A DNA stretch of 64,000 nt from positions 62,001 through 126,000 of the forward strand of contig CANMBE010000005.1 of assembly GCA_947495975.1 (NCBI GenBank), in the 5' to 3' direction. The position numbers were made by a program, and so were the translations under genes. This document shows positions 1-64,000 of the stretch, in pieces; position 1 is the stretch's first letter, and each line of letters opens with the position of its first letter. The notes beneath the pieces are model-generated. The model saw nothing but the letters and a program-made list of their open reading frames with translations, did no database searches and was not told the origin of the DNA. This DNA is from Ignavibacteria bacterium. GTDB lineage: Bacteria; Bacteroidota; Ignavibacteria; Kapaibacteriales; Kapaibacteriaceae.

Positions 1-1
1 T

Positions 2-592
2 GCAGGAGCCATTTTCTCTGGCTTCGCCATGGTGATGACGCTTTTGATCATCACAAGGGAAGTGCTCGATCTAAAGCAGTTCATTACGCTGAAGCACTTC
101 GATAATATGAACAAGATCATACTTGCCACAGGTATGATGGTTGGATATGCGTACGCCATGGAAATGTTTATCGCATGGTACTCAGGAAGCGATTGGGAGC
201 GTTGGGTGTTCATTAATCGCGCCATGGGTGACTATGCATGGGCGTATTGGACAATGGTAGTGTGCAATGTTGTATCACCACAAGTATACTGGTTCAAAAA
301 AGCACGCAGAAGTATTCCACTGATGTTCGTGATCTCAATCTTTGTGAACATCGGTATGTGGTTTGAAAGATTTACGATCATTTCAACAACGCTTCACCAC
401 GACTTTCTACCGGCTTCATGGGGATATTATTCTCCAACGTGGGTTGAGATATCAATCTTGATTGGCACGTTCGGCATTTTCCTTTCGCTCTTTCTCTTGT
501 TTGCAAAGTTCGTTCCGGTTATCGCCATTGCAGAGATCAAGAGCATCTTGCCAGGTTCGCAGCCAAAGCATCACCATACCCCACACTCATGA
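2..592 (+). CDS. actC: Alternative Complex III subunit ActC, NrfD-like, 3' part only
   Basis: This is the C-terminal part of an integral membrane NrfD/PsrC-family subunit of Alternative Complex III, the quinol:cytochrome c (or oxidase) oxidoreductase that replaces the bc1 complex in many FCB bacteria. The reading frame is open from base 2, so the gene begins upstream of the window; the first internal ATG is at 29. About 197 residues are visible. They contain several hydrophobic segments, the sequence [12 protein letters not shown] near the start, and a histidine-rich cytoplasmic tail (KHHHTPH). The stop overlaps the start of actD (ATGA at 589-592), which points to translational coupling. Assignment rests on the following actD, actE and actF genes as well as on the sequence itself. 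Confidence 0.88.
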
Positions 593-1131
593 GTACAACA
601 CCTGTCGGCGTCATTGGAGAGTTTACCGAGGTAAACGCGGCTGTTGCAGCGGCGGAAAAACTGCGCGATGCAGGCTACCGAAGCTGGGACATCCACACAC
701 CATATCCTGTACACGGTCTCGATAAAGCAATGGGCGTAAAGCGCTCCATTTTATCGTATTTCTCTTTTGCAGGTTTGGTAGGGGGCTTATCAACTGCAGT
801 AGGACTTCAGTATTGGACCGGTGCGGTGGACTACAAACTGAACATTGGTGGCAAGGGATTTTTCGATTGGCAGTTCTCTGTTCCAATTGATTTCGAATTG
901 TCAATTCTTGGAACGGCTCTCTTGACCGTGGCCGGACTGTTTCATCTATGTAGACTTCCTACATGGTACAATCGTTATCAAGATGATGAATCATTTAAGA
1001 AGGCAACAGACGATACGTTTGTTGTTACCATTGATTCAGAAGACGACAGATTTTCGGCTGACGGAACACAGACAATGCTTCGGCAACTCGGCGCTGCAAA
1101 CGTCCACCTTGTAACTGCTACAGCGGAATGA
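589..1131 (+). CDS. actD: Alternative Complex III subunit ActD (DUF3341)
   Basis: This is a 180-residue protein matching the DUF3341 family, the small two-helix membrane subunit of Alternative Complex III. The N-terminal part (about residues 1-45) is a soluble alpha/beta segment starting [20 protein letters not shown], with the sequence [11 protein letters not shown] that is typical of ActD. Two membrane segments follow at about residues 50-75 and 103-123. The C-terminal 50 residues are soluble and acidic. Its start overlaps the actC stop and it sits directly before actE, the standard act gene order. No catalytic residue or cofactor site is known for ActD. Confidence 0.9.
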
Positions 1132-1156
1132 TCACGAACCTCAACGGCATCCTCGC

Positions 1157-1780
1157 ATGAACGTACGTAAACTTCCTATCCTCTGGATACTCCTCGGCTT
1201 GCTCATTGCAGGCTTCACGACGCTTGTTCTCGCAGGCCAGATTCCATGGTTCTCAAAGCAACCGCCTCTTGAATTTCTCTATAATATGGACCTGACATTT
1301 AAGGCCATTCCTCAATCGGGAAATACGTTCTTCGCTGATCGGAAGAGCCTTCGTGATCCAGTTGCGGGTACCATTGCACGCGGAGCACAGCCTTACGCAT
1401 TAGGTATGGGAGACATTGATGCAGCAGAGACAGAGAATGTGGATCCAAATCTCCCAATGACGGAATTCGTGATGGCCCGTGGCCAAAATCGATTCAACGT
1501 CTTCTGCGCTGCCTGCCACAACTACGATGCAAAGAGTCTTTCGAAACTCGTCAAACGTGGATCATGGCCTGGTATTCCCGACCTAACACGTGAACAAACA
1601 GCAGCGCTTTCAAATGCTCGGATATTTCATATCATAAGTGCTGGTCAAAATCTCATGCCGAGTTATGCTGATAAGATCTCGGTAACTGATCGCTGGGCTA
1701 TCATTCGCTATCTAAGAACGCTTCAGGGTGTTGTTGGAACGGCGAGTAATCCTTCAGCAGTAACCACACAAGCACAGTAA
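1157..1780 (+). CDS. actE: Alternative Complex III subunit ActE, monoheme cytochrome c
   Basis: This 207-residue c-type cytochrome is the ActE subunit of Alternative Complex III, which carries electrons away from the complex on the periplasmic face. An N-terminal hydrophobic segment (about residues 7-27) acts as a signal or anchor. One heme-binding motif, CAACH, lies at residues 117-121. The likely axial methionine is in NLMPSYA (about residue 167). The spacing and the sequence MARGQNRFNVFCAACH are characteristic of the family. Making this protein needs a cytochrome c maturation system; a Ccm gene set lies at 50.8-55.1 kb in the same window. Confidence 0.93.
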   Translation: MNVRKLPILWILLGLLIAGFTTLVLAGQIPWFSKQPPLEFLYNMDLTFKAIPQSGNTFFADRKSLRDPVAGTIARGAQPYALGMGDIDAAETENVDPNLPMTEFVMARGQNRFNVFCAACHNYDAKSLSKLVKRGSWPGIPDLTREQTAALSNARIFHIISAGQNLMPSYADKISVTDRWAIIRYLRTLQGVVGTASNPSAVTTQAQ

Positions 1781-1802
1781 TCGCCAAGAGGAGCAATACA
1801 CA

Positions 1803-3008
1803 ATGTCAAATGTCAATCTTGGCTCAACACCGATAATCGGGAAGATCAATACGATCGGAATGGTTCTCGCTGTAGTAGGTGCCATTGGTCTCGGAGCCAC
1901 TTTCGCACTGAACGGTCAACAACGTTTTTTTGCAGACTACTTGCTCGGGTTTTGGTACTTCGCCGGGATCAGCGTAACGATGATGTTCTTTTCTGCCTTG
2001 CAATACCTTGCTCGCGCGGGATGGAGTTCAGCTATTCGACGTATTGCAGAGAATTTTACGGGCATGGTGCCTTTCTTGGCTATTGCCTTGATCCCAATAA
2101 TCCTAAACATTCTCTCCCACAACTCAATCTATGAGTGGTCACATCACGACGCCAGCTCTGATGTTATCCTTCAGAAGAAAGCAGCATACCTCAACCCTAT
2201 GGCATTTGCTATCAGGATGGGTGTCTACGTGCTTTTCTGGTTTGGTATGTACCGATTTGTTATTGGTAACTCACTCAAGCAGGATGCAACAGGTACAGAT
2301 ATTACTCCAACTCGTAAGAATTGGAAGCGTGCCGCACCATGGGTTCTGGTGTACGCGTTGTCTATCACGTTCGCATCGTTTGATCTTCTTATGTCGCTGG
2401 AGCCGCACTGGTTCTCAACGATATGGGGCGTCTATACATTTGCTGGACACTTTGTAGGTGCGATTGCCATCGTTACAATCATGACAGTTGTACTCTACAA
2501 CAATGGTCATCTTCGGCAGTATATCACGGGCGAGCACTTTCATGATCTCGGAAAGTTGATGTTTGCGTTTTCTGTGTTCTGGGCATATATCGCCTTTTCG
2601 CAGTATTTCATTATCTGGTATGCAAACCTGCCTGAAGAGACTATCTACTTTGCAAATCGCACCTCACATGGGTGGGAGTACTTCGGAATTGCACTTGTCG
2701 TAATGCACTTTGTAGTGCCGTTTATGGTACTGCTTCGTCAGGATGTAAAGCGCAAAGGCAACGTACTTATCGCTGCAGCCATTATCATTCTTATCTCGCA
2801 CTACATTGACCTAACGTGGATTATCATGCCCGCCGTTGGACATCATATCCTTAAAACGGATAGTGTTGTTTTTGGATGGCAGGAGCTCACAGGCTGGATG
2901 TTCTTTGGTGGCATCTTCCTTCTCTTCGCTGTTCGTGACTACAAGAAACGCAGTGCAGTTGCATTTAATGATCCTCTCATTCATGAGGCAACTGAGTACA
3001 CAACGTAA
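1803..3008 (+). CDS. actF: Alternative Complex III subunit ActF, quinone-site membrane subunit
   Basis: This 401-residue polytopic protein, with about ten hydrophobic segments, matches ActF, the smaller NrfD-like subunit of Alternative Complex III. Diagnostic stretches include SLEPHWFSTIWGVY, the HDLGKLMFAFSVFWAYIAFSQ region and HYIDLTWIIMPA. The gene follows actE by 22 nt and ends the operon, because a strong intrinsic terminator starts 23 nt after its stop. In many genomes cytochrome oxidase genes follow actF directly. Here they do not, so the terminal oxidase must be encoded elsewhere. Confidence 0.92.
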   Translation: MSNVNLGSTPIIGKINTIGMVLAVVGAIGLGATFALNGQQRFFADYLLGFWYFAGISVTMMFFSALQYLARAGWSSAIRRIAENFTGMVPFLAIALIPIILNILSHNSIYEWSHHDASSDVILQKKAAYLNPMAFAIRMGVYVLFWFGMYRFVIGNSLKQDATGTDITPTRKNWKRAAPWVLVYALSITFASFDLLMSLEPHWFSTIWGVYTFAGHFVGAIAIVTIMTVVLYNNGHLRQYITGEHFHDLGKLMFAFSVFWAYIAFSQYFIIWYANLPEETIYFANRTSHGWEYFGIALVVMHFVVPFMVLLRQDVKRKGNVLIAAAIIILISHYIDLTWIIMPAVGHHILKTDSVVFGWQELTGWMFFGGIFLLFAVRDYKKRSAVAFNDPLIHEATEYTT

Positions 3009-3031
3009 GAGCCCCCTAACAGAGAAATAGA

Positions 3032-3074
3032 AAAGGCCTCTATCGAATATCGATAGAGGCCTTTGTTTTTTTTG
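3032..3074 (+). terminator. Intrinsic terminator of the act operon
   Basis: A perfect 15-bp stem (arms 3032-3046 and 3050-3064) with a 3-nt loop is followed by a T-rich run to 3074. It closes the Alternative Complex III operon. Because the left arm begins with only three A residues, activity on the opposite strand would be weaker. Confidence 0.95.
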
Positions 3075-3344
3075 TGAATTGACTTAGATAATGGGGAAAC
3101 ATGTCGCTAGTATATCCACTGACTACTAATTCACCAATGAGTCCACCATTACGCGTCATATTGCCCCCTCAACAATATGAACGAAACACGCCACGCGTAT
3201 GCCGAACTATTGGTCGGAAACAAACGTTTTCTTCACGTTAGTGACCTCACATTAACCCTCGTAGAACGCCACCAGTGGAGAATTCTTCGTGGTATATTTG
3301 TAATCATACAAAACACAACACAATCCTTCAATATTGACCCATCT
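3075..3344 (+). other. Non-coding leader between the act terminator and lpdA
   Basis: About 270 bases without a convincing gene. An open frame continuous with lpdA runs from 3177, but its first 56 codons do not resemble the N-terminus of any lipoamide dehydrogenase. A TATATTTG element at 3293-3300 matches the Bacteroidota -7 consensus TAnnTTTG and would give a leader of about 40 nt before the ATG at 3345. I see no matching TTG at the -33 position, so this promoter call is weak. Confidence 0.4.
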
Positions 3345-4748
3345 ATGAATCAACATACCTTTGATCTTGTCGTAATAGGCTCCGGCCCAGGGGGTTACGT
3401 AGCAGCCATCAGAGCAGCGCAGCTTGGACTTACGGTTGCCTGCGTAGAGCGTGATAAGCTCGGCGGCGTGTGTCTTAATTGGGGCTGCATTCCATCGAAG
3501 TCGCTTCTTAAGAACGCTGAATACATGAACTTTCTGAAGCATGCAGATGATTATGGGTTTGGTTTGAAGGACATAGCTGTAGACTTTCCAAAGGTTATTG
3601 CACGGTCACGCGGTGTTGCCGATAAAATGAGCAATGGAGTGTCATTCCTTTTCAAGAAGCATAAGGTGACATTGATAAAAGGGTGGGGGACAATCAAGAC
3701 TGCAACCACGATTGAAGTTGCCGATGAGAAAGGTGTCATTACAGACAATATCACAAGTAAGAATATCATGATTGCTACGGGTGCACGTCCTCGTCAAATC
3801 CCAGGCATCGATGTTGATCGCGAATTCATTCTTACTTCCACAGAGGCAATGCTTCAACAGAAGACTCCAAAGTCGCTTATCGTTATGGGCGCAGGTGCAA
3901 TCGGAATTGAGTTCGCATATTTCTATCAATCATTTGGAACAGCAGTAACTGTTGTTGAAATGCTTGATCGAGTATTGCCCGTTGAAGATGAGGATATTTC
4001 AAAAGAGCTCCGCAAAACATTGGAGCGTGATGGGATGAAAATTATAACGGAATCAAAGGTGATTTCTGCGAAGAAGAAGGGCAAGGGAGTGGAAGTGGTT
4101 ATCGAGAAGAAGGATGGAACCAAGGAGACCCTTACCGCTGACTTAGGACTCAATGCGATTGGCGTTCAAGGAAACATTGAAAATATCGGCCTCGAAAATG
4201 TTGGTGTTGCACTGGAAAGGGGCTGGATAACGGTTGATAAGTATTGTCGCACCAATGTCCCAAACATCTATGCGATTGGTGATGTTGCCGGGGCCCCATG
4301 GTTAGCACATAAGGCTTCTGCAGAAGGCCTCGTTGCTGCTGAGCATATTGCCGGACATCATACCGACGGTGTGGACTTCTCCAACATCCCTGGATGCACG
4401 TATTGCCAGCCGCAAGTGGCTAGCATAGGGCTTACTGAGAAGAAAGCAAAAGAAGCTGGCTATGAAATCAAAGTTGGCAAGTTCCCATTTACTGCAAACG
4501 GCAAGGCACATGGAATTGGCAAGGCACAAGGATTTGTGAAGCTCATTTTTGATGCCACGTATGGTGAGATCCTTGGCGCACACATGATAGGTCCAGATGT
4601 TACTGAGCTCATCGCTGAGATTGGAATTGCTCGTGCATTGGGAGCAACCGGTCCAACTATTTTCAAAACGATTCATGCACACCCAACGCTAAGTGAAGCA
4701 ATCATGGAATCTGCTGCCTTGGCATACGGCGAATGTGTTAATCTTTAA
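3345..4748 (+). CDS. lpdA: Dihydrolipoyl dehydrogenase (E3)
   Basis: The 467-residue FAD flavoprotein reoxidises dihydrolipoamide on the E2 subunits of 2-oxoacid dehydrogenases (or glycine cleavage H protein) and passes electrons to NAD. The FAD dinucleotide motif GSGPGG is at residues 12-17, the redox disulfide GGVCLNWGC at 41-48 (C43 and C48), an NAD-binding GAGAIGIEF in the middle, and the catalytic His-Glu pair in HAHPTLSE (H446, E451). I chose the ATG at 3345 because family N-termini begin just before the FAD motif; a start at 3177 would add 56 unrelated residues. lipB, needed to make its lipoylated partners, follows 22 nt later. A fused E1 component lies separately at 19.4 kb. Confidence 0.96.
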   Translation: MNQHTFDLVVIGSGPGGYVAAIRAAQLGLTVACVERDKLGGVCLNWGCIPSKSLLKNAEYMNFLKHADDYGFGLKDIAVDFPKVIARSRGVADKMSNGVSFLFKKHKVTLIKGWGTIKTATTIEVADEKGVITDNITSKNIMIATGARPRQIPGIDVDREFILTSTEAMLQQKTPKSLIVMGAGAIGIEFAYFYQSFGTAVTVVEMLDRVLPVEDEDISKELRKTLERDGMKIITESKVISAKKKGKGVEVVIEKKDGTKETLTADLGLNAIGVQGNIENIGLENVGVALERGWITVDKYCRTNVPNIYAIGDVAGAPWLAHKASAEGLVAAEHIAGHHTDGVDFSNIPGCTYCQPQVASIGLTEKKAKEAGYEIKVGKFPFTANGKAHGIGKAQGFVKLIFDATYGEILGAHMIGPDVTELIAEIGIARALGATGPTIFKTIHAHPTLSEAIMESAALAYGECVNL

Positions 4749-4769
4749 TCAATGTGTTAATCTTTAATC
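4732..4769 (+). repeat. Perfect 19-bp tandem duplication across the lpdA stop codon
   Basis: Bases 4732-4750 and 4751-4769 are identical. The first copy holds the last codons and stop of lpdA; the second is untranslated and ends 1 nt before the lipB ATG. It looks like a recent slippage or duplication event that moved lipB 19 bp away. Without it, lpdA and lipB would be separated by only about 3 nt. Confidence 0.95.
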
Positions 4770-4770
4770 T

Positions 4771-5406
4771 ATGAACGTTCAAGACTGGGGTCTGATTGAT
4801 TTTAGCGAAGCCTGGCGCAGGCAGCGTGAGCTGGTGGATGCCATTCTACGTTCCAACCAGCCAGATACGTTGGTCTTGTGCGAGCACCCTGCAGTGATCA
4901 CTCTCGGCCGTAATTCCAAAGAAGATAGCGTTTCAGAAAATCGAGACGTGTTAGCTGCACACGGAATTGATATTGTAGAAATCAATCGTGGTGGGGAGGC
5001 AACAGTTCACAGTCCTGGACAACTCGTAGGTTATCCAATTTTCAATCTCACGCGTACAAAACAAGATCTCCATTGGTTCTTGCGCACTATGGAGCAGAGC
5101 ATTATCGATTCAATTGCATCGTATGATGTTCTAGGGAATCGGGTACGGGGCTTAACTGGTGTTTGGATTGAGGACATTCGAAAAATATGCGCAATCGGAA
5201 TCCATTGTAGTAGGTGGGTAACTTCTCATGGCTTTGCACTGAATGTGCATAACGATATGGCATTGTTTGACTCAATCGTTCCATGTGGTATTCGAGAGCG
5301 TGGCGTAACCTCTCTTCAAATCGAAACTGGTCGCATTTTCGACATGGCTGAGGTTAAGAATGCCGTAAAAAGCGCATTTGCTGCGAACTTCATCGTATCT
5401 ACGTAA
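4771..5406 (+). CDS. lipB: Octanoyl-[ACP]:protein N-octanoyltransferase
   Basis: This 211-residue enzyme moves octanoate from acyl carrier protein to a lysine on lipoyl domains, the first step of lipoate assembly. Family motifs are present: RGGEATVHSPGQ (residues 73-84, with HS where HG is more usual), the conserved lysine K138 in RKICAIGI, HGFALNV, and the catalytic cysteine C172 in IVPCGI. Length is typical. It follows lpdA and is probably co-transcribed with it, which makes sense because LpdA acts on the lipoyl groups LipB helps to build. I see no lipA in the window. Confidence 0.95.
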   Translation: MNVQDWGLIDFSEAWRRQRELVDAILRSNQPDTLVLCEHPAVITLGRNSKEDSVSENRDVLAAHGIDIVEINRGGEATVHSPGQLVGYPIFNLTRTKQDLHWFLRTMEQSIIDSIASYDVLGNRVRGLTGVWIEDIRKICAIGIHCSRWVTSHGFALNVHNDMALFDSIVPCGIRERGVTSLQIETGRIFDMAEVKNAVKSAFAANFIVST

Positions 5407-5520
5407 CACGTTGATAGCGAACATGGTTGCCACAGTAGGAAATAGTGCTGAAAGTCAATGTTTTTCCTGCGCCCCTTACAACTGTACTTGTTTCAAAGAA
5501 TTTGGGTAGGCGACCACCCC

Positions 5521-5541
5521 TGTGGATAACCCTGTGGATAG
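5521..5541 (+). other. Two tandem DnaA boxes
   Basis: Bases 5521-5529 are an exact complement of the DnaA consensus TTATCCACA. Bases 5533-5541 repeat it with one change, in the same orientation and 12 bp apart. They lie in a 231-bp non-coding interval (5407-5637) between lipB and tRNA-Gly. The sequence match is clear. Whether this is part of an origin, a DnaA-titration site or a regulatory site cannot be told from the window. No dnaA, dnaN or strand switch in gene orientation is near. Confidence 0.6.
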
Positions 5542-5592
5542 TGCTAACAACTAGGCAATGTTTGGGGTTACGGAGACGTATCAAATTAGGCA

Positions 5593-5622
5593 TTGACTCT
5601 GCACCCCTGTGCTCGTAATTTG
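5593..5622 (+). promoter_or_regulatory. Promoter of tRNA-Gly
   Basis: TTGACT (5593-5598), a 17-nt spacer and TAATTT (5616-5621, followed by G) form a good sigma-70 type promoter. Read the Bacteroidota way it is TTG-N20-TAATTTG. Transcription would start about 10 nt before the tRNA. The second tRNA in this window has the same arrangement (50067-50095). Confidence 0.75.
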
Positions 5623-5637
5623 CGCCTATTCTCTTAT

Positions 5638-5711
<74 letters not shown>

Positions 5712-5746
5712 GACGACGCGAGTCGTCACGTCCTCTTTTATGCTGC

Positions 5747-5789
5747 ATGCCTTGCTATCTCATTCCCCCCTGATGGCAAGGCATTTTTA
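5747..5789 (+). terminator. Intrinsic terminator after tRNA-Gly
   Basis: Nine-base-pair perfect arms at 5747-5755 and 5776-5784 with a 20-nt loop, followed by a run of T residues. It ends the tRNA transcript before porU. Confidence 0.8.
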
Positions 5790-5853
5790 TATCCGGTAAC
5801 TTTAGTACCGATATGTACACAATACAATGTGAACACAGCGTCTCTACAACGGT

Positions 5854-8800
5854 ATGCTGCGTATGAATGATCCTCAACGGCCCAAAAAAGTTAACATGAT
5901 CAACTTCATCTATGTGACAGCCCGAGTGCTGTGTGTGCTGAGCGTTGTAGGGATTGTGGCTTCAACTAGTTCATTTGCACGGTTACCGAAAGGAATCGCT
6001 GTGCAAGAGCAAACGTCAAAGGTGTTGTCGTTCACCTACGTGCCAAAGATTCTACGCTGGGATACTGTCAACACATTCAACTCAGCAACGATACGTCCAG
6101 TCATTGACGGCGCACAAATTCGCGCATCAAGCGATGGATCAATTGTACAATGGATCGTTACTGTTGATTGCATTGTACCAAGTCCGCTAGGCTTTCGTGT
6201 TGACCGAAGTGATTTTCGCACGCTCACGTTGGCTTCAAGTTTGCCTTTTACCGTTGAGCACCTTGCAGACCGCATGCGGGCGCAAATGCCCAGCCCCTTA
6301 TCACAAAGAGTAACGGTTACATATGATGGTATTGCAGGGGACCGGCACATCGCACGCATCTCAATCGTTGTGGCATCACGAGAAAATGGGCGTACAACAA
6401 TTACTCGGAGCGCAGACGTTCGTCTGACGTTTGCAGGTGGGATAGCATCGGCAGGCAGAGCACCGTCAGCGCTCGGTGTGATAAACCCTTTAGCCCCATG
6501 GCTTACAGCACCATCTGTCTATAGTAAAAAGAATGAAAGTGTTCAAAACACTGAGTCTTTTGAAAATATGTTTCGCATGTCGATTGACCGCGAAGGCATG
6601 TATCGATTAACAGCAGATCAACTCCGGAGTGCAGGAGTCCCAACTGATGCTGAGGCTGCTCGTACAATTCGTGTATTTGGTAGAGGGGGCTTGGAGTTAC
6701 CAGAAGAAGTTGACTCAGCGATGACGAGTATGTTGCGCGAGCAACCAATCACGGTGAGAACCAATGGCGATGGCAGTGTTCGTGATGTAATTTTTTATGC
6801 ATCCGCTACAACTGGTTGGAATCGTGACAAGTCTACAATCAGGCATTACATACACCATTATGCAAAAACGAGCACGTGCTATTTAACGTATGGCGGCATT
6901 GACGGTCTCCGAGCGTCGCCACGAGCTGCTTCTGCCGCAGAGGCAACAATACGGCCAACAATCGTTACAGGTCGGGTGTTTAATGAAGATGAAATAGCAA
7001 GCCCATATTCATCTGGAAGTGGACGCCGGTGGCTTGGACGAACGATTGAAAATGGTGGTTCGATTGTCATGAATACCATCTTACCTGGTTTAGTGCGAAC
7101 TGGAGCGGTTGAGTATCGCTATGTGGTTGCACATCGCGGTGGCGTAACAGGCGCCATGACTGTCACTGAAAATGGAACGTTTGTTGCGCAAACAAGCATT
7201 CGCGCAGTTCCTAAATATATGGACGCCTATACCACGTTTGGAAAGGGAGTGATAGATGCACAGACGCTGCCAGCAGATGCACGAAGTGTATTGCGCCTAT
7301 CATATTCGAGTACAGATAAGTCCACCTCAGGTATGCTTGATTGGTTTGAGATTCACTATCCACGTCAAATGCAAGCCAGCGAAAGTGAGTTTGAATTCTG
7401 GACAGTGAGTGGTGCAGGTGTTCACGAATATGCCGTTAATGGTTTCTCTGGTGATTTGTTCGGCGTGGACGTAACCGACCGAACAAGACCTCAGATGGTT
7501 GAGAACGTTTCTGCAATTGGCGGAATGTTTGTTATCCGCGAATCGATAGACTCGAGCATTGCACGCAGATATTTCCTGTCTTCCAACCTCAGGTCCACAA
7601 CACTTTCGCGCATAACGTTCCCGCACTTGCATGCACGCCCTCGTGCGGCAAGTCTTCTCGTGATTACAGACCCATCGCTTCAGCCGTCAGCGCAGCGCTA
7701 TGCTGATTATCGCATCAGCATGAACAAGATCAGCGCACGTGTTATTACAACAGATGAGATCTATTCGGAATTTTCATACGGAATGCAAGACCCAACTGCA
7801 ATTCGTGACTTTATAGCAATGGCGTATGCAGCGTGGACTCCACGCCCAACGGCCGTTTTGTTTTGGGGTGACGGCCATTTTGACTACAAAAACATTTCAA
7901 CGTCTGTTCCTAACTACGTGATTCCTTACGAGAGTCTCGATCCGGATGATCAAGACTATGGTCTCGTAACCTATACAACGGATGACTACTACGTGCGAGT
8001 TGCTGGCGAGGACAATCGTCCTGAGTTGGCAATTGGTAGAATGCCGATTACGAGCAATCAAATAGGCGATAGGATTACCTCAAAGATTCGCCTGTATGAA
8101 AATTCTGCTTCAACAGATGATTGGCGTACGCGAATCACACTCGTTGCAGATGATGGTCAACAAGGGGATGGTTTATCGGACGGCGATACACACCTCGATC
8201 AGAGTGAAATTCTGGCAAGAGAATACACTCCTGCAGAATTCCAGATTCGCAAGATCTATATGGTGGAATATCCAACTGAAAATGTGGCAAGGGGCAGGCG
8301 TAAGCCAACCGTAACGCAGGACATGGTATCTACTTTGAATACAAGTGGAAGCCTCATCCTGAATTGGATTGGACATGGAAACCCTCGTGTGTGGGCACAC
8401 GAAGGGATTTTCGCGAGAGAAACAACACCCAGTCTCCTTTCTAACGCAACCAAGCCATTTTTTCTCACGGCAGCAACATGTGATTTTGCTCGATGGGATA
8501 TGACGGAAACAATGTCTGGTGCGGAGGATTTATTATTGCTCGAAACCGGTGGTGCAATCGGAGTATTCTCTGCAGCACGTGTGGTTTTTTCATTGGCTAA
8601 TGCTGAGCTCAATCAAGAATTCTACTCTGACCTCTTTACCAGGGGTGTCTCTGGTGAATATCCTACGCTTGGTGAGGCTATGTATTCTGTGAAACAGAAA
8701 TACAATGGAAATAACGATGAGAAGTTTCATTTGCTCGGCGATCCTACCATGCGCATCCTGGTACCTGAGCAGACTGTTCGTTTTACGAAGATCAATGGTG

Positions 8801-9852
8801 TGGATGTAACGCAAGCCGGTCAGGCTGTAACGATAGCTGCACTAAGCACAGTTGTTGTTGAGGGAGATCTTACTCGCGCGCAGCAAACAGCAACGGATGT
8901 GTCTTTTGAAGGAAACGTAACGATTTCACTCCTTGATGCTAATCGTACGCTAACGGTTGTTGACACAGATATTTATAGGACAGTCAACACATTTACAAAG
9001 TCAGGCCCGGCACTTTGTCGCGGATCGTTTAAAGTGGAGAATGGTCGGTTCACAGGCACGTTCGTCGTACCAAAGGACATATCGTTCTCTTCACAAGCAG
9101 CAGGTCTTTATGGCTATGCAGCGAGTAATGATCAGCGCTATGCAATGGGTGTTACTGACCGCGTAGTTGTAGATGGCGTTACAAGCATCTCCGATCCAGA
9201 AACCAGCGGTCCGGAGATGAAGATTTTTCTCGATTCGCGCAACTTTGTTCCTGGCGGAATCACTCGTCCAAGTCCTATTCTCATTGTTGATCTTCACGAT
9301 GCCACGGGAATCAACACGACCGGTGTTGGTATTGGTCACGACATTGAAGCTACGTTTGACGAAGGACGCCTGATTGAGATACTCACACCATCTTTTACAA
9401 CATCACTCAGCAACAGTAGGGCGGGCAGCGCTCAGAAGCAGATTTTTGGTCTCGCTTCTGGACTTCATTCGGTTCGTGTGCAGGCTTGGGATGTGCTGAA
9501 TAATGTCAGTTCTGCATCTACAACGTTCCGCATCGTTGAATCGCCGGACGGAATAGCTGCGGAGAATCTTTCGAATTTTCCCAACCCATTCACCACGAGC
9601 ACTACAATACGATACACGCACGCAAGTCCTAGACCCTTTAATGCAACCTTGCTCATTTACGACGTACGCGGCGAATTGGTAGCAGAGAGCCCGATGCGTG
9701 TAACGGACATGCAAACGGCTGAAGTGGTGTGGAATGGACGAGACAATGCTGGATCACTCGTTGGCTCAGGGATGTACCAAGCCGTTGTTCGGTTAGTAGA
9801 TGAGTTGGGTTCCGTAAGCTTTGTGAGTGGGAAACTAAGCCTCGTTCACTAA
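5854..9852 (+). CDS. porU: Type IX secretion sortase PorU (peptidase family C25)
   Basis: This 1332-residue exported gingipain-family cysteine peptidase resembles PorU, which removes the C-terminal sorting domain of type IX cargo and attaches the cargo to lipopolysaccharide at the cell surface. A signal peptide covers about residues 15-43; the start could also be the ATG at 5896. A long beta-rich N-terminal half precedes the C25 domain. The catalytic dyad is visible as H841 in WIGHGNP and C876 in TAATCDFARWD. The C-terminus (from about 1240) is a FlgD-like Ig/sorting domain starting NFPNPFTTSTTIRY. porV follows 33 nt later, as in other type IX loci. The protein is somewhat longer than the Porphyromonas protein (roughly 1150 residues). 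Confidence 0.92.
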   Translation: MLRMNDPQRPKKVNMINFIYVTARVLCVLSVVGIVASTSSFARLPKGIAVQEQTSKVLSFTYVPKILRWDTVNTFNSATIRPVIDGAQIRASSDGSIVQWIVTVDCIVPSPLGFRVDRSDFRTLTLASSLPFTVEHLADRMRAQMPSPLSQRVTVTYDGIAGDRHIARISIVVASRENGRTTITRSADVRLTFAGGIASAGRAPSALGVINPLAPWLTAPSVYSKKNESVQNTESFENMFRMSIDREGMYRLTADQLRSAGVPTDAEAARTIRVFGRGGLELPEEVDSAMTSMLREQPITVRTNGDGSVRDVIFYASATTGWNRDKSTIRHYIHHYAKTSTCYLTYGGIDGLRASPRAASAAEATIRPTIVTGRVFNEDEIASPYSSGSGRRWLGRTIENGGSIVMNTILPGLVRTGAVEYRYVVAHRGGVTGAMTVTENGTFVAQTSIRAVPKYMDAYTTFGKGVIDAQTLPADARSVLRLSYSSTDKSTSGMLDWFEIHYPRQMQASESEFEFWTVSGAGVHEYAVNGFSGDLFGVDVTDRTRPQMVENVSAIGGMFVIRESIDSSIARRYFLSSNLRSTTLSRITFPHLHARPRAASLLVITDPSLQPSAQRYADYRISMNKISARVITTDEIYSEFSYGMQDPTAIRDFIAMAYAAWTPRPTAVLFWGDGHFDYKNISTSVPNYVIPYESLDPDDQDYGLVTYTTDDYYVRVAGEDNRPELAIGRMPITSNQIGDRITSKIRLYENSASTDDWRTRITLVADDGQQGDGLSDGDTHLDQSEILAREYTPAEFQIRKIYMVEYPTENVARGRRKPTVTQDMVSTLNTSGSLILNWIGHGNPRVWAHEGIFARETTPSLLSNATKPFFLTAATCDFARWDMTETMSGAEDLLLLETGGAIGVFSAARVVFSLANAELNQEFYSDLFTRGVSGEYPTLGEAMYSVKQKYNGNNDEKFHLLGDPTMRILVPEQTVRFTKINGVDVTQAGQAVTIAALSTVVVEGDLTRAQQTATDVSFEGNVTISLLDANRTLTVVDTDIYRTVNTFTKSGPALCRGSFKVENGRFTGTFVVPKDISFSSQAAGLYGYAASNDQRYAMGVTDRVVVDGVTSISDPETSGPEMKIFLDSRNFVPGGITRPSPILIVDLHDATGINTTGVGIGHDIEATFDEGRLIEILTPSFTTSLSNSRAGSAQKQIFGLASGLHSVRVQAWDVLNNVSSASTTFRIVESPDGIAAENLSNFPNPFTTSTTIRYTHASPRPFNATLLIYDVRGELVAESPMRVTDMQTAEVVWNGRDNAGSLVGSGMYQAVVRLVDELGSVSFVSGKLSLVH

Positions 9853-9885
9853 CTTTGCTTCTTCATTGCGAGACTAGGAGAGAAC

Positions 9886-10956
9886 ATGACGCTGATCCGC
9901 ACCTGCGGGATTCTTATGACCACTGTTGTTCTTGCTGCTACCGTATCCTACGGACAGGCAGGGGGAGCAGCAGTTCCGTTTTTGCTAATCAGTCCTGATG
10001 CCCGCGCCAGTGGGATGGGTGATGTTGGAACAGCGATGGCTGACGATATCAACGCCGTGTTCTGGAATCCGGGTGGGCTAGCGTTCAATCAAACGTCCAA
10101 TCAAGTAGCATTGAGCTATTCAAAGTGGCTTCCGCAGTTTAATGCTGACCTCTTTTACTCCTATGGGTCGTATGGTCAATACGTAGATGCCATCGGTGGT
10201 ACACTTGCCGGAACGTTTATTTTTATGAATCTCGGTGAGTTTACAAAGACCAACGAAAGTGGTCAAGCCCTTGGCAAGTTCCGCTCCAATGAGTTCAGTA
10301 TTGGACTTTCTTACGGTACTGAAATTTCACCTGATCTGGGTGCTGGCGTCCAAATCAAATACATCCAGTCAAACCTTGCTCCTGCCAGTGTAGGGCAATC
10401 TGGTGCTGGAACTGGTATATCGAGTGCCTTTGACCTTGGCTTCTTGTGGCGTCCATCAAAGCTCACCGTGTTTGGTGCGAATCTCGATAACACATTGCGG
10501 CTTGGTGTGAATCTTCAAAACGTGGGTCCAAAGATGACCTACGATAAAGAATCCGACCCACTGCCAACAAACCTTCGTCTTGGTATTGCCATAAAGCTTG
10601 TTGAAGACGAATTCAATGACCTCACAATTACCTCAGACTTCATGAAGCTTCTCGTGAAGCGCGACTCTCTTGGCTCTGATCCTATTCCGAAGTCGTTCAT
10701 TACGGCTTGGGGCGTAGGTGGCATTGAAACAGGCATCGGTATGGAGTATATCTATGACCGTATCGTTGCATTGCGTGGTGGCTACTTCACTGAGCCAGCC
10801 TCTGCTGGCGCACGCGAGTATTTTACCCTCGGTGCTGGTGTCCGCTATGATGTATTCAAGGTAGACTTCAGCTACATCCTCACGGTTGAGCAGAATCACC
10901 CTCTGGGTAACACTCTTCGCTTCTCATTGCTTGTTGATTGGGGAACGGAAGGCTAA
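9886..10956 (+). CDS. porV: Type IX secretion outer-membrane protein PorV (LptO)
   Basis: This 356-residue protein with an N-terminal signal peptide (about residues 1-25) is a FadL-like outer-membrane beta-barrel of the PorV family. PorV shuttles type IX cargo from the secretion pore to the PorU sortase. The family signature is the early stretch PFLLISPDARASGMGDVG followed by AVFWNPGGLAF; alternating hydrophobic strands and terminal aromatic residues follow. It is downstream of porU and probably co-transcribed. Its stop codon overlaps the stop of the convergent DedA gene by 4 nt, leaving no room for a separate terminator. Confidence 0.92.
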   Translation: MTLIRTCGILMTTVVLAATVSYGQAGGAAVPFLLISPDARASGMGDVGTAMADDINAVFWNPGGLAFNQTSNQVALSYSKWLPQFNADLFYSYGSYGQYVDAIGGTLAGTFIFMNLGEFTKTNESGQALGKFRSNEFSIGLSYGTEISPDLGAGVQIKYIQSNLAPASVGQSGAGTGISSAFDLGFLWRPSKLTVFGANLDNTLRLGVNLQNVGPKMTYDKESDPLPTNLRLGIAIKLVEDEFNDLTITSDFMKLLVKRDSLGSDPIPKSFITAWGVGGIETGIGMEYIYDRIVALRGGYFTEPASAGAREYFTLGAGVRYDVFKVDFSYILTVEQNHPLGNTLRFSLLVDWGTEG

Positions 10957-11549
10957 CGCTTTTTCTGCTTGCGGTAGTACCAAATGCCCAGGCCCGCAAC
11001 GATAAGCCCTGTAACCACCCAACCGTACGCTGCAATGTATTGATCTACGTCGCGCCAGCGGCTTCCAACAGTCACACCTATTGTGAGTAGTATAGCGTTC
11101 CAAATCGTTGCACTTACTGCGCTGTAGATGACTGTACGTGGAAAAGGGAGGCGAGAAATGCCGGCCACAAAGGCAACAACCGCGCGTGTACCTGCTAAAA
11201 AGCGGTTGGCGATGATGATGAGGCCGTGATATTTGTCAAACCATCGCTTTACCTTGGCAATGAGATCGCGTGTAATGAATGGTACAAGGGGCGAATCAGC
11301 GATAGCATCGCCATAACGCCTTCCTAGACCATAGGCTGTTGAAAAGCCTAGGACAGACCCTGCTGTGGCCGCAATCAGGGTTGGAACGAAGCCTACCACG
11401 CCAACGCCTACAATCGTGCCAATGAATACCAGGAGAACGTCACTTGGAGAAGGCGGAAAGAGATTTTCCACATAGGCAATTGCGAACGTAAGTGCCAAGA
11501 CGCCCCATGGGGGGAGTCCCATGAAGAAAGTAACGAGAGTTTCAAGCAT
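10953..11549 (-). CDS. DedA family membrane protein
   Basis: This 198-residue inner-membrane protein belongs to the DedA/SNARE-associated family, whose members are implicated in polyprenyl-phosphate or phospholipid flipping and in membrane homeostasis. Hallmarks are the re-entrant region with PPSPSDVLLVFIG near residue 32, the basic motif NRFLAGTRAVVAFVAG and a final membrane helix ending in a short basic tail. It stands alone on the minus strand: convergent with porV (4-nt overlap of stop codons) and divergent from the P5C dehydrogenase, with about 70 bp between starts. Confidence 0.88.
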   Translation of the reverse strand: MLETLVTFFMGLPPWGVLALTFAIAYVENLFPPSPSDVLLVFIGTIVGVGVVGFVPTLIAATAGSVLGFSTAYGLGRRYGDAIADSPLVPFITRDLIAKVKRWFDKYHGLIIIANRFLAGTRAVVAFVAGISRLPFPRTVIYSAVSATIWNAILLTIGVTVGSRWRDVDQYIAAYGWVVTGLIVAGLGIWYYRKQKKR

Positions 11550-11620
11550 AGGCTAGTTTTTGTGTGACGCCCAACCTACGACGATCTGGTGGTAATTTAC
11601 ATGTCTCCACTTACGAGGAT

Positions 11621-13171
11621 ATGATGAAAGCGTTTAAGAATGAAGTCTACCTTGATTTTACGAAGCCTTCAATTGCGGCTAAACAAAAGAGTGCCATTGA
11701 TGATGTGCGTAAAAAGTTTGGCAAAGAGTACCCAAACATCATTGGTGGAAAACGCCTCGTAACAAGAAATAAGACTGTCAGTCTCAACCCTGCTGATACA
11801 AAAGAAATCGTAGGAACGTTTCAAAAGTCTGGCGCAGAAGATGCAGAAAAGGCAATGAAGGCTGCATTAAAGGCGTTTGAGTCGTGGAAACTAGTGCCAA
11901 TGAAGAAGCGGGCTGACTTTCTCTTTGCGGCTGCAAACGTAATGCGTCGGCGTCGCCTAGAGATCAATGCATGGATGATTTCCGAAGTAGGGAAGAACTA
12001 CCTGGAGGCAGATGCGGACACGTGTGAAGCAATTGACTTCCTTGAGTTCTATGGACGCGATGCACTGCGCCTTGCTGGACCTCAGCCAATTGTACCACAA
12101 CCAGGTGAGAAAAACGAACTCGTTTACGTTCCGCTCGGCGTTGGCATCGTGATTCCACCATGGAATTTTCCATTTGCAATCCTTGCAGGAATGTCTGCAG
12201 CAGCTATCGTTTCAGGCAATGCAATTGTCCTAAAACCATCAAGCGATTCTCCAATGATGGGCTGGTTGTTTGCAGACATCATGAAGGAAGTTGGTCTGCC
12301 TGCGGGCGTTCTCAATTACTTCGTTGCGTCAGGGTCCGAAGCGGGAGACTACCTTGTTGGCCATCCAAAAACGCGCTTCGTTACGTTTACTGGCTCAATG
12401 CTCGTTGGCCTGCATGTAAATGAATTGGCAGCTAAAACTGCACCGGGCCAAATCTGGATCAAACGAGTTGTGGCAGAAATGGGCGGCAAAGACGCAATCG
12501 TTGTTGACTCAGATGCAGACGTGGACGCTGCTGTGGTTGGTGCCGTAGCCGCTGCTTTCAGCTATCAAGGTCAGAAGTGTTCGGCCTGTTCACGTGTGAT
12601 TGTTGATGCAAAAATCTACGATGAGTTTGTCGCAAAGATCAAGGTTGAAGTAGCCAAGATCACAATTGGAAACCCAAAAGATGATGTCCGCATGGGCCCA
12701 GTTGTAAGCCAACGTGCCGAAAAATCTATCTTGGAATACATCGAGATTGGCAAAAAAGAGGGCAAGCTTATCTGTGGTGGCAAGAAGGTTAAGGGACTCA
12801 ACGGTTATTATATAGAGCCTACCGTCATCGTAAACGTCAAGCCCAATGCACGCATCATGCAGGAAGAGATTTTCGGCCCAGTGTTAGCAGTTTGTAAAGC
12901 CAAAAACTTTGATGATGCAATGACAATTGCTAACAATACCATTTATGGATTGACGGGCGCTGTTTACACGAACGACAAAAAGAAACTCGCTCGGGCTCGT
13001 GAAGAATTTCATTGCGGTAATCTCTATCTCAATCGCAAGTGCACTGGTGCAATGGTTGGCGGCCACCCCTTCGGTGGTTTTAACATGAGCGGAACAGATT
13101 CAAAAGCGGGTGGACACGACTACCTTATGCTCTTCTTACAAGCCAAGTCCATCGCAACGAAGGTGAAGTAG
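11621..13171 (+). CDS. rocA: 1-pyrroline-5-carboxylate dehydrogenase (RocA/PutA-C type)
   Basis: This 516-residue aldehyde dehydrogenase oxidises glutamate-5-semialdehyde to glutamate with NAD, the last step of proline and arginine breakdown. The catalytic cysteine is C320 in QGQKCSACS, the general-base glutamate is in AEMGGKD, and the proton relay PWNFPFAI is present. IGGKR and NPAD near the N-terminus match the RocA subgroup. I chose ATG 11621 (or 11624) because GAGG lies just upstream and the length then fits the family; the longer frame from 11564 would add 19 unrelated residues. No proline dehydrogenase is in the window. A small exported protein follows 7 nt later. Confidence 0.92.
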
Positions 13172-13178
13172 GTTCAAC

Positions 13179-13898
13179 ATGAAACATTTTCTGCTTCTCA
13201 TAACAATGTGCTTTTCTCTCGGCACGTTGGCTGCTCAAGAGTATAGCTTGTTCCATGGGACGTGGTTCAATGCAATGTTCATTGATGCTCTTCGGAAGAC
13301 CTCTTCGGTAGAGCAAGCCATGACAGCAAAGGGAATTGACGCGCCGCTGTATGTTCGCATCGACTCAACCAATCTTGACGGCAAGGTCGCGGCGGGCTAT
13401 GGGATAGCGAATACTCAACAGCTTCTTTTTCTCAAGACGTCCATTCCAAATGTTGGGATGAAGTGGGCAATTGGTACCATTGACGTGCCAATGTGGATTG
13501 TCTCCATTGATGAACGGAGTCAAACCTACATCTCGCTAACAAAGTTTGATAGTCTAGAAGGCAAACCGATTGTGCTCGGCAAGCTGCCTTCCAAGAATCC
13601 CGATCCGATGTTTATGTTGAAACGAATGGTGAATGCGTCGGTATTGAGCGGACAATGGGTCAGCTCAAAAGGAGCCACTACCTCGTTTACCACAAACATG
13701 GAAGCAACGATGAATGGAAATACGTTTCCATACGATCTTTCGATAGATAGCCAGTCGTATTCGGTTACGCTTACATCAAAACAAGGCAAGCCTGTTAGCT
13801 ACATAGTGCAGCGAATGGGGGATGGATTAACACTCACACCTGTTCACGGCGCTAAAGTTGGACAACAGCCTATTGCATTAAAAAGAAAGACGCTGTAG
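13179..13898 (+). CDS. Exported protein of unknown function
   Basis: I do not recognise this 239-residue protein. It has a clear signal peptide (residues 1-19, cleavage after LAA) and no further membrane segment. The body is beta-rich, with a PMWIVSIDERSQTYISL stretch and a serine/threonine-rich centre (SSKGATTSFTT). The gene starts 7 nt after the P5C dehydrogenase stop, so it is probably co-transcribed with it. No lipobox and no obvious sorting domain are seen. It probably ends in the periplasm or outer membrane. Confidence 0.8.
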   Translation: MKHFLLLITMCFSLGTLAAQEYSLFHGTWFNAMFIDALRKTSSVEQAMTAKGIDAPLYVRIDSTNLDGKVAAGYGIANTQQLLFLKTSIPNVGMKWAIGTIDVPMWIVSIDERSQTYISLTKFDSLEGKPIVLGKLPSKNPDPMFMLKRMVNASVLSGQWVSSKGATTSFTTNMEATMNGNTFPYDLSIDSQSYSVTLTSKQGKPVSYIVQRMGDGLTLTPVHGAKVGQQPIALKRKTL

Positions 13899-14094
13899 AG
13901 CAACTGCCCATTCATTCAGAAGCAACAACTGACTGGGCAACGTATCTGGCAAAATTCTGATGAATCTCAAGGTTGTTTTGTCTAAGAATGGACGCTGTTA
14001 TTAGCTGTTTATAAAAAATGGAGCCCATGGGATTTCTTTAAATACATTCTACGGCCGCCACAAACGTACGCTAACCCTTATATGTCACAAACAC

Positions 14095-14126
14095 TTGCTT
14101 CATATGCCCCCTATGTTGTATGTTTG
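14095..14126 (+). promoter_or_regulatory. Candidate promoter of rplS
   Basis: TTG at 14095-14097 is followed after 21 nt by TATGTTTG (14119-14126), which matches the Bacteroidota -7 element TAnnTTTG. The predicted leader is about 34 nt. The remaining part of this 267-bp intergenic region (13899-14094) holds no feature that I can support. Confidence 0.5.
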
Positions 14127-14166
14127 CTGTCCTCAATACAACGCAACTTAAATCGGAGAATAAATA

Positions 14167-14550
14167 ATGCACCCCAAGGTCAAAAATATCGAGACGATGG
14201 CCTCTGCTGAAGCCTACGAGCTGCGCAAAGCAAAAGCAGGTGATGTATCGATTGATATTCCTTCATTCCGCCCGGGCGACACCGTCAAGATCGCTGTTCG
14301 AGTAGTTGAAGGCGAAAAAGAACGTATCCAAAATTTCCAAGGTGTGGTTATTGCCCGCCGTGGAAGTGGCATGAACGAAACATTCCGTGTTCGCAAGATT
14401 TCGAACGGTGTGGGTGTTGAGCGTATTTTCCCGCTGCATTCGCCAACGATTCAGTCGATGCAGGTCCTTAAGGAAGGCTCTGTTCGTCGCGCTAAGTTGT
14501 ATTACCTCCGCGGAATGAGCGAAAAGAAGATCCGTCAAAAACTGTCGTAA
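14167..14550 (+). CDS. rplS: 50S ribosomal protein L19
   Basis: This 127-residue ribosomal protein lies at the 30S-50S interface. Recognised by the motifs [41 protein letters not shown] and [11 protein letters not shown], followed by RRAKLYYLR at the end. GGAG lies 8 nt before the ATG. In many bacteria rplS ends an rpsP-rimM-trmD-rplS operon. Here it has its own upstream region and is closed by its own terminator, so it is probably transcribed alone. Confidence 0.98.
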
Positions 14551-14555
14551 TTGAT

Positions 14556-14580
14556 TGGGGCTTCGGCCCCATTTTTTTTT
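14556..14580 (+). terminator. Intrinsic terminator after rplS
   Basis: A 6-bp G+C-rich stem (14556-14561 with 14566-14571) closed by a TTCG tetraloop is followed by nine T residues. It starts 5 nt after the rplS stop and ends 7 nt before the cinA start, so cinA needs read-through or a promoter inside rplS. Confidence 0.95.
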
Positions 14581-14587
14581 GGCCTTT

Positions 14588-15826
14588 ATGAACGTAGCGC
14601 TGATCTCCATCGGCGATGAGATCCTCATCGGCCAGATAGTCAATCGCAATGCCGCGTGGATTGCAGAAACCGTTACGGCAATTGGTTGCCATGTGGTTGA
14701 GCATTGTGTTGTAGCTGATGATTCGCAGCAGTTGATGAATACCATCGACCGACTTCGAATAACAAGCGATGTGCTGCTGTTGACAGGGGGCTTAGGGCCA
14801 ACACATGATGACGTTACGAAGACAGTGCTTGTAGAATATTTCCAAGACGTACTCGTAGAGTCTTCCGATTGGATGAAGCATCTCACGTGGATGTCGCAGC
14901 GCGGACGCGAAGTTACTGAACGCAACGCGGCACAGGCACTTACGCCATCTACTGCAACTCTGCTCTCAAACCCCATTGGCACAGCACCTGGGTTGCTCTT
15001 TAACCGAGATGGTATCATCATCGTTGCCATGCCGGGTGTGCCCAATGAAATGAAGAGCATCATGGAGAGCCATGTTGTGCCTCTTCTCCATTCAAAATTA
15101 GTTGTTCAAGGAAATGCCACAACTCAGTATTACACAATGCTGACAACGGGTATTGCTGAGAGCAATCTTGCCGATCTCATTGGGGACCCAATGATGTTTC
15201 TTAGCGGATCAACACTGGCATTTCTGCCTAACTATACTGGTGTACGATTGCGTATTGGTGTTACTGGCCTAACGCAGGAACAGCGCGATAAGGAACGAAT
15301 GCGTGTAGCATCTGTTTTGCGTGAGCGCGCAGGCCGATTCATCTACGGTCACGATGATCAAACCCTCTCAGGCGTTGTAGGACACCATCTTGCAGAACGC
15401 GGTCAATCCGTTTCTGTAGCTGAATCATGCACAGGTGGACTCTTGGGCGCAGCATGCACTGACGCGCCTGGAAGCAGTGTGTGGTTTCACGGAGGAGTGA
15501 TCACCTATAGCAATGATTCAAAGGTGAGAGAGCTCGGAGTTCATCAATCAGACATCGATCGTTGCGGTGCAGTGAGTGAAGAAGTAGCGCGACGCATGGC
15601 ACTCGGCGTGCAAGAAAAATTTGGAACAACGTATGGAATTGGTATCACCGGAGTTGCCGGGCCTGACGGTGGCACGGTGGATAAACCAGTTGGTACTGTG
15701 TGGATCTCTGTTGCAGGTCCCGCTGAGCAGACAACATTGAAGTATCATTTTGGTGCTGACCGCCGCATCAACCGAGAGCGAAGTGTGGGTGCCGCTCTTG
15801 GTATGTTATGGAAGATCGTGCGATGA
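14588..15826 (+). CDS. cinA: CinA, nicotinamide-nucleotide amidase / ADP-ribose pyrophosphatase-like protein
   Basis: This 412-residue two-domain protein. The N-terminal part (about 1-170) is a MoCF-type domain (ISIGDEILIGQIVNRNAAW, LLTGGLGPTHDDVT), which in studied CinA proteins hydrolyses ADP-ribose. The C-terminal part (about 255-412) is the PncC amidase domain (SVAESCTGGLLGA, GVAGPDGGT) that deamidates NMN in pyridine-nucleotide salvage. The ATG at 14588 is correct: an upstream in-frame TTG at 14555 lies inside the rplS terminator. The stop overlaps the tsaD start (ATGA). Confidence 0.94.
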   Translation: MNVALISIGDEILIGQIVNRNAAWIAETVTAIGCHVVEHCVVADDSQQLMNTIDRLRITSDVLLLTGGLGPTHDDVTKTVLVEYFQDVLVESSDWMKHLTWMSQRGREVTERNAAQALTPSTATLLSNPIGTAPGLLFNRDGIIIVAMPGVPNEMKSIMESHVVPLLHSKLVVQGNATTQYYTMLTTGIAESNLADLIGDPMMFLSGSTLAFLPNYTGVRLRIGVTGLTQEQRDKERMRVASVLRERAGRFIYGHDDQTLSGVVGHHLAERGQSVSVAESCTGGLLGAACTDAPGSSVWFHGGVITYSNDSKVRELGVHQSDIDRCGAVSEEVARRMALGVQEKFGTTYGIGITGVAGPDGGTVDKPVGTVWISVAGPAEQTTLKYHFGADRRINRERSVGAALGMLWKIVR

Positions 15827-16836
15827 CGATTCTTGCTATTGAAACATCGTGTGACGATACAGCAGCAGCGGTTGTAAGAGATGGCGATGTTCTGAGTAAC
15901 ATCATCTCCTCACAAGAAATTCATAACCAGTATGGTGGTATTGTACCAGAACTTGCATCACGCGAACACGTAAAGGGTATCGTACCTATTGTACATGCGG
16001 CATTGCAAGAAGCACGGGTAAGTATTGAGAGTGTTGATGCTGTTGCAGTTACGTATGGTCCAGGCCTGGCCGGGTCACTCCTTGTTGGAGCGCATTTTGC
16101 AAAGGGGCTCGCCATGCGGTTTGCAAAGCCCCTTATCCCTATCCATCACATTGAAGCGCATGTATATTCTGGCTATCTGGAAGAACCAGATCTTGTGTAT
16201 CCAAGCATATGCCTCGTTGTAAGCGGGGGACACACAAGTATCTTTCATGTGAAAGATGTTTCAACATTTGAAGTGTTGGGATCAACAAAGGATGATGCAG
16301 CCGGAGAAGCATTTGACAAAATCGCGAAGCTTGTTGGTCTTGGCTACCCTGGTGGACCTCATATAGACAGACTCGCTGGTTTTGGAAATGCTCAGGCATT
16401 CAATTTTCCACGCGGTCTTTTCTATGATCAGAACTATGATTTTTCCTTCAGCGGTCTGAAGACAGCCGTGAGACGCGAAGTAGAGAAACTGCGATCCATA
16501 GGAGATGACCTTCCTATCAATGATCTTTGTGCATCAGCACAAACTGCAATCGTTGATGTACTCGTATCAAAGACAATGCGCGCGATTGACACGTTAGGAA
16601 TTGGCGCAGTTGTTATTGCCGGCGGTGTGAGTGCAAACTCCGAACTACGCACACGTATGAGCGCGGCTGCTGCGCAACGGGGGGTTACGTTTGTTGCTCC
16701 ACGGCTTGACTATTGCATTGACAATGCTGCCATGATTGCAAACGTGGCACAGCTTCGATATGGCAACACAATGAGTAATGCCGCGCAACTCAATAATTTA
16801 GACTTTACAGTTTCGCCAAAGGCATTGCGGGCTTGA
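15823..16836 (+). CDS. tsaD: tRNA N6-adenosine threonylcarbamoyltransferase TsaD
   Basis: This 337-residue ASKHA-fold enzyme transfers the threonylcarbamoyl group to A37 of ANN-decoding tRNAs, working with TsaB and TsaE. Motifs: LAIETSCDDTAAAV at the N-terminus, the metal-binding histidines in HHIEAH, LVVSGGHTS, and GGVSANSELR for nucleotide binding. Length is typical. Its ATG overlaps the cinA stop, so translation is coupled to cinA. It converges on glyA with a 39-bp gap. One of the tRNAs here, tRNA-Thr(CGT), is a substrate type for this modification. Confidence 0.97.
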   Translation: MTILAIETSCDDTAAAVVRDGDVLSNIISSQEIHNQYGGIVPELASREHVKGIVPIVHAALQEARVSIESVDAVAVTYGPGLAGSLLVGAHFAKGLAMRFAKPLIPIHHIEAHVYSGYLEEPDLVYPSICLVVSGGHTSIFHVKDVSTFEVLGSTKDDAAGEAFDKIAKLVGLGYPGGPHIDRLAGFGNAQAFNFPRGLFYDQNYDFSFSGLKTAVRREVEKLRSIGDDLPINDLCASAQTAIVDVLVSKTMRAIDTLGIGAVVIAGGVSANSELRTRMSAAAAQRGVTFVAPRLDYCIDNAAMIANVAQLRYGNTMSNAAQLNNLDFTVSPKALRA

Positions 16837-16875
16837 CTCACTAGGGCATAGGGTTAAAACCCTCTATCATAAGTC

Positions 16876-18288
16876 TTATGCCTTTAACCCTTTTACCTCA
16901 TCTACAACACTTTCAATGACGCCTTCAACGGTGTTCATTGCAGCGTCAATTGTTTCTCCGATGCTTTTGCCTCGTTCATCAGGAGAGTTGTTGAGTGAAG
17001 GGTAGAGCGGAAATTGACGGCAGAAATGTTTGACATCTTTCTTAACGGCTATATAAACGTCTTCCTTGCCAACGTTTGATACAACGCGATCAATAAGTCT
17101 TGCCATGTGTCTCATGTCTTCTTCATTCATGCCGCGGCTAGTCATTGCAGCTGTGCCCAAACGAATACCGCTCGTTACAAGGGGCGGCTGTGTGTCATAC
17201 GGCACAGCGTTCTTGTTGCATGTAATACCTGAAGTGTCAAGCGCATTCTCTGCTTGTTTTCCTGTCACATTTTTATTGCGCAGGTCAATAAGCATGAGGT
17301 GATTATCCGTTCCACCAGAGACAACAGCGTAGTCGAGCTTCATCATTTCGTCTGCCATCGCTACAGCGTTGCGGATCACTTGCTTTGTGTATTCGTCAAA
17401 TGAGTCAGTAAGGCACTCACCAAACGCAACGGCTTTTGCAGCAATCACGTGCATGAGTGGCCCGCCCTGAATACCAGGCATCACCATTGAATCAATGAGT
17501 TCACCCATAAGTTTTGTGCGCCCACTTTTAGGAGCCACCTTACCAAATGGATTCTCATAATTCTTACCCATAACGATTAGCCCACCGCGCGGACCTCTCA
17601 AGGTCTTGTGCGTTGTTGAGGTAACAATATCACAGTATGGAACGGGGCTCATGAGTCGCCCCTTTGCAATGAGTCCAGCAGGATGAGCGATATCTGCAAG
17701 AAGAAATGCACCAACCTTATCGGCGATCTCACGAAACTTTGCAAAATCAATTTCACGTGAATACGCACTTGCGCCCACGGTGATCATCTTGGGTTTATGA
17801 AACTTGGCAAGATCTTCAACAACGTTGTAGTCTATACGACCTGTTTCTTTGTCTAGACCATATCCAACGAAGTTGTAGAACATGCCTGAGAAGTTCACAG
17901 GAGAGCCATGCGTAAGATGTCCGCCATGCGACAGATCCATGCCAAGGACAGTATCTCCCGGCTTGAGGTATGTGAAATACACAGCCATGTTTGCACCAGA
18001 GCCTGAGTGAGGCTGCACGTTTGCATATTCGGCGTCAAACAAAAGTTTTAGTCGATCGATTGCAATAGTCTCAGCAACGTCTACCCACTCACACCCGCCG
18101 TAATATCTTTTACCTGGATAACCTTCGGCGTATTTGTTTGTGAGAATACTCCCTTGAGCTTCCATCACACTGAGTGACGTAAAGTTCTCGCTTGCTATAA
18201 GCTCGATCTTGTCTTGCTGGCGCTCAAACTCGCCGTAAACAGCATTGTAAAGTTCAGGGTCGTTACTCTTAACGTGTGGATACATCAT
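16876..18288 (-). CDS. glyA: Serine hydroxymethyltransferase
   Basis: This 470-residue PLP enzyme interconverts serine and glycine with tetrahydrofolate, the main source of one-carbon units. Motifs: [36 protein letters not shown], and the PLP-lysine K228 in [13 protein letters not shown]. The C-terminus is longer than the E. coli enzyme and typical of FCB bacteria. I chose the ATG at 18288. The frame continues upstream to 18351, but those 21 codons run through a hairpin and do not resemble the family. An exported sorting-domain protein lies directly upstream on the same strand. Confidence 0.96.
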
Positions 18289-18317
18289 CTGCTTTTTGTT
18301 CCCATGTGATGACACAG

Positions 18318-18342
18318 GGCCTAGGGCGATAGCCCCTAGGCC
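18318..18342 (-). other. Stable hairpin upstream of glyA
   Basis: Nine base pairs (18318-18326 with 18334-18342) containing the palindromic CCTAGG core, closed by a 7-nt loop. It lies between the stop of the upstream gene (18354) and the glyA ATG (18288). No T-run follows on the minus strand, so it is not a standard terminator. It may be an attenuating, processing or mRNA-protecting hairpin between the two genes. Confidence 0.5.
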
Positions 18343-18353
18343 ATTCAACATTC

Positions 18354-19280
18354 TTAACGAATTACAGAAATCGGCAACACCACATACTCAGTTGCGATAC
18401 GGGCACGAACTGTATAGGCGCCAGAGGCAAGGAATGAGGTGTTGATCGATGTTAGGGGAGAGGGAAGTGCGTTAATAGTTGACAACTCGATGAGCGAACC
18501 CGTAGAGCTTATCGCCTCAATCACAACCTGCAGCCCCATCCATGAAAGCGGCAAATTCAACATTGCATTGTCGCGCGCAGGGTTAGGAGCGAGGTATACC
18601 GATGGGTCATTGGTCTCGGCCACAGAGAGCGCGAGTTCACTACCACATAGAGTTTTTCCAGTCATAGAATGTACTAAACACGTGAATGGCTCTGAAGCGC
18701 CGCCGCTCGCAGCGTCAGTCCAGGAAATGGCCCATAAGGCTGTGCCAGCAGGAAAGCTAAAAGCATCTTCAGTTGACGTTGTTAGAATTGTGATGCCTGG
18801 TTGACTATCTGGATACGAAACTTTAAAGCGTTGGTACTCTGCGTTCCCAGAAAGTGCGGTTGTAAGTGCGGCACCCTCACGGTAGCCGGCAGGAAGTGGC
18901 GTATTGCTGAGTCCGTCAAGAGGAATATCTACGGACGCTCCGCCAGCCAATGACGTTGGGTCCTGGCAGGCAAAAACTAATCGAACCATGGGTACGGCTA
19001 CTACAGTGTCTTTTGGGCCTGCAATAAAGACGTAGTACCACAAGCGTGCCTTCCCGTCCTTCGCACTCATCCCAATATCAACAACATCAGTCCCTAGTGG
19101 AACTTGAATACCAGCATTCATAAGTGCAACAAGGCGGGCATTATTGGCATTACCACCGGCAGCGCTTCTAGCGTCGTTATAACAATCCTTTGGTGCAAAA
19201 GGCACAAGCAGGGCACCTAGCTGTGCAAATGCAAACATTGGTGCACAAACAATAATGGCAATGAGGAGGAGGTATCGCAT
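18354..19280 (-). CDS. Exported protein with type IX-like sorting domain
   Basis: This 308-residue protein has a signal peptide (residues 1-19, cleavage near FAFAQ). I do not recognise the central part (about 25-215), which is beta-rich and has a few cysteines. The last 85 residues look like a type A C-terminal sorting domain: after a short linker comes [15 protein letters not shown], then a strand pattern ending SGAYTVRAR and VVLPISVIR. Such domains direct cargo to the type IX secretion system, and PorU and PorV are encoded at 5.8-11 kb. The gene lies 66 nt upstream of the glyA ATG. Confidence 0.8.
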
Positions 19281-19316
19281 TAACGTGTCCTAAAGGTGAA
19301 CCAAATCCATTCCAAG

Positions 19317-19367
19317 CAAAAATACAATCATTCGTGCCTTCAAAACCCCATGGTCGGCGTACTTTTG
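19317..19367. promoter_or_regulatory. Back-to-back candidate promoter elements
   Basis: The 116-bp divergent region between the exported protein and the E1 dehydrogenase has one TAnnTTTG-type element for each direction: TATTTTTG on the minus strand (19324 to 19317, 37 nt before the start at 19280) and TACTTTTG on the plus strand (19360-19367, 30 nt before 19397). The -33 elements are poor. The positions support the starts chosen for both genes. Confidence 0.35.
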
Positions 19368-19396
19368 TAGGCACTACCCGCAATCTATTGAGAAGC

Positions 19397-21445
19397 ATGA
19401 CCAAGAACGAATGGATGGACGTTGCGCGCACGGTAATTGCCTCGCGCTTTATTGATACGATAGAAGAAACAGAGCTCGTTCCAGCGGGCAAGGTTACCTA
19501 TCAATTCTCAGCAAAAGGCCATGAACTCGCACAAGCTATTCTTGGTCAGGCTTTGCGTCAGGGTAACGACTGCGCTACGGTCTATTACCGATCGCGACCG
19601 CTTGTTTTAGCTGCAGGTATGACGTATGAAGAGGCCTTTGCCGGACCTCTTGCTCTAAGCGGTAGCAGAAGTGGTGGCAGAGACATTGGCGTAGTTCATC
19701 ATCTACCTAATACACGAGGTGTAACGGTCCTTCCTGCATCGGGCGATGTAGGTGCTCAATACACGCCATGTGTAGGATGGGCTCAGGCGATTACGTACCG
19801 TACACGCGTTATGCAGGACGAATCATGGGCCGGTGCCGTTGCCGTTGCCTTAGGCGGAGATGGATCTACAGCTACAAGTGGTTTTTGGGCTGCACTCAAT
19901 ATTGCAACCACAGTACGATTGCCAATGGTGTTCTTTATCGAGGACAATCATTTTGGTATCAGCGTGCCGAGCACGTTTCAGACTCCAGGTGGCAACATTG
20001 CAGAAAATCTTGGCGCATTTCGAAATCTTCGAATTGTTGATGTTGATGGCACAAGTCCTGAAGAAGCCGATCGACTGATAACAAAGACTGTAGAGCACGT
20101 GCGATCATCACAAGGTCCCGCACTCATTCGTGTTCGCGTACCGAGAATTTGCGGACATAGTGGAGCTGACAATCAGTCATACAAAACACAAGAACAAAAG
20201 GCGGAAGAACTTGCTCGAGACCCAATTGGCAAGCTCAAAGAATTCTTTGCTCGTAAAAAGTATATGGATGACGGTGCATGGAGCACCTTCACTCACGAGA
20301 TTGAGCAAGAAGTACGCGCTGCATGTGAAGCCGCTCTGGCACAAACACAACCTTTGCCCGAGGCTTCGCTCACGAAGGCCTTCTATGATGGAACAATGCC
20401 CAGACATGGTGGCCTTATGGCAGACGGTGTTGAGCCCCCTATTTCGTCTGGTGATAAAGTTGAAGATGGTCCACGGGTTAATCTCATCGAGGCCGTGAAG
20501 CGCACGTTAGACAACGAGCTTAGTCGAAATAATCGTGTTGTGGTATTTGGCGAAGATGTAGGAGTGAAAGGGGGCGTACATGGCGCTACTGTTGACCTAC
20601 AGATAAAACACGGTGTTGATAGAGTTTTTGATACGTCGCTTAGCGAAGAGGGAATCATCGGCAGAGCTGTTGGTATGGCAATGGCTGGTCTTGTGCCGGT
20701 TCCCGAGATACAATTCCGCAAATATCTCGATCCAGCTACAGAGCAAATAAACGATGCAGGAACAATTCGGTGGCGCACCAATGGTGATTTTGCGGCGCCG
20801 ATGGTTGTGCGCATTCCAGTTGGTTTCTCAAAGCGAACTGGCGATCCATGGCACAGCGTGAGTGGTGAAGCCATCTTTGCTCATACGATTGGATGGCGCG
20901 TAGCAATGCCATCGAACGCTCAGGATGCCGTTGGTCTTTTACGCACAGCAATGCGAGGCAATGACCCAACGTTCTTCTTAGAGCACAGAGCGATTCAGGA
21001 TACAGCCTCTGGACGCGGTGTATACCCAGGAGATGACTATCTCATTCCGTTCGGTGTAGCTAACATTCTTCGTGCTGGTACTCGTGCAACAATTGTGGCA
21101 TGGGGCGAAATGGTTCATCGAGCAAAATCAGCAGTCGAATTGATGGGGGCCGATATTGAGATTATTGACTTACGGACAATTATACCGTGGGACACAGAAA
21201 CAGTGATATCATCTGTGAAACGCACAAGCAGATGTATGGTGCTTCACGAAGACACGATTACATGTGGATTTGGAGCAGAGATCGCAGCAACAATCACACA
21301 ACGTTGCTTCCAATATTTGGACGCTCCTGTGGTTCGCATTGCTCCACCTGACATTCCAATTCCGTACAACAAGGGAATGATGGACGCTGTTATTCCAACA
21401 ATTGAACGTGTTGCATCCGAATTGGAAATTCTGCTGGCATATTGA
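19397..21445 (+). CDS. Fused alpha/beta E1 of a 2-oxoacid dehydrogenase (branched-chain or pyruvate type)
   Basis: A 682-residue thiamine-pyrophosphate enzyme in which the E1 alpha and beta chains are joined. The alpha part (about 1-330) carries the TPP motif starting GGDGS at residue 153 and ending near the FFIEDN stretch. The beta part begins about residue 360 with NLIEAVKRTL, then VFGEDVGVKGGVHGAT and DTSLSEEGIIGRAVGMA. Such fusions are common in Bacteroidota, usually annotated 2-oxoisovalerate dehydrogenase; substrate cannot be fixed from sequence alone. No E2 is adjacent; an E3 (lpdA) is at 3.3 kb. I chose the ATG at 19397 over an upstream GTG at 19334. The stop overlaps the helicase start (TGATG). 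Confidence 0.9.
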   Translation: MTKNEWMDVARTVIASRFIDTIEETELVPAGKVTYQFSAKGHELAQAILGQALRQGNDCATVYYRSRPLVLAAGMTYEEAFAGPLALSGSRSGGRDIGVVHHLPNTRGVTVLPASGDVGAQYTPCVGWAQAITYRTRVMQDESWAGAVAVALGGDGSTATSGFWAALNIATTVRLPMVFFIEDNHFGISVPSTFQTPGGNIAENLGAFRNLRIVDVDGTSPEEADRLITKTVEHVRSSQGPALIRVRVPRICGHSGADNQSYKTQEQKAEELARDPIGKLKEFFARKKYMDDGAWSTFTHEIEQEVRAACEAALAQTQPLPEASLTKAFYDGTMPRHGGLMADGVEPPISSGDKVEDGPRVNLIEAVKRTLDNELSRNNRVVVFGEDVGVKGGVHGATVDLQIKHGVDRVFDTSLSEEGIIGRAVGMAMAGLVPVPEIQFRKYLDPATEQINDAGTIRWRTNGDFAAPMVVRIPVGFSKRTGDPWHSVSGEAIFAHTIGWRVAMPSNAQDAVGLLRTAMRGNDPTFFLEHRAIQDTASGRGVYPGDDYLIPFGVANILRAGTRATIVAWGEMVHRAKSAVELMGADIEIIDLRTIIPWDTETVISSVKRTSRCMVLHEDTITCGFGAEIAATITQRCFQYLDAPVVRIAPPDIPIPYNKGMMDAVIPTIERVASELEILLAY

Positions 21446-23451
21446 TGTCAAAGAAGCTTGTCCTCAAAAAAGCTGAGCTATCATCAACTGGTCGCGCGTA
21501 TCTCATTCCATATGATCAGCTTTTAAACAAAGCACAATTATCAGCAGTGATGCACACGAATGGTCCTGCGCTGGTGCTAGCAGGGGCGGGGACTGGAAAG
21601 ACACGAACGCTTACGTATCGTGTAGCGAGACTCGTTGAAGACGGCACAGATCCATCATCGATTCTCTTGCTCACGTTCACGCGCAAGGCATCTACAGAAA
21701 TGCTACGTAGAGCGTCTGTATTGCTTGATGGACGATGTGAACGGGTTGGCGGAGGAACATTCCATTCGTTTGCATTTTCCATCCTCCGTCGCTTTGGCCT
21801 GCCAACAGCAAGCGATCAGCAAAATGTTTCTGACCAGCGCAGACCAACCACCGTTCTTGATCAGGCAGACGCCCAGGATGTGATGAACCTTGTTCGCGGA
21901 CGCTTTGATGTTGCAAAGCTGAAACGACGATTTCCGCAGAAGAGCACATTGCACGACATGTATAGCAAGTCCGTGAACACTGGAACGCTCCTTAACACAG
22001 TGATTGCCGAGCAATATTCTCAGTTCATTGATGAAACAGATAAGATCAGCGAAGTGATTCGTGAGTACAATTCATATAAACATTCTAATGGCTTGTTTGA
22101 CTACGATGACTTGTTGCTCTACTTATTCGCAATGACAAAACATGAAGAGGTTGGTCAGGTACTACGGAATCAGTTCAGATATCTTATGGTAGATGAATAC
22201 CAAGACACAAATAGACTTCAGCATAACATCATCATGGGCCTGTCTGGAAAAAGCGGCAACGTAATGGTAGTGGGCGACGATGCGCAAAGTATCTATTCGT
22301 TTAGAGGCGCAGACGTGCGGAACATTCATAGCGTCCCTGATGCTTTTGAGAGCTGTCGTGTGATTAGGCTCGAACAAAATTACCGAAGCTCGCAGCCGAT
22401 ACTGGATGTTTGCAACAGCATCATCCGAGACGCACCGAACATGTTTGAGAAGGAACTGTTTAGTGATAAGCAAGACGGTGAACAACCAATGCTTGTTAGC
22501 ACAACCAATGAGCGGCAACAATCGCTTTTTGTTATGCAGCAGATATTAGATTTGCGCGAAAATGGTACGCCCCTTTCCGAAATAGCTGTGCTTTTTCGCA
22601 GTGGTTACTTGTCGTTTGATTTGGAAATTGAGTTGGGTAAAGCCAATATTCCATTTCGAAAATTTGGGGGTATGCGCTTTGCCGAAGCGGCGCACGTAAA
22701 AGACCTTATCGCACTTGTTCGCCTAACCGAAAACCCTCGTGATGTGATATCATGGTACCGCGTGCTCCTGCAGCTTCCGGGTGTTGGACAAAAGACTGCC
22801 CAAATCGTTTTGTCGGCCATGCAAGAAGCCGCGGACCCAATTTCTACACCTGAAAAATCGTGGGGTTCTACTGGCAAGGGGGCTTTGGGCATTGCACACT
22901 TGGCTACAATGCTCCTGAAAGCGCGCGGTATTGTAGACACTCGAGAGCGTTTAGTTGCGCTTGCTGATGCATACAGGCCTATACTTGAGAAGGCTTATGA
23001 CGACCATCCAAAACGGTGGCGAGATATAGAAACAGTAGTAGGAATAGGTGGTAGATATGCGTCGGTTGATGCCTTCCTCGCAGACATAGCACTTGAACCT
23101 CCAACAAACTCACTCGATGAGATTGACGGCGATGACGGAGAGGAAGAGTTCATTACGTTGTCCACCATTCACTCTGCTAAGGGGCTTGAATGGCACTCCG
23201 TTTTCCTCATTTGGGTAAACGAAGGTAGGCTGCCTTCGGCCCGTAGCATTGAAAGTGAAGAGAGTTTGGAAGAAGAGCGTCGGCTCTTATACGTCGCCTG
23301 CACTCGGGCAAAAGAACGTCTATACCTTACGTATCCGTGCGTGATGTTAGAATGGCAAAATTCAGACGTGCTTGGCCAGCCGAGCAGATTTCTCGTAGAC
23401 ATTTCGTCAGATCACATCCCGAAGTATTACCTGTCTGAAGAGGTACAATAA
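21445..23451 (+). CDS. UvrD/PcrA/Rep-type ATP-dependent DNA helicase
   Basis: A 668-residue superfamily 1A helicase. Walker A AGAGTGKT is at residues 46-53, LLTFTRKA is motif Ia, VDEYQDTN is motif II, GDDAQSIYSFRGA is motif III, LEQNYRSSQPI is motif IV, TIHSAKGLEW is motif V and YVACTRAKERLYL is motif VI. These enzymes unwind DNA in repair and at stalled forks. It is a little shorter than E. coli UvrD and lacks that protein's C-terminal Tudor-like tail. The start overlaps the E1 stop (TGATG), an unusual partner for a repair helicase. uvrB is at 42-44 kb. Confidence 0.93.
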   Translation: MSKKLVLKKAELSSTGRAYLIPYDQLLNKAQLSAVMHTNGPALVLAGAGTGKTRTLTYRVARLVEDGTDPSSILLLTFTRKASTEMLRRASVLLDGRCERVGGGTFHSFAFSILRRFGLPTASDQQNVSDQRRPTTVLDQADAQDVMNLVRGRFDVAKLKRRFPQKSTLHDMYSKSVNTGTLLNTVIAEQYSQFIDETDKISEVIREYNSYKHSNGLFDYDDLLLYLFAMTKHEEVGQVLRNQFRYLMVDEYQDTNRLQHNIIMGLSGKSGNVMVVGDDAQSIYSFRGADVRNIHSVPDAFESCRVIRLEQNYRSSQPILDVCNSIIRDAPNMFEKELFSDKQDGEQPMLVSTTNERQQSLFVMQQILDLRENGTPLSEIAVLFRSGYLSFDLEIELGKANIPFRKFGGMRFAEAAHVKDLIALVRLTENPRDVISWYRVLLQLPGVGQKTAQIVLSAMQEAADPISTPEKSWGSTGKGALGIAHLATMLLKARGIVDTRERLVALADAYRPILEKAYDDHPKRWRDIETVVGIGGRYASVDAFLADIALEPPTNSLDEIDGDDGEEEFITLSTIHSAKGLEWHSVFLIWVNEGRLPSARSIESEESLEEERRLLYVACTRAKERLYLTYPCVMLEWQNSDVLGQPSRFLVDISSDHIPKYYLSEEVQ

Positions 23452-23586
23452 TGGTGTACCATCGTACTTCGTCTCCACGAAGAATGCTTACGGTGTGGTC
23501 ATGCTTCTGCCCAAAGGTTCCTCATGTGGGAATGCATGCTGTTCGTATGGAAGAACGAATATGGATGTTCACACGTCAATGAGGGT

Positions 23587-24114
23587 ATGAATACAAACAA
23601 GGCCCTCTTCCTTGACCGCGATGGAGTAATCAATCATCGCATTGTTGGTGGATACGTACGCAACCAGCACGAATTTATTCTCCAATCCGAGATTATTCCG
23701 CTGCTGCGTGCTGCTCGCCAAATGGGATACCTCTTGATTCTCGTTAGCAACCAACAGGGAGTTGGCAAGGGGGTCATGACCCTGGAGGAGTTAGAACACG
23801 TCCACGAGTACATGCAAGAAGTACTTGCATCGGAACTTGATGGTAAGGGGCTTGACGATATCAACTACTGCACGGAGTTAGCATCGGCAAACAGCATTCG
23901 TCGCAAGCCCGCGCCTGGTATGCTCCTTGAAGCAATTTCAGAGCATAGCCTAGATCCAACACTCTGTTGGTTTATTGGTGACTCTGTGTCAGATGCACAA
24001 GCTGGACGTGCCGCAGGGGTACATACGGTGCTTATAGGGGAGCATCCTGCGGAATCGGCCGATGTTATTATTCCGCATCATTCGGGGCTTTTGGCCCTCA
24101 TTGATCTCTTTTAA
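23587..24114 (+). CDS. HAD-IIIA phosphatase, GmhB/HisB-N like
   Basis: A 175-residue HAD phosphatase resembling D-glycero-D-manno-heptose 1,7-bisphosphate phosphatase. Motif I is FLDRDGVIN (D10 nucleophile, D12), motif II is LVSNQQGVGKG, motif III is RRKPAPGM and motif IV is FIGDSVSDAQAGRAAG. GmhB enzymes usually hold a zinc knuckle (CxH...CxC) just before motif III. Here that loop is short and has only one cysteine (YCTELASANS), so the protein is a zinc-free variant whose substrate may differ. I chose the ATG at 23587 (preceded by GAGGG); the frame opens at 23524. About 135 bp before it hold nothing recognisable. Confidence 0.82.
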   Translation: MNTNKALFLDRDGVINHRIVGGYVRNQHEFILQSEIIPLLRAARQMGYLLILVSNQQGVGKGVMTLEELEHVHEYMQEVLASELDGKGLDDINYCTELASANSIRRKPAPGMLLEAISEHSLDPTLCWFIGDSVSDAQAGRAAGVHTVLIGEHPAESADVIIPHHSGLLALIDLF

Positions 24115-24179
24115 CAGAGAAATTGCTGTATTTGTGACCTTATTTGCTTGGGTCCGTACACCCACCAACTATTGACTTA

Positions 24180-24223
24180 TTGCGTAATAACTGACTATTG
24201 GTCATATTTGTGACTCAAAGTCA
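24180..24223 (+). promoter_or_regulatory. Efflux operon promoter with two probable TetR operators
   Basis: Two 13-bp dyads of the form TGAC-N5-GTCA lie at 24192-24204 and 24211-24223, centres 19 bp apart. Between them is CATATTTG (24203-24210), one mismatch from the Bacteroidota -7 consensus, with TTG at 24180-24182 exactly 20 nt upstream. A repressor bound to either dyad would block RNA polymerase. The TetR protein encoded in this operon is the obvious candidate. The dyads are seen directly; the binding protein is inferred. Confidence 0.65.
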
Positions 24224-24275
24224 GAAGAAATCATAGCATCGTCATAACCTAACGACGACCGAAAGGGAACTCACA

Positions 24276-25616
24276 ATGAAGGCACGAATCAGCGTCTCGC
24301 TGGTCTTTTATGTATTAGTTGGGGCAATTGGTGCATCAGCTACTACCAGGCCCTTGAGTCTGGACGAAGCGATCGAGACCGCGTTGCGTCAGAATAAGAA
24401 TGTAGCTATTGCGAAACTCGGCATCCAAAAAGCCGAGGCACAGGTCACAGAAGCCTTTGGAAACGCCCTCCCATCATTGAACCTCTCGGCGGGTTTCAAT
24501 CACAACATTCTACTGCCGGTTTTCTTCTTTCCAAATCCAACAACAGGGGAGATATCGCCTCTACGTTTTGGATTGCCAAACGCGTACAATGTTAGTGCTC
24601 AATTGCAGCAACTCCTTTTCAACAGTGCTGTGTTCACTGGAATCGGAGCTTCAAAAATCTATGCTGACGCTGCAAAGGCACAACTCGATGCAGTTACTGC
24701 TGAAGTTGTAACGGAGACAAAAAAGAGATATTACCAAGCATTGGCGGCTCGAGAACTTGTGATTGTGTCTGTAGCCACGTATGAAAATGCACGAGAGACA
24801 CAAAAAATAATCAACGCGCTCTTTAATGAAGGATTGGTTGCCGAGTTTGACAAGATCAGATCAGATGTTGCCGTTGCTAATATTCAACCAATGGTTGTAG
24901 AAGCACAGTCCGGCCAATACAATGCGCTGGCAGCGCTTCAGACATATCTCGCTCTTAACCTGAATGATACGGTCTCTCTTTCATCTTCAGGTTTTGCTAC
25001 TCCAGAAGAAGCCCCATTTGAAGAGACGGCAATTTCACTGGCAGTCAAAGAGAATTTTGAACTTAAAGCTTTGGCACTTCAAGTGGAAGTGTCGCGCGAG
25101 TTCGTCCACGTGTATAGCTCTGACTACTATCCAACTCTGGTGGCAATCGGTCAATGGCAAAATCAAGGCCAAAGCGCATCGCTTTCACATTGGTACAGTG
25201 CGTCGAGCTCTTTTGTTGGTTTAAACTTTTCGATAAATCTTTTTAATGGATTTAAAACATCCTCAAAGGTAGAGCAGGCGAATGTAGATTTTTTGACCAC
25301 TCAACAGCGCTATCAACAAGTCAGTGATCTCGTAAAGCTAAAGATGCGCACTACAGTGAATCAGATTCGGTCGGCAAAGTTGCGGATCGATGCACAGAAG
25401 AGCACGGTAGGTCAAGCACAGCGTGGTTTTGACATTTCAAAAATCCGATATACAGAGGGCTCTGGAAGTCTCCTCGAAATCAATGATGCAGAGACTGCTT
25501 TGACGCGGGCAAAGGTCAATGAAATCATGGCCGTGCTCGACTACTATGTTACTCGGGCAGAATACGAGCGGACCACTGGACAGATCGACGAAAAGTATCG
25601 TCGTATGGTTCGATAA
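24276..25616 (+). CDS. TolC-family outer-membrane efflux channel
   Basis: This 446-residue protein has a signal peptide (about residues 1-22) and the internally duplicated alpha-helical barrel architecture of the TolC/OEP family. Signs are LSLDEAIETALRQNKNVAIAKL at the N-terminus, the matching second-half helices, and the terminal RYTEGSGSLLEINDAETALTRA motif. It would form the outer-membrane duct of the tripartite pump encoded downstream. It is the first gene of a tolC-tetR-adaptor-RND operon. The tetR ribosome-binding site overlaps its stop codon. Confidence 0.93.
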   Translation: MKARISVSLVFYVLVGAIGASATTRPLSLDEAIETALRQNKNVAIAKLGIQKAEAQVTEAFGNALPSLNLSAGFNHNILLPVFFFPNPTTGEISPLRFGLPNAYNVSAQLQQLLFNSAVFTGIGASKIYADAAKAQLDAVTAEVVTETKKRYYQALAARELVIVSVATYENARETQKIINALFNEGLVAEFDKIRSDVAVANIQPMVVEAQSGQYNALAALQTYLALNLNDTVSLSSSGFATPEEAPFEETAISLAVKENFELKALALQVEVSREFVHVYSSDYYPTLVAIGQWQNQGQSASLSHWYSASSSFVGLNFSINLFNGFKTSSKVEQANVDFLTTQQRYQQVSDLVKLKMRTTVNQIRSAKLRIDAQKSTVGQAQRGFDISKIRYTEGSGSLLEINDAETALTRAKVNEIMAVLDYYVTRAEYERTTGQIDEKYRRMVR

Positions 25617-25626
25617 GGAGACAACT

Positions 25627-26325
25627 ATGGGTGTACAAGAACGAAAAGTGCGAGAAAAGGGACAGCGCCGAGTCGATATCCTCGATTCAGCACGCCAGGC
25701 CTTTATCAAACACGGCTTAGAGCAGACATCAATGGATCGCATTGCGCAAGAAGCAGAGTTAGCAAAAGGAACGCTTTATCTCTACTTCCGCAATCGAGAT
25801 GAATTGCTCATGGCACTTATTGCGGATGACTTTGAACGACTCATTTCAATGATTGAACAAGTTGCAAAAAGCTCAGATTCACCAGAGCGTAAACTTCTTG
25901 CGTGTGTCGGGACATTCTACGATTTCTCGCAAGAGAATGAATTCTTCTACAAGATTATGACGCAGCTGAATGTTCATACCCTTTTTCAGGACGAAGGCAC
26001 GAGTGAACCAGTATGTCACTTCCGCGATGTGAACAAGCGTATGATGTCACTCATGGCATCTGTTGTTCAAGAAGGTGTTGACCAAGGCGTATTCCATATC
26101 ACACAACCTGTTGAGTTTGTAGTTGTGCAGATGATGGTTTCTCTGAAGGGGGCTATGGTGATTTTGAGAAACAACATGATTCCACCTGATTGGGTAAACG
26201 TTGATATACAGTACCTCTTGCACAATATCGCGTGTTTGTTTATTCGGGGATTAGAGTCAACAAAGAAAGTGGATTCATGTGAATTTCTTTTTGGCGACCC
26301 TAGCAGACCAATCCCAAGTGCGTAA
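25627..26325 (+). CDS. TetR-family repressor of the efflux operon
   Basis: This 232-residue regulator has an N-terminal helix-turn-helix (about residues 15-62, with MDRIAQEAELAKGTLYLYFRNRDEL) and a helical ligand domain. I chose the ATG at 25627: AAGGAG at 25615-25620 is correctly spaced, and the longer frame from 25519 would overlap tolC. Placement inside the pump operon implies autoregulation, with ligand binding relieving repression. Two TGAC-N5-GTCA dyads in the operon promoter are its likely operators. The inducing compound cannot be predicted. Confidence 0.92.
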   Translation: MGVQERKVREKGQRRVDILDSARQAFIKHGLEQTSMDRIAQEAELAKGTLYLYFRNRDELLMALIADDFERLISMIEQVAKSSDSPERKLLACVGTFYDFSQENEFFYKIMTQLNVHTLFQDEGTSEPVCHFRDVNKRMMSLMASVVQEGVDQGVFHITQPVEFVVVQMMVSLKGAMVILRNNMIPPDWVNVDIQYLLHNIACLFIRGLESTKKVDSCEFLFGDPSRPIPSA

Positions 26326-26370
26326 TTCAAAAAAAAGTAAATAATTCACAAAACGTTTTAGGATGAAATC

Positions 26371-27486
26371 ATGAATCTTCGCTTTCTTTCCTTACTTGTG
26401 CTTTTAGTCTTTGGACTTGCAGCCTGTAGTAACGAATCTGGTACACCGTTCGAAAAACAGCTGGACTCGTTGCGCAAAGAAAAAGCAACGATCGAAAGCA
26501 AGATCAACGATCTCCAATCGAAGCTTGGTACGAAAGCATTACCTGCTGTTGCCCAGCCAGTGACTGTTGTTATGGCTGCGAATCAGTCTTTTGTGCACGT
26601 TGTTGACGCAAAAGGTGAAGTCGATGCCCGCTCCTCATTACGAATCACACCTCAAATGCCAGGTAGGATTACGCGTGTGAATGTCGCCAACGGTCAGGCA
26701 GTCAAGAAGGGTCAACTACTTGTTGAGATAGACGCAGAAATCATTCGCAAAGGCATCGCCGAAGTCATGACTCAACTCGAGTTCTCAATTACACTCTTTG
26801 AAAAGCAGAAGCGAATTTTTGATCAAAAGGCAGGGAGCGAAATTCAGTTTCTCTCTGCCAAAAATCAGAAGGAATCGCTTGAGCGACGCCTTGAGTCGTT
26901 GAACGAACAACTTGCTATGTCGCGCGTGATTGCGCCAACGAGCGGCTTTGCTGACAACGTTATGGCAAAGGTTGGAGAGAACGTGGCTCCTGGTATGCCG
27001 CTATTGACAGTAGTGAATGTATCTGACATGCGTGTGATCGTAGATCTTGCAGAATCATTCATTGGGTCAGTAACCAATGGAGATCCCGTAACGATTTTCT
27101 TCCCAGAGGTTGGAGACTCACTACGGACTCGAATAAACATGGTAGCGAAATCTGTGAATCCGGTGAGCAGAACATTCCGAGTAGAGATTTTTGTGCGCCC
27201 CGTACCACCAAATCTTCGCCCAAACACAACATGCAGAGTCCTCATTAACGATGTGACCATTGCGTCGACAATCGGTATGCCATTGTCAGCGGTTCTGCAT
27301 GACAACGTTGGCGCGTATGTATACGTGGTTGACTCCAAGAATTCTGCTAGACGTCGTGAAGTGAAGACGGGGCTAACAAGCGGTGGCAATGTTCAAATAG
27401 TATCGGGAGTATCTCTCGGAGAGAACGTGATCGTCCGCGGTGCAGTAGATGTTGCTGATGGTCAAATTGTACGCACAGTTAAGTAA
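26371..27486 (+). CDS. RND efflux periplasmic adaptor lipoprotein
   Basis: A 371-residue membrane-fusion protein (HlyD/AcrA type). The lipobox LAAC at residues 16-19 marks it as a lipoprotein. A coiled-coil region at about 27-50 (EKQLDSLRKEKATIESKINDL) follows and is unusual so close to the lipid anchor. Then come the lipoyl half-motifs (RITRVNVANGQAVKKGQLLVEID and VIAPTSGFADNVMAKVGENVAPGMPLLTV), separated by the alpha hairpin, and beta-barrel and membrane-proximal domains. It links the RND pump to the TolC-like channel. The RND gene follows after 9 nt. Confidence 0.94.
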   Translation: MNLRFLSLLVLLVFGLAACSNESGTPFEKQLDSLRKEKATIESKINDLQSKLGTKALPAVAQPVTVVMAANQSFVHVVDAKGEVDARSSLRITPQMPGRITRVNVANGQAVKKGQLLVEIDAEIIRKGIAEVMTQLEFSITLFEKQKRIFDQKAGSEIQFLSAKNQKESLERRLESLNEQLAMSRVIAPTSGFADNVMAKVGENVAPGMPLLTVVNVSDMRVIVDLAESFIGSVTNGDPVTIFFPEVGDSLRTRINMVAKSVNPVSRTFRVEIFVRPVPPNLRPNTTCRVLINDVTIASTIGMPLSAVLHDNVGAYVYVVDSKNSARRREVKTGLTSGGNVQIVSGVSLGENVIVRGAVDVADGQIVRTVK

Positions 27487-27495
27487 TACAAACTC

Positions 27496-30400
27496 ATGCA
27501 ACACCATAAAGAATTTCCCATAACAGCCTGGGCTGTAGAGAATCGAACAACGATCTACGTGCTCACGATTATTATTTCCATCCTTGGCGTTATCTCATAC
27601 ATGCGCCTACCAAAGGAGCAGTTTCCTGATATCGTTGTACCAACGATTCTTGTAACCACGATTAATGCCGGCACATCGCCAATTGACGTTGAGAATCTCA
27701 TCTCGCGTCAGATTGAAAAGCAGATTAAGTCTGTTGCCGATGTGAAGAAGGTAACAAGCACAAGCATTCAGGATGCCTCAATTGTCGTAGTTGAGTTTAC
27801 AACTGGAATTGATCCGATCATCGGCAAGCAACGTGTAAATGATGCTGTTGACCGCGCTCGTTCTGATTTACCAACACAGTTGACGAAAGAACCACAAGTT
27901 CAAGAAGTGGATTTCTCTGAATTTCCGATCATGAACGTCAATATTGCAGGTAATGTTGGCCTAGATGTGTTGAAGCACTATGCTGATGATCTGCAAGACA
28001 AATTTGAGTCTCTGAAGGAGATTCGTAGGGCAGATATCATTGGATCATTGGAAAAGGAAGTGCGAGTGGACATCGATCCATATCGTATGCAAGCTGCATT
28101 CTTGACCTTTGACGACGTTTCTCGTGCCATCCAGTATGAGAACGTAAATATTTCAGGGGGCGAAATTCTCAACGATGGCATTCGCCGCAATCTCCAAGTA
28201 ACTGGGGAATTCAAAGACGTAGCCCAGATCGAGAATGTCATTATCAAGGGTAGTCGTGGTAACACGGTCTATGTTCGCGATATCGCAGATGTGATTGAGA
28301 CAAACAAGGAACAACAGAGCTATGCTCGGCTTGATGGCAAAGATGTGGTGACTCTTGCTGTTCTTAAGAAAGCTGGTGAGAATCTTATCAATGCCTCGGA
28401 TCAGATCCAAGAGATTGTAAAGGAGTACTCTGCAACAAAACTTCCTAAGAATGTCACTATCACGATTACCAATGATCAGTCTACGGCAACAAGAATCAAT
28501 CTTGCCGACTTGATCAATACGATCATCATTGGTTTCATTTTGGTGACGATAGTGCTTATGTTTTTTATGGGCGTACAGAACGCTTTGTTTGTTGGACTCG
28601 CCACGCCGTTGTCATCCTTTATCGCATTTCTCATAATGCCTGGATTTGACTTCACATTCAATGTTGTTGTGACGTTTGGATTCTTGTTGGCGCTTGGCAT
28701 TGTGGTAGATGATGCAATCGTTGTCATTGAAAACACACACCGTCTGCACACCAAAGAGAACATCGACGTCAAGACAGCAACGAAGTATGCTGCTGCCGAG
28801 GTCTTTGCTCCAGTAGTAGCGGGTACACTTACAACTCTCGCACCATTCTTCCCATTGCTCTTCTGGCCAGGACTGGTGGGTGAGTTCATGGTATACCTGC
28901 CGGCTATTCTGATCATAACCCTAACAGCCTCTTTAGTTGTTGCGTACATCATGAATCCCGTCTTCGCTGTGGATTTTATGGATCGCAAGCCAGCCAGAGT
29001 TTCTAAGCGGAAGCTTTTTGCAATTGGTACGATAGTTGGGCTTGTAGCAGTGGCCAGTGTGTCTGGTGCGCAGGTATGGATTGCATTCCTTTCTGTGTTT
29101 GTGTTTGGGTTCTGGTGGATGAATCGTAAATACATCACCCCGCGGCTCATTACACCATTTCAGAAGAGCACGCTACCGTGGATCATGGATCGTTACCGCG
29201 ATACTCTTCGGTTCTCACTGCAAGGCTGGCGCCCGTACTACATCATTTTGAGCATGGTTGTACTCTTTGCAATCACCATCTTCCTCATGGTTGTTGCTGG
29301 ACCTAAGGTAGTATTCTTCCCTGCGGCCGACCCAAACTATGCCTACGTCTATGTGCAAATGCCGATTGGTACGGATGCGGCAGAAACCGACTCTATCGTT
29401 CGCGTTGTGGAGAAGAGAGTAAGTAGCGTACTTGGAGACAAGAATCCACTTGTGAAGTCAGTTATTTCAAATGTAGGGTTGGGCGCCGGAGACCCTCGGA
29501 CGCCTGATCGCACGATCACTCCACATAAGGGCAAGGTTACTGTTGCCTTTGTTGAATTTCAGAACCGTCACGGCGCAAGCACACAAGTCTACCTCGGAAA
29601 AATCAGGGATGCTTTGCGAGATCTCCCGGGAGTAGAAATTGTTGTTGATAAGGAATCCAGCGGACCTCCAACTGGAAAACCAATCAACATCGAAATCAAC
29701 GGTGATGAGCTCGATTCTCTCATTTCAATTCAGGATCATGTTCGTCGGCTACTTGTAGACTCTCTTCAAATTCCAGGTATTGAGAAGCTAAAGAGTGACT
29801 TGGTGCGCAACAAGCCCGAGCTGTCCGTTGTTGTTGATCGCGAGAAGGCAAATGCAGAAGGCATTTCAACTGCCACAATTGGAATGGCACTGCGCAATTC
29901 TCTTTACGGATCAGAGGCCACTAAGTACAGGGCTGGTGAGGAAGAGTATCCCGTGCAGTTGCGTGCAAATGAAGATATGCGCGGCAACGCAGATGCCTTG
30001 CTCAATCTACCAATCACGTATCGTGATATGAGTAGTGGCTCGTTTAGGCAGATCCCTATGTCGGCGATAGCGCATCTTGAGTATTCGTCCACCTTTGCTG
30101 GAATTAACCGTAAGAACCAAAAACGAGTTGTTACTCTTGGTTCAAATGTATTGGAAGGATTCAACGAGAATGAGATAAATGCCCAAATTCGCGCCGCGGT
30201 CAAGAATGTAGAGTTACCTGAAGGGTATGAAATCAAGCTCACTGGTGCTCAGGAAGAGCAAGCAGAAAGTGCAAACTTCCTTGGGTTTGCATTCGGAGTT
30301 GCTGCTATGTTGATTCTACTCATCATGGTAACGCAGTTCAACTCGCTTGGTAAGCCCCTTCTCATCATGGTAACGGTGCTGTTTAGCTTGATTGGTGTTC

Positions 30401-30888
30401 TGCTGGGATTCATCATCTTCCGTATGACATTCTCTGTTGTGATTACGGGTGTTGGAGTGATTGCACTGGCGGGTATTGTTGTTCGAAATGGAATCGTGCT
30501 GGTCGACTTCACAGATGTCCTTCGAAAACAAGGGTGGCGCACAAAGCTTGCCATCATTGAAGGTGGCGCAATCCGATTTAACCCAGTTGTACTTACAGCG
30601 GGTGCAACAATTCTTGGCCTTATCCCTTTGGCCGTGGGTTTAAACGTTGATTTCTGGGAACTGATTAATCTGCGCAATCCGCACATACATATTGGGTCAG
30701 ACAGCGTAGCGTTCTGGGGTCCACTCGCGTGGTCTATTGTATTCGGCTTAGGATTCTCAACGTTCCTTACGCTCGTCGTTGTACCATGTATGTATTACAT
30801 TCTGGCAACTCGTCAGGTAAAGAGGGCGCGCAAGAAACACCGTAGACTTATACGGAATGCACAAATGGATGCGCTTGATAGTCAATAA
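27496..30888 (+). CDS. RND multidrug efflux permease, AcrB/HAE1 family
   Basis: A 1130-residue proton-driven inner-membrane pump with two large periplasmic loops. The TM4 aspartate pair is in LGIVVDDAIVVIEN, where proton coupling occurs. Residues about 500-555, between the sixth and seventh canonical helices, contain two additional hydrophobic segments (KLFAIGTIVGLVAVASVSG and IAFLSVFVFGFWWM), so the protein probably has 14 rather than 12 membrane helices. This also explains its greater length compared with AcrB (1049). It ends the operon at a bidirectional terminator. Substrate range is unknown. Confidence 0.94.
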   Translation: MQHHKEFPITAWAVENRTTIYVLTIIISILGVISYMRLPKEQFPDIVVPTILVTTINAGTSPIDVENLISRQIEKQIKSVADVKKVTSTSIQDASIVVVEFTTGIDPIIGKQRVNDAVDRARSDLPTQLTKEPQVQEVDFSEFPIMNVNIAGNVGLDVLKHYADDLQDKFESLKEIRRADIIGSLEKEVRVDIDPYRMQAAFLTFDDVSRAIQYENVNISGGEILNDGIRRNLQVTGEFKDVAQIENVIIKGSRGNTVYVRDIADVIETNKEQQSYARLDGKDVVTLAVLKKAGENLINASDQIQEIVKEYSATKLPKNVTITITNDQSTATRINLADLINTIIIGFILVTIVLMFFMGVQNALFVGLATPLSSFIAFLIMPGFDFTFNVVVTFGFLLALGIVVDDAIVVIENTHRLHTKENIDVKTATKYAAAEVFAPVVAGTLTTLAPFFPLLFWPGLVGEFMVYLPAILIITLTASLVVAYIMNPVFAVDFMDRKPARVSKRKLFAIGTIVGLVAVASVSGAQVWIAFLSVFVFGFWWMNRKYITPRLITPFQKSTLPWIMDRYRDTLRFSLQGWRPYYIILSMVVLFAITIFLMVVAGPKVVFFPAADPNYAYVYVQMPIGTDAAETDSIVRVVEKRVSSVLGDKNPLVKSVISNVGLGAGDPRTPDRTITPHKGKVTVAFVEFQNRHGASTQVYLGKIRDALRDLPGVEIVVDKESSGPPTGKPINIEINGDELDSLISIQDHVRRLLVDSLQIPGIEKLKSDLVRNKPELSVVVDREKANAEGISTATIGMALRNSLYGSEATKYRAGEEEYPVQLRANEDMRGNADALLNLPITYRDMSSGSFRQIPMSAIAHLEYSSTFAGINRKNQKRVVTLGSNVLEGFNENEINAQIRAAVKNVELPEGYEIKLTGAQEEQAESANFLGFAFGVAAMLILLIMVTQFNSLGKPLLIMVTVLFSLIGVLLGFIIFRMTFSVVITGVGVIALAGIVVRNGIVLVDFTDVLRKQGWRTKLAIIEGGAIRFNPVVLTAGATILGLIPLAVGLNVDFWELINLRNPHIHIGSDSVAFWGPLAWSIVFGLGFSTFLTLVVVPCMYYILATRQVKRARKKHRRLIRNAQMDALDSQ

Positions 30889-30893
30889 ATAAC

Positions 30894-30940
30894 AAAGCCG
30901 TAGAGTAAAGGTATCACCTCAACTCTACGGCTTTTTCTTT
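30894..30940. terminator. Bidirectional terminator between the efflux operon and msrB
   Basis: Thirteen-base-pair perfect arms at 30894-30906 and 30922-30934 with a 15-nt loop and T-rich flank. The left arm begins with AAA, so it can serve both the plus-strand efflux operon and the minus-strand truA-msrB pair. Confidence 0.92.
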
Positions 30941-30945
30941 AAGAA

Positions 30946-31464
30946 CTATTTCTTCTCAAACTTCAACGAAGCGCTATTAAGGCAATATCTGAGTCCAGTT
31001 GGCTTAGGTCCGTCATCAAATACGTGACCAAGGTGAGCACCACAGCGTGCACATGTAACCTCTGTGCGCTCCATCATGAGCGTGCCATCAGAGACAAGCT
31101 CAATATTCTCTTTCGCAATCGGATCGAAGAAGGATGGCCATCCTGTGCCTGATTCAAACTTTGTATCACTTGGAAAAAGCTCGGTGCCACAACATCTACA
31201 CAGATAAAGCCCCTTGTCGTGATTCTCCAGATACGCGCCGGTAAAGGCACGCTCCGTGCCTTTTTTACGCGCAATTCGGAATTCATCAGCAGAAAGTTCT
31301 TTCTGCCATTCTTCATCAGTTTTGACAATCTTTTCCATAACCATGATTTCCTTGGTTGTTGAGTTATAGATTTTAACCGCCGCGTTAGATCGCTGCTCCT
31401 GCTGAGCCGGAGCGCAAGCAAAAATGGCAAGTCCTATTGCCGCAAGCATCAATGTTGGCTTCAT
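30946..31464 (-). CDS. msrB: Peptide-methionine (R)-S-oxide reductase, lipoprotein form
   Basis: A 172-residue MsrB that reduces R-methionine sulfoxide in proteins. Zinc-site CxxC pairs are CRCC and CARC; the catalytic cysteine is in [18 protein letters not shown] is the family signature. The N-terminus carries a signal sequence with lipobox IFAC, so this copy is probably anchored in the envelope and repairs exported proteins. I chose the ATG at 31464, which overlaps the truA stop (ATGA); it would therefore be translated with truA. The frame opens at 31473. Confidence 0.93.
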
Positions 31465-32240
31465 GGAATCCAAATAGTAGGTTGCACAGGCGGTATCTTT
31501 TCGCGCTCATCATATTGCACAAACTGTAAGTAGAGTCCCGATGGGGGAGCAGTCTTTGTTGCAGGGAATGAAGACGCTTTACGTAGAAGATCACGAATGC
31601 TTGAAGGATCTATTGAGCCCCTTCCGGTCTCAACAATGATTCCAACCATTTGGCGCACCATTCGCCATAAGAAGTGTGATCCGCGGATGTTGATGATAAC
31701 AAGTGGACCAAACTCATGAAGCGAACATTCTTGCAACTCAACTGTCGTAGATTTCTCATCAGGGTCATCACGCGTAAACGACTGAAAGTCGTGGAATCCT
31801 TCAAACGCTGCACAAGCTTCTTGCATTTTGCGCACGTTGAGCTCATCTTTTACCCACCACACATATCGTTTGCCAAAAGCGGTTCGCCTTCTGCATATCT
31901 GATACATGTATGAGCGCGAGATTGCGTGATGTCGGGAATGAAATCTAGGGGGCGCCTTGGTGATGTCAATTACGTTAACATCAGCCGGAAGCAGGTCATT
32001 TACCTTCAGCTTTAGGATGTGAGGCGCAAGCATGGTTGGTGCCTCGAGGTGGGCCACTTGATAGAGGGCATGAACACCGGAATCGGTTCTGCCCGACCCA
32101 ACGAACTCAAAGTTTCTGTCGCCGAGTGCCCCAGAAATAGCTCCAATAAGCTCTCCCTGTACGGTGCGTGCATTGTTTTGTACTTGCCATCCGGAATAGC
32201 GCGTACCTTCGTATTCGATTGTAAACTGGAATCTTGCCAT
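31461..32240 (-). CDS. truA: tRNA pseudouridine(38-40) synthase
   Basis: A 259-residue TruA that isomerises uridines 38-40 in the anticodon stem-loop. The catalytic aspartate is in [20 protein letters not shown] and [13 protein letters not shown] are also family signatures. Its ATG shares bases with the start codon of the divergent NUDIX gene (CATG at 32238-32241), so its promoter must lie inside that gene. msrB overlaps its 3' end. Confidence 0.95.
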
Positions 32241-32811
32241 GTATAAAGATACGGAGATCGATACAGGAAGGAATGACCTCCTTGCTGCTATCGAGCGTTA
32301 CGAACAGAGACATCAGGATGAAAGGGCTACAATTGCCCGCTTCCGAGACTTTATCCTACGGGTGCCACGATGTTTTGATCGCGAAACCACAGAGGGTCAT
32401 ATCACGGGCTCGGCATGGGTAGTTGATATGGACGGGTCTCACACACTGCTAACGCACCACAGAAAACTCAATAAGTGGCTGCAGCTTGGCGGTCATGCAG
32501 ATGGAGATAGCAATGTTGTGCGGGTTGCCCTTACGGAAGCGCGTGAAGAATCTGGGATCGATGACTTATCGATTCATAACAATGACATCTTTGACCTAGA
32601 CGTTCATCTAATTCCTGCTCATGGAGATGTTGCGGAACACTTTCATTACGATGTGCGTTATGTGGTGCACGCAGCACACACTGTTCACGTGGTAAGCGGA
32701 GAATCACACGATCTTGCATGGGTGTCTGTGACAGCTCTCGATACATACACAACAGAAGAATCCATGTTACGCATGGCACACAAATGGAACACATCGAACA
32801 ATCAATTCTGA
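32239..32811 (+). CDS. NUDIX hydrolase
   Basis: A 190-residue NUDIX-fold protein. The NUDIX box begins GGHADGDSN and ends TEAREESGI; the metal-binding EARE E core is kept, while the first glutamate and the arginine of the consensus differ. A preceding GSAWVVD strand and the HYDVRYVVHA strand fit the fold. The substrate is not predictable. Start codon overlaps that of truA on the other strand. The last 28 bases overlap the next gene. Confidence 0.88.
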   Translation: MYKDTEIDTGRNDLLAAIERYEQRHQDERATIARFRDFILRVPRCFDRETTEGHITGSAWVVDMDGSHTLLTHHRKLNKWLQLGGHADGDSNVVRVALTEAREESGIDDLSIHNNDIFDLDVHLIPAHGDVAEHFHYDVRYVVHAAHTVHVVSGESHDLAWVSVTALDTYTTEESMLRMAHKWNTSNNQF

Positions 32812-33233
32812 TCAACACCTCGATAGAACGTGCGTTTCATTTTCACGACGACACTCACAACCTTCTAAAGATTACGCCACAGAATGTAAAGGTCTCCTTT
32901 GAGACGCGTGGCAAACCAGGTCTTGACCAAGAAGTGATATTGCGCGTCCAACAATTCGGACTGTTTACAATGAATTGGCATGTAAAGATTACAGAGTACG
33001 AGCCCCCGCATCGAATGACTGATATTCAGATATCTGGTCCTTTCCAATCGTGGAAACAAACCCGACTCTTTCGTGAGGTTGGTGCTTTTTGTGAGCTCAC
33101 AGATATCGTTGAATATGAACCGCCATTCGGCATACTTGGGCGCATCGCAGATGCACTTTTCATTCGACGTCAGGTCATGAACATGTTTGCCTTCCGGCAA
33201 CAAGCAACGAAACGTCTTCTCGAATCATCGTAG
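32784..33233 (+). CDS. SRPBCC (START-like) family protein
   Basis: A 149-residue protein of the SRPBCC/cyclase-like superfamily: an N-terminal strand (EHIEQSILINTSIERAFHF), a helix, then strands DQEVILRVQQFGLFTMNWHVKITEYEPPHRMTDIQI and a long C-terminal helix. Such proteins bind hydrophobic ligands in a cavity; no specific role can be assigned. I chose the ATG at 32784, within the end of the NUDIX gene; the frame opens earlier at 32718. It converges on the solute-binding gene with a 9-nt overlap. Confidence 0.8.
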   Translation: MEHIEQSILINTSIERAFHFHDDTHNLLKITPQNVKVSFETRGKPGLDQEVILRVQQFGLFTMNWHVKITEYEPPHRMTDIQISGPFQSWKQTRLFREVGAFCELTDIVEYEPPFGILGRIADALFIRRQVMNMFAFRQQATKRLLESS

Positions 33234-34301
33234 TTCAAGGACCTGCACTTTACTTCGTGCAACTTCTACGAGAGATGCTATTTCTTGTCGGCTCTTCGCC
33301 AGAAAACATCGCGACAGCATGTCTTCGATTATGGGCTCAATACTCAGCATTCGTTTCGAGTGAGGTAGGGGGCTCGACATTTGTGCAGTGCGAAGGAAAC
33401 CAATCGTAAGCGAATCGCTTGTGAATGCACTATCTGTCGAAACGCGAGCTAGATCCACAGGAAAGCCAGCATCGCTAATGCTCATACAGAACGCACGAGC
33501 TTGTGGATAGTCGCGAATGTAGCTTATGAAAGAGTGCGCCGCCGATTCATTTGCTGAGTTCTTTGCTACGCTCAACACATCGGCATTGAGTATCGAGCGC
33601 ATCGGCTTTACGGAGAGTGTCGGTATGCCTCGCTCTCGCGCCATGTCAACGATCCATGGTCCGGTGAGGACCGCATCCAACTTACCATTCAGCAATGCTT
33701 GATCGAGCTGCCGGGATCTATCGATCCGTGCGTTTGGAATGGTAGTTATTCTTAAATCATCGAGCGCATCAACGAGTGCATCGTTAAGATCTTGTGCAAT
33801 TGGAACACGGGAATAGAGCTTAACGTTCGTATCTGCCCACAGGTAGGGTAAACAGCGTTTGATAACATTATGAGGGTCACTTGTTGCAAGACCAATTGAG
33901 TGGATGATCTTATGAGACTGGTGCACAAAGGCACGAACATTTACCAACCACCTCGAGGCTCGTCCGTCTGTAGAAAGAGAATCTGGAAGGTCTGCAAACA
34001 CGCCAGATTCATCGAACTCTGCGAACCAATCCAGTCCCAAGTGAATGATATCAGGCTGTGTACCCGCATTAAACGCTAGTTGTAGCTTTGACTTTCCGTC
34101 ATTCCAACTCAACTCCGTCAGTTCAACATCAATTGTTGGATGCTTGTGCTCAAACACTTTGACGAGGGAATCCAGAACCGCTCTCTGTTTTGGCTCAGAC
34201 CAAAAATGCCAAACGTGCAGCGTTGTAGTAGTTGCAGCCTCACGATTACATGCCGTCAGTGCTAATACAGTGAGAAAGAGCAACGGAAGTTGAAGACGCA
34301 T
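33225..34301 (-). CDS. Extracellular solute-binding lipoprotein (ABC sugar-binding type), orphan
   Basis: A 358-residue protein with a signal peptide and lipobox LTAC (residues 15-18), followed by the family-1 solute-binding fold: LHVWHFWSEPKQRAVLDSLVKVFEHKHP and the PDIIHLGLDWFAEF stretch. It is shorter than most sugar-binding proteins (about 400-450 residues). No ABC permease or ATPase is near. It lies 5 nt downstream of the PBP2 gene and is probably in the same operon. It may bind glycan or peptidoglycan fragments rather than feed a transporter; that is an inference from context. Confidence 0.82.
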   Translation of the reverse strand: MRLQLPLLFLTVLALTACNREAATTTTLHVWHFWSEPKQRAVLDSLVKVFEHKHPTIDVELTELSWNDGKSKLQLAFNAGTQPDIIHLGLDWFAEFDESGVFADLPDSLSTDGRASRWLVNVRAFVHQSHKIIHSIGLATSDPHNVIKRCLPYLWADTNVKLYSRVPIAQDLNDALVDALDDLRITTIPNARIDRSRQLDQALLNGKLDAVLTGPWIVDMARERGIPTLSVKPMRSILNADVLSVAKNSANESAAHSFISYIRDYPQARAFCMSISDAGFPVDLARVSTDSAFTSDSLTIGFLRTAQMSSPLPHSKRMLSIEPIIEDMLSRCFLAKSRQEIASLVEVARSKVQVLELR

Positions 34302-34306
34302 TGTAT

Positions 34307-36262
34307 TTACCGCCGAAGACTAACATCAGTGCGAGAAACTGCACGTGCACTTGGGGCCACAACAGGCCCTTTGAACGGCCTTGCAAATGGACCACGATGC
34401 TTAGGCAGCGTGTCTTGTACTGTAATTCGAGAAGGTGTTGCTCCGGCCTGTTTTAACCACGTTGAGTCACGTGGAACATCAGGCGGCCATGTTCTATTGA
34501 AAAACAGATCGAGGAGCTTCCCTGCAATCGGAACGGCAAACTGTGCTCCAAACCCCTTTCCCTCACCAGTTACGACGAGTGCAATTTTGGGGTTGTTCTT
34601 TGGCGCAAAACAGATAAACCACGATTGATCAGGTTTGCCTCGTGGAGCTTGGGCTGTTCCCGTCTTTCCGCAGATATCAAGATTGAGAGTTTTCAAGGAT
34701 TGAGCTGTTCCTTCTTCCACCACGCTTGACAGCGCATTCTGAACAAGTTCGAACCACTTCTTCTCGATAGGAATCTGTCGAGACTCAAATGATGTTGTAT
34801 TCCTCTTATTGAGTTTCTTGCTGTAGATTTCTCGAACAGCATGTGGCTGACACCATACCCCGCCATTCGCAATGGCAGCTGTATACGCGCATAGTTGAAG
34901 AGGCGTAACTTGCACCTCACCCTGACCAATACCCCAGTTCATGAGGGCATAATCAGTCCAGTTGCCTTTTCCCCACCGTCTGTCCATAAAGGCGCGTGAT
35001 GGTAGGATTCCTGCGCCCTCCTCAATGAGATCAATTCGTGTCTTTTGTCCAAAACCTAAGAGGGCGGCGTAATAATGAAAGCGCTCTACTCCCATCTTCA
35101 ATCCAACTTGATAGAAGTATGAGTTGCAGGAGACCTTTAGTGCATACGTTACATCAATGAGACCATGGACCCCACCATGGCACGTTGCAAATCGGTTGCC
35201 ATATTTATACCCTCCTGCGCACATCAAACGGGTTGTTGGTGTTATAACGCCTTCCTGAAGCCCCATGAGTGCCATCATTGGCTTCCAGGTTGAACCAGGG
35301 GAGTAGATTGGCTGTGTAACTCGATTGAATTGTGGTTCTTCTGGATTTTGAAGCAGCTCATTGTAGAACTTCCTCGCACCCTTTCCTGCGAAGGAGCGCA
35401 AATTGAAGTCGGGTTTACTCGCCATACAGATAACCTCGCCATTTCGTGGATCAAGTGCCACTACGGCTCCACGCGATGTGCCAAGTAGCTTCTCGGCCAG
35501 CTCTTGCATATCTATATCCAACCCGAGATAGAGATCATTTCCTTCTAAACCTGCGAGATCACTCTTTCCATCGTTAAAACTTGCTACACGTTGGCCGTTT
35601 TTGTTCACCGCAACAAAGACGAGACCTTTTTGACCCCTTACGTTTGCTTCATATGATCTTTCCAAGCCGGTCTTACCAGTTGCATCACCCGGAGCGTATG
35701 CATCGCCCAGGTTGGTGAGATCATACTCACTCACTTCACGCACAAATCCAAGCAGGTGTGCAGCGTTCCCATCAAAAGCATACAGACGTCTTGGATCCAC
35801 AATGAGATCTACACCTGGTAAGGAGTCGCGCTGCTCTTCAATTGCGGCGATCACATCAATCTCAACATCGCGACCATACGAAAGTTTTGCGGGCGCGAAT
35901 TTGTTGTAGGCGGCAGACTTTCGTACATCGATCCAAATTGCTGTATCAGCAACCCCAAGTATTCGTGATAGTCGCATGCAAGCACTATCGGTGAATTCGT
36001 ATGGCGTGATTGTTATAGAGAAGCCTGGTGCATTCTGAACTATTGCTCTTCCATTACGATCATAGATCATTCCCCGAAATGGCTCTGTTGAAATCTGTTT
36101 TATAGCCTGCGCTTCTGCCTTCAGCTTATACGCATTGCCCTGAATTATTTGGAGCCAGGCGAGTCTGCCAATATAGATTACGCTGATTGCAAGAATCAGA
36201 ATTCGAAAAATTTGTTGGCGCTGTACTGAGCCAAAAGATCCATTACCTGGAAAGACGCTCAT
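34307..36262 (-). CDS. mrdA: Penicillin-binding protein 2 (elongasome transpeptidase)
   Basis: A 651-residue class B PBP that cross-links peptidoglycan during lateral growth with RodA and MreB. An N-terminal membrane helix (about 18-38) is followed by the PBP dimerisation domain (PFRGMIYDRNGRAIVQN). The transpeptidase domain has the STWK active site at residues 324-327, SCN (in KVSCNSYFY) and KTGTAQ. The C-terminal 35 residues are proline- and arginine-rich. Its start overlaps the stop of the O-antigen ligase-like gene (ATGA). Neither rodA nor mreBCD is next to it in this direction, which is unusual. Confidence 0.93.
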   Translation of the reverse strand: MSVFPGNGSFGSVQRQQIFRILILAISVIYIGRLAWLQIIQGNAYKLKAEAQAIKQISTEPFRGMIYDRNGRAIVQNAPGFSITITPYEFTDSACMRLSRILGVADTAIWIDVRKSAAYNKFAPAKLSYGRDVEIDVIAAIEEQRDSLPGVDLIVDPRRLYAFDGNAAHLLGFVREVSEYDLTNLGDAYAPGDATGKTGLERSYEANVRGQKGLVFVAVNKNGQRVASFNDGKSDLAGLEGNDLYLGLDIDMQELAEKLLGTSRGAVVALDPRNGEVICMASKPDFNLRSFAGKGARKFYNELLQNPEEPQFNRVTQPIYSPGSTWKPMMALMGLQEGVITPTTRLMCAGGYKYGNRFATCHGGVHGLIDVTYALKVSCNSYFYQVGLKMGVERFHYYAALLGFGQKTRIDLIEEGAGILPSRAFMDRRWGKGNWTDYALMNWGIGQGEVQVTPLQLCAYTAAIANGGVWCQPHAVREIYSKKLNKRNTTSFESRQIPIEKKWFELVQNALSSVVEEGTAQSLKTLNLDICGKTGTAQAPRGKPDQSWFICFAPKNNPKIALVVTGEGKGFGAQFAVPIAGKLLDLFFNRTWPPDVPRDSTWLKQAGATPSRITVQDTLPKHRGPFARPFKGPVVAPSARAVSRTDVSLRR

Positions 36263-37608
36263 TGTAGCAGGTGTTTTTGATGTTCAGCCCTCGCGCGTCG
36301 GATGAATTCTTCCGACATCGCTATTGAGGCAAAGATGAACGCAAACATAACGTTTCCGTATCGCTGGTCGAAGATCCCAGCCATAAAGATGTTAACATAC
36401 ATCGCAGGAATAAATGCTAACACGCCAACTGCTAGCGAACGAGCTAGCGGAGGGGCTGAAGGATGTCGAGATTGCAGTGCGGCAAAGAGTGAACGAATTG
36501 AAAATCCAATCAGCACAGCAAAGAGGATAAATGCCGTAGGAAAACCCAGCTTATGAATTATTCCCACATAACCTATATGAACAAATGAGGTGCTATTGTG
36601 CCATTGCTCGATGGGTGCCCAGGTTACAAACCTGGCTCGAAGTCCATTGCCCCCAAGTGGAGCTTCTTTCACCTTGCGCCAGGCATTATTTACTTCAATG
36701 ATGCGAGTCTCAAATGACCTATCGCCCCCTGAAAGTTGGCTAGACGACGTGAATCTGCTCTGAACAAGATTGATCGCAACTTCTGCAACTTTTGGATTGA
36801 TGGCGTAGAATGTCATAATCGTAATTGTTGACAAGGCTATCGTTGCTGTAACGAGGCGAATATTCTGCTTAAGCTTCATGAAGAACATAGCAATAAGAGT
36901 GCAAGCAAAAACAAGCACCCAGAGTGTTCGAGTGAATGTCAATACCAATGCAGCAACGTTGAGGATGACCACAAACGAAGTGAGAAACTTTGTTTTCCAC
37001 TTTGAATTAAAAATGATCACAACGCAAATGCAGATAGAGAGCAGAAAGATCGGGCCAAGCGTTGCAGAACGTGATGCGGTAATCTGATAGGCATAGATCA
37101 TATTCTCTGCCATTCGCTGCTTAAAGCTATATGCGCTATACAAAGCCATAAGCGACGAAGAAACTGCAGCCAATCCTAAGAACTGTCGAAACGATTTCTC
37201 GTTTTCACCAAACACGTCACGAAAAGGGAAATAGTACAGCATTAAAAGGAAGTAAGACCAGTCTACTGCCCAACCGAATAGCTCAATCGAGTTGAGCTTA
37301 GCCACAATGATGTTGGCAAATGCTGCCACTATGAAGAAGATCAAGAGAAAATCAGTCCAGCCCCTAATGAGAGGACGAGGGTTCAACGCCATTCGCCACA
37401 ACATCCAGAGGATGATCGTTCCGGTGAAAAGTCCACCGCTTATAGATTCCGAAACCGATACGCCTTTTCCGGTATCAGTGAGGAAGAACGGGAGTGCTAC
37501 TAAGAACAGTCCAAGCCATACTTTCGGAAAGCGGATCATGAGCATGATCAGTGCTATAGCACCGGCAATAGCAGGAAGCAGCCACGGCCAATCAGCAAAG
37601 ATGCTCAC
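36259..37608 (-). CDS. O-antigen ligase/polymerase-like membrane protein
   Basis: A 449-residue protein with about eleven membrane segments. It fits the O-antigen ligase (WaaL)/Wzy superfamily: a long periplasmic loop with GGDRSFETRIIEVNNAWRKVKEAPLGGNGL, the variant of the RxxxW...GxG pattern, lies in the C-terminal half. It probably joins or polymerises surface polysaccharide on the periplasmic face. It overlaps PBP2 downstream and the Wzz-like gene upstream by 4 nt each, so the three are translated together. Confidence 0.82.
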   Translation of the reverse strand: MSIFADWPWLLPAIAGAIALIMLMIRFPKVWLGLFLVALPFFLTDTGKGVSVSESISGGLFTGTIILWMLWRMALNPRPLIRGWTDFLLIFFIVAAFANIIVAKLNSIELFGWAVDWSYFLLMLYYFPFRDVFGENEKSFRQFLGLAAVSSSLMALYSAYSFKQRMAENMIYAYQITASRSATLGPIFLLSICICVVIIFNSKWKTKFLTSFVVILNVAALVLTFTRTLWVLVFACTLIAMFFMKLKQNIRLVTATIALSTITIMTFYAINPKVAEVAINLVQSRFTSSSQLSGGDRSFETRIIEVNNAWRKVKEAPLGGNGLRARFVTWAPIEQWHNSTSFVHIGYVGIIHKLGFPTAFILFAVLIGFSIRSLFAALQSRHPSAPPLARSLAVGVLAFIPAMYVNIFMAGIFDQRYGNVMFAFIFASIAMSEEFIRRARAEHQKHLLQ

Positions 37609-38738
37609 ACGATTTCGTTACGATGCTGCATCATGGAGTTCCAACCGCGTTTTGCAAGTAGGAAAAGAAGAGAGAGGATCATTACACCAAGCCCCGTGCC
37701 AGCCGCCATAAATAATCGTTTCGGGCGGTCGCGTTTTTCAGCAGGAATGGGCTCGTCAATGACAATGAGTGACGGTGCAGATTTATGCATGTCTAATCGC
37801 GCTTGCTCTAATGAAGGCAATAGAAAAGCTTTGAGTTTAGTGTAGGCCTCAAACTCGGCAAATATGAGCATGTATCGAGCGCCAATTGTGGCAGCGTCAG
37901 TTAGTGCAAAATTCCCTGCGAAGCCCTTCTGTGTCTGCGACTTTTCAAACTGAACGCGAAGTTGTTCTACGAGTACTTTTGTACTTCGCACTTGAGGATC
38001 ATTGGCACCATAATTATGTTCTAGCAATCCAAGAATTGTCTCCTGTTTGAGCAATTCGCCCTTTGATTCTGCGAGTGCTTTGGCTGAGGCTGATGCTTGG
38101 TCTAGGGGAGAGAAAAGTCTGTAGTTGCGCGAATATCTTCCCAATGAATCTGTTAGTGCACTGAGAGCAGAATCCATGACGGTCAATCGTATTTCGAGAT
38201 ACGAGGCCGACTTTTCGGCTTCGGCACGTTGTATGTGATTCGTAATATCATTGGCGTAGGACACAAAGGCATCGCACATCGTTACGGCCTTATGAGGATC
38301 TCGACTCCAAATCGAAATTTCATAGTTGCCTTCAGTATGAAGATTCACCTCGAGATTATCTTCGAATTCCGACCGCACGTCCTTCATCGGCTGCTCTTCC
38401 ATCTCGTATTCCTTTACCAAGTCAAATCGCTTAATCATTGAGTCGCGAATTGTCCGGGTAAAGAGTATCGTAATGAACTCGTAGCTCTCTGAAGACTTGC
38501 CACCTAATTTGGAAAGACCAATGTCTTTCAATGTCGATGAAATTCCACCTAATGCTGATCCCAACCCACCTACGTCTGAAGAGGGGGGCACGCAATTGAC
38601 GGTAGCTTTAAAATATTCTGGTAGTGTTCGGGCATAGACATACACGCCAACAGTTGTCACCAACGTTAGTCCGAGAACTAGCCATTTGAACCGAAAAAGG
38701 TAGCGGATAATATCCGAGGTCGGAAAAGGTTCCGTCAT
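37605..38738 (-). CDS. Wzz-type polysaccharide chain-length / tyrosine-kinase-like membrane adaptor
   Basis: A 377-residue protein with membrane helices at about 17-37 and 343-363 and a long periplasmic, partly coiled-coil domain. This is the layout of polysaccharide co-polymerases (Wzz, KpsE, GumC). The PxxP-like motif near the second helix is PIPAEKRDRPKR. A short cytoplasmic tail follows, with no Walker motifs, so it has no kinase domain. It probably sets chain length for a surface or exported polysaccharide together with the ligase/polymerase-like protein downstream. Confidence 0.85.
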   Translation of the reverse strand: MTEPFPTSDIIRYLFRFKWLVLGLTLVTTVGVYVYARTLPEYFKATVNCVPPSSDVGGLGSALGGISSTLKDIGLSKLGGKSSESYEFITILFTRTIRDSMIKRFDLVKEYEMEEQPMKDVRSEFEDNLEVNLHTEGNYEISIWSRDPHKAVTMCDAFVSYANDITNHIQRAEAEKSASYLEIRLTVMDSALSALTDSLGRYSRNYRLFSPLDQASASAKALAESKGELLKQETILGLLEHNYGANDPQVRSTKVLVEQLRVQFEKSQTQKGFAGNFALTDAATIGARYMLIFAEFEAYTKLKAFLLPSLEQARLDMHKSAPSLIVIDEPIPAEKRDRPKRLFMAAGTGLGVMILSLLFLLAKRGWNSMMQHRNEIV

Positions 38739-38784
38739 GATTCTCGAGTGAGAGTGGGTAGATGAAAACTACAATGAAAAACTA

Positions 38785-39510
38785 CTAACGACGAGCAACA
38801 ATGAGCATGTTGGGTGTTTTGATTGTTGCTGACCAGCTGATGCCGTCAACAACATGGGAACAACGGTTGATGAGAGTAAAAACTGGACTTAGCATTGCAC
38901 GAACGGCTGACGTAAAGATTCCGCCACCTATTGGCTGGACAGGCAGTATCTCAACTGATGAATATGGCAGTGACGCAAACAATTCAAGAACAGATCCTTT
39001 GTTTAAATGGAGCTCGTGGGTGAGATCTCCGAAAGATAAGGCAGTTCCATGTAGCGCATCCACGTTTGGCGTGCGCATAATTAACGTCCCACCAGTTTCC
39101 AAAAGCGAATGAATCAACGTGAGCGCCTGGATTGCTTCTGAGCGGGTAAGATGCTCGATCACATCGAACATCGTTACGAGATCCACTGCACTTTCCGTAG
39201 CAATTGCAGAGAAGAGATCTCCATTTTCTACACATGTCAAACCCAACGACTTTGCAAGTTGGACCTGCTCATCGCTTCGATCAACACCGCGCAGATTTAC
39301 ATAGCCTTGATCTCGCATGTACAGCAGGAACGCGCCATAGCCACACCCGAGATCGAGTACTTTCGCAGTCTTGCCTTGCGGGAGAAATGCAGCAATGGAT
39401 CGCTCTAAACCGCGATGCTCTGTTGCAACACGCTCTCTTGCGTCCTCCAATGAAGAAAAGCGAGATTGTACCGATGTGTATCGATTGTAGAAGTGTTGAC
39501 GATGATCCAT
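38785..39510 (-). CDS. Class I SAM-dependent methyltransferase
   Basis: A 241-residue enzyme with the Rossmann motif I VLDLGCGYGAFL (about residues 51-62), motif II LRGVDRSDEQ and motif IV DLVTMFDVIEHL. This layout is common in methyltransferases of polysaccharide loci (methylation of sugars or chain ends), which the flanking genes support. It is 46 nt upstream of the Wzz-like gene and is probably the first gene of the minus-strand operon. Substrate not known. Confidence 0.85.
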   Translation of the reverse strand: MDHRQHFYNRYTSVQSRFSSLEDARERVATEHRGLERSIAAFLPQGKTAKVLDLGCGYGAFLLYMRDQGYVNLRGVDRSDEQVQLAKSLGLTCVENGDLFSAIATESAVDLVTMFDVIEHLTRSEAIQALTLIHSLLETGGTLIMRTPNVDALHGTALSFGDLTHELHLNKGSVLELFASLPYSSVEILPVQPIGGGIFTSAVRAMLSPVFTLINRCSHVVDGISWSATIKTPNMLIVARR

Positions 39511-39546
39511 ACGTGGTTCCGCGACGTTCGAGGCTCATTCCTCGTG

Positions 39547-39589
39547 TACGAAGATACGAGAAGGTGTTTGCCTACAGCGTATCTTCGTA
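39547..39589. repeat. 12-bp perfect inverted repeat in a divergent promoter region
   Basis: Arms 39547-39558 and 39578-39589 are exact reverse complements with a 19-nt spacer. The right arm ends 4 nt before the ATG of the plus-strand glycosyltransferase, and the left arm is 36 nt from the methyltransferase start. It could be an operator for both operons or, in the plus-strand mRNA, a hairpin covering the ribosome-binding region. Confidence 0.75.
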
Positions 39590-39593
39590 AAGT

Positions 39594-40748
39594 ATGAGCC
39601 CACTTCACCTTGGCTTCGCCTGTGTTTGGAACCGAGACGGTAACCGCGAGCAGACATGGTCACACACACCAATACATCTCTGGAAAGCCATTGAGCGGCG
39701 CGGCGATGTGGTTATCCACGATGTACCAGTCCGCATGCCGCGTATCGTTGACCTGTTTTTTAGAACGCTTTCGATGCGTTTCGTTGACGGTAGACGCTGG
39801 TCAACATGGGCACTCCGCCCAACATTTTCGCGGCTCAACCACATTGCTTTGAAAAGATCAATTGCTAAAGCAGGTGCCATAGATGCTATTCTCGATATGG
39901 GAGAACAGGGGCCTATAGACGTGCCTCTCTATGTGTATCAGGACTTCTGCTTCGGTCATGGAATTGAGATGTACAATCATACCGGACATTTTCCACACGG
40001 CTGGTCAGGAATTAGTCTGGCCGGATTCAAACGTCGGGCACAATTACAGGCACAATCGTATGCTTCGTGCGCTGGTGTGTTCACCATGAGTCAGTGGAAC
40101 GCAGATTATCTTGTCCGCTCTGGGCTCATTGAGGCCTCCCGCGTTCATGTGGTTCATGCAGGAATGAATGTCCCCGTAGATCCACCAACAGAGGACTTGT
40201 TGGTGAGGAAACGCTCAAGAAATATACGGACGCTCCTCTTTGTTGGACGCGAGTTTCATCGGAAAGGGGGCGATCTTGTTGTTGCAGCATTCGAAAAAGC
40301 GAAACGATTATCGTCTCGTCCCCTGCGTCTCATTGTTGCTGGACCTCACCAATGGCCATTGCATGGAAGTATTCCAGAAGGTGTAGAATTCATTGGCGAA
40401 GCATCTCTCGGCATTTTACGAGAACATATGCGCAATGCTGATGTTATGGTTATGCCATCTCGATTTGAAGCATTTGGAATAGTCTTCATCGAAGCGCTAG
40501 CAGCAGGTACACCCGTCATTGGACGTCGCGCTTTTGCAATGCCAGAGTTCATCAAGCATGGTCACAATGGAATGCTTATTGATCATGATGATCCCTCGTT
40601 GCTTGCTGAGGTAATGATTAGTGTGGTAGAGAACGAGATAATTGCCCGTACATGCAACAGCGAGGCCAATCAGGTAGCTTCATACTACTCTTGGGATAGA
40701 GTGGCAGCCGATATGATTGATGTAATCTCATCGCAATTGCATCGATGA
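39594..40748 (+). CDS. Glycosyltransferase, GT4 family
   Basis: A 384-residue GT-B enzyme. The C-terminal half has the retaining GT4 signature: LLFVGREFHRKGGD, VMPSRFEAFGIVFIEALAAGTPVIG (the EX7E motif) and EFIKHGHNGML. The N-terminal half is less typical and contains an aromatic-rich acceptor region (HHTG-like YNHTGHFPHGW). It probably adds a sugar to a lipid-linked glycan on the cytoplasmic side. Its stop overlaps the start of the next glycosyltransferase (ATGA). Confidence 0.9.
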   Translation: MSPLHLGFACVWNRDGNREQTWSHTPIHLWKAIERRGDVVIHDVPVRMPRIVDLFFRTLSMRFVDGRRWSTWALRPTFSRLNHIALKRSIAKAGAIDAILDMGEQGPIDVPLYVYQDFCFGHGIEMYNHTGHFPHGWSGISLAGFKRRAQLQAQSYASCAGVFTMSQWNADYLVRSGLIEASRVHVVHAGMNVPVDPPTEDLLVRKRSRNIRTLLFVGREFHRKGGDLVVAAFEKAKRLSSRPLRLIVAGPHQWPLHGSIPEGVEFIGEASLGILREHMRNADVMVMPSRFEAFGIVFIEALAAGTPVIGRRAFAMPEFIKHGHNGMLIDHDDPSLLAEVMISVVENEIIARTCNSEANQVASYYSWDRVAADMIDVISSQLHR

Positions 40749-42013
40749 AGATTCTTCTCATTCTACCGCGCGTTCCGTACCCTGCAAAGGATGGAGGAGC
40801 AATTGTGATGTATCACACTTTACGTGAACTCCACAATGCCGGACATCACGTAGATGTTTTTGCACTGAATACGCGTAAGCATCACCAAGAACTCGCACCG
40901 CTTAGAAATGTATGCTCAAGTATTACGGCTGTTGATATTGATACAACAGTTACACCCTTGAAGTTGATGAAGGGGCTCTTCACACGTTACCTACCGAAGA
41001 GTTTTGGCATTAAGGTTCGTATCCCGTATTGGCTTCTTCGATTTTCAGATGATACTGCTTTGCAGAAAGTGCGAAAGACGTTTGAAGAAGGAGCCCCGTA
41101 TGACGTTATTCTGTGCGAGACGCTCTTTACTGCTTGTTATGGATTGGCCTTGCGAGGGCAAAACAATACGGAGCACCGAACACCAGTGGTTCTTCGTGCC
41201 CATAATGTTGAGAACCAGATTCAAGAGCTCCTTTCACATGCACCCAATCGAGGTTTTTTTGAGCGACTATATCGTGCTCGATTGGCGAAACAAACCTATG
41301 CCTATGAGACTTTTGTTGCTCAACATGTAGATGGTGTTGCAGCAATCTCAGATGTGGACGCTACATTCTTTCGTGACCATGCGGCGAAAAAATTAACTGA
41401 AACAATCTCTCCGGGTATAGATCTGCCTGATCTCAACGAAATGAACGTTGATTGCAACGCTCTCTGCATTCTTGGTAGCCTTGATTGGGAACCAAACGTT
41501 GAGGGAATTCAGTGGTTTGTTGCCAATGTGTTCCCGTTGATTCTACAAGCTAGACCTCAAACCACATTGCATATTGCTGGACGAAAGCCAACCGGGAGTG
41601 TAACGCAACTGCATGATGGACATTCAATATTCGTATATGGCGAGATTGAAGATGCACTTGAGTTTCGCAGGAGCAAGGCAGTCTCCCTTGTGCCGCTTAT
41701 TAGTGGCAGTGGTATTCGCATAAAAATTCTAGAATCTCTTGCTGCTTCGTGTGCAGTAATTACCACGTCAAAAGGATGTGAGGCAATAGACGTTACACAT
41801 GGCAGAGAGTTGAGCATTGTTGATGAACCAGAGGCATTTGCAAGTGCATGCCTAAAACTGCTCCACTACCCGCTCGAGGCGAGTAGAATGGGCGCAGCTG
41901 GCCGCACGTTTGTTGCTGCGCACTATAGCTGGACAGCTTCTGTTGGACTGCTCATGGAATTTATTGAGCGTGTAAAGGAATCTTTCACTCGTCGAGAGAC
42001 TGCAGACGAGTAA
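40745..42013 (+). CDS. Glycosyltransferase, GT4-like
   Basis: A 422-residue GT-B enzyme. It opens with [23 protein letters not shown], the usual donor-acceptor start, has [12 protein letters not shown] in the middle, and ends with the donor region [32 protein letters not shown] and the final helix. It lies in tandem with the preceding GT4 gene and probably works on the same glycan. Its 3' end overlaps the convergent uvrB gene by 29 bp. Confidence 0.88.
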
Positions 42014-44012
42014 TATCATCACGAAGTTCGGCTGCGCGCTCAAAATCGAGATCACGAGCAGCATTCTTCATCTCTACAAACATCTGATCCAACATCTCCT
42101 TGCGTTGTTGTGGCGTGAGATATTTTGCAATTGGTTCTGCTGCACGTTTCTGGCGAGTCCGTTCGGTGTCTGCTGCTCGCGACATTTTCGAAGTCTGCAT
42201 ATCAGCCACAGAAGTTGACTCAAGAATTTCTTCAAGAGACTTGTATACCGTCCGTGGTTCGATACCATTCTCCGTGTTGTACGCTTCTTGCAATGACCGT
42301 CTACGATTTGTTTCGTCCATCACGGCCTTCATGGACTTCGTAATCTTATCGGCATAGAAGATCACAAGTCCATCAACGTTACGTGCAGTGCGACCAGCAG
42401 TTTGCATCAAAGAACGTTCACTTCTGAGAAATCCCTCTCGGTCAGCATCAAGTATTGCCACCAGCGATACTTCTGGCATATCCAATCCTTCGCGGAGGAG
42501 GTTCACTCCAACAAGAACATCGCTATGACCAAGACGTAGGTTTCTAATAATTTCAACTCGTTCAAGTGATTCTACATCACTATGGATGTACGAAACACGA
42601 ATGCCTACGTTGTGCAGATAATCTGTCAAGTCTTCTGCCATCCGCTTCGTTAATGTGGTTACAAGGACTCTTGCCTTTGCCTCAACACGTTTTCTGATTT
42701 CACCAATGAGATCATCAATTTGATTTTTTACAGGACGAACTTCAATCTTTGGATCAAGGAGCCCCGTTGGCCGAATGACTTGCTCAGTAATAGCTCCCAT
42801 GGACTGAGTGAGCTCATAGTCGCCAGGCGTTGCGCTCACGTAGACAACCTGACTGATATGGGCATCAAACTCCTCAAATCGTAGGGGGCGATTCTCTAAC
42901 GCACTTGGGAGCCGGAAGCCATGCTCCACCAAGGTCATTTTTCTTTGACGATCACCAGCATACATCGCACGTACCTGTGGGATGGTCGCATGACTTTCAT
43001 CGATGACGAGGAGGAAGTCATCAGGGAAATAGTCTACAAGGCAGTTTGGCTTTTCTCCTGGTTCGCGTCCAGAAAGGTGCATTGAGTAATTCTCAATCCC
43101 TGAACAATGCCCAACCTCTTTCATCATTTCGATATCAAAAAGTGTGCGTTGCTCTAGTCGTTGCGCTTCAAGGCCAAGGCCAATTTCGCGGAGTTCTTTC
43201 AGACGAGAAACGAGTTCATCCTTGATGGCAACCGTAGCTCTTGCAAGATTTGATTTTGACGTAACAAAAAGACGAGCCGGATAAAGAAGCACACTTCCCG
43301 GGTTTTCAATAACCTTTCCACCTCGACGATCAATCCAAGATACCCGCTCTACAACGTCGCCAAAGAGCTCAACGCGAATGGCTCTCGTTTCCTCATCTGC
43401 GGGCATGATATCGATAACGTCGCCGCGAACTCGAAAGGTGCCACGTGTAAACTCAAAGTCATTGCGACTATAGTGAATGTCACTAAGACGGTGTAGAAGT
43501 TTCTGGCGAGATACCTCCATGCCTTCTTTGATGAGTACAAGCTGATCTTTAAAGTCGGCCTTTGCGCCAATGCCATAGATGCATGACACCGAGGCCACCA
43601 CAATTACGTCTCGCCTGCCTTCAACGAGAGCGCTTGTTGCTCGCAAACGCAGACGGTCAATCTCATCGTTAACAGAAAAATCTTTTTCTATGAATACGTC
43701 CGTTGATGGCACGTACGCTTCTGGTTGATAATAGTCGTAATATGAAATGAAGAATTCTACAGCATTGTTTGGAAAGAACCCTCTAAATTCTCCATACAAT
43801 TGAGCTGCCAAGGTTTTGTTTGGCGAGATTATGAGGGTTGGCTTTTCAACCTGCCTAATAACGTTTGACATCGTAAAAGTCTTTCCTGAGCCAGTAACGC
43901 CAAGGAGCACTTGGCTGCGCCTACCTTCATTAAGGCCCTCTACGAGCTCCTGAATGGCTTTTGGTTGGTCACCGGAAGGTTGGTACTTCGTATGAAGCTC
44001 AAAGATGGACAT
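41985..44012 (-). CDS. uvrB: Excinuclease ABC subunit B
   Basis: A 675-residue UvrB that loads onto damage with UvrA and positions UvrC for incision. Walker A GVTGSGKT lies near residue 39; the beta-hairpin region [10 protein letters not shown], helicase motif [31 protein letters not shown] and the C-terminal UVR motif ([20 protein letters not shown]) are all present. It is a stand-alone repair gene on the minus strand, overlapping the glycosyltransferase by 29 bp at its 3' end. Confidence 0.97.
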
Positions 44013-44071
44013 TGCACAGTCTAGAAATGGTACAGCCTACGAACGTACGACGCAAGGGCGATATTCGCATT

Positions 44072-45451
44072 ATGAAACGAATCAAAACTCCAATTGAACA
44101 CCAATGGTTCACCAGAACGCTGGTTGTAATAGCCATCGGCATCGCTCTGAGATGCCTTGTTTCGTTTGTTGTGCTGGGCAACATGCCACAAGTGGAGGAT
44201 GGCCCTTCGTATTCCTTGCAGGCGCAACAAATGATAGACGGCACCATCGGCTATTACTACTTCCCGCCAGGAACGGCAATTTCTGTTGTGCCTTTCTACT
44301 GGCTGCTTGGGCAAACTGTGTTTGTTGATCACCTCATTGGCGTTGTGCATACATCGGCATTTCTCATTATTGCCGCATGGTTTGCAAGCGTAATGCTAGG
44401 GTGGGGGAGGGTCACATTTATTGCCGCGATGTTCGTTGCCTTTTATCCAAACTCATTCTTGTCTGCTACACAGATATCTTCCATGCCAGTAAGCGTGGTC
44501 TTTTTGACTGGTGCTATTGGATTGATACTTCGATGTCATGAGAAGTGGTCATGGCATCGGTGGATTGGCGCTTCGCTCTGTCTTGCAGCCGCTATTGCTA
44601 CACGTCCAGCTTCCGTTATGGCAGTTGTTGTTATTGCGATTGCCGGAATGTATTTGTTGTGGCAACGCAAAATCAATGTGTCATTGTTCACGTCAGCGGC
44701 AATGGCTTTGTGCGTAATCATGGCGTCCATGATCGTTCCGCTTATGCAGCACAATTTTCAGCACGGACATGGTTGGACTTTGTCTACCAACAATGAGTGG
44801 AATCTCTTCGCCGGTAACACGCCGTATACTCCAGACTACAAGACCGGACATTTTGGCCAAAGAAGGTTTGACCAAGTCTCTCCTGAAGCGCGGGCATATA
44901 TGTCAGCTATCCTTCCGCACGAGAGCCCAACGGCCGCAACGTATGAACAACGTAAATCAATGCGTGCTGCAGCATTTGATTACATGCAACATCATCCAAT
45001 ACGGACGCTGTATCGAGTTACGAATCGTGCGCGTGCCTTTTGGGGGTTTGATTATGCTACTGCGAGGACCATTCAAAACGAGTATGGCTTGTCAAACCTT
45101 GCGTTCCTGCCTATCGTTGCTCTCGATGGGGGAGGGTACCTTTTATTAATCATGCTGGCACTCTCCGCCCCCTTCATACTACAGCTACCGTTTAATGCTA
45201 AAGGGGCCTTTCTTTTAAGTCTCTGTGCCGCAGGAATGATACCGTATCTCATTGCATTTGCTCAGGCACGGTACCACTTATCGGCAATCCCCCTGCTCCT
45301 CATTCCCGCTTCTCTGGCGATTATAGCATTCCTTGAGAATCCCAAGCACACGTGGCAGAGACTCTATAGCCGGCCACTCTGGTGGGCAGTTATGGCGGCT
45401 TTCCTACTAATGCAGGCCGAGAGCGCCTACTATCTCATTCTCCTGCGATAA
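44072..45451 (+). CDS. Multispan membrane protein, probable GT-C glycosyltransferase
   Basis: About 459 residues with roughly ten membrane helices. The loop after the first helix contains VEDGPSYSLQAQQMIDG, where GT-C enzymes (ArnT/GT39-like) carry the catalytic acidic residue; a soluble periplasmic segment lies near residues 230-310. It may transfer a sugar from polyprenyl phosphate to a lipid or protein. The start could be 44072 (used) or 44027; the frame is open from 43961 but that would run into uvrB. Family assignment is moderate. Confidence 0.7.
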   Translation: MKRIKTPIEHQWFTRTLVVIAIGIALRCLVSFVVLGNMPQVEDGPSYSLQAQQMIDGTIGYYYFPPGTAISVVPFYWLLGQTVFVDHLIGVVHTSAFLIIAAWFASVMLGWGRVTFIAAMFVAFYPNSFLSATQISSMPVSVVFLTGAIGLILRCHEKWSWHRWIGASLCLAAAIATRPASVMAVVVIAIAGMYLLWQRKINVSLFTSAAMALCVIMASMIVPLMQHNFQHGHGWTLSTNNEWNLFAGNTPYTPDYKTGHFGQRRFDQVSPEARAYMSAILPHESPTAATYEQRKSMRAAAFDYMQHHPIRTLYRVTNRARAFWGFDYATARTIQNEYGLSNLAFLPIVALDGGGYLLLIMLALSAPFILQLPFNAKGAFLLSLCAAGMIPYLIAFAQARYHLSAIPLLLIPASLAIIAFLENPKHTWQRLYSRPLWWAVMAAFLLMQAESAYYLILLR

Positions 45452-45456
45452 GCGTA

Positions 45457-45522
45457 ATTCTTTGTGGCATACGGCTCAAAAGCGCCGTATCTTAGCAGTT
45501 TCGCGCAAAAACTACAAAGAAT
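45457..45522 (+). promoter_or_regulatory. Nested-hairpin leader of queA
   Basis: An outer 9-bp perfect stem (45457-45465 with 45514-45522) encloses an inner 7-bp perfect stem (45469-45475 with 45484-45490). The outer right arm ends 3 nt before the queA ATG, so folding would cover the ribosome-binding region. No T-run is present. The structure is seen directly; regulation of queA is an inference. Confidence 0.55.
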
Positions 45523-45525
45523 ACG

Positions 45526-46572
45526 ATGAAGCTGTCTGAATTTAAGTTCGCTGTTCCAAAAAATGCTGTAGCCAAGTTCCCGGCAGATCCTCGTGAGAGT
45601 GCCAAAATGATGGTGCTCAATCGCGAGACGGGCGACATCGAAGATCGGCATTTTAAGGACATCCTGTCCTACATGGTTAAGGGCGATGTGATCGTTGTGA
45701 ATGATACGAAGGTCTTTCCAGCCCGGCTTTTTGGTAAAAAAGAAAAGACAAACGCAAAGATCGAAGTAATGCTCCTTCGCGAACTCAAGGCACAGGAGAG
45801 AATTTGGGATGTTCTTGTTGAGCCAGCACGGAAAGTGCGCATTGGAAACAAGATTTACTTTGATAACAACCGCTTTTACTGTGAGATAATCGACAATACG
45901 ACGTCTCGCGGCCGCACTGTTCGCTTTTCGTATGAAGGCGACCTACACGAGGTAATTGAGAGAATTGGCCAGATGCCCCTTCCTGAATATGTAAAGCGCG
46001 AGCCAACGGAAGCAGACAAAGAAACATATCAATGTGTGTTTGCAAACCCAGGCAAAGTGGGTTCAATAGCACCACCAACAGCAGGCTTGCACTTCTCAGA
46101 AAAACTCCTCAAGGCCGCAGAGAAAAAGGGAATTAAGATTGCCATGGTGCAGCTTAATATCGGTCAAGGTGTGTTTGAAACGATTGAAGTTGAAGACCTT
46201 ACCAAGCACCGCATGTACAGCGAATATTTTGAGATAACGAAGGATTCAGCTGACGTCATCAACAAGGCACTCAAGGCGAAGAAGAACGTGTACGCAGTTG
46301 GTTGCAGCGTTGTCCGCGCACTTGAGTCAAGCGTACTTACAAGTGGCATCGTAAAGCCAAATAAGGGCTGGACAGATAAATACATCCACCCCCCGTATGA
46401 GTTTAAGATTGCAAATCGATTCATTACGAATTTCCACCAACCAGCTTCGCCGTCATTGCTTGTAGCTACGGCATTCGCTGGTGGCAAGGATCCAATGTTC
46501 AAAGCATATAAGCGTGCTATGAAGAGTGACTACAGACTCTTTGCTTACGGCGATGCGTTGATGATCATCTGA
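45526..46572 (+). CDS. queA: S-adenosylmethionine:tRNA ribosyltransferase-isomerase
   Basis: A 348-residue QueA that transfers and isomerises the ribosyl moiety of SAM onto preQ1 in tRNA, giving epoxyqueuosine. Signatures: FPADPRESAKMMVLNR, VNDTKVFPARLFG, PTAGLHFSEKLL, and TNFHQPASPSLLVATAFAGG at the end. The length is typical. The stop overlaps the ATG of the M32 carboxypeptidase (TGATG). No other queuosine gene (queF, queG, tgt) is in this window. Confidence 0.96.
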   Translation: MKLSEFKFAVPKNAVAKFPADPRESAKMMVLNRETGDIEDRHFKDILSYMVKGDVIVVNDTKVFPARLFGKKEKTNAKIEVMLLRELKAQERIWDVLVEPARKVRIGNKIYFDNNRFYCEIIDNTTSRGRTVRFSYEGDLHEVIERIGQMPLPEYVKREPTEADKETYQCVFANPGKVGSIAPPTAGLHFSEKLLKAAEKKGIKIAMVQLNIGQGVFETIEVEDLTKHRMYSEYFEITKDSADVINKALKAKKNVYAVGCSVVRALESSVLTSGIVKPNKGWTDKYIHPPYEFKIANRFITNFHQPASPSLLVATAFAGGKDPMFKAYKRAMKSDYRLFAYGDALMII

Positions 46573-48068
46573 TGAGCGCCTTTGTACGACTATCGAAGAA
46601 GATGAACCTTATCTCTGATCTGGGTGCTGCAACTGCAGTTCTCGGTTGGGATCAGGAGACGTATATGCCGGATGGCGCTGTTGCGGGACGCGCAGAACAA
46701 ATGGCAACCTTGTCTTCGTTTATCCATGATCACATAACGAATGCAGATTCAGCGTCGATCGTTGAAGATGTGAAGCAAGAATTGCCATCATTGACAAATC
46801 GTGAGCAACTCGTTGCAACAACATTTATCCGCGATCACGATCGTGCTCTGAAGTTACCTTCGGATCTCGTGCAGGATCAAGCGCGCACTGCTTCAATGGC
46901 TCAGGACGCGTGGAAGCGCGCGCGCCAAGCGTCTGACTTTAGCATCTTTCAACCTCTCCTTGAAAAAACCGTCGAGCTAAAACGCAGAGAAGCTGAAATC
47001 ATCGGCAAGGCTGAGCATCTCTACGATAACTTACTCGACTCTTTTGAACCTGGATTGACTGTTGCTACTGTAACACCAGTTTTTGATCGGCTTCGCATTG
47101 GTACCACTGCTTTGCTTCGTGAGATTGAACCAAATCAAGTGAACGTAAGCGATGCCGTTTTGTATCGCACGTATGATGGCGATCAACAACTCTTGTTTGC
47201 GTCAGACATCATTCGCGATCTTGGCTTCGATTTTCACACTGGACGTGTAGACATCTCAGCACATCCGTTTTGTACATCGTTTGGCAGCACTGATGTACGG
47301 CTTACAACGCGTATTCGACCGAACGATTTACGATCATGTCTCTTTGGACTCATCCATGAGGCAGGACATGGAATGTATGAGCAAGGCATATCGCCTGAAC
47401 TCGCTCGCACATTCTCTGGGCAGGGGGCAAGCATGGGCATACATGAGTCGCAGTCGCTCTTCTGGGAAAATATCATTGCTCGTAGCGAAGAGTTCTGGCA
47501 CTGGGCCTTCCCTCGCCTTAGAAGCGTCTTCCCTGATCAACTCAAGGATCAGGATGTGCGATCGTTCTACAAATCGATCAACAAGATTCAACCTTCGATG
47601 AATCGTGTTGAGAGTGACGAGCTCACTTACAACCTGCATATTATCCTGCGTTTTGAAATTGAACGCGACCTCATCGCCGGCACTATTGAGGTGAAAGATA
47701 TTCCAAGGGTTTGGAATGAGAAAATGGAAGCAGCTCTCGGAATAACCCCAGCCAATGATGCTGAAGGATGCCTTCAGGATGTTCACTGGTCGTTTGGAGG
47801 CATTGGATATTTCCCATCGTATACTCTTGGCAAGCTGTATGCAGCTATGGAATGGAATGCGATGCAAAAAGAAATGCCCAATGTGCGCGAGCATGTTTCG
47901 AATGGGAACTTTGCGCCAATCCTTGCATGGTTGCGCACCAACATTCATGCGTATGGTCGCACAGAACAACCTCACGAAATCATTCAACGCGTGGCGGGTC
48001 GCCCCTTAACAGAAGTTGATTTCTTGTCAAACGTTGGTGCGAAAGCGCACAACGTGTATGGAATCTAG
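46572..48068 (+). CDS. Carboxypeptidase, peptidase family M32
   Basis: A 498-residue metallocarboxypeptidase of the Taq type. It opens with VLGWDQETYMP; the zinc motif HEAGH spans residues 262-266 and the third ligand is the glutamate in GIHESQSLFWEN; SCLFGLIHEAGHGMYEQG and YNLHIILRFEIERDLIAG are family hallmarks. It trims C-terminal residues from peptides in the cytoplasm. It is coupled to queA at the start and overlaps the next gene by 11 nt at the stop. Confidence 0.95.
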   Translation: MSAFVRLSKKMNLISDLGAATAVLGWDQETYMPDGAVAGRAEQMATLSSFIHDHITNADSASIVEDVKQELPSLTNREQLVATTFIRDHDRALKLPSDLVQDQARTASMAQDAWKRARQASDFSIFQPLLEKTVELKRREAEIIGKAEHLYDNLLDSFEPGLTVATVTPVFDRLRIGTTALLREIEPNQVNVSDAVLYRTYDGDQQLLFASDIIRDLGFDFHTGRVDISAHPFCTSFGSTDVRLTTRIRPNDLRSCLFGLIHEAGHGMYEQGISPELARTFSGQGASMGIHESQSLFWENIIARSEEFWHWAFPRLRSVFPDQLKDQDVRSFYKSINKIQPSMNRVESDELTYNLHIILRFEIERDLIAGTIEVKDIPRVWNEKMEAALGITPANDAEGCLQDVHWSFGGIGYFPSYTLGKLYAAMEWNAMQKEMPNVREHVSNGNFAPILAWLRTNIHAYGRTEQPHEIIQRVAGRPLTEVDFLSNVGAKAHNVYGI

Positions 48069-48750
48069 ACACTTCCACGAATCTATTGAGGCCTTTCTTA
48101 CTACGCTAACGTTTAGCGGCGTACTGCCCGAAGGCATCGAGATACTTGATCCGTATGCTCAGATCGAAACACGACGTGTAATACATGAAATGGTATCGAC
48201 GTACTACGTTGATGCACCACCACGAATTGGCATGTGGGGCATTAACCCAGGTCGGTTTGGTGCCGGCATTACTGGTCTCTCCTTTACTGATCCATGGGCA
48301 GTCGTACATCTGCTTGGTATTGACACAACGCTGTCAGGCAGGCGTGAGTTATCTGCTGAGTTCATCTCACGTGTCATTGAGGAGTATGGCGGGCCATCTG
48401 CTTTCTACCGTGACGTGTATTTATGTGCGCTGAGTCCACTCGGATTTGTAAAAGATGGTAAGAACATCAACTTCTACGATGATGTTGCTCTCAATCGGTC
48501 GATTGTGCCGTTCGTGATTTCTTCCCTGAGAACGCAGCACAAGGCCGGACTCCTTGCCGACCGTTGTATTATTCTTGGTACTGGAAAGCTCAAGACATTT
48601 TCTGAGCGTGAGGTACGTCACGCAATGGGATACAAAAACATCGTCTATTTGGAGCACCCCAGATTCATTATGCAGTACCGCAGAAAGCACATTCAAATGT
48701 ATGTTGACAAATACGTTGATGCAATTCGTGTTTTGATGAATCCTTTTTGA
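48058..48750 (+). CDS. SMUG2-like uracil-DNA glycosylase family protein (DUF4918)
   Basis: A 230-residue protein whose motif MWGINPGRFGAGITGLSFTDP resembles the GINPGR-type catalytic motif of SMUG-family uracil-DNA glycosylases, in the DUF4918/SMUG2 branch common in Bacteroidota. A second matching stretch is LGTGKLKTFSE, followed by a conserved HPRFIMQYR near the C-terminus, where the family's leucine/histidine loop lies. It probably removes damaged uracil-type bases from DNA. I chose the ATG at 48058; the frame opens at 48016 inside the preceding gene. Confidence 0.78.
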   Translation: MESRHFHESIEAFLTTLTFSGVLPEGIEILDPYAQIETRRVIHEMVSTYYVDAPPRIGMWGINPGRFGAGITGLSFTDPWAVVHLLGIDTTLSGRRELSAEFISRVIEEYGGPSAFYRDVYLCALSPLGFVKDGKNINFYDDVALNRSIVPFVISSLRTQHKAGLLADRCIILGTGKLKTFSEREVRHAMGYKNIVYLEHPRFIMQYRRKHIQMYVDKYVDAIRVLMNPF

Positions 48751-48808
48751 TGGATGTGTCTCTCTTCTCCGTGGGCGCGAGCATGTCCCAAAGCTAGTTG
48801 AAAATCAC

Positions 48809-48873
48809 AGAGGCTCCAGTCATGATGTTAGATTGAGTTACCAGACTTAATCATCATCAAGAAGGAAGCCTCT
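48809..48873 (+). promoter_or_regulatory. Structured leader of the 76-residue gene
   Basis: A long imperfect hairpin: a 7-bp perfect stem (48809-48815 with 48867-48873) whose right arm ends at the ATG, an internal loop that contains the AAGGA ribosome-binding sequence, then a 6-bp stem (48822-48827 with 48852-48857) extended by a few pairs past a bulge. It would limit access to the start site when folded. Confidence 0.5.
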
Positions 48874-49104
48874 ATGAAGGGCAAACATACAGTGGATGGG
48901 TTGGATATTTATGCGGCATTTGCATCGATTCTAGAAACGTCGTCGGACGACACTGCAGCGTTGGTGTTGAATCATTTGGAGTTGAGTCGTCGAGCGATAG
49001 AATGGCTTATGCAACGCCAGACGTCGGAACTGGCAGGAGAACGATATAGTCATGACTTGGGCACTAAAATAGAGGTCCATCCGAGCAAGGAACAGTGCTT
49101 TTAA
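48874..49104 (+). CDS. Unrecognised 76-residue protein
   Basis: I do not recognise this protein. It has no signal peptide or membrane segment. The middle is helical (DDTAALVLNHLELSRRAIEWLMQRQ) and the C-terminus is short and polar, ending KEQCF. A good ribosome-binding site (AAGGA) lies just upstream, inside a structured leader. Leucine is written mostly as TTG and serine often as TCG, unlike the neighbouring genes, which suggests recent acquisition. No repeats or transposase remnants flank it. It lies alone between the glycosylase and the DUF1573 gene. Confidence 0.65.
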   Translation: MKGKHTVDGLDIYAAFASILETSSDDTAALVLNHLELSRRAIEWLMQRQTSELAGERYSHDLGTKIEVHPSKEQCF

Positions 49105-49125
49105 TTCAACTCAATGGAGATTCCC

Positions 49126-49833
49126 ATGATTCGCTATTCAATTCTGGCCACTGCCGTACTCTTAGGTTTCACATTATCAAGTGCACAGTCTGTCATGAGC
49201 GTGCCTGAAGCTCAAGATTGGGGCACTATTCGTTTGCCAAAGGAACTCTACGTAGAGGCTGAAGTTCCGATTAAGAATGATGCAAAAAGCGGAATGTTGA
49301 AGATCCTCGAAGTGAAACCAGGATGTGGTTGCACAAAGACTGATCCAGATAAAACGGAACTGCAACCGGGTGAGACCGCGAAGGTAAAAATTCGACTGAA
49401 TCTTACTTCATCTCAGGGTGGCCCTCTCGTCAAAACAGTCTCAATTAGAGCGCTTCACAATGTTGATACGATTGTGAAGATTGTGTATCTAAAAGTCAAC
49501 CTCGAACGCGTGTTAACTATTGGGCCGTCAACCTTTGTTTCATTCAATGATGCAGCAGTTGGTGCCGAGTCCGTTTCTACTGTTACGATGGAAAATCCAT
49601 CTGACATGCCTATCACTGTAAAAAACCTTACAGTGGATGGTGATATTAAGGTAGATCTTGCTGATGGCTCCATTGTTGCTCCTCATTCAAAGAAGGAAGT
49701 CAAGATCAGCCTCACGCCCTCTAAGCCAGGCCAGATCTACGGCTCATTGAAATTTACAGCTAGCGGTAACGGTGCTGATGAGGAATTTCTCCTCCCAGCA
49801 TACGGCACCGTAACGAAGGTAGCCAATAAGTAA
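49126..49833 (+). CDS. DUF1573 exported protein
   Basis: A 235-residue protein with a signal peptide (residues 1-20) and a DUF1573 domain, an Ig-like ASH-related fold widespread in Bacteroidota envelopes. The signature is FxxI...PGCGCT (here KPGCGCTKTDPDKTELQPGET), and a second Ig-like domain covers residues about 125-230. Two cysteines in PGCGCT could bind metal or form a disulfide. I chose the ATG at 49126, which has GGAG 6 nt upstream; the frame opens at 49114. Function unknown. Confidence 0.82.
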   Translation: MIRYSILATAVLLGFTLSSAQSVMSVPEAQDWGTIRLPKELYVEAEVPIKNDAKSGMLKILEVKPGCGCTKTDPDKTELQPGETAKVKIRLNLTSSQGGPLVKTVSIRALHNVDTIVKIVYLKVNLERVLTIGPSTFVSFNDAAVGAESVSTVTMENPSDMPITVKNLTVDGDIKVDLADGSIVAPHSKKEVKISLTPSKPGQIYGSLKFTASGNGADEEFLLPAYGTVTKVANK

Positions 49834-49869
49834 AATTGTGAGCGCGTTCGTTAACACGCTCAACAGGGG

Positions 49870-50019
49870 ATGCAAAAGATCCTGTGGCCGAGACCATTTG
49901 ACAATTGCGTGTGGCATTCAGTAGAAGGTAGTGGCCTGCAATTTTCAATTTCAGATATTCAGCGCGGCGTCTATGAATTGCGATCAATTTGTGCCAATGG
50001 TGCGTCCGAAAGGCTTTGA
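49870..50019 (+). CDS. Possible 49-residue ORF
   Basis: A short frame with GGGG directly before the ATG at 49870. The translation contains ISDIQRGVYELRSI, a pattern reminiscent of the last strands of type IX sorting domains, so it may be a remnant of a longer exported protein. It is equally possible that it is chance. The rest of the region 49834-50066 has a weak hairpin (around 49840-49862) and no other feature. Confidence 0.25.
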   Translation: MQKILWPRPFDNCVWHSVEGSGLQFSISDIQRGVYELRSICANGASERL

Positions 50020-50066
50020 CTCGTTGTTCGCCAGTGGAAGTGGGGAAAATGAACCCCATACAGAGC

Positions 50067-50095
50067 TTGGTGGATTGGCTGCACATCCATAATTT
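50067..50095 (+). promoter_or_regulatory. Promoter of tRNA-Thr
   Basis: TTGGTG (50067-50072), a 17-nt spacer and TAATTT (50090-50095). The arrangement equals that of the tRNA-Gly promoter. Transcription would begin about 10 nt before the tRNA. Confidence 0.65.
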
Positions 50096-50112
50096 CGTTG
50101 TTCTAGCAGTCC

Positions 50113-50185
50113 GCCAATGTAGCTCAGCTGGTAGAGCAGCTCATTCGTAATGAGCAGGTCACCGGTTCAAGTCCGGTCATTGGCT
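50113..50185 (+). tRNA. tRNA-Thr (anticodon CGT)
   Basis: A 73-nt cloverleaf. Acceptor stem GCCAATG (50113-50119) pairs with CATTGGC (50178-50184), T50185 is the discriminator. The anticodon stem GCTCA/TGAGC closes loop TTCGTAA, giving anticodon CGT at 50146-50148 (reads ACG). CCA is not encoded. Confidence 0.97.
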
Positions 50186-50195
50186 CTTGCTTTAG

Positions 50196-50232
50196 CGCCT
50201 CTTGTGCAACTGCATAAGAGGCGTTTGTTTTT
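50196..50232 (+). terminator. Intrinsic terminator after tRNA-Thr
   Basis: Eight-base-pair perfect arms at 50196-50203 and 50216-50223 with a 12-nt loop, followed by a T-rich run. It ends the tRNA transcript 14 nt before the DUF4920 gene. Confidence 0.85.
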
Positions 50233-50245
50233 AACTGCATATTGA

Positions 50246-50644
50246 ATGAACTCTAATCTGAAGCATCACGTATATAACCTACTCATCGCTGTGTTCATGG
50301 TGATGTTGGTAGGGGGCTGTTCGCGACCTGATTACCTTGGGATTCGGCCTAACGAATCGAGTATCATCCTCACTGTATCTGAGTCCTTGCTGCTTGAAAA
50401 TCTTGGTCGAACAATTTCGATTCGAGGTAAGGTTGGCACTGTATGTCAAGACGAAGGTTGCTGGATGACAATTACTGATGGAACAGCGGAGTTAAAACTG
50501 CGATTTGCTGACAAGACCATTAATGCCCCGATGGACCTACGAGGGCAAGTGTTGGCGCAGGGTGTGATACGAGAAAACATTGTTGGAAGTGCGCGAGTGT
50601 CCGAGATGATGGCTTCTGGATTGATCTTTCTCCAGGATTATTGA
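50246..50644 (+). CDS. DUF4920-like OB-fold lipoprotein
   Basis: A 132-residue lipoprotein (lipobox VGGC around residues 22-25). The mature part has the DUF4920 pattern GKVGTVCQDEGCWMTITDG, with two cysteines four residues apart, then strands ending in LRGQVLAQGVI. The fold is predicted to be an OB-like barrel. Function unknown; the family is often found near electron-transfer or envelope genes. It lies just before the cytochrome c maturation cluster, and may be part of it. Confidence 0.78.
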   Translation: MNSNLKHHVYNLLIAVFMVMLVGGCSRPDYLGIRPNESSIILTVSESLLLENLGRTISIRGKVGTVCQDEGCWMTITDGTAELKLRFADKTINAPMDLRGQVLAQGVIRENIVGSARVSEMMASGLIFLQDY

Positions 50645-50779
50645 TGGTCACTGCAACCAACACAAGCAGTGGTTGTAGATTGCGCCCCAAGGGGAGAGCA
50701 TGATTCGCATTCCAGACCACCCAGCATTACGCTGAACCTTACGAAGAGGCATACAGCGTAATTCGTAACTTTGTGGTCT

Positions 50780-51847
50780 ATGAAGTATGCACTCATGCTT
50801 GGCGGTACACTCTTAGGAGTTGTACTTGGTTTCTTCCCCCTTCCGTTCGGACGCCCAAAACCACAATGGTGGCGCGTTTTGACTATCGTTTGTGTTGCTG
50901 CGACTATAATCCTTGGCATCTTGCCTCCAATTGGTGGAAGCGTAACAGATGCAGTGATTCAAGGCCGCGCTGACAATACACGAGCCGTGCCTATTTATGT
51001 AAAAGCTCATCCTTCAAAAGCCACGCCGCTCGATAATGGCTCGGTTCTCATCCCAGCTACGGACGCACGTGCCTCGCATGTAAACATCTTGCTTAGAGTG
51101 TTGCCGGGACAAGCCAGCGAAATGCTGGCCGCAGGTGATGGTACGGCAATCATTGTGAATGTCCGCCGAGCCGAGTCAGATATTGTTTTCCAGTGCGACA
51201 ACGTGGTTGCGGTAGAACCATTGATAACACTGCCCTATATCATTGGCCTCGAAGAACGTGCACGAATCATTTTCTTCCACGTTCCTATGTCATGGGTTGC
51301 AGTTATCGCGTACTTAGTTGCAATGATCTATGCGATTCGATTTATGCGCTCGCGGGATTTGGCTCATGATGATGTATCGATGGCTGCTGCGAGCGTTGGG
51401 ACGCTGTACGCATTGCTGGCTACTGCCACTGGAGCTGTGTGGGCAAAATTTAATTGGGGATCATTTTGGAATTGGGACCCGCGCGAAACGTCGATCTTCA
51501 TTCTATTGTTGGTGTATGCAGCATACTTCTTGTTGCGCAGCGCTATTGATGATCCTGATCGCCGAGCACGCCTAAGTGCTGCTTATTCTATTGTAGCATT
51601 TGCTACAGTTCCGTTCTTGATTTTCATTTTGCCGCGACTCATGCCTGGACTTCACCCTGGTAGCTCTGATGACACAAATATTGGACCGCTGCTAAGTCCG
51701 AGATCTGACGCTATCAACCCTACAAAGCAACTTGTGTTTGGCCTTTCGCTTTTCTCATTCACAATGGTCTTCTTTTGGCTTATGAATATGCGAGTTCGGC
51801 TTGCGCGAATTTTGCGTGCTACGCACACTCTCGGAGAACATTCATGA
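50780..51847 (+). CDS. ccmC: CcmC-type heme handling protein with N-terminal extension
   Basis: A 355-residue protein. From about residue 150 on it matches CcmC: EERARIIFFHVPMSW (H167 heme ligand), the tryptophan-rich WWD region WAKFNWGSFWNWDPRETS at 221-238, and a second heme histidine in LMPGLHPG (H292). CcmC moves heme to CcmE. The first 150 residues are additional: two membrane helices (about 4-22 and 32-50) and a soluble beta-rich segment. Typical CcmC has about 240 residues. I chose the ATG at 50780; an in-frame TTG lies at 50771. The stop overlaps ccmD. Confidence 0.9.
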   Translation: MKYALMLGGTLLGVVLGFFPLPFGRPKPQWWRVLTIVCVAATIILGILPPIGGSVTDAVIQGRADNTRAVPIYVKAHPSKATPLDNGSVLIPATDARASHVNILLRVLPGQASEMLAAGDGTAIIVNVRRAESDIVFQCDNVVAVEPLITLPYIIGLEERARIIFFHVPMSWVAVIAYLVAMIYAIRFMRSRDLAHDDVSMAAASVGTLYALLATATGAVWAKFNWGSFWNWDPRETSIFILLLVYAAYFLLRSAIDDPDRRARLSAAYSIVAFATVPFLIFILPRLMPGLHPGSSDDTNIGPLLSPRSDAINPTKQLVFGLSLFSFTMVFFWLMNMRVRLARILRATHTLGEHS

Positions 51848-51978
51848 TTGAGTTTATGACTCAGAATGCCACTTATGTGGTTTTGGCAATTACGCTCATT
51901 CTATGGGCTGGCATATCGATGTACATCCAGCGAATTGACTTTCGTTTGCGGGATCTAGAACAGAACAAAAAACGTTGA
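51844..51978 (+). CDS. ccmD: CcmD-family small membrane protein
   Basis: A 44-residue protein with one membrane helix (about residues 9-26) and a basic cytoplasmic tail (RIDFRLRDLEQNKKR), the layout of CcmD. CcmD helps to release heme-loaded CcmE from CcmABC. The ATG overlaps the ccmC stop and ccmE follows 7 nt later, so position and size agree. Confidence 0.8.
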   Translation: MIEFMTQNATYVVLAITLILWAGISMYIQRIDFRLRDLEQNKKR

Positions 51979-51985
51979 GGATATC

Positions 51986-52408
51986 ATGACAAACGAAATC
52001 ACAACACAACCAAGACCTTTTCCTTGGAAATATGCAATTGCGGGCGTAGCTATCGCTGTGCTTGCGTTCGTTGGGTATACGGCCTTTGATAGCAGCTCTG
52101 TTGAATACACCAATGTTGCTCGTGCAGAGCAACTAGGCAAGACGGTGCAGATTGTTGGCACGTGGGTTAAGGAAGAGGGTTTGAGCTATGACGCACCCTC
52201 AAACGTATTTCGCTTTTCTATGAAAGATGAACAAGGAAAAATCATCCCGGTAGAACTTGCAGGCGCAAAACCAAACAATTTTGAGATCGCTGTGAGTGTT
52301 GTGGCGAAAGGGCGAGTGGAAAACGGAATTTTTAAAGCATCGAACGTGTTAACAAAGTGTCCTTCAAAGTATGAAGGTCAGCCTGCAGAAGCTATGCCCC
52401 GATCATAA
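51986..52408 (+). CDS. ccmE: Cytochrome c maturation protein CcmE, cysteine (CxxxY) type
   Basis: A 140-residue heme chaperone: a membrane anchor (about 16-33) followed by a periplasmic OB-fold. In E. coli CcmE the heme-binding histidine lies in HxxxY. Here the equivalent position is cysteine: LTKCPSKY, C125 and Y129. CxxxY CcmE proteins are known from some delta-proteobacteria, archaea and others, where heme attachment differs from the classical route. The tail after the motif is short. It receives heme from CcmC and passes it to CcmF. Confidence 0.92.
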   Translation: MTNEITTQPRPFPWKYAIAGVAIAVLAFVGYTAFDSSSVEYTNVARAEQLGKTVQIVGTWVKEEGLSYDAPSNVFRFSMKDEQGKIIPVELAGAKPNNFEIAVSVVAKGRVENGIFKASNVLTKCPSKYEGQPAEAMPRS

Positions 52409-52411
52409 GCC

Positions 52412-52765
52412 ATGCTAAAAAAAGCAATCATCATTACAGCACTCATCGCAATTCCACTCACGATATGGATTGCGTCTACGTATGGTAAGCTCAAAGAGGT
52501 GTCATACAAGGAAGCGCAAAACACGGAAACGAAATCTGAGAGCGATCAGGCACCGAAGGTGATAGTTGTAAGCACCATCATTGATGCCTCGCAAGCACCT
52601 TCGAAGATTGCATGTATTGACGCCACGGGAGCTCCCTTTAGCGCTCAGTATACAGGGATATCGCCTGAGAGCCCATTCTCGGCTGGACAGACGGTCCGCT
52701 TTGTTGGGCACGTTCACGGCGGAGAAGCCCCCTACTTTCACGCTACTCAGGTATATGCACCATGA
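52412..52765 (+). CDS. Second small membrane-anchored OB-like protein in the ccm cluster
   Basis: A 117-residue protein with an N-terminal membrane helix (about 4-23) and a periplasmic domain with a strand pattern similar to CcmE (QTVRFVGHVHGGEAPYFHATQVYAP). It lacks both the HxxxY and CxxxY motifs but has three histidines near the C-terminus. It sits between ccmE (3 nt gap) and ccmF (4-nt overlap), so it almost certainly serves cytochrome c maturation. It could be a CcmE paralogue. The assignment is inferred from context and pattern only. Confidence 0.72.
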   Translation: MLKKAIIITALIAIPLTIWIASTYGKLKEVSYKEAQNTETKSESDQAPKVIVVSTIIDASQAPSKIACIDATGAPFSAQYTGISPESPFSAGQTVRFVGHVHGGEAPYFHATQVYAP

Positions 52766-55149
52766 TAGGTCAGATCCTTATCCATGCGCTGTTTGGAGCG
52801 GCTGTGACTGCAACGCTGCTGTACGGCCTCGCACTGCGCCATCCGGGTAACACGTGGTACACGCGCGTTGCAAGAACGCTCTTTACATTACTTGCTCTTG
52901 GCCTTGTAGCGAGCGCTTCGATGCTTGTTGTGAACATCATTCAGCACAGGTTTGAATACACGTACGTGTGGAGTTATTCCTCGAGAGAACTCCCGCTGCA
53001 CTTGCTTGTGGCATGTTTCTATTCCGGACAAGAGGGAAGTTTCTTGTTGTGGACGATGCTTGTGGCACTCATTGGCGTGTTCTTAACACCGTATGCTCGG
53101 CGTCATAATTATGAAGAGCCCGTGATGATGTTCTATGGTCTCATATTGAGCTTCTTGACGCTGCTTCTCATTGTTAAAAATCCGTTCGCGTTTTATTACG
53201 AGACATTTGCCGCTGATGGAATTACCCTCGCTGATGTTCCTCTAAATGGTCGGGGACTAAATCCTCTTCTGCACAATGCCTGGATCACAATTCATCCGCC
53301 AATCCTCTTCACTGGTTTTGCTGCGATGTCTGTGAGTTTCGCATTTGCTATGGCAGGACTTGTTCGTCGTGACTATCATCGATGGATATCCATTGCTTTG
53401 CCTTGGACGCTTTTTGCAACAGCAGTGCTGGGCTTTGGAATCATGTTAGGGGGATTCTGGGCATACGAAACACTTGGTTGGGGCGGATTCTGGGGCTGGG
53501 ATCCTGTTGAGAATTCATCCCTCATTCCATGGCTTGTGACTGTTGCTCTTGTTCATGCAATGCTTGTGCAAAAACGCACGCATGGTCTTGTAAAGACCAA
53601 TATGATTCTTGCAGTTACAACGTTTGTAATGGTCCTGTACTCCACATTCTTAACACGTAGTGGAGTGCTCGGAGATACGTCTGTGCACTCGTTTGTTGAC
53701 CCTGGTAAATTTGCGTTTTGGATTTTGCTGCTCTTTATGCTGACGTTTACGAGCATTGGCGTAATAATGGTCCTTGTGCGCAGAAAAGACATGAACATCA
53801 ATCGTGAGGAATTCTCACCAAGTACACGTGAGTTCATGCTGTCCATTGGGTCAGCGCTTATTATGGCAAGTGCAATCTTTGTAACCATTGGAACTTCATG
53901 GCCAGTGATCATGGAAGTGATCGGCCAGCCCAAAGTAGCCGTTGCTACAGACTTCTATAATAAGATCCACCTTGTACTCGTTCCGGCAGTGCTCATTGTG
54001 AACGCTCTTGCTCTATTGATGCAATGGCGCAGCACACCAAAACATCTTTTGATGCGCCGCACACTTGAAGCGGCAATCGGTGCAGGTGTATTCACTGGAG
54101 TAATGGCTGTTTTTGGCGTGAGAGATATTGGTCCACTCATTCTGAGTTTTAGCGCATGGTTCTCGCTTATTGTTAACCTTCGTGTTGGGTGGAGCATGGT
54201 CACGAAGTCCGCCACGATGGCAGGCGCCTACGTGTCACACACGGGCATTGCCTTGCTCATCTTTGGCGTCATCACTACTTCGTCCTATACCGAATCTCAT
54301 CATGCTGTGCTTATTCATGGTGTTCCAACCAAGGTTGGAGAATACACTCTTACATATCTGGGCAAGGAACAAATTGAGAAACACTTTGTTGACCGAGAAA
54401 AACTACGGTACGATGTTCGGATTGAGAAGGATGGCGAGTCCAGAGTAGTTGCACCCGTGCTGTATTGGAGTGATTTCAACCAACGTCAATCTGCATTCCT
54501 TGAGCCAGGCATTCGCTGGGGCGTAATGAATGATCTCTACGTTTCGCCAAAGGCAACAGAAAATGAAGATCTCTTTTTGCGCACGAAGATTCAGAAGAGT
54601 GCTACGATAGCGTCGCCCCTTGACTCATCGATGTCTATCACGCTTGACCGATTTACGATGCCTATGGAAGAGGGAGCAGCTGCTGACGGACGTATGCAGA
54701 TGGCGGCTATGTTGACCATTCAACATGGCGGTGCATCGCACGAAGTAAAGGCGCTCACGCGCATTGGGACGGGGTCTGCAGGACCAACATTTGATCCAGA
54801 GTGGGTAACGATTCCTGGTACAACAACATCTGTTGGACTCTCGGAGATCGTACGCAACAATGAAGATCCATCAAAGTCGAGCGGTGAACTTGTCTTTAAG
54901 GATATCACCAAACCAATGCCTATTCCACGAGAAATATTTACAGTTGAATTTTCTGTAAAGCCATTTATCTCACTCGTGTGGATTGGTGTGATCACGATGG
55001 TTGCCGGATTTGGCTTCTCCATCGTGAGATACACGAGACTGCTCAAACAGCAGAGTCCGCTCGCTCAGGGTAAGCGACCGCCAAGCTCCGACGTGAAGCC
55101 CGAGATTCTCCAGGTGCAGCCCACCGATGCAAACTCGAATCAAACGTAG
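52762..55149 (+). CDS. ccmF: Heme lyase subunit CcmF
   Basis: A 795-residue protein with about 15 membrane helices. The WWD domain FWAYETLGWGGFWGWDPVEN is at about 232-251; the conserved histidines include HNAWITIHPP (171-180) and one in SVHSF (about 309). CcmF attaches heme from CcmE to apocytochromes. The C-terminal helix (about 735-757) and a proline-rich cytoplasmic tail are encoded in the part that overlaps rluE on the other strand (180 bp). CcmA, CcmB, CcmG and CcmH are not in this window. Confidence 0.93.
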   Translation: MIGQILIHALFGAAVTATLLYGLALRHPGNTWYTRVARTLFTLLALGLVASASMLVVNIIQHRFEYTYVWSYSSRELPLHLLVACFYSGQEGSFLLWTMLVALIGVFLTPYARRHNYEEPVMMFYGLILSFLTLLLIVKNPFAFYYETFAADGITLADVPLNGRGLNPLLHNAWITIHPPILFTGFAAMSVSFAFAMAGLVRRDYHRWISIALPWTLFATAVLGFGIMLGGFWAYETLGWGGFWGWDPVENSSLIPWLVTVALVHAMLVQKRTHGLVKTNMILAVTTFVMVLYSTFLTRSGVLGDTSVHSFVDPGKFAFWILLLFMLTFTSIGVIMVLVRRKDMNINREEFSPSTREFMLSIGSALIMASAIFVTIGTSWPVIMEVIGQPKVAVATDFYNKIHLVLVPAVLIVNALALLMQWRSTPKHLLMRRTLEAAIGAGVFTGVMAVFGVRDIGPLILSFSAWFSLIVNLRVGWSMVTKSATMAGAYVSHTGIALLIFGVITTSSYTESHHAVLIHGVPTKVGEYTLTYLGKEQIEKHFVDREKLRYDVRIEKDGESRVVAPVLYWSDFNQRQSAFLEPGIRWGVMNDLYVSPKATENEDLFLRTKIQKSATIASPLDSSMSITLDRFTMPMEEGAAADGRMQMAAMLTIQHGGASHEVKALTRIGTGSAGPTFDPEWVTIPGTTTSVGLSEIVRNNEDPSKSSGELVFKDITKPMPIPREIFTVEFSVKPFISLVWIGVITMVAGFGFSIVRYTRLLKQQSPLAQGKRPPSSDVKPEILQVQPTDANSNQT

Positions 55150-55611
55150 TGCAGGAAACCCTACTGAAGCGGTCATGCGCCGCACTTGTCTATTCTTTCC
55201 TTCTGTAAGGGTTATAGATATCCATGTTGTGGGAATGGATTTGCGCAGTCGAATTGGCGGTGTTCGCTCGGCAATTGCTGGCTGCGGATCTAAGAGCACT
55301 GCGGTACACGGTAGAGTAAAATGTCCCTTGATCATCACCCCTGATTGCAGGTTGTTCATGGCTTGTTGCGTTGGCGCTCCATCTACCTGCACCCAATACA
55401 TTCGTGCGTGACCCGCATCGGGATCTAACAAACTTGTTGGGAGCCCCTTTTCATTGCTAAGCAGCAATAGGCCCTCGCTATCGGCATCAAGTCTGCCAAC
55501 GGCATAGACGTCTGGTGGGAAGCCTTCTTGGGCTAGTGTTTGGTACTCGCTTCCAGGTTCAGGCGTGAACTGCGAAAGCATACCGTACGGTTTATTGAAA
55601 ACTATGATCAT
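54970..55611 (-). CDS. rluE: rRNA pseudouridine synthase, RluE/RsuA family
   Basis: A 213-residue pseudouridine synthase of the RluE/RluB/RsuA family. The catalytic aspartate lies in GRLDADSEGLLLLSNE; IVFNKPYGMLSQFT and LTEGKNRQVRRMTASVGFPALRLIRV are further signatures. There is no N-terminal S4 domain, as in RluE. The last 60 codons run antisense across the ccmF 3' end. The conserved fold ends around the AWRSLTL segment (about 55080), so the first part of the overlap codes for conserved residues of both proteins. The ATG at 55611 overlaps the upstream stop (ATGA). Confidence 0.9.
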   Translation of the reverse strand: MIIVFNKPYGMLSQFTPEPGSEYQTLAQEGFPPDVYAVGRLDADSEGLLLLSNEKGLPTSLLDPDAGHARMYWVQVDGAPTQQAMNNLQSGVMIKGHFTLPCTAVLLDPQPAIAERTPPIRLRKSIPTTWISITLTEGKNRQVRRMTASVGFPALRLIRVCIGGLHLENLGLHVGAWRSLTLSERTLLFEQSRVSHDGEAKSGNHRDHTNPHE

Positions 55612-57596
55612 TTGTGGAAATAAACTCCCCGTGGAAGCCCATCTAGCGTAGTGCCTACGCACTTGCCAAGGATGTCATAGTAGAGTCGTTGTCTTGCAGT
55701 ACGTGATTGTGAAGGGTCAAAGAGGCGCAGTTGTGGATCAAGGCAGACATCTAGCGTAATAACTTTTCCTTGAACGATCGTCGTCTTGATGTTTACCGTG
55801 TCAGAAGCACCAGTCTGCCATAAGATATTGCTGAGTGTTGACGTTGTTACTGTGTCATGGCCAAGTGCATGACGTCCAGGAACAACACATACAGTATCGC
55901 CAACATCAAGAGAGTCAAATGCAAAAGTAAAAGGGACTGCTCCTTGAAGCGTAGATGGATCAGCAATGAGAGCAACGTTTGGGATATAGGTAGTGAGGTC
56001 CATGTTTACTGTGCCCGATAAAACAGCAGCACCTGAAAGCCGTAGGTCAACAACATTGTTGATGCTGTCCACTATTGCAACGATCGTATCAACATCTCCT
56101 GCTCTACCAGCAACGTTAAGAACCTTAAGTGTTACCGATGGAATGTATAATCTTTCAAACGCCATGCCGCCGGTATATCCATAGGATTCAGCTGGACCAT
56201 AGCCGTAAATTATAATGCCGAATGTGCTATCGCATGTTAGTGCATGTGGGCCTGCTGAAACATCGAGGTGCACGTAGCCATGGGTAGTTCCTGCAATGGC
56301 TGTTAATGCAGGTGTAGGTGCACCATCGATGAGCAATGTTGATGCGCCCGCCAAAGGCAACACACAGGTGATTTGGTGCTGTGTGTAAAATGGAGTACCT
56401 GTAACGATGGGTTCAATGTTTACAACGCGATACGAAGACAAAAACTGTTCTATCGGAGGCATGACGATGAGGGAGGGATCGCCTGATTTATTGACGCCAC
56501 CGCTGCCCCTGTTGGCGGATCTGTCAATGATGGTTGCCAGGACAGGCTTCGAAGAGACGATATCACGTGCAATACCTAGCGCTAGATCTCGAAACTTGCC
56601 TGCATCTATTCTAAAGGGGGCTTGACCATTTACCTGAACAAGAGTGCTATCCTCAGCAGCCAATATCCTGCACACCGTTACATCGGTTGTGCCAGCAGAA
56701 AAGAAATCATTGGATCGGCGCAACGGAGGAACAATGATTCTCTTCCCCCACGTATCAATACTTGGAATTTGCTCAACTAAGCAGTCACGCGAAGCAATCT
56801 CGCTTAGTATTGGAACCTGAGCTCGAAGATGAGAAGAGATGAGACAGATTGGCTTCGTAGAGACAACTCTGCTCCCCGTAAGATCGTCGTTCTGTCTTGT
56901 TTCTGTTACCCGAGCCTGTAGGAGATATGATTGTCCTTGATTGAGCGTTACCGTTCTTCGAGAGCCGGAAGCAACTGCCGAAAGATTCTCGCTTAGATCA
57001 ATGGTTATGTCTGTGCCGTCTTCTGTAGCCACGAGAACAAATTGACTCGGATATGCCTCGCTAAACGAGGTTCTAATGACAGTTCCAAACAATCTGGTTG
57101 TATCAGCAACTGCCGTAGATGCATACGTGGAGACACGATACGACGTACCTAGTGCGTCAGTTGGTAGGACAAGCCAAGCGTCGCTCGTATTCACATCACG
57201 CATCACGGCGTACACAGATACATCTTCGGATGTGGTGATATGAATGCTCATTGGCATCACTCGTTCGCAATCATTGGTTGCACCATTGGGGCTGGTTACA
57301 CCAACGAGCTCGTATGGAGTAGCATTGTATCGAAACTCCCACACTACAGCTCCCGGAACGCGAACACTTCGTGAATCCAGTGTTCCATTGCGAGCGCGAG
57401 CGTCAATGCGGACGTCGGTAACACCATCGCAATTGATCATTAGAGATACAATCGCCGCCGAAGACCCACCGTTGTGATCATTTGGGGGGATGGCCAGCCA
57501 AAAATCTTTTCCTCTACTATCTCGCACTCCTTGACTGTGTGCGTCTACCAGAGACGCACATAGTAGCGCGACAATAAAAATCAGCCTTGTTGCCAT
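55608..57596 (-). CDS. Exported IgGFc-binding-like protein with C-terminal sorting-like segment
   Basis: A 662-residue protein with a signal peptide (about 1-20). The front half matches the IgGFc-binding protein N-terminal-like domain found in many secreted bacterial proteins: GKDFWLAIPPND, then MPMSIHITTSEDVSVYAVMRD and PSQFVLVATEDGTDITID. The C-terminus ends RQRLYYDILGKCVGTTLDGLPRGVYFHK, a short version of a type A sorting domain that stops right after GVYF. I chose the ATG at 57596 (the frame opens at 57617); it overlaps the upstream glycosyltransferase by 16 nt. Confidence 0.82.
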   Translation of the reverse strand: MATRLIFIVALLCASLVDAHSQGVRDSRGKDFWLAIPPNDHNGGSSAAIVSLMINCDGVTDVRIDARARNGTLDSRSVRVPGAVVWEFRYNATPYELVGVTSPNGATNDCERVMPMSIHITTSEDVSVYAVMRDVNTSDAWLVLPTDALGTSYRVSTYASTAVADTTRLFGTVIRTSFSEAYPSQFVLVATEDGTDITIDLSENLSAVASGSRRTVTLNQGQSYLLQARVTETRQNDDLTGSRVVSTKPICLISSHLRAQVPILSEIASRDCLVEQIPSIDTWGKRIIVPPLRRSNDFFSAGTTDVTVCRILAAEDSTLVQVNGQAPFRIDAGKFRDLALGIARDIVSSKPVLATIIDRSANRGSGGVNKSGDPSLIVMPPIEQFLSSYRVVNIEPIVTGTPFYTQHQITCVLPLAGASTLLIDGAPTPALTAIAGTTHGYVHLDVSAGPHALTCDSTFGIIIYGYGPAESYGYTGGMAFERLYIPSVTLKVLNVAGRAGDVDTIVAIVDSINNVVDLRLSGAAVLSGTVNMDLTTYIPNVALIADPSTLQGAVPFTFAFDSLDVGDTVCVVPGRHALGHDTVTTSTLSNILWQTGASDTVNIKTTIVQGKVITLDVCLDPQLRLFDPSQSRTARQRLYYDILGKCVGTTLDGLPRGVYFHK

Positions 57597-58699
57597 GTAG
57601 AGATTGTCTGTTCGCACAATTCAAGCATCTGCTCTGCACTTCTGTCCCACGTAAACGAAGAGGCCCAATGGACAGCCCCCTCACTTAACATATCTCGCAG
57701 ATTAGTATCCGTTAATATTCGAGTGATGCTGCCTGCAAGATGCTCAATGTTTCCGTATGGATACAGAAGCCCAGAAACACCATTACTTACCGAATCTCGC
57801 AGTCCAGGTACGTCTGCGCTCAGCACTGGTGTACCACAAGCGTTGGCCTCCATGTTGGTAATTCCCCAGCCCTCTTTAACCGATGGGTTTACCGCAACAT
57901 GTGCCTTGCTGAGGAGCTCTATTTTTTCTGGTCCGGATACCCAACCTCGGAAAGAAACCACATCTTTAAGTCCCATCTCTTGTACGAGTGCTTCTAAATG
58001 GGGCAGATCATCACCACGGCCGATAATCTGAAGCTGTGCCGTAGGTACGTCTTTGTGCACAAGCGTAAATGCCTTGATTACGTGGTCAACGGACTTGTAC
58101 CGTTTTAGTCGTCCAAAGTATACAGCCGTTGGTCGTTCAGCTTTTGCACCAACATGCATTGGAAATTCTGTTGGTTCAATTCCATTGTGAATCACATGTA
58201 AATGGGAGGGGGCTAATCCTAACTCGGTACACTCCTGCTTTGTGCTATCAGAGACAACAGAGATTGGAGTGTTTCGATAGACACGTGGTATGCGTCGCTC
58301 AAAGAACGACACGTATGTTCCAGCGATCAATCCAGCCTCTGAGAAAATACTTCCACCAAAAAGATGGTGGATGATTCCCAAGATTGGACGCTTGATAAAG
58401 AGCGGCGACATAAACGGAAGCTTATTGATATCGTCGATAACAATATCTGGTTTAAGCCCCTTACCCTCCGAATGCCACCACAACGGAACCGTATAGTTAA
58501 ATGTAGAACGACGTCCTCTTCGGATCACGTGGATTCCGTCGAGAACTTCAGATTCAGCAGCCCCTTCAAACCCGCAAGAAAGCAGACTTACTGAATGCCC
58601 CATGCGTGCAATTCGTCCAAAAATCTCATGCAGGTGCGTTTCTGCACCACCGGCTTCTGGATGCTTTCTGTCTTGCCAATTAAGAATGAGCAGACGCAT
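57581..58699 (-). CDS. Glycosyltransferase, GT4 family
   Basis: A 372-residue GT-B enzyme: N-terminal LILNWQDRKHPEAGGAE donor/acceptor start and C-terminal donor site YFGRLKRYKSVDHVIKAF, VNPSVKEGWGITNMEANACGTPVLS and GVSGLLYPYG. It fits mannosyl- or glucosyl-type GT4 enzymes. It is embedded in an operon of surface proteins; its start shares bases with the stop of the OmpA gene (TAATG at 58701-58697). It may glycosylate a surface glycan or protein of this operon. Confidence 0.9.
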   Translation of the reverse strand: MRLLILNWQDRKHPEAGGAETHLHEIFGRIARMGHSVSLLSCGFEGAAESEVLDGIHVIRRGRRSTFNYTVPLWWHSEGKGLKPDIVIDDINKLPFMSPLFIKRPILGIIHHLFGGSIFSEAGLIAGTYVSFFERRIPRVYRNTPISVVSDSTKQECTELGLAPSHLHVIHNGIEPTEFPMHVGAKAERPTAVYFGRLKRYKSVDHVIKAFTLVHKDVPTAQLQIIGRGDDLPHLEALVQEMGLKDVVSFRGWVSGPEKIELLSKAHVAVNPSVKEGWGITNMEANACGTPVLSADVPGLRDSVSNGVSGLLYPYGNIEHLAGSITRILTDTNLRDMLSEGAVHWASSFTWDRSAEQMLELCEQTISTWQQG

Positions 58700-60744
58700 T
58701 AGCGCAGAGGAGTCTCCACCATAACTTCTACAGTGCGAGAATAGAACCGACTCTCGGGAGTAGTGTTGTCATAGAGTGGAAGTCTTTCTCCAAGACCAAC
58801 GATTGTTGCATTGGTTACACCCAGCGCACTGGCTACAGCCTTTGCGCGTTGTTCGCTCAGCTTCTGGTTGTAGTCGTCTGCGCCAGATCTATCTGTATAG
58901 CCAACAATTTTGACTTGTGCATTCGTCTTGATTCGACTCTTTATGTTGCTAACGATAGCCTGACTTTCAGAAGAAAGCTCGGACTTATCAAAAGCAAAAA
59001 GTATCAGCGAATATCTGTCAACAGTTTTGTCTGTTCCGCCTGAGCGCTTCTTGTCTTCGAGTGTGATTTCACTCACAGGAATAGTCTTGTTCTCAGATGG
59101 TACGATGTTGCCAGTAGAATCTTGAACAACGAGCATGTATTCAATATTTCTCGTACCACGAGGAATGAATCCACTTTGTTCTGCAACGCGCCAATCAACA
59201 GATGCCGGGATTGGATCCGCATCATGGAATGTGCGGATGATACGCTCGTCTTCTGAAACAAACACTGTCCATGAAGAAATGGGTATCTGTGGATCGATTG
59301 ATGGCATAAATCTCATACCAGTAGGCTCAAACACACGCATAGTGTCGAGCGAGGTAACAGACGATATAATGCTTGGATCTGAGGACGAAATCTCTACACG
59401 CCGGTTCTCGGCCTGTCCGTCCGTTTCAGTTGATTTGGATGGAGCGGCTGGTAATCCTCTCATCTCGGTTGCGATGCGATCAGCGTTGATACCCCACGTG
59501 TTCACGAGATATGACTTTACTGTGATGGCACGTTGTTGCGAGAGATTTCCTGCACTCTTGTCTTCTGTGTCATCAGTGCAACCGGTAACCACGATTGATG
59601 CGTTTGGCGATTCGCTCATTCGCTTGCCGATAATGTTGAGCATTTGTCGGTATGTAACAAGAGCATCGAGGTTATAAAAGTTCTCAAGTGAATAATTATC
59701 TACCTGATCTTGCGATAGTTGATGATACCGCGTGGCAAGAGCTGCTGAGTTCTTATCAAAAAATACATATGGCAAAAGGGGTCGCACGCGAGTAGAAGCG
59801 AATTCTTCAATTCGCAGACCCTGCGATGAACTTGTGCGTCCATCTTCAGTGATCCCTGTTACCGTGATGTTAGAGACAAACGCAACACCAGGTGCATCCT
59901 TGGTAGGAAGTGGCGTGCGGCGTGCTACGTCATACAGCTGGTATTCATCAAGCGAGTCTTCAACGTCTGGTGGAACAAATGTGAGTGCAAGGCCAAATCG
60001 AATATGCTGCACCTTCCATGACACATCATTGACGAGATCAAACGGCGAAATAGTGAACAACAGTTCTGGGCTGAGGAACATTGTGCGATCAGTGTTCAAC
60101 GGCAGGTCATACGAGGCGCCAAGTGTTAATCCCAATGCAAGGGCATTGACGGCAGCGATGTCGCCACTGACAACATTGCGCGTACGACGTCCAGTTTCAA
60201 AGGTTCCATTGAGAGGCTGCACGAGTGTTTCACTCTGGTCATAGGTTGCGGCTACACGATATCCTGCCATGATGCCGGCACGTAGCGAGAGATCGTCTGA
60301 AAGTTTATAACCCACCATAGGCTCTACACTCATTTGTGTAAATGAACCCGTCAGTGCATAATTGATTTCAGCATTTGTCGTTGAGCCATCAGCAAGAACA
60401 ACTGGCAAAATTTGCGATTTCGTCATGTCAACTGAATACGAACCGTAGTGCATACGCATGTCTAGCAGCCACGTTGTGTTGATTGGTGTTATGTAGAGAA
60501 TTCCCGCAAAGAAGCCAAGGCCTGTGCCGCCAGTAAACTCTGGACAACAATTTGGTACGTCCGGAAGTTGCGAAAACGATGAGCCGTGCATTCCAAGAGA
60601 CACGTTACCGAATCCGCCAATTCGTGGCTTCTTCAATATGTCCGATGATTGGGCAACAGCTGAAGGAATTGAACAACACGTAAGAAGAAGGATTACAAAG
60701 CAGTTTTGTGCTAGGCGCTGGAGTTGATTCATTGTCTTATACAT
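58699..60744 (-). CDS. Outer-membrane protein with two tandem OmpA domains
   Basis: A 681-residue exported protein (signal peptide about 1-32). Residues 40-260 are beta-rich and probably form an outer-membrane barrel. Two OmpA C-terminal (peptidoglycan-binding) domains follow: 325-453 (FFDKNSAAL, TGCTDDTEDKSAGNLSQQRA, NRRVEI) and 575-681 (FAFDKSELSSES, GYTDRSGADDYNQKLSEQRA, SRTVEV), separated by a 120-residue spacer. One OmpA domain is the rule. The start shares bases with the upstream stop (TAATG). It would anchor the surface proteins of this operon to the cell wall. Confidence 0.88.
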   Translation of the reverse strand: MYKTMNQLQRLAQNCFVILLLTCCSIPSAVAQSSDILKKPRIGGFGNVSLGMHGSSFSQLPDVPNCCPEFTGGTGLGFFAGILYITPINTTWLLDMRMHYGSYSVDMTKSQILPVVLADGSTTNAEINYALTGSFTQMSVEPMVGYKLSDDLSLRAGIMAGYRVAATYDQSETLVQPLNGTFETGRRTRNVVSGDIAAVNALALGLTLGASYDLPLNTDRTMFLSPELLFTISPFDLVNDVSWKVQHIRFGLALTFVPPDVEDSLDEYQLYDVARRTPLPTKDAPGVAFVSNITVTGITEDGRTSSSQGLRIEEFASTRVRPLLPYVFFDKNSAALATRYHQLSQDQVDNYSLENFYNLDALVTYRQMLNIIGKRMSESPNASIVVTGCTDDTEDKSAGNLSQQRAITVKSYLVNTWGINADRIATEMRGLPAAPSKSTETDGQAENRRVEISSSDPSIISSVTSLDTMRVFEPTGMRFMPSIDPQIPISSWTVFVSEDERIIRTFHDADPIPASVDWRVAEQSGFIPRGTRNIEYMLVVQDSTGNIVPSENKTIPVSEITLEDKKRSGGTDKTVDRYSLILFAFDKSELSSESQAIVSNIKSRIKTNAQVKIVGYTDRSGADDYNQKLSEQRAKAVASALGVTNATIVGLGERLPLYDNTTPESRFYSRTVEVMVETPLR

Positions 60745-63700
60745 TAGCGCACCACCTCGAAACGTTCAACGATGCGTTGTGATGGAGTTGTCATTACCAA
60801 ATAATACGAGCCATTAGGAATTGTTGTTAGGTCGATAGGGATGTACCATGCGCCCCCTTGCATAACTCTATCAGCGATGATAGATACAACGCGACCAGTA
60901 AGATCAACAAGTTGCACCGTAGTGCGTCCTGCTTCAATAGTTGTGAGTGCAGCGGTCGTAGAACCAGAAGCTGGCAGGGGAGCCACTCTTATTCCTGCAC
61001 CAGCGGGCGCTAACTGAAAAAGTCGTGCTCCGCCTTCTCTACAGATGTCTGAGATAATCACGCCTCCATCAACTCGTTTGATCTCAAGTGTGTCTGCAAG
61101 TACTAATGAATCGATGTGGATGGCAGACAACGTGTCATTTCCCCACGACGTGTTGAAGTGTAACGTGGTTGCCAAGGAATCAGTTGTTGGGATTTGAATA
61201 GTGATCGGTATCAAGCGCATACCATCGGGGCGGAACGTTCCCATCGGTGTTCCCGATGTGGGCGTAAGAATTGTTCCATTAACGAGTAGCTGCATATCGA
61301 GCTGTGTAACGCTCGTGCGATCAAAATTCACTTTGTTGGAAATGTAGACTGGCACGGCAACTTCCTGGCCTGTTGTTGCGCTTACCGTACTAATTCGAAG
61401 CGTAGCACTAATGTTACTCTTCACAGTTGCGATCATGCGAAGTGGCTCTGTGGTCCTACAAACGGAATCAACAAAATTAAATGTGTTGTCATATGTAGTG
61501 CCAGCACTTCCTCCCAAAAAGCGAACAGTAAATTCTGATCGCGCACCTGGTTGCGTTACCTCAGGAAGAATGTTTTCTATGCTAAATCGACCAATCGTAA
61601 TTGGATTTCGAGGCCATCGCAAAGCAACGGTACCGGTATTGAGAATGAGCAAACGCTCAAGCGATTCTTGACCTTCTATGACATTTGAAAAATCCACGAC
61701 TGTGCGCGACAATTCGAATCCAACTGAATCTCTCCGAGCTGAAATAGGCACCACGCTTCTACCATTAACGGCATTAAGTGCGCTAGAGGCGAAAACAACT
61801 TTTGCATCCTTCGGTCCATTTGACGTTGGATTAAATGAGACAGTGAAGATAATAGACTCAGCAGGGTCAAGCTTTATCGGGAATGATGACGGTGGCGTGG
61901 CAGAAAACTCATTTGCATTGCGACCTTCAATGCCTGCGTAGTAGATCTGCATTTGCGTATTACCAATATTGCTAACCTGAACAGGTTGTGACCCGCCGAC
62001 ACTAACACATGGGTCAGTTGGGTACAACAATGCTATGGTGGTTGCGATTCGCCCGTCTCCCGTGCCTTCGCCATAGAGCCGCACACGGATTGGCGCCCCA
62101 CTTTGTAATTCGAGCACAAGCTCGGATGCAAACCGGCCAAAGTCTATCGGCTCAAATCGTACAACAATTGATCGAGACTGACCAGGAGTAAGAGTGAATG
62201 CTCCACCACCAGACTGGATTGAAAACTGATTTGCCTGAGGACCATTGAGTGAAACAGTATTAACATTCACTGGCTGTGTGGCACCTTGAGGCATTCGAAT
62301 ATTGATGACCGTATCTACAACAGCCTGATTGGAAACGCGACGTCCATAGTTGATGACAACCGGAGAGATAAGGCTAGGATTAACACCATTGCCCGTCACA
62401 CGCACGCGCACTATGCCTGTTCCCGTTACTACATCTATGTCTGCAGTTCGAGGGCCAAGTTGCGTTGGGACAAAAGAAACGTCGAATCGTAATGGTTCTG
62501 TAGAGGTAATTGTTGGTGGGAACGATGTTGTAAGCAGCCCAAAGTCATTAAGGTCTCCACTTACCATCGTAGCATTGAGAATACGGAGTGGTGCCAACCC
62601 TGTAGCCGATACAGCAGAAGCAATCTTATCCGTGCCAGAACCAAGAGCAACGTCTCCCATATCTATCGTTAGGGCAGAGGCTGCCGCTCCGATGATTTTA
62701 AAATCACCATCAGAATCATCTTGTACAGTTCCGATACCATCGAGTGTCCATATTCGCGCAGTAAAGTCTGTTGACGCAGAAGCAGCGCGCTTTCCATCAG
62801 GTGAAAAACGAGCGCCATAGACAAGTCCTTGATGGCCAGCTAATGAGGACTGCATTGCCATGTTGGATGCATCATAGATTTTTGCAGTACCATCGCCGCT
62901 TGCGGCCAGAATGGTGTTTGAGCTTGAAAATTGAAGCCCAAGTATTGCCCCAGAGACAGGCTGACTTGTTAAAAGTTGAGCACCGGAGCTTGCGTCAAAC
63001 AAACCAATAATAAAGTCCGTACCGCCGGCAGCAATTTTGGATTTGTCGCTACTCAATGCAGCTGCATAGATTTTTCCTTGTCTGCCTCCAGAGGAGCATG
63101 TTGTAATGATATCGAGAGTATTAACATCTCGCAGCGTAGCCTTCGTGCCTTCCGCTATTGCCATTACATCGCCACTTTGAGCAATATCTATATCATACAC
63201 TGGGCCTTCTTCCACGATCTTTGAGAAGATTGGTAGCCAGGTTGATGTTGAAATCACTGTGATACCTCGGGGCGTGCCCACAAGAAGCTGTTGACCATTT
63301 GGTGTGAATGCTACGCTAAATGCAGTGCCTTCCACTTGAATCGTTGCAATTCGTGCACCGGAGCTATAATCCCAAACTCGGACGGTTCCGTCAAAGCTTC
63401 CTGAAGCAACAAACTTTGTGTTTGGCATTACGTCAAGCGACCAGACCCAATTGGTATGTAGGCCAACAATCTTAATCTGATTTCCATTGAATGCATTCCA
63501 GAGTCGGACTGTGCCGTCATGCCCACCCGTTATAACATTTTGCCCATCTGCAGTAAAGATTGCTGAATACACCGGTTGATCTTGTCCCGACAAGACAATA
63601 ATATTATTTGGATCGATAACCGTACGAGAGATGCGAATGCGAGCTCTATCAGAAACTGTTGGTCCTGGTCTCCACTTGTACGATAAGCCATTTGCAGCTT

Positions 63701-64000
63701 CGGTAAGGGGCTTCCAGTCTACCCCGCTGTTTGTGCTGAGCTCTAATCGAACCACTTCCTGCGGGAGGATATTCGTCCATTGAATCACTGTATCAGTTCC
63801 GGCAACAAAGGTCTCTCCGCCATTTGGCTCTAACAGATGAATCAAGTCACCACGGAAAGGAGAACCCCCTCGCAATGTGATTTGAGGGAGATTGCATGTT
63901 GCAGATGTAAATGTCAATAATCCAATTCGCCCGTTGATAGAGCTAGGGGCATATTGAATTGTGAGATTGACTGATTGTTCTTTTCGAATCGTTAAGGGCA
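60744..64000 (-). CDS. WD40 / ASH-repeat surface protein with sorting domain, 5' end outside the window
   Basis: At least 1084 residues, open to the window edge without a stop; the true start lies beyond 64000 (a TTG at 63917 is not the start). In order: Ig/ASH-like strands, then a Fn3-like segment with PNGGETFVAGTDTVIQW, seven WD40 repeats forming a beta-propeller (GHDGTVRLWN, GSFDGTVRVWD and five more), several ASH/choice-of-anchor domains with repeated FVPTQLGPRTADIDV-type strands, and a C-terminal type IX-like sorting domain ending NGSYYLVMTTPSQRIVERFEVVR. It is probably secreted by the type IX system. The stop overlaps the OmpA start. Confidence 0.85.
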   Translation of the reverse strand, partial: PLTIRKEQSVNLTIQYAPSSINGRIGLLTFTSATCNLPQITLRGGSPFRGDLIHLLEPNGGETFVAGTDTVIQWTNILPQEVVRLELSTNSGVDWKPLTEAANGLSYKWRPGPTVSDRARIRISRTVIDPNNIIVLSGQDQPVYSAIFTADGQNVITGGHDGTVRLWNAFNGNQIKIVGLHTNWVWSLDVMPNTKFVASGSFDGTVRVWDYSSGARIATIQVEGTAFSVAFTPNGQQLLVGTPRGITVISTSTWLPIFSKIVEEGPVYDIDIAQSGDVMAIAEGTKATLRDVNTLDIITTCSSGGRQGKIYAAALSSDKSKIAAGGTDFIIGLFDASSGAQLLTSQPVSGAILGLQFSSSNTILAASGDGTAKIYDASNMAMQSSLAGHQGLVYGARFSPDGKRAASASTDFTARIWTLDGIGTVQDDSDGDFKIIGAAASALTIDMGDVALGSGTDKIASAVSATGLAPLRILNATMVSGDLNDFGLLTTSFPPTITSTEPLRFDVSFVPTQLGPRTADIDVVTGTGIVRVRVTGNGVNPSLISPVVINYGRRVSNQAVVDTVINIRMPQGATQPVNVNTVSLNGPQANQFSIQSGGGAFTLTPGQSRSIVVRFEPIDFGRFASELVLELQSGAPIRVRLYGEGTGDGRIATTIALLYPTDPCVSVGGSQPVQVSNIGNTQMQIYYAGIEGRNANEFSATPPSSFPIKLDPAESIIFTVSFNPTSNGPKDAKVVFASSALNAVNGRSVVPISARRDSVGFELSRTVVDFSNVIEGQESLERLLILNTGTVALRWPRNPITIGRFSIENILPEVTQPGARSEFTVRFLGGSAGTTYDNTFNFVDSVCRTTEPLRMIATVKSNISATLRISTVSATTGQEVAVPVYISNKVNFDRTSVTQLDMQLLVNGTILTPTSGTPMGTFRPDGMRLIPITIQIPTTDSLATTLHFNTSWGNDTLSAIHIDSLVLADTLEIKRVDGGVIISDICREGGARLFQLAPAGAGIRVAPLPASGSTTAALTTIEAGRTTVQLVDLTGRVVSIIADRVMQGGAWYIPIDLTTIPNGSYYLVMTTPSQRIVERFEVVR

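Follow-up and report, generated by a model that had tools for sequence, protein, structure and literature searches.

What joins five overlapping genes that encode a WD40 protein, an OmpA protein, a GT4 glycosyltransferase, an IgGFc-binding-domain protein and a pseudouridine synthase? The initial annotation of this 64,000-nucleotide stretch of Ignavibacteria bacterium DNA (the window) proposed a dedicated surface complex of two type IX secretion system (T9SS) cargos, a double cell-wall anchor and a sugar-transfer enzyme. All five open reading frames are present on the minus strand and overlap exactly as it described, with TAATG junctions at 60744 and 58699, a 16-nt overlap between the GT4 and IgGFc genes (57596/57581) if ATG 57596 is the IgGFc start, and an ATGA junction between the IgGFc and synthase genes at 55611/55608. 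Profile searches matched its domain calls (WD40, ASH, two OmpA, GT4, IgGFc and pseudouridine synthase). In order of transcription, the genes are:

60744..64000, minus strand, with the 5' part beyond the window to window-equivalent 65063: putative cargo gene, 1439 aa, vWA-Ig-WD40-ASH repeats-cohesin-type A C-terminal sorting domain (CTD)
58699..60744, minus strand: putative cognate anchor gene, 681 aa (profile and model evidence)
57581..58699, minus strand: GT4 glycosyltransferase (PF00534, 5e-38)
55608..57596, minus strand: IgGFc-binding-domain protein (PF17517, 2.5e-54)
54970..55611, minus strand: RluE-like 23S rRNA pseudouridine synthase (TIGR00093, 8e-43)

The WD40 gene continues past the end of the window, and just outside, 114 nt upstream of that gene, lies a second barrel-OmpA gene (OmpA_B), giving the order OmpA_B-WD40-OmpA_A-GT4 across the run. 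At the other end, the synthase reading frame and the convergent ccmF overlap by 180 nt. Promoter and terminator scans of the run returned site counts no higher than in shuffles; a promoter could lie within the 114-nt gap preceding the WD40 gene.

Loss of gene order in relatives, named in the initial annotation as a refutation, was not observed: the WD40-OmpA junction is unbroken in all 18 relatives within the family that have a contig covering it, and OmpA-GT4 in 20/20. However, the flanking nth and ccmF genes are equally syntenic within the family, so gene order alone proves little, and the five-gene block does not hold together in the order's other families. The GT4 gene occurs as one copy per genome in 59 of the 80 order genomes and, among 20 genomes of other families, has unrelated neighbors in nearly all examined, adjoining IgGFc and OmpA genes once (G033, locus L115) and following an OmpA gene once (G036, L114). 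Within the family, the synthase is missing from seven members and the IgGFc protein from two. A five-gene surface complex, with GT4 glycosylating the two cargos or assisting in their attachment, could draw on the order kept throughout the family and on loci L115 and L114, but the dispensable synthase and IgGFc genes and the independence of GT4 elsewhere leave it unsupported. We rejected it on the GT4 neighborhoods in other families and consider it highly improbable. Neither the GT4 enzyme nor the synthase belongs to the module proposed here, and the synthase is a dispensable passenger; what survives of the dedicated complex is the WD40 cargo and OmpA anchor as a functional surface unit, which is supported far beyond what the initial annotation had in view.

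The second supposed cargo fared less well, as the WD40 protein carries a type A CTD but the IgGFc protein has no recognizable sorting domain in this genus. No NCBIfam sorting-domain model matched the IgGFc protein, which keeps only some 35 aa of a CTD here, with GVYF at the end; in other genera the CTD is longer. It does contain a cysteine motif (Cys618, CLDPQLRLFDP, 55713-55745) and may be a second client of the barrel anchor.

The full WD40 protein includes a signal peptide, a von Willebrand A domain, choice-of-anchor D/ASH repeats and a WD40 match (PF00400, 3e-35), and has the following parts:

62733..63599, minus strand: WD40 beta-propeller, residues about 489-777 (PF00400/PF25174)
61053..61412, minus strand: cohesin-fold domain, residues 1218-1337 (AF2 model, fold match)
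61020..61049, minus strand: cysteine motif DICREGGARL with Cys1341 (codon 61041-61043), in the linker before the CTD
60753..60995, minus strand: type A T9SS sorting domain, residues 1357-1437 (TIGR04183, fold match)

The AF2 model of the cohesin region (pLDDT 90.8) resembles the CipA cohesin 1aoh (VIA Z 12.7, rmsd 2.3 over 114), and PF00963 matched in 5/41 homologues. TIGR04183 scored 23.7 bits in the genome scan, against a cut-off of 23, and slightly under the cut-off in protein scans (20.6-22.1 bits), while the CTD model matches the PorU CTD 6za2 (Z 11.3, rmsd 1.9 over 83). The motif cysteine is placed in a flexible linker by the AF2 model, and the motif does not vary across an alignment of 16 proteins, 15 of them from this family and one from a different family. 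Five cysteines, an odd number, are invariant in the WD40 protein.

The neighboring 681-aa protein consists of a signal peptide, an 8-stranded outer-membrane barrel, a first OmpA domain, a middle domain and a second OmpA domain (both OmpA domains PF00691, 4e-27):

59977..60624, minus strand: 8-stranded outer-membrane barrel, residues 41-256 (AF2, pLDDT 91.4)
60544..60549, minus strand: vicinal Cys66-Cys67, first extracellular loop of the barrel (homologue alignment, model)
59383..59661, minus strand: OmpA domain 1, degenerate, with Arg405 kept and the Asp in 15/60 (homologue alignment)
58717..59004, minus strand: OmpA domain 2 (homologue alignment)

The barrel, which the initial annotation did not mention, resembles those of NspA, OmpA, OmpW and OprF (VIA Z 15-17). 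Of the two OmpA domains that it read as a double cell-wall anchor, only the second has both residues for peptidoglycan binding (D618 and R633, in 60/60 homologues). The protein thus follows the OmpA/OprF plan of an N-terminal 8-stranded barrel and a C-terminal OmpA domain with the binding Asp and Arg. Its only conserved cysteine columns are 66 (60/60 homologues) and 67 (53/60), in the loop between strands 41-57 and 70-87 of the AF2 model, and 389 (36/60).

Machinery for exporting such a cargo is encoded in the same genome, which has the translocon SprA (917 bits), the sortase PorU (799 bits) and the shuttle PorV (278 bits), the latter two within the window, and three PorV-family genes in all. 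PorV could itself serve the type A CTDs of the cargos, which counts against the barrel as their receptor.

The WD40-OmpA arrangement is one instance of a recurring unit, in which a T9SS cargo gene is followed directly by a gene for an 8-stranded barrel with two OmpA domains. In this genome 9 of about 15 barrel genes lie directly 3' of a CTD cargo gene, most overlapping it or at most 15 nt away, and a first survey over the order found 57 such pairs. Paired cargos share a C-terminal plan of cohesin domain, cysteine motif (DICREGGxRL) and type A CTD, and paired barrels have Cys-Cys in the first extracellular loop. Across four whole genomes, cargos with the cohesin/Cys part preceded a barrel gene in 31/69 cases, compared with 1/79 for CTD-only cargos. 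Divergence of cargo C-termini tracks that of the barrels (Mantel r=0.83), and swapping partners within genomes lowers the correlation to 0.53+/-0.08, with 1/5000 reaching the real value; this co-divergence may merely reflect pairs duplicating as a unit, and all pair statistics count related loci as independent. Roughly one in two cohesin-Cys-CTD cargos lacks an adjacent partner, and the same is true of the barrels. The CTDs of paired cargos fit type A models, and TIGR04131 (type B CTD) gave no match among 41 of these cargos. A clean new CTD class definable by sequence alone is only partly supported, because an HMM for it reached a cross-validation AUC of 0.87-0.89 over the order and 0.67-0.74 on this genome. 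The ending TP[TSN] is enriched in paired cargos rather than universal (26/57, compared with 4/95 unpaired).

The cysteines follow the pairing. The cargo motif, which was initially derived from the paired cargos, is present in 49/57 paired and 9/95 unpaired cargos, and still in 29/37 paired cargos when WD40 orthologues are left out. Over 95 pairs, which are not independent, cargo Cys and loop Cys occur and are lost together (83/3/1/8 for both, barrel only, cargo only and neither; p=1e-8), and where the barrel lacks its cysteines the motif cysteine of its cargo is mostly replaced by W or F. The exceptions are a cargo group without the cysteine whose barrels keep CC (L048, L347, L361) and one reverse case (L350). 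Together, the matching cysteines and recurring pairs suggest that every surface protein is held by an anchor of its own. A rival account treats the cargos as ordinary type A substrates that depend on PorV and the barrel-OmpA proteins as general envelope stabilizers, their adjacency reflecting dicistron duplication and co-regulation instead of physical association, and their cysteines acting intramolecularly as a vicinal loop disulfide and a structural cohesin disulfide. It accommodates the type A CTDs, the presence of PorV and PorU, the many unpaired cargos and barrels, and the second cysteine found in the cohesin region of some cargos. Yet intramolecular roles predict no joint loss across two proteins, many cargos have a single cysteine near the CTD, and linker-Cys cargos concentrate beside barrels; we regard this account as unlikely.

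We therefore favor, with a probability of about 0.64, a two-gene module of cargo and cognate anchor, in which one barrel-OmpA protein would act both as a PorP/SprF-like receptor and as a PorE-like wall tether. The downstream overlapping gene would supply the cargo's own outer-membrane partner, whose extracellular face would receive the cohesin-linker-CTD region while its periplasmic OmpA domains hold peptidoglycan. Secretion, surface display and physical interaction of cargo and barrel are what we infer from these patterns, and anchoring might involve a disulfide between the linker and loop cysteines. More tentatively, covalent display may be general in Kapaibacterales/Ignavibacteria, with the cohesin-Cys-CTD tail disulfide-linked to the vicinal-Cys loop of a peptidoglycan-tethered barrel, in place of PorU/A-LPS linkage or a PorP/PorE complex, and with many orthogonal pairs per cell. 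Against such a receptor, known T9SS receptors are 14-stranded, and we know of no 8-stranded barrel that binds a CTD.

The comparison to PorE made in the initial annotation was a good lead, as the closest functional parallel is a PorP/SprF receptor and PorE tether serving a type B cargo, exemplified by PG1035-PorP-PorE, SprB-SprF and Fjoh_3952-3951-3950 (PMC9143113, PMC12618676). In both, a cargo gene precedes its cognate barrel gene, genomes hold several specific pairs as well as orphans, the cargos are adhesin-like, and a peptidoglycan tether belongs to the complex (here as proposed). Unlike those systems, the CTD here resembles type A and is preceded by a cohesin and a Cys linker, the barrel has 8 strands instead of the 14 of the FadL type, and barrel and wall-binding OmpA share one polypeptide. 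We thus did not assign the protein to PorP/SprF: TIGR03519 is not among the NCBIfam matches listed for it, and neither TIGR03519 nor TIGR04131 matched in this genome, where the positive controls were equally silent and absence is therefore unproven. PorE itself, a periplasmic lipoprotein that holds propeller and OmpA, likewise ties these parts to T9SS, but in the present pair it is the exported cargo that carries the propeller, and the PorE model NF052230 (TPR, beta-propeller, CRD, OmpA) found only the OmpA part (47.6 bits, cut-off 600).

Conserved twin cysteines in a T9SS-linked outer-membrane barrel also occur in SprF/PorG, where CxC in the periplasmic tail binds GldK and a disulfide has been proposed as the attachment (Liu et al. 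2025, PMC12635249). Here the vicinal CC is in an extracellular loop, the proposed partner is the cargo, and the barrel protein has no conserved cysteine in a periplasmic C-terminal tail. This difference, together with 10-20 paralogues per genome that diverge with their neighboring cargos, makes it very doubtful that the protein is a structural PorE/PorG-like tether of the T9SS machine expressed with cargos, even though its 8-stranded barrel recalls PorG and its OmpA domain weakly matches PorE. Outside T9SS, the trimeric autotransporter adhesin AtaA is anchored to the wall by TpgA, an adjacent peptidoglycan-binding OmpA-type protein of the same operon; AtaA has its own barrel, and TpgA has none.

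No account of the cargo-barrel module emerged from literature searches that combined Kapabacteria with T9SS or OmpA. For T9SS cargos without an LPS attachment, the means of staying on the surface is still an open question and has been studied in only a few Bacteroidota. Genomes of this little-studied lineage each contain some 10-20 barrel-anchor paralogues, about half of them adjoining a putative cargo. The joint loss of linker and loop cysteines amounts to a residue-level prediction through which both cargo-receptor specificity and covalent anchoring can be tested directly, and the cargo-barrel pairing offers a rule by which uncultured genomes can be searched for surface adhesins and the proteins that anchor them.

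The initial annotation's overlapping five-gene operon of surface proteins (window 54970-64000) is real at the level of the genes: all five ORFs are read from the minus strand and join as it described, and Pfam and NCBIfam models bear out WD40 repeats, choice-of-anchor D repeats, a GT4 glycosyltransferase, an IgGFc-binding domain, two OmpA domains and an RluE-like pseudouridine synthase (PSU). The window occupies positions 62001-126000 of its contig (G000:C5). The WD40 gene continues beyond the window end, and its complete product of 1439 aa has a signal peptide ahead of a vWA domain, then an Ig/Kre9-like segment and the propeller, with ASH repeats before the C-terminal sorting domain (CTD). 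Upstream of the WD40 gene, at a distance of 114 nt, is a second barrel-OmpA gene (OmpA_B, 663 aa), itself preceded by endonuclease III and GT2 genes (locus L040, 15234-16500, past the window end) that are syntenic in much of the family. Among named organisms, Candidatus Kapaibacterium and Ignavibacteria MAGs come closest, in keeping with the initial annotation's mention of Kapabacteria. At the other end, the PSU ORF and ccmF converge, their tails sharing 180 nt (window 54970-55149), and overlaps of ~60-120 nt between these genes are seen repeatedly in relatives. The IgGFc CTD in this genus is shortened to ~35 residues ending in GVYF or similar (window 55608-55745; L057, L058, L067, L070, L071, L075, L076), and in several members the IgGFc gene overlaps the PSU start (ATGA); from these sequences it looks as though gain of the downstream PSU gene cut the IgGFc sorting domain short.

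Family (Kapaibacteriaceae) relatives with contigs spanning the place share the order nth-OmpA_B-WD40-OmpA_A-GT4-(IgGFc)-(PSU), facing ccmF, where OmpA_A is the barrel-OmpA gene after the WD40 gene. The WD40-OmpA_A junction is kept in 18/18 and the OmpA_A-GT4 junction in 20/20 such relatives, despite WD40 protein identity down to 35%; IgGFc is missing from two members (G013 and G018) and PSU from seven. Because the flanking genes are also syntenic, conserved order by itself does not prove a functional unit. The proposed operon survives as an order kept within the family but dissolves outside it, where GT4 (single-copy in 59/80 genomes of the order, ~47-56% identity outside the family) has unrelated neighbours in nearly all of the 20 genomes inspected, G033 and G036 being the exceptions. 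The WD40-OmpA pair is still present in another family (G030).

This pairing of an exported surface protein bearing a type IX secretion system (T9SS) sorting domain, the cargo, with a barrel-OmpA anchor recurs widely. This genome encodes ~15 proteins that share the barrel, and for nine of them the gene immediately upstream, on the same strand, specifies a large exported CTD protein. Order-wide, 113 barrel genes had a visible upstream neighbour and 57 of them formed cargo-barrel pairs, in a survey whose loci were chosen by barrel match and whose gene calls came from a simple script, in which wrong starts may truncate upstream cargos. Many of the 57 overlap by 1-4 nt, and the cargo types vary (WD40, Kelch, SBBP propeller, IgGFc/PKD, ASH-only). 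In a complete survey of four genomes, using profiles for the cargo C-terminus and for the anchor, a barrel followed 31/69 cargo matches that included the region upstream of the CTD (some of these cargos belonging to the profile's training set) versus 1/79 CTD-only matches. Cargo C-terminus distances correlate with barrel distances (r=0.83, across phylogenetically non-independent loci), exceeding the 0.53 +/- 0.08 given by partner swaps within genomes, which reached the observed value in 1/5000 trials; as units, then, the pairs are inherited and diverge. Such co-divergence is compatible with cargo-barrel contact without proving it. At L081 (G030:C69), an array of tandem WD40/vWA cargos, three with near-identical C-termini, ends in one barrel-OmpA gene, and one anchor may be common to several cargos there.

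In the AF2 model of the anchor (pLDDT 91), eight barrel strands (residues 41-256) are followed by OmpA domains 1 and 2 with a middle beta domain between them, and the barrel fold matches NspA, OmpA, OmpW and OprF (VIA Z 15-17). Both peptidoglycan-binding residues, Asp and Arg, are present in OmpA domain 2 of 60/60 homologues, while domain 1 retains the Arg and mostly not the Asp. The strand 1-2 loop bears Cys66 (60/60) and the vicinal Cys67 (53/60), together CC. An even-stranded barrel has both ends on one side, and since the OmpA domains are necessarily periplasmic, this loop would be extracellular. The last 240 residues of the WD40 cargo (AF2 model, pLDDT 91) contain a cohesin fold, which matches CipA cohesin at Z 12.7 (rmsd 2.3 over 114), and a flexible linker that joins it to a CTD of seven strands, which matches the PorU CTD at Z 11.3 (rmsd 1.9 over 83). 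The linker motif, [DG][LI]CxxGGxRL, contains the last of five invariant cysteines, an odd number, in the WD40 cargo. This Cys motif occurs in 49/57 paired versus 9/95 unpaired CTD proteins, a comparison that is partly circular because the motif was first recognised on the paired set; several of the nine unpaired carriers share a cluster with a nearby barrel gene.

Of the 57 pairs found first, three have barrels devoid of loop Cys, and in all three the partner cargo shows another residue at the motif Cys (W, W or F); one further cargo lacks the motif Cys while its barrel keeps CC. Counted by eye, 38 further pairs comprise 30 with both present, 2 with the cargo lacking, 1 with the barrel lacking and 5 with both lacking, giving 83/3/1/8 in the same order for all 95 (Fisher p=1e-8, with loci non-independent). 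The both-lacking pairs fall into five homology groups and the cargo-lacking pairs into one, and p is 0.005 to 0.0002 if only 10-25 independent both-present groups are assumed. At L289 and L290, which belong to neighbouring families within the class, CC and the motif again go together. Where the barrel has no loop cysteines, Trp stands at the motif Cys site at L345, L351, L362, L049 and L115 (DVW, DAW, NVW, NVW and DIW; the position at L115 was judged by eye, another Cys being near), hinting at Trp as an alternative, non-covalent docking residue. In distant Bacteroidota relatives (L297, L298, L300, L302), a barrel-OmpA gene whose loop has no CC comes after a surface-type protein of another kind, which at L297 is ice-binding-like (PF11999) and at the other three loci is similar by eye; other adhesins may thus also be clients of this anchor family.

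The same idea is realised with other parts in PorE-PorP-PG1035, and likewise in those F. johnsoniae operons that combine a type B cargo with an SprF-like shuttle and a homologue of PorE (PMC9143113, PMC12618676). Membership in this PorP/SprF-PorE type B system was rejected on CTD type and barrel family, both of which differ, and the likeness lies in how the pair would work; PorP/SprF and PorV are described as 14-stranded (PMC9143113). AtaA-TpgA, as named in NCBIfam models, is a second parallel in outline, and the cargo CTD was classed against types A and B, a type C also existing (PMC10202324).

The genome has the T9SS genes for SprA, PorU and PorV, and those for the sortase PorU (1332 aa) and for PorV (356 aa) lie in window 5854-10956 on the plus strand, ~45 kb from the cargo-anchor pair. 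Beyond the gene architecture, we infer that the cargo would be exported by Sec, folded, and translocated by the T9SS through its type A CTD, after which the outer face of the cognate barrel, either directly or by handover from PorV, would capture the cohesin-linker-CTD region and the OmpA domain would fasten the assembly to the wall. By a thiol exchange like the one suggested for SprF-GldK (PMC12635249), the loop CC would perhaps become disulfide-bonded to the linker Cys. Since the motif lies upstream of the CTD, attachment there would outlast CTD removal.
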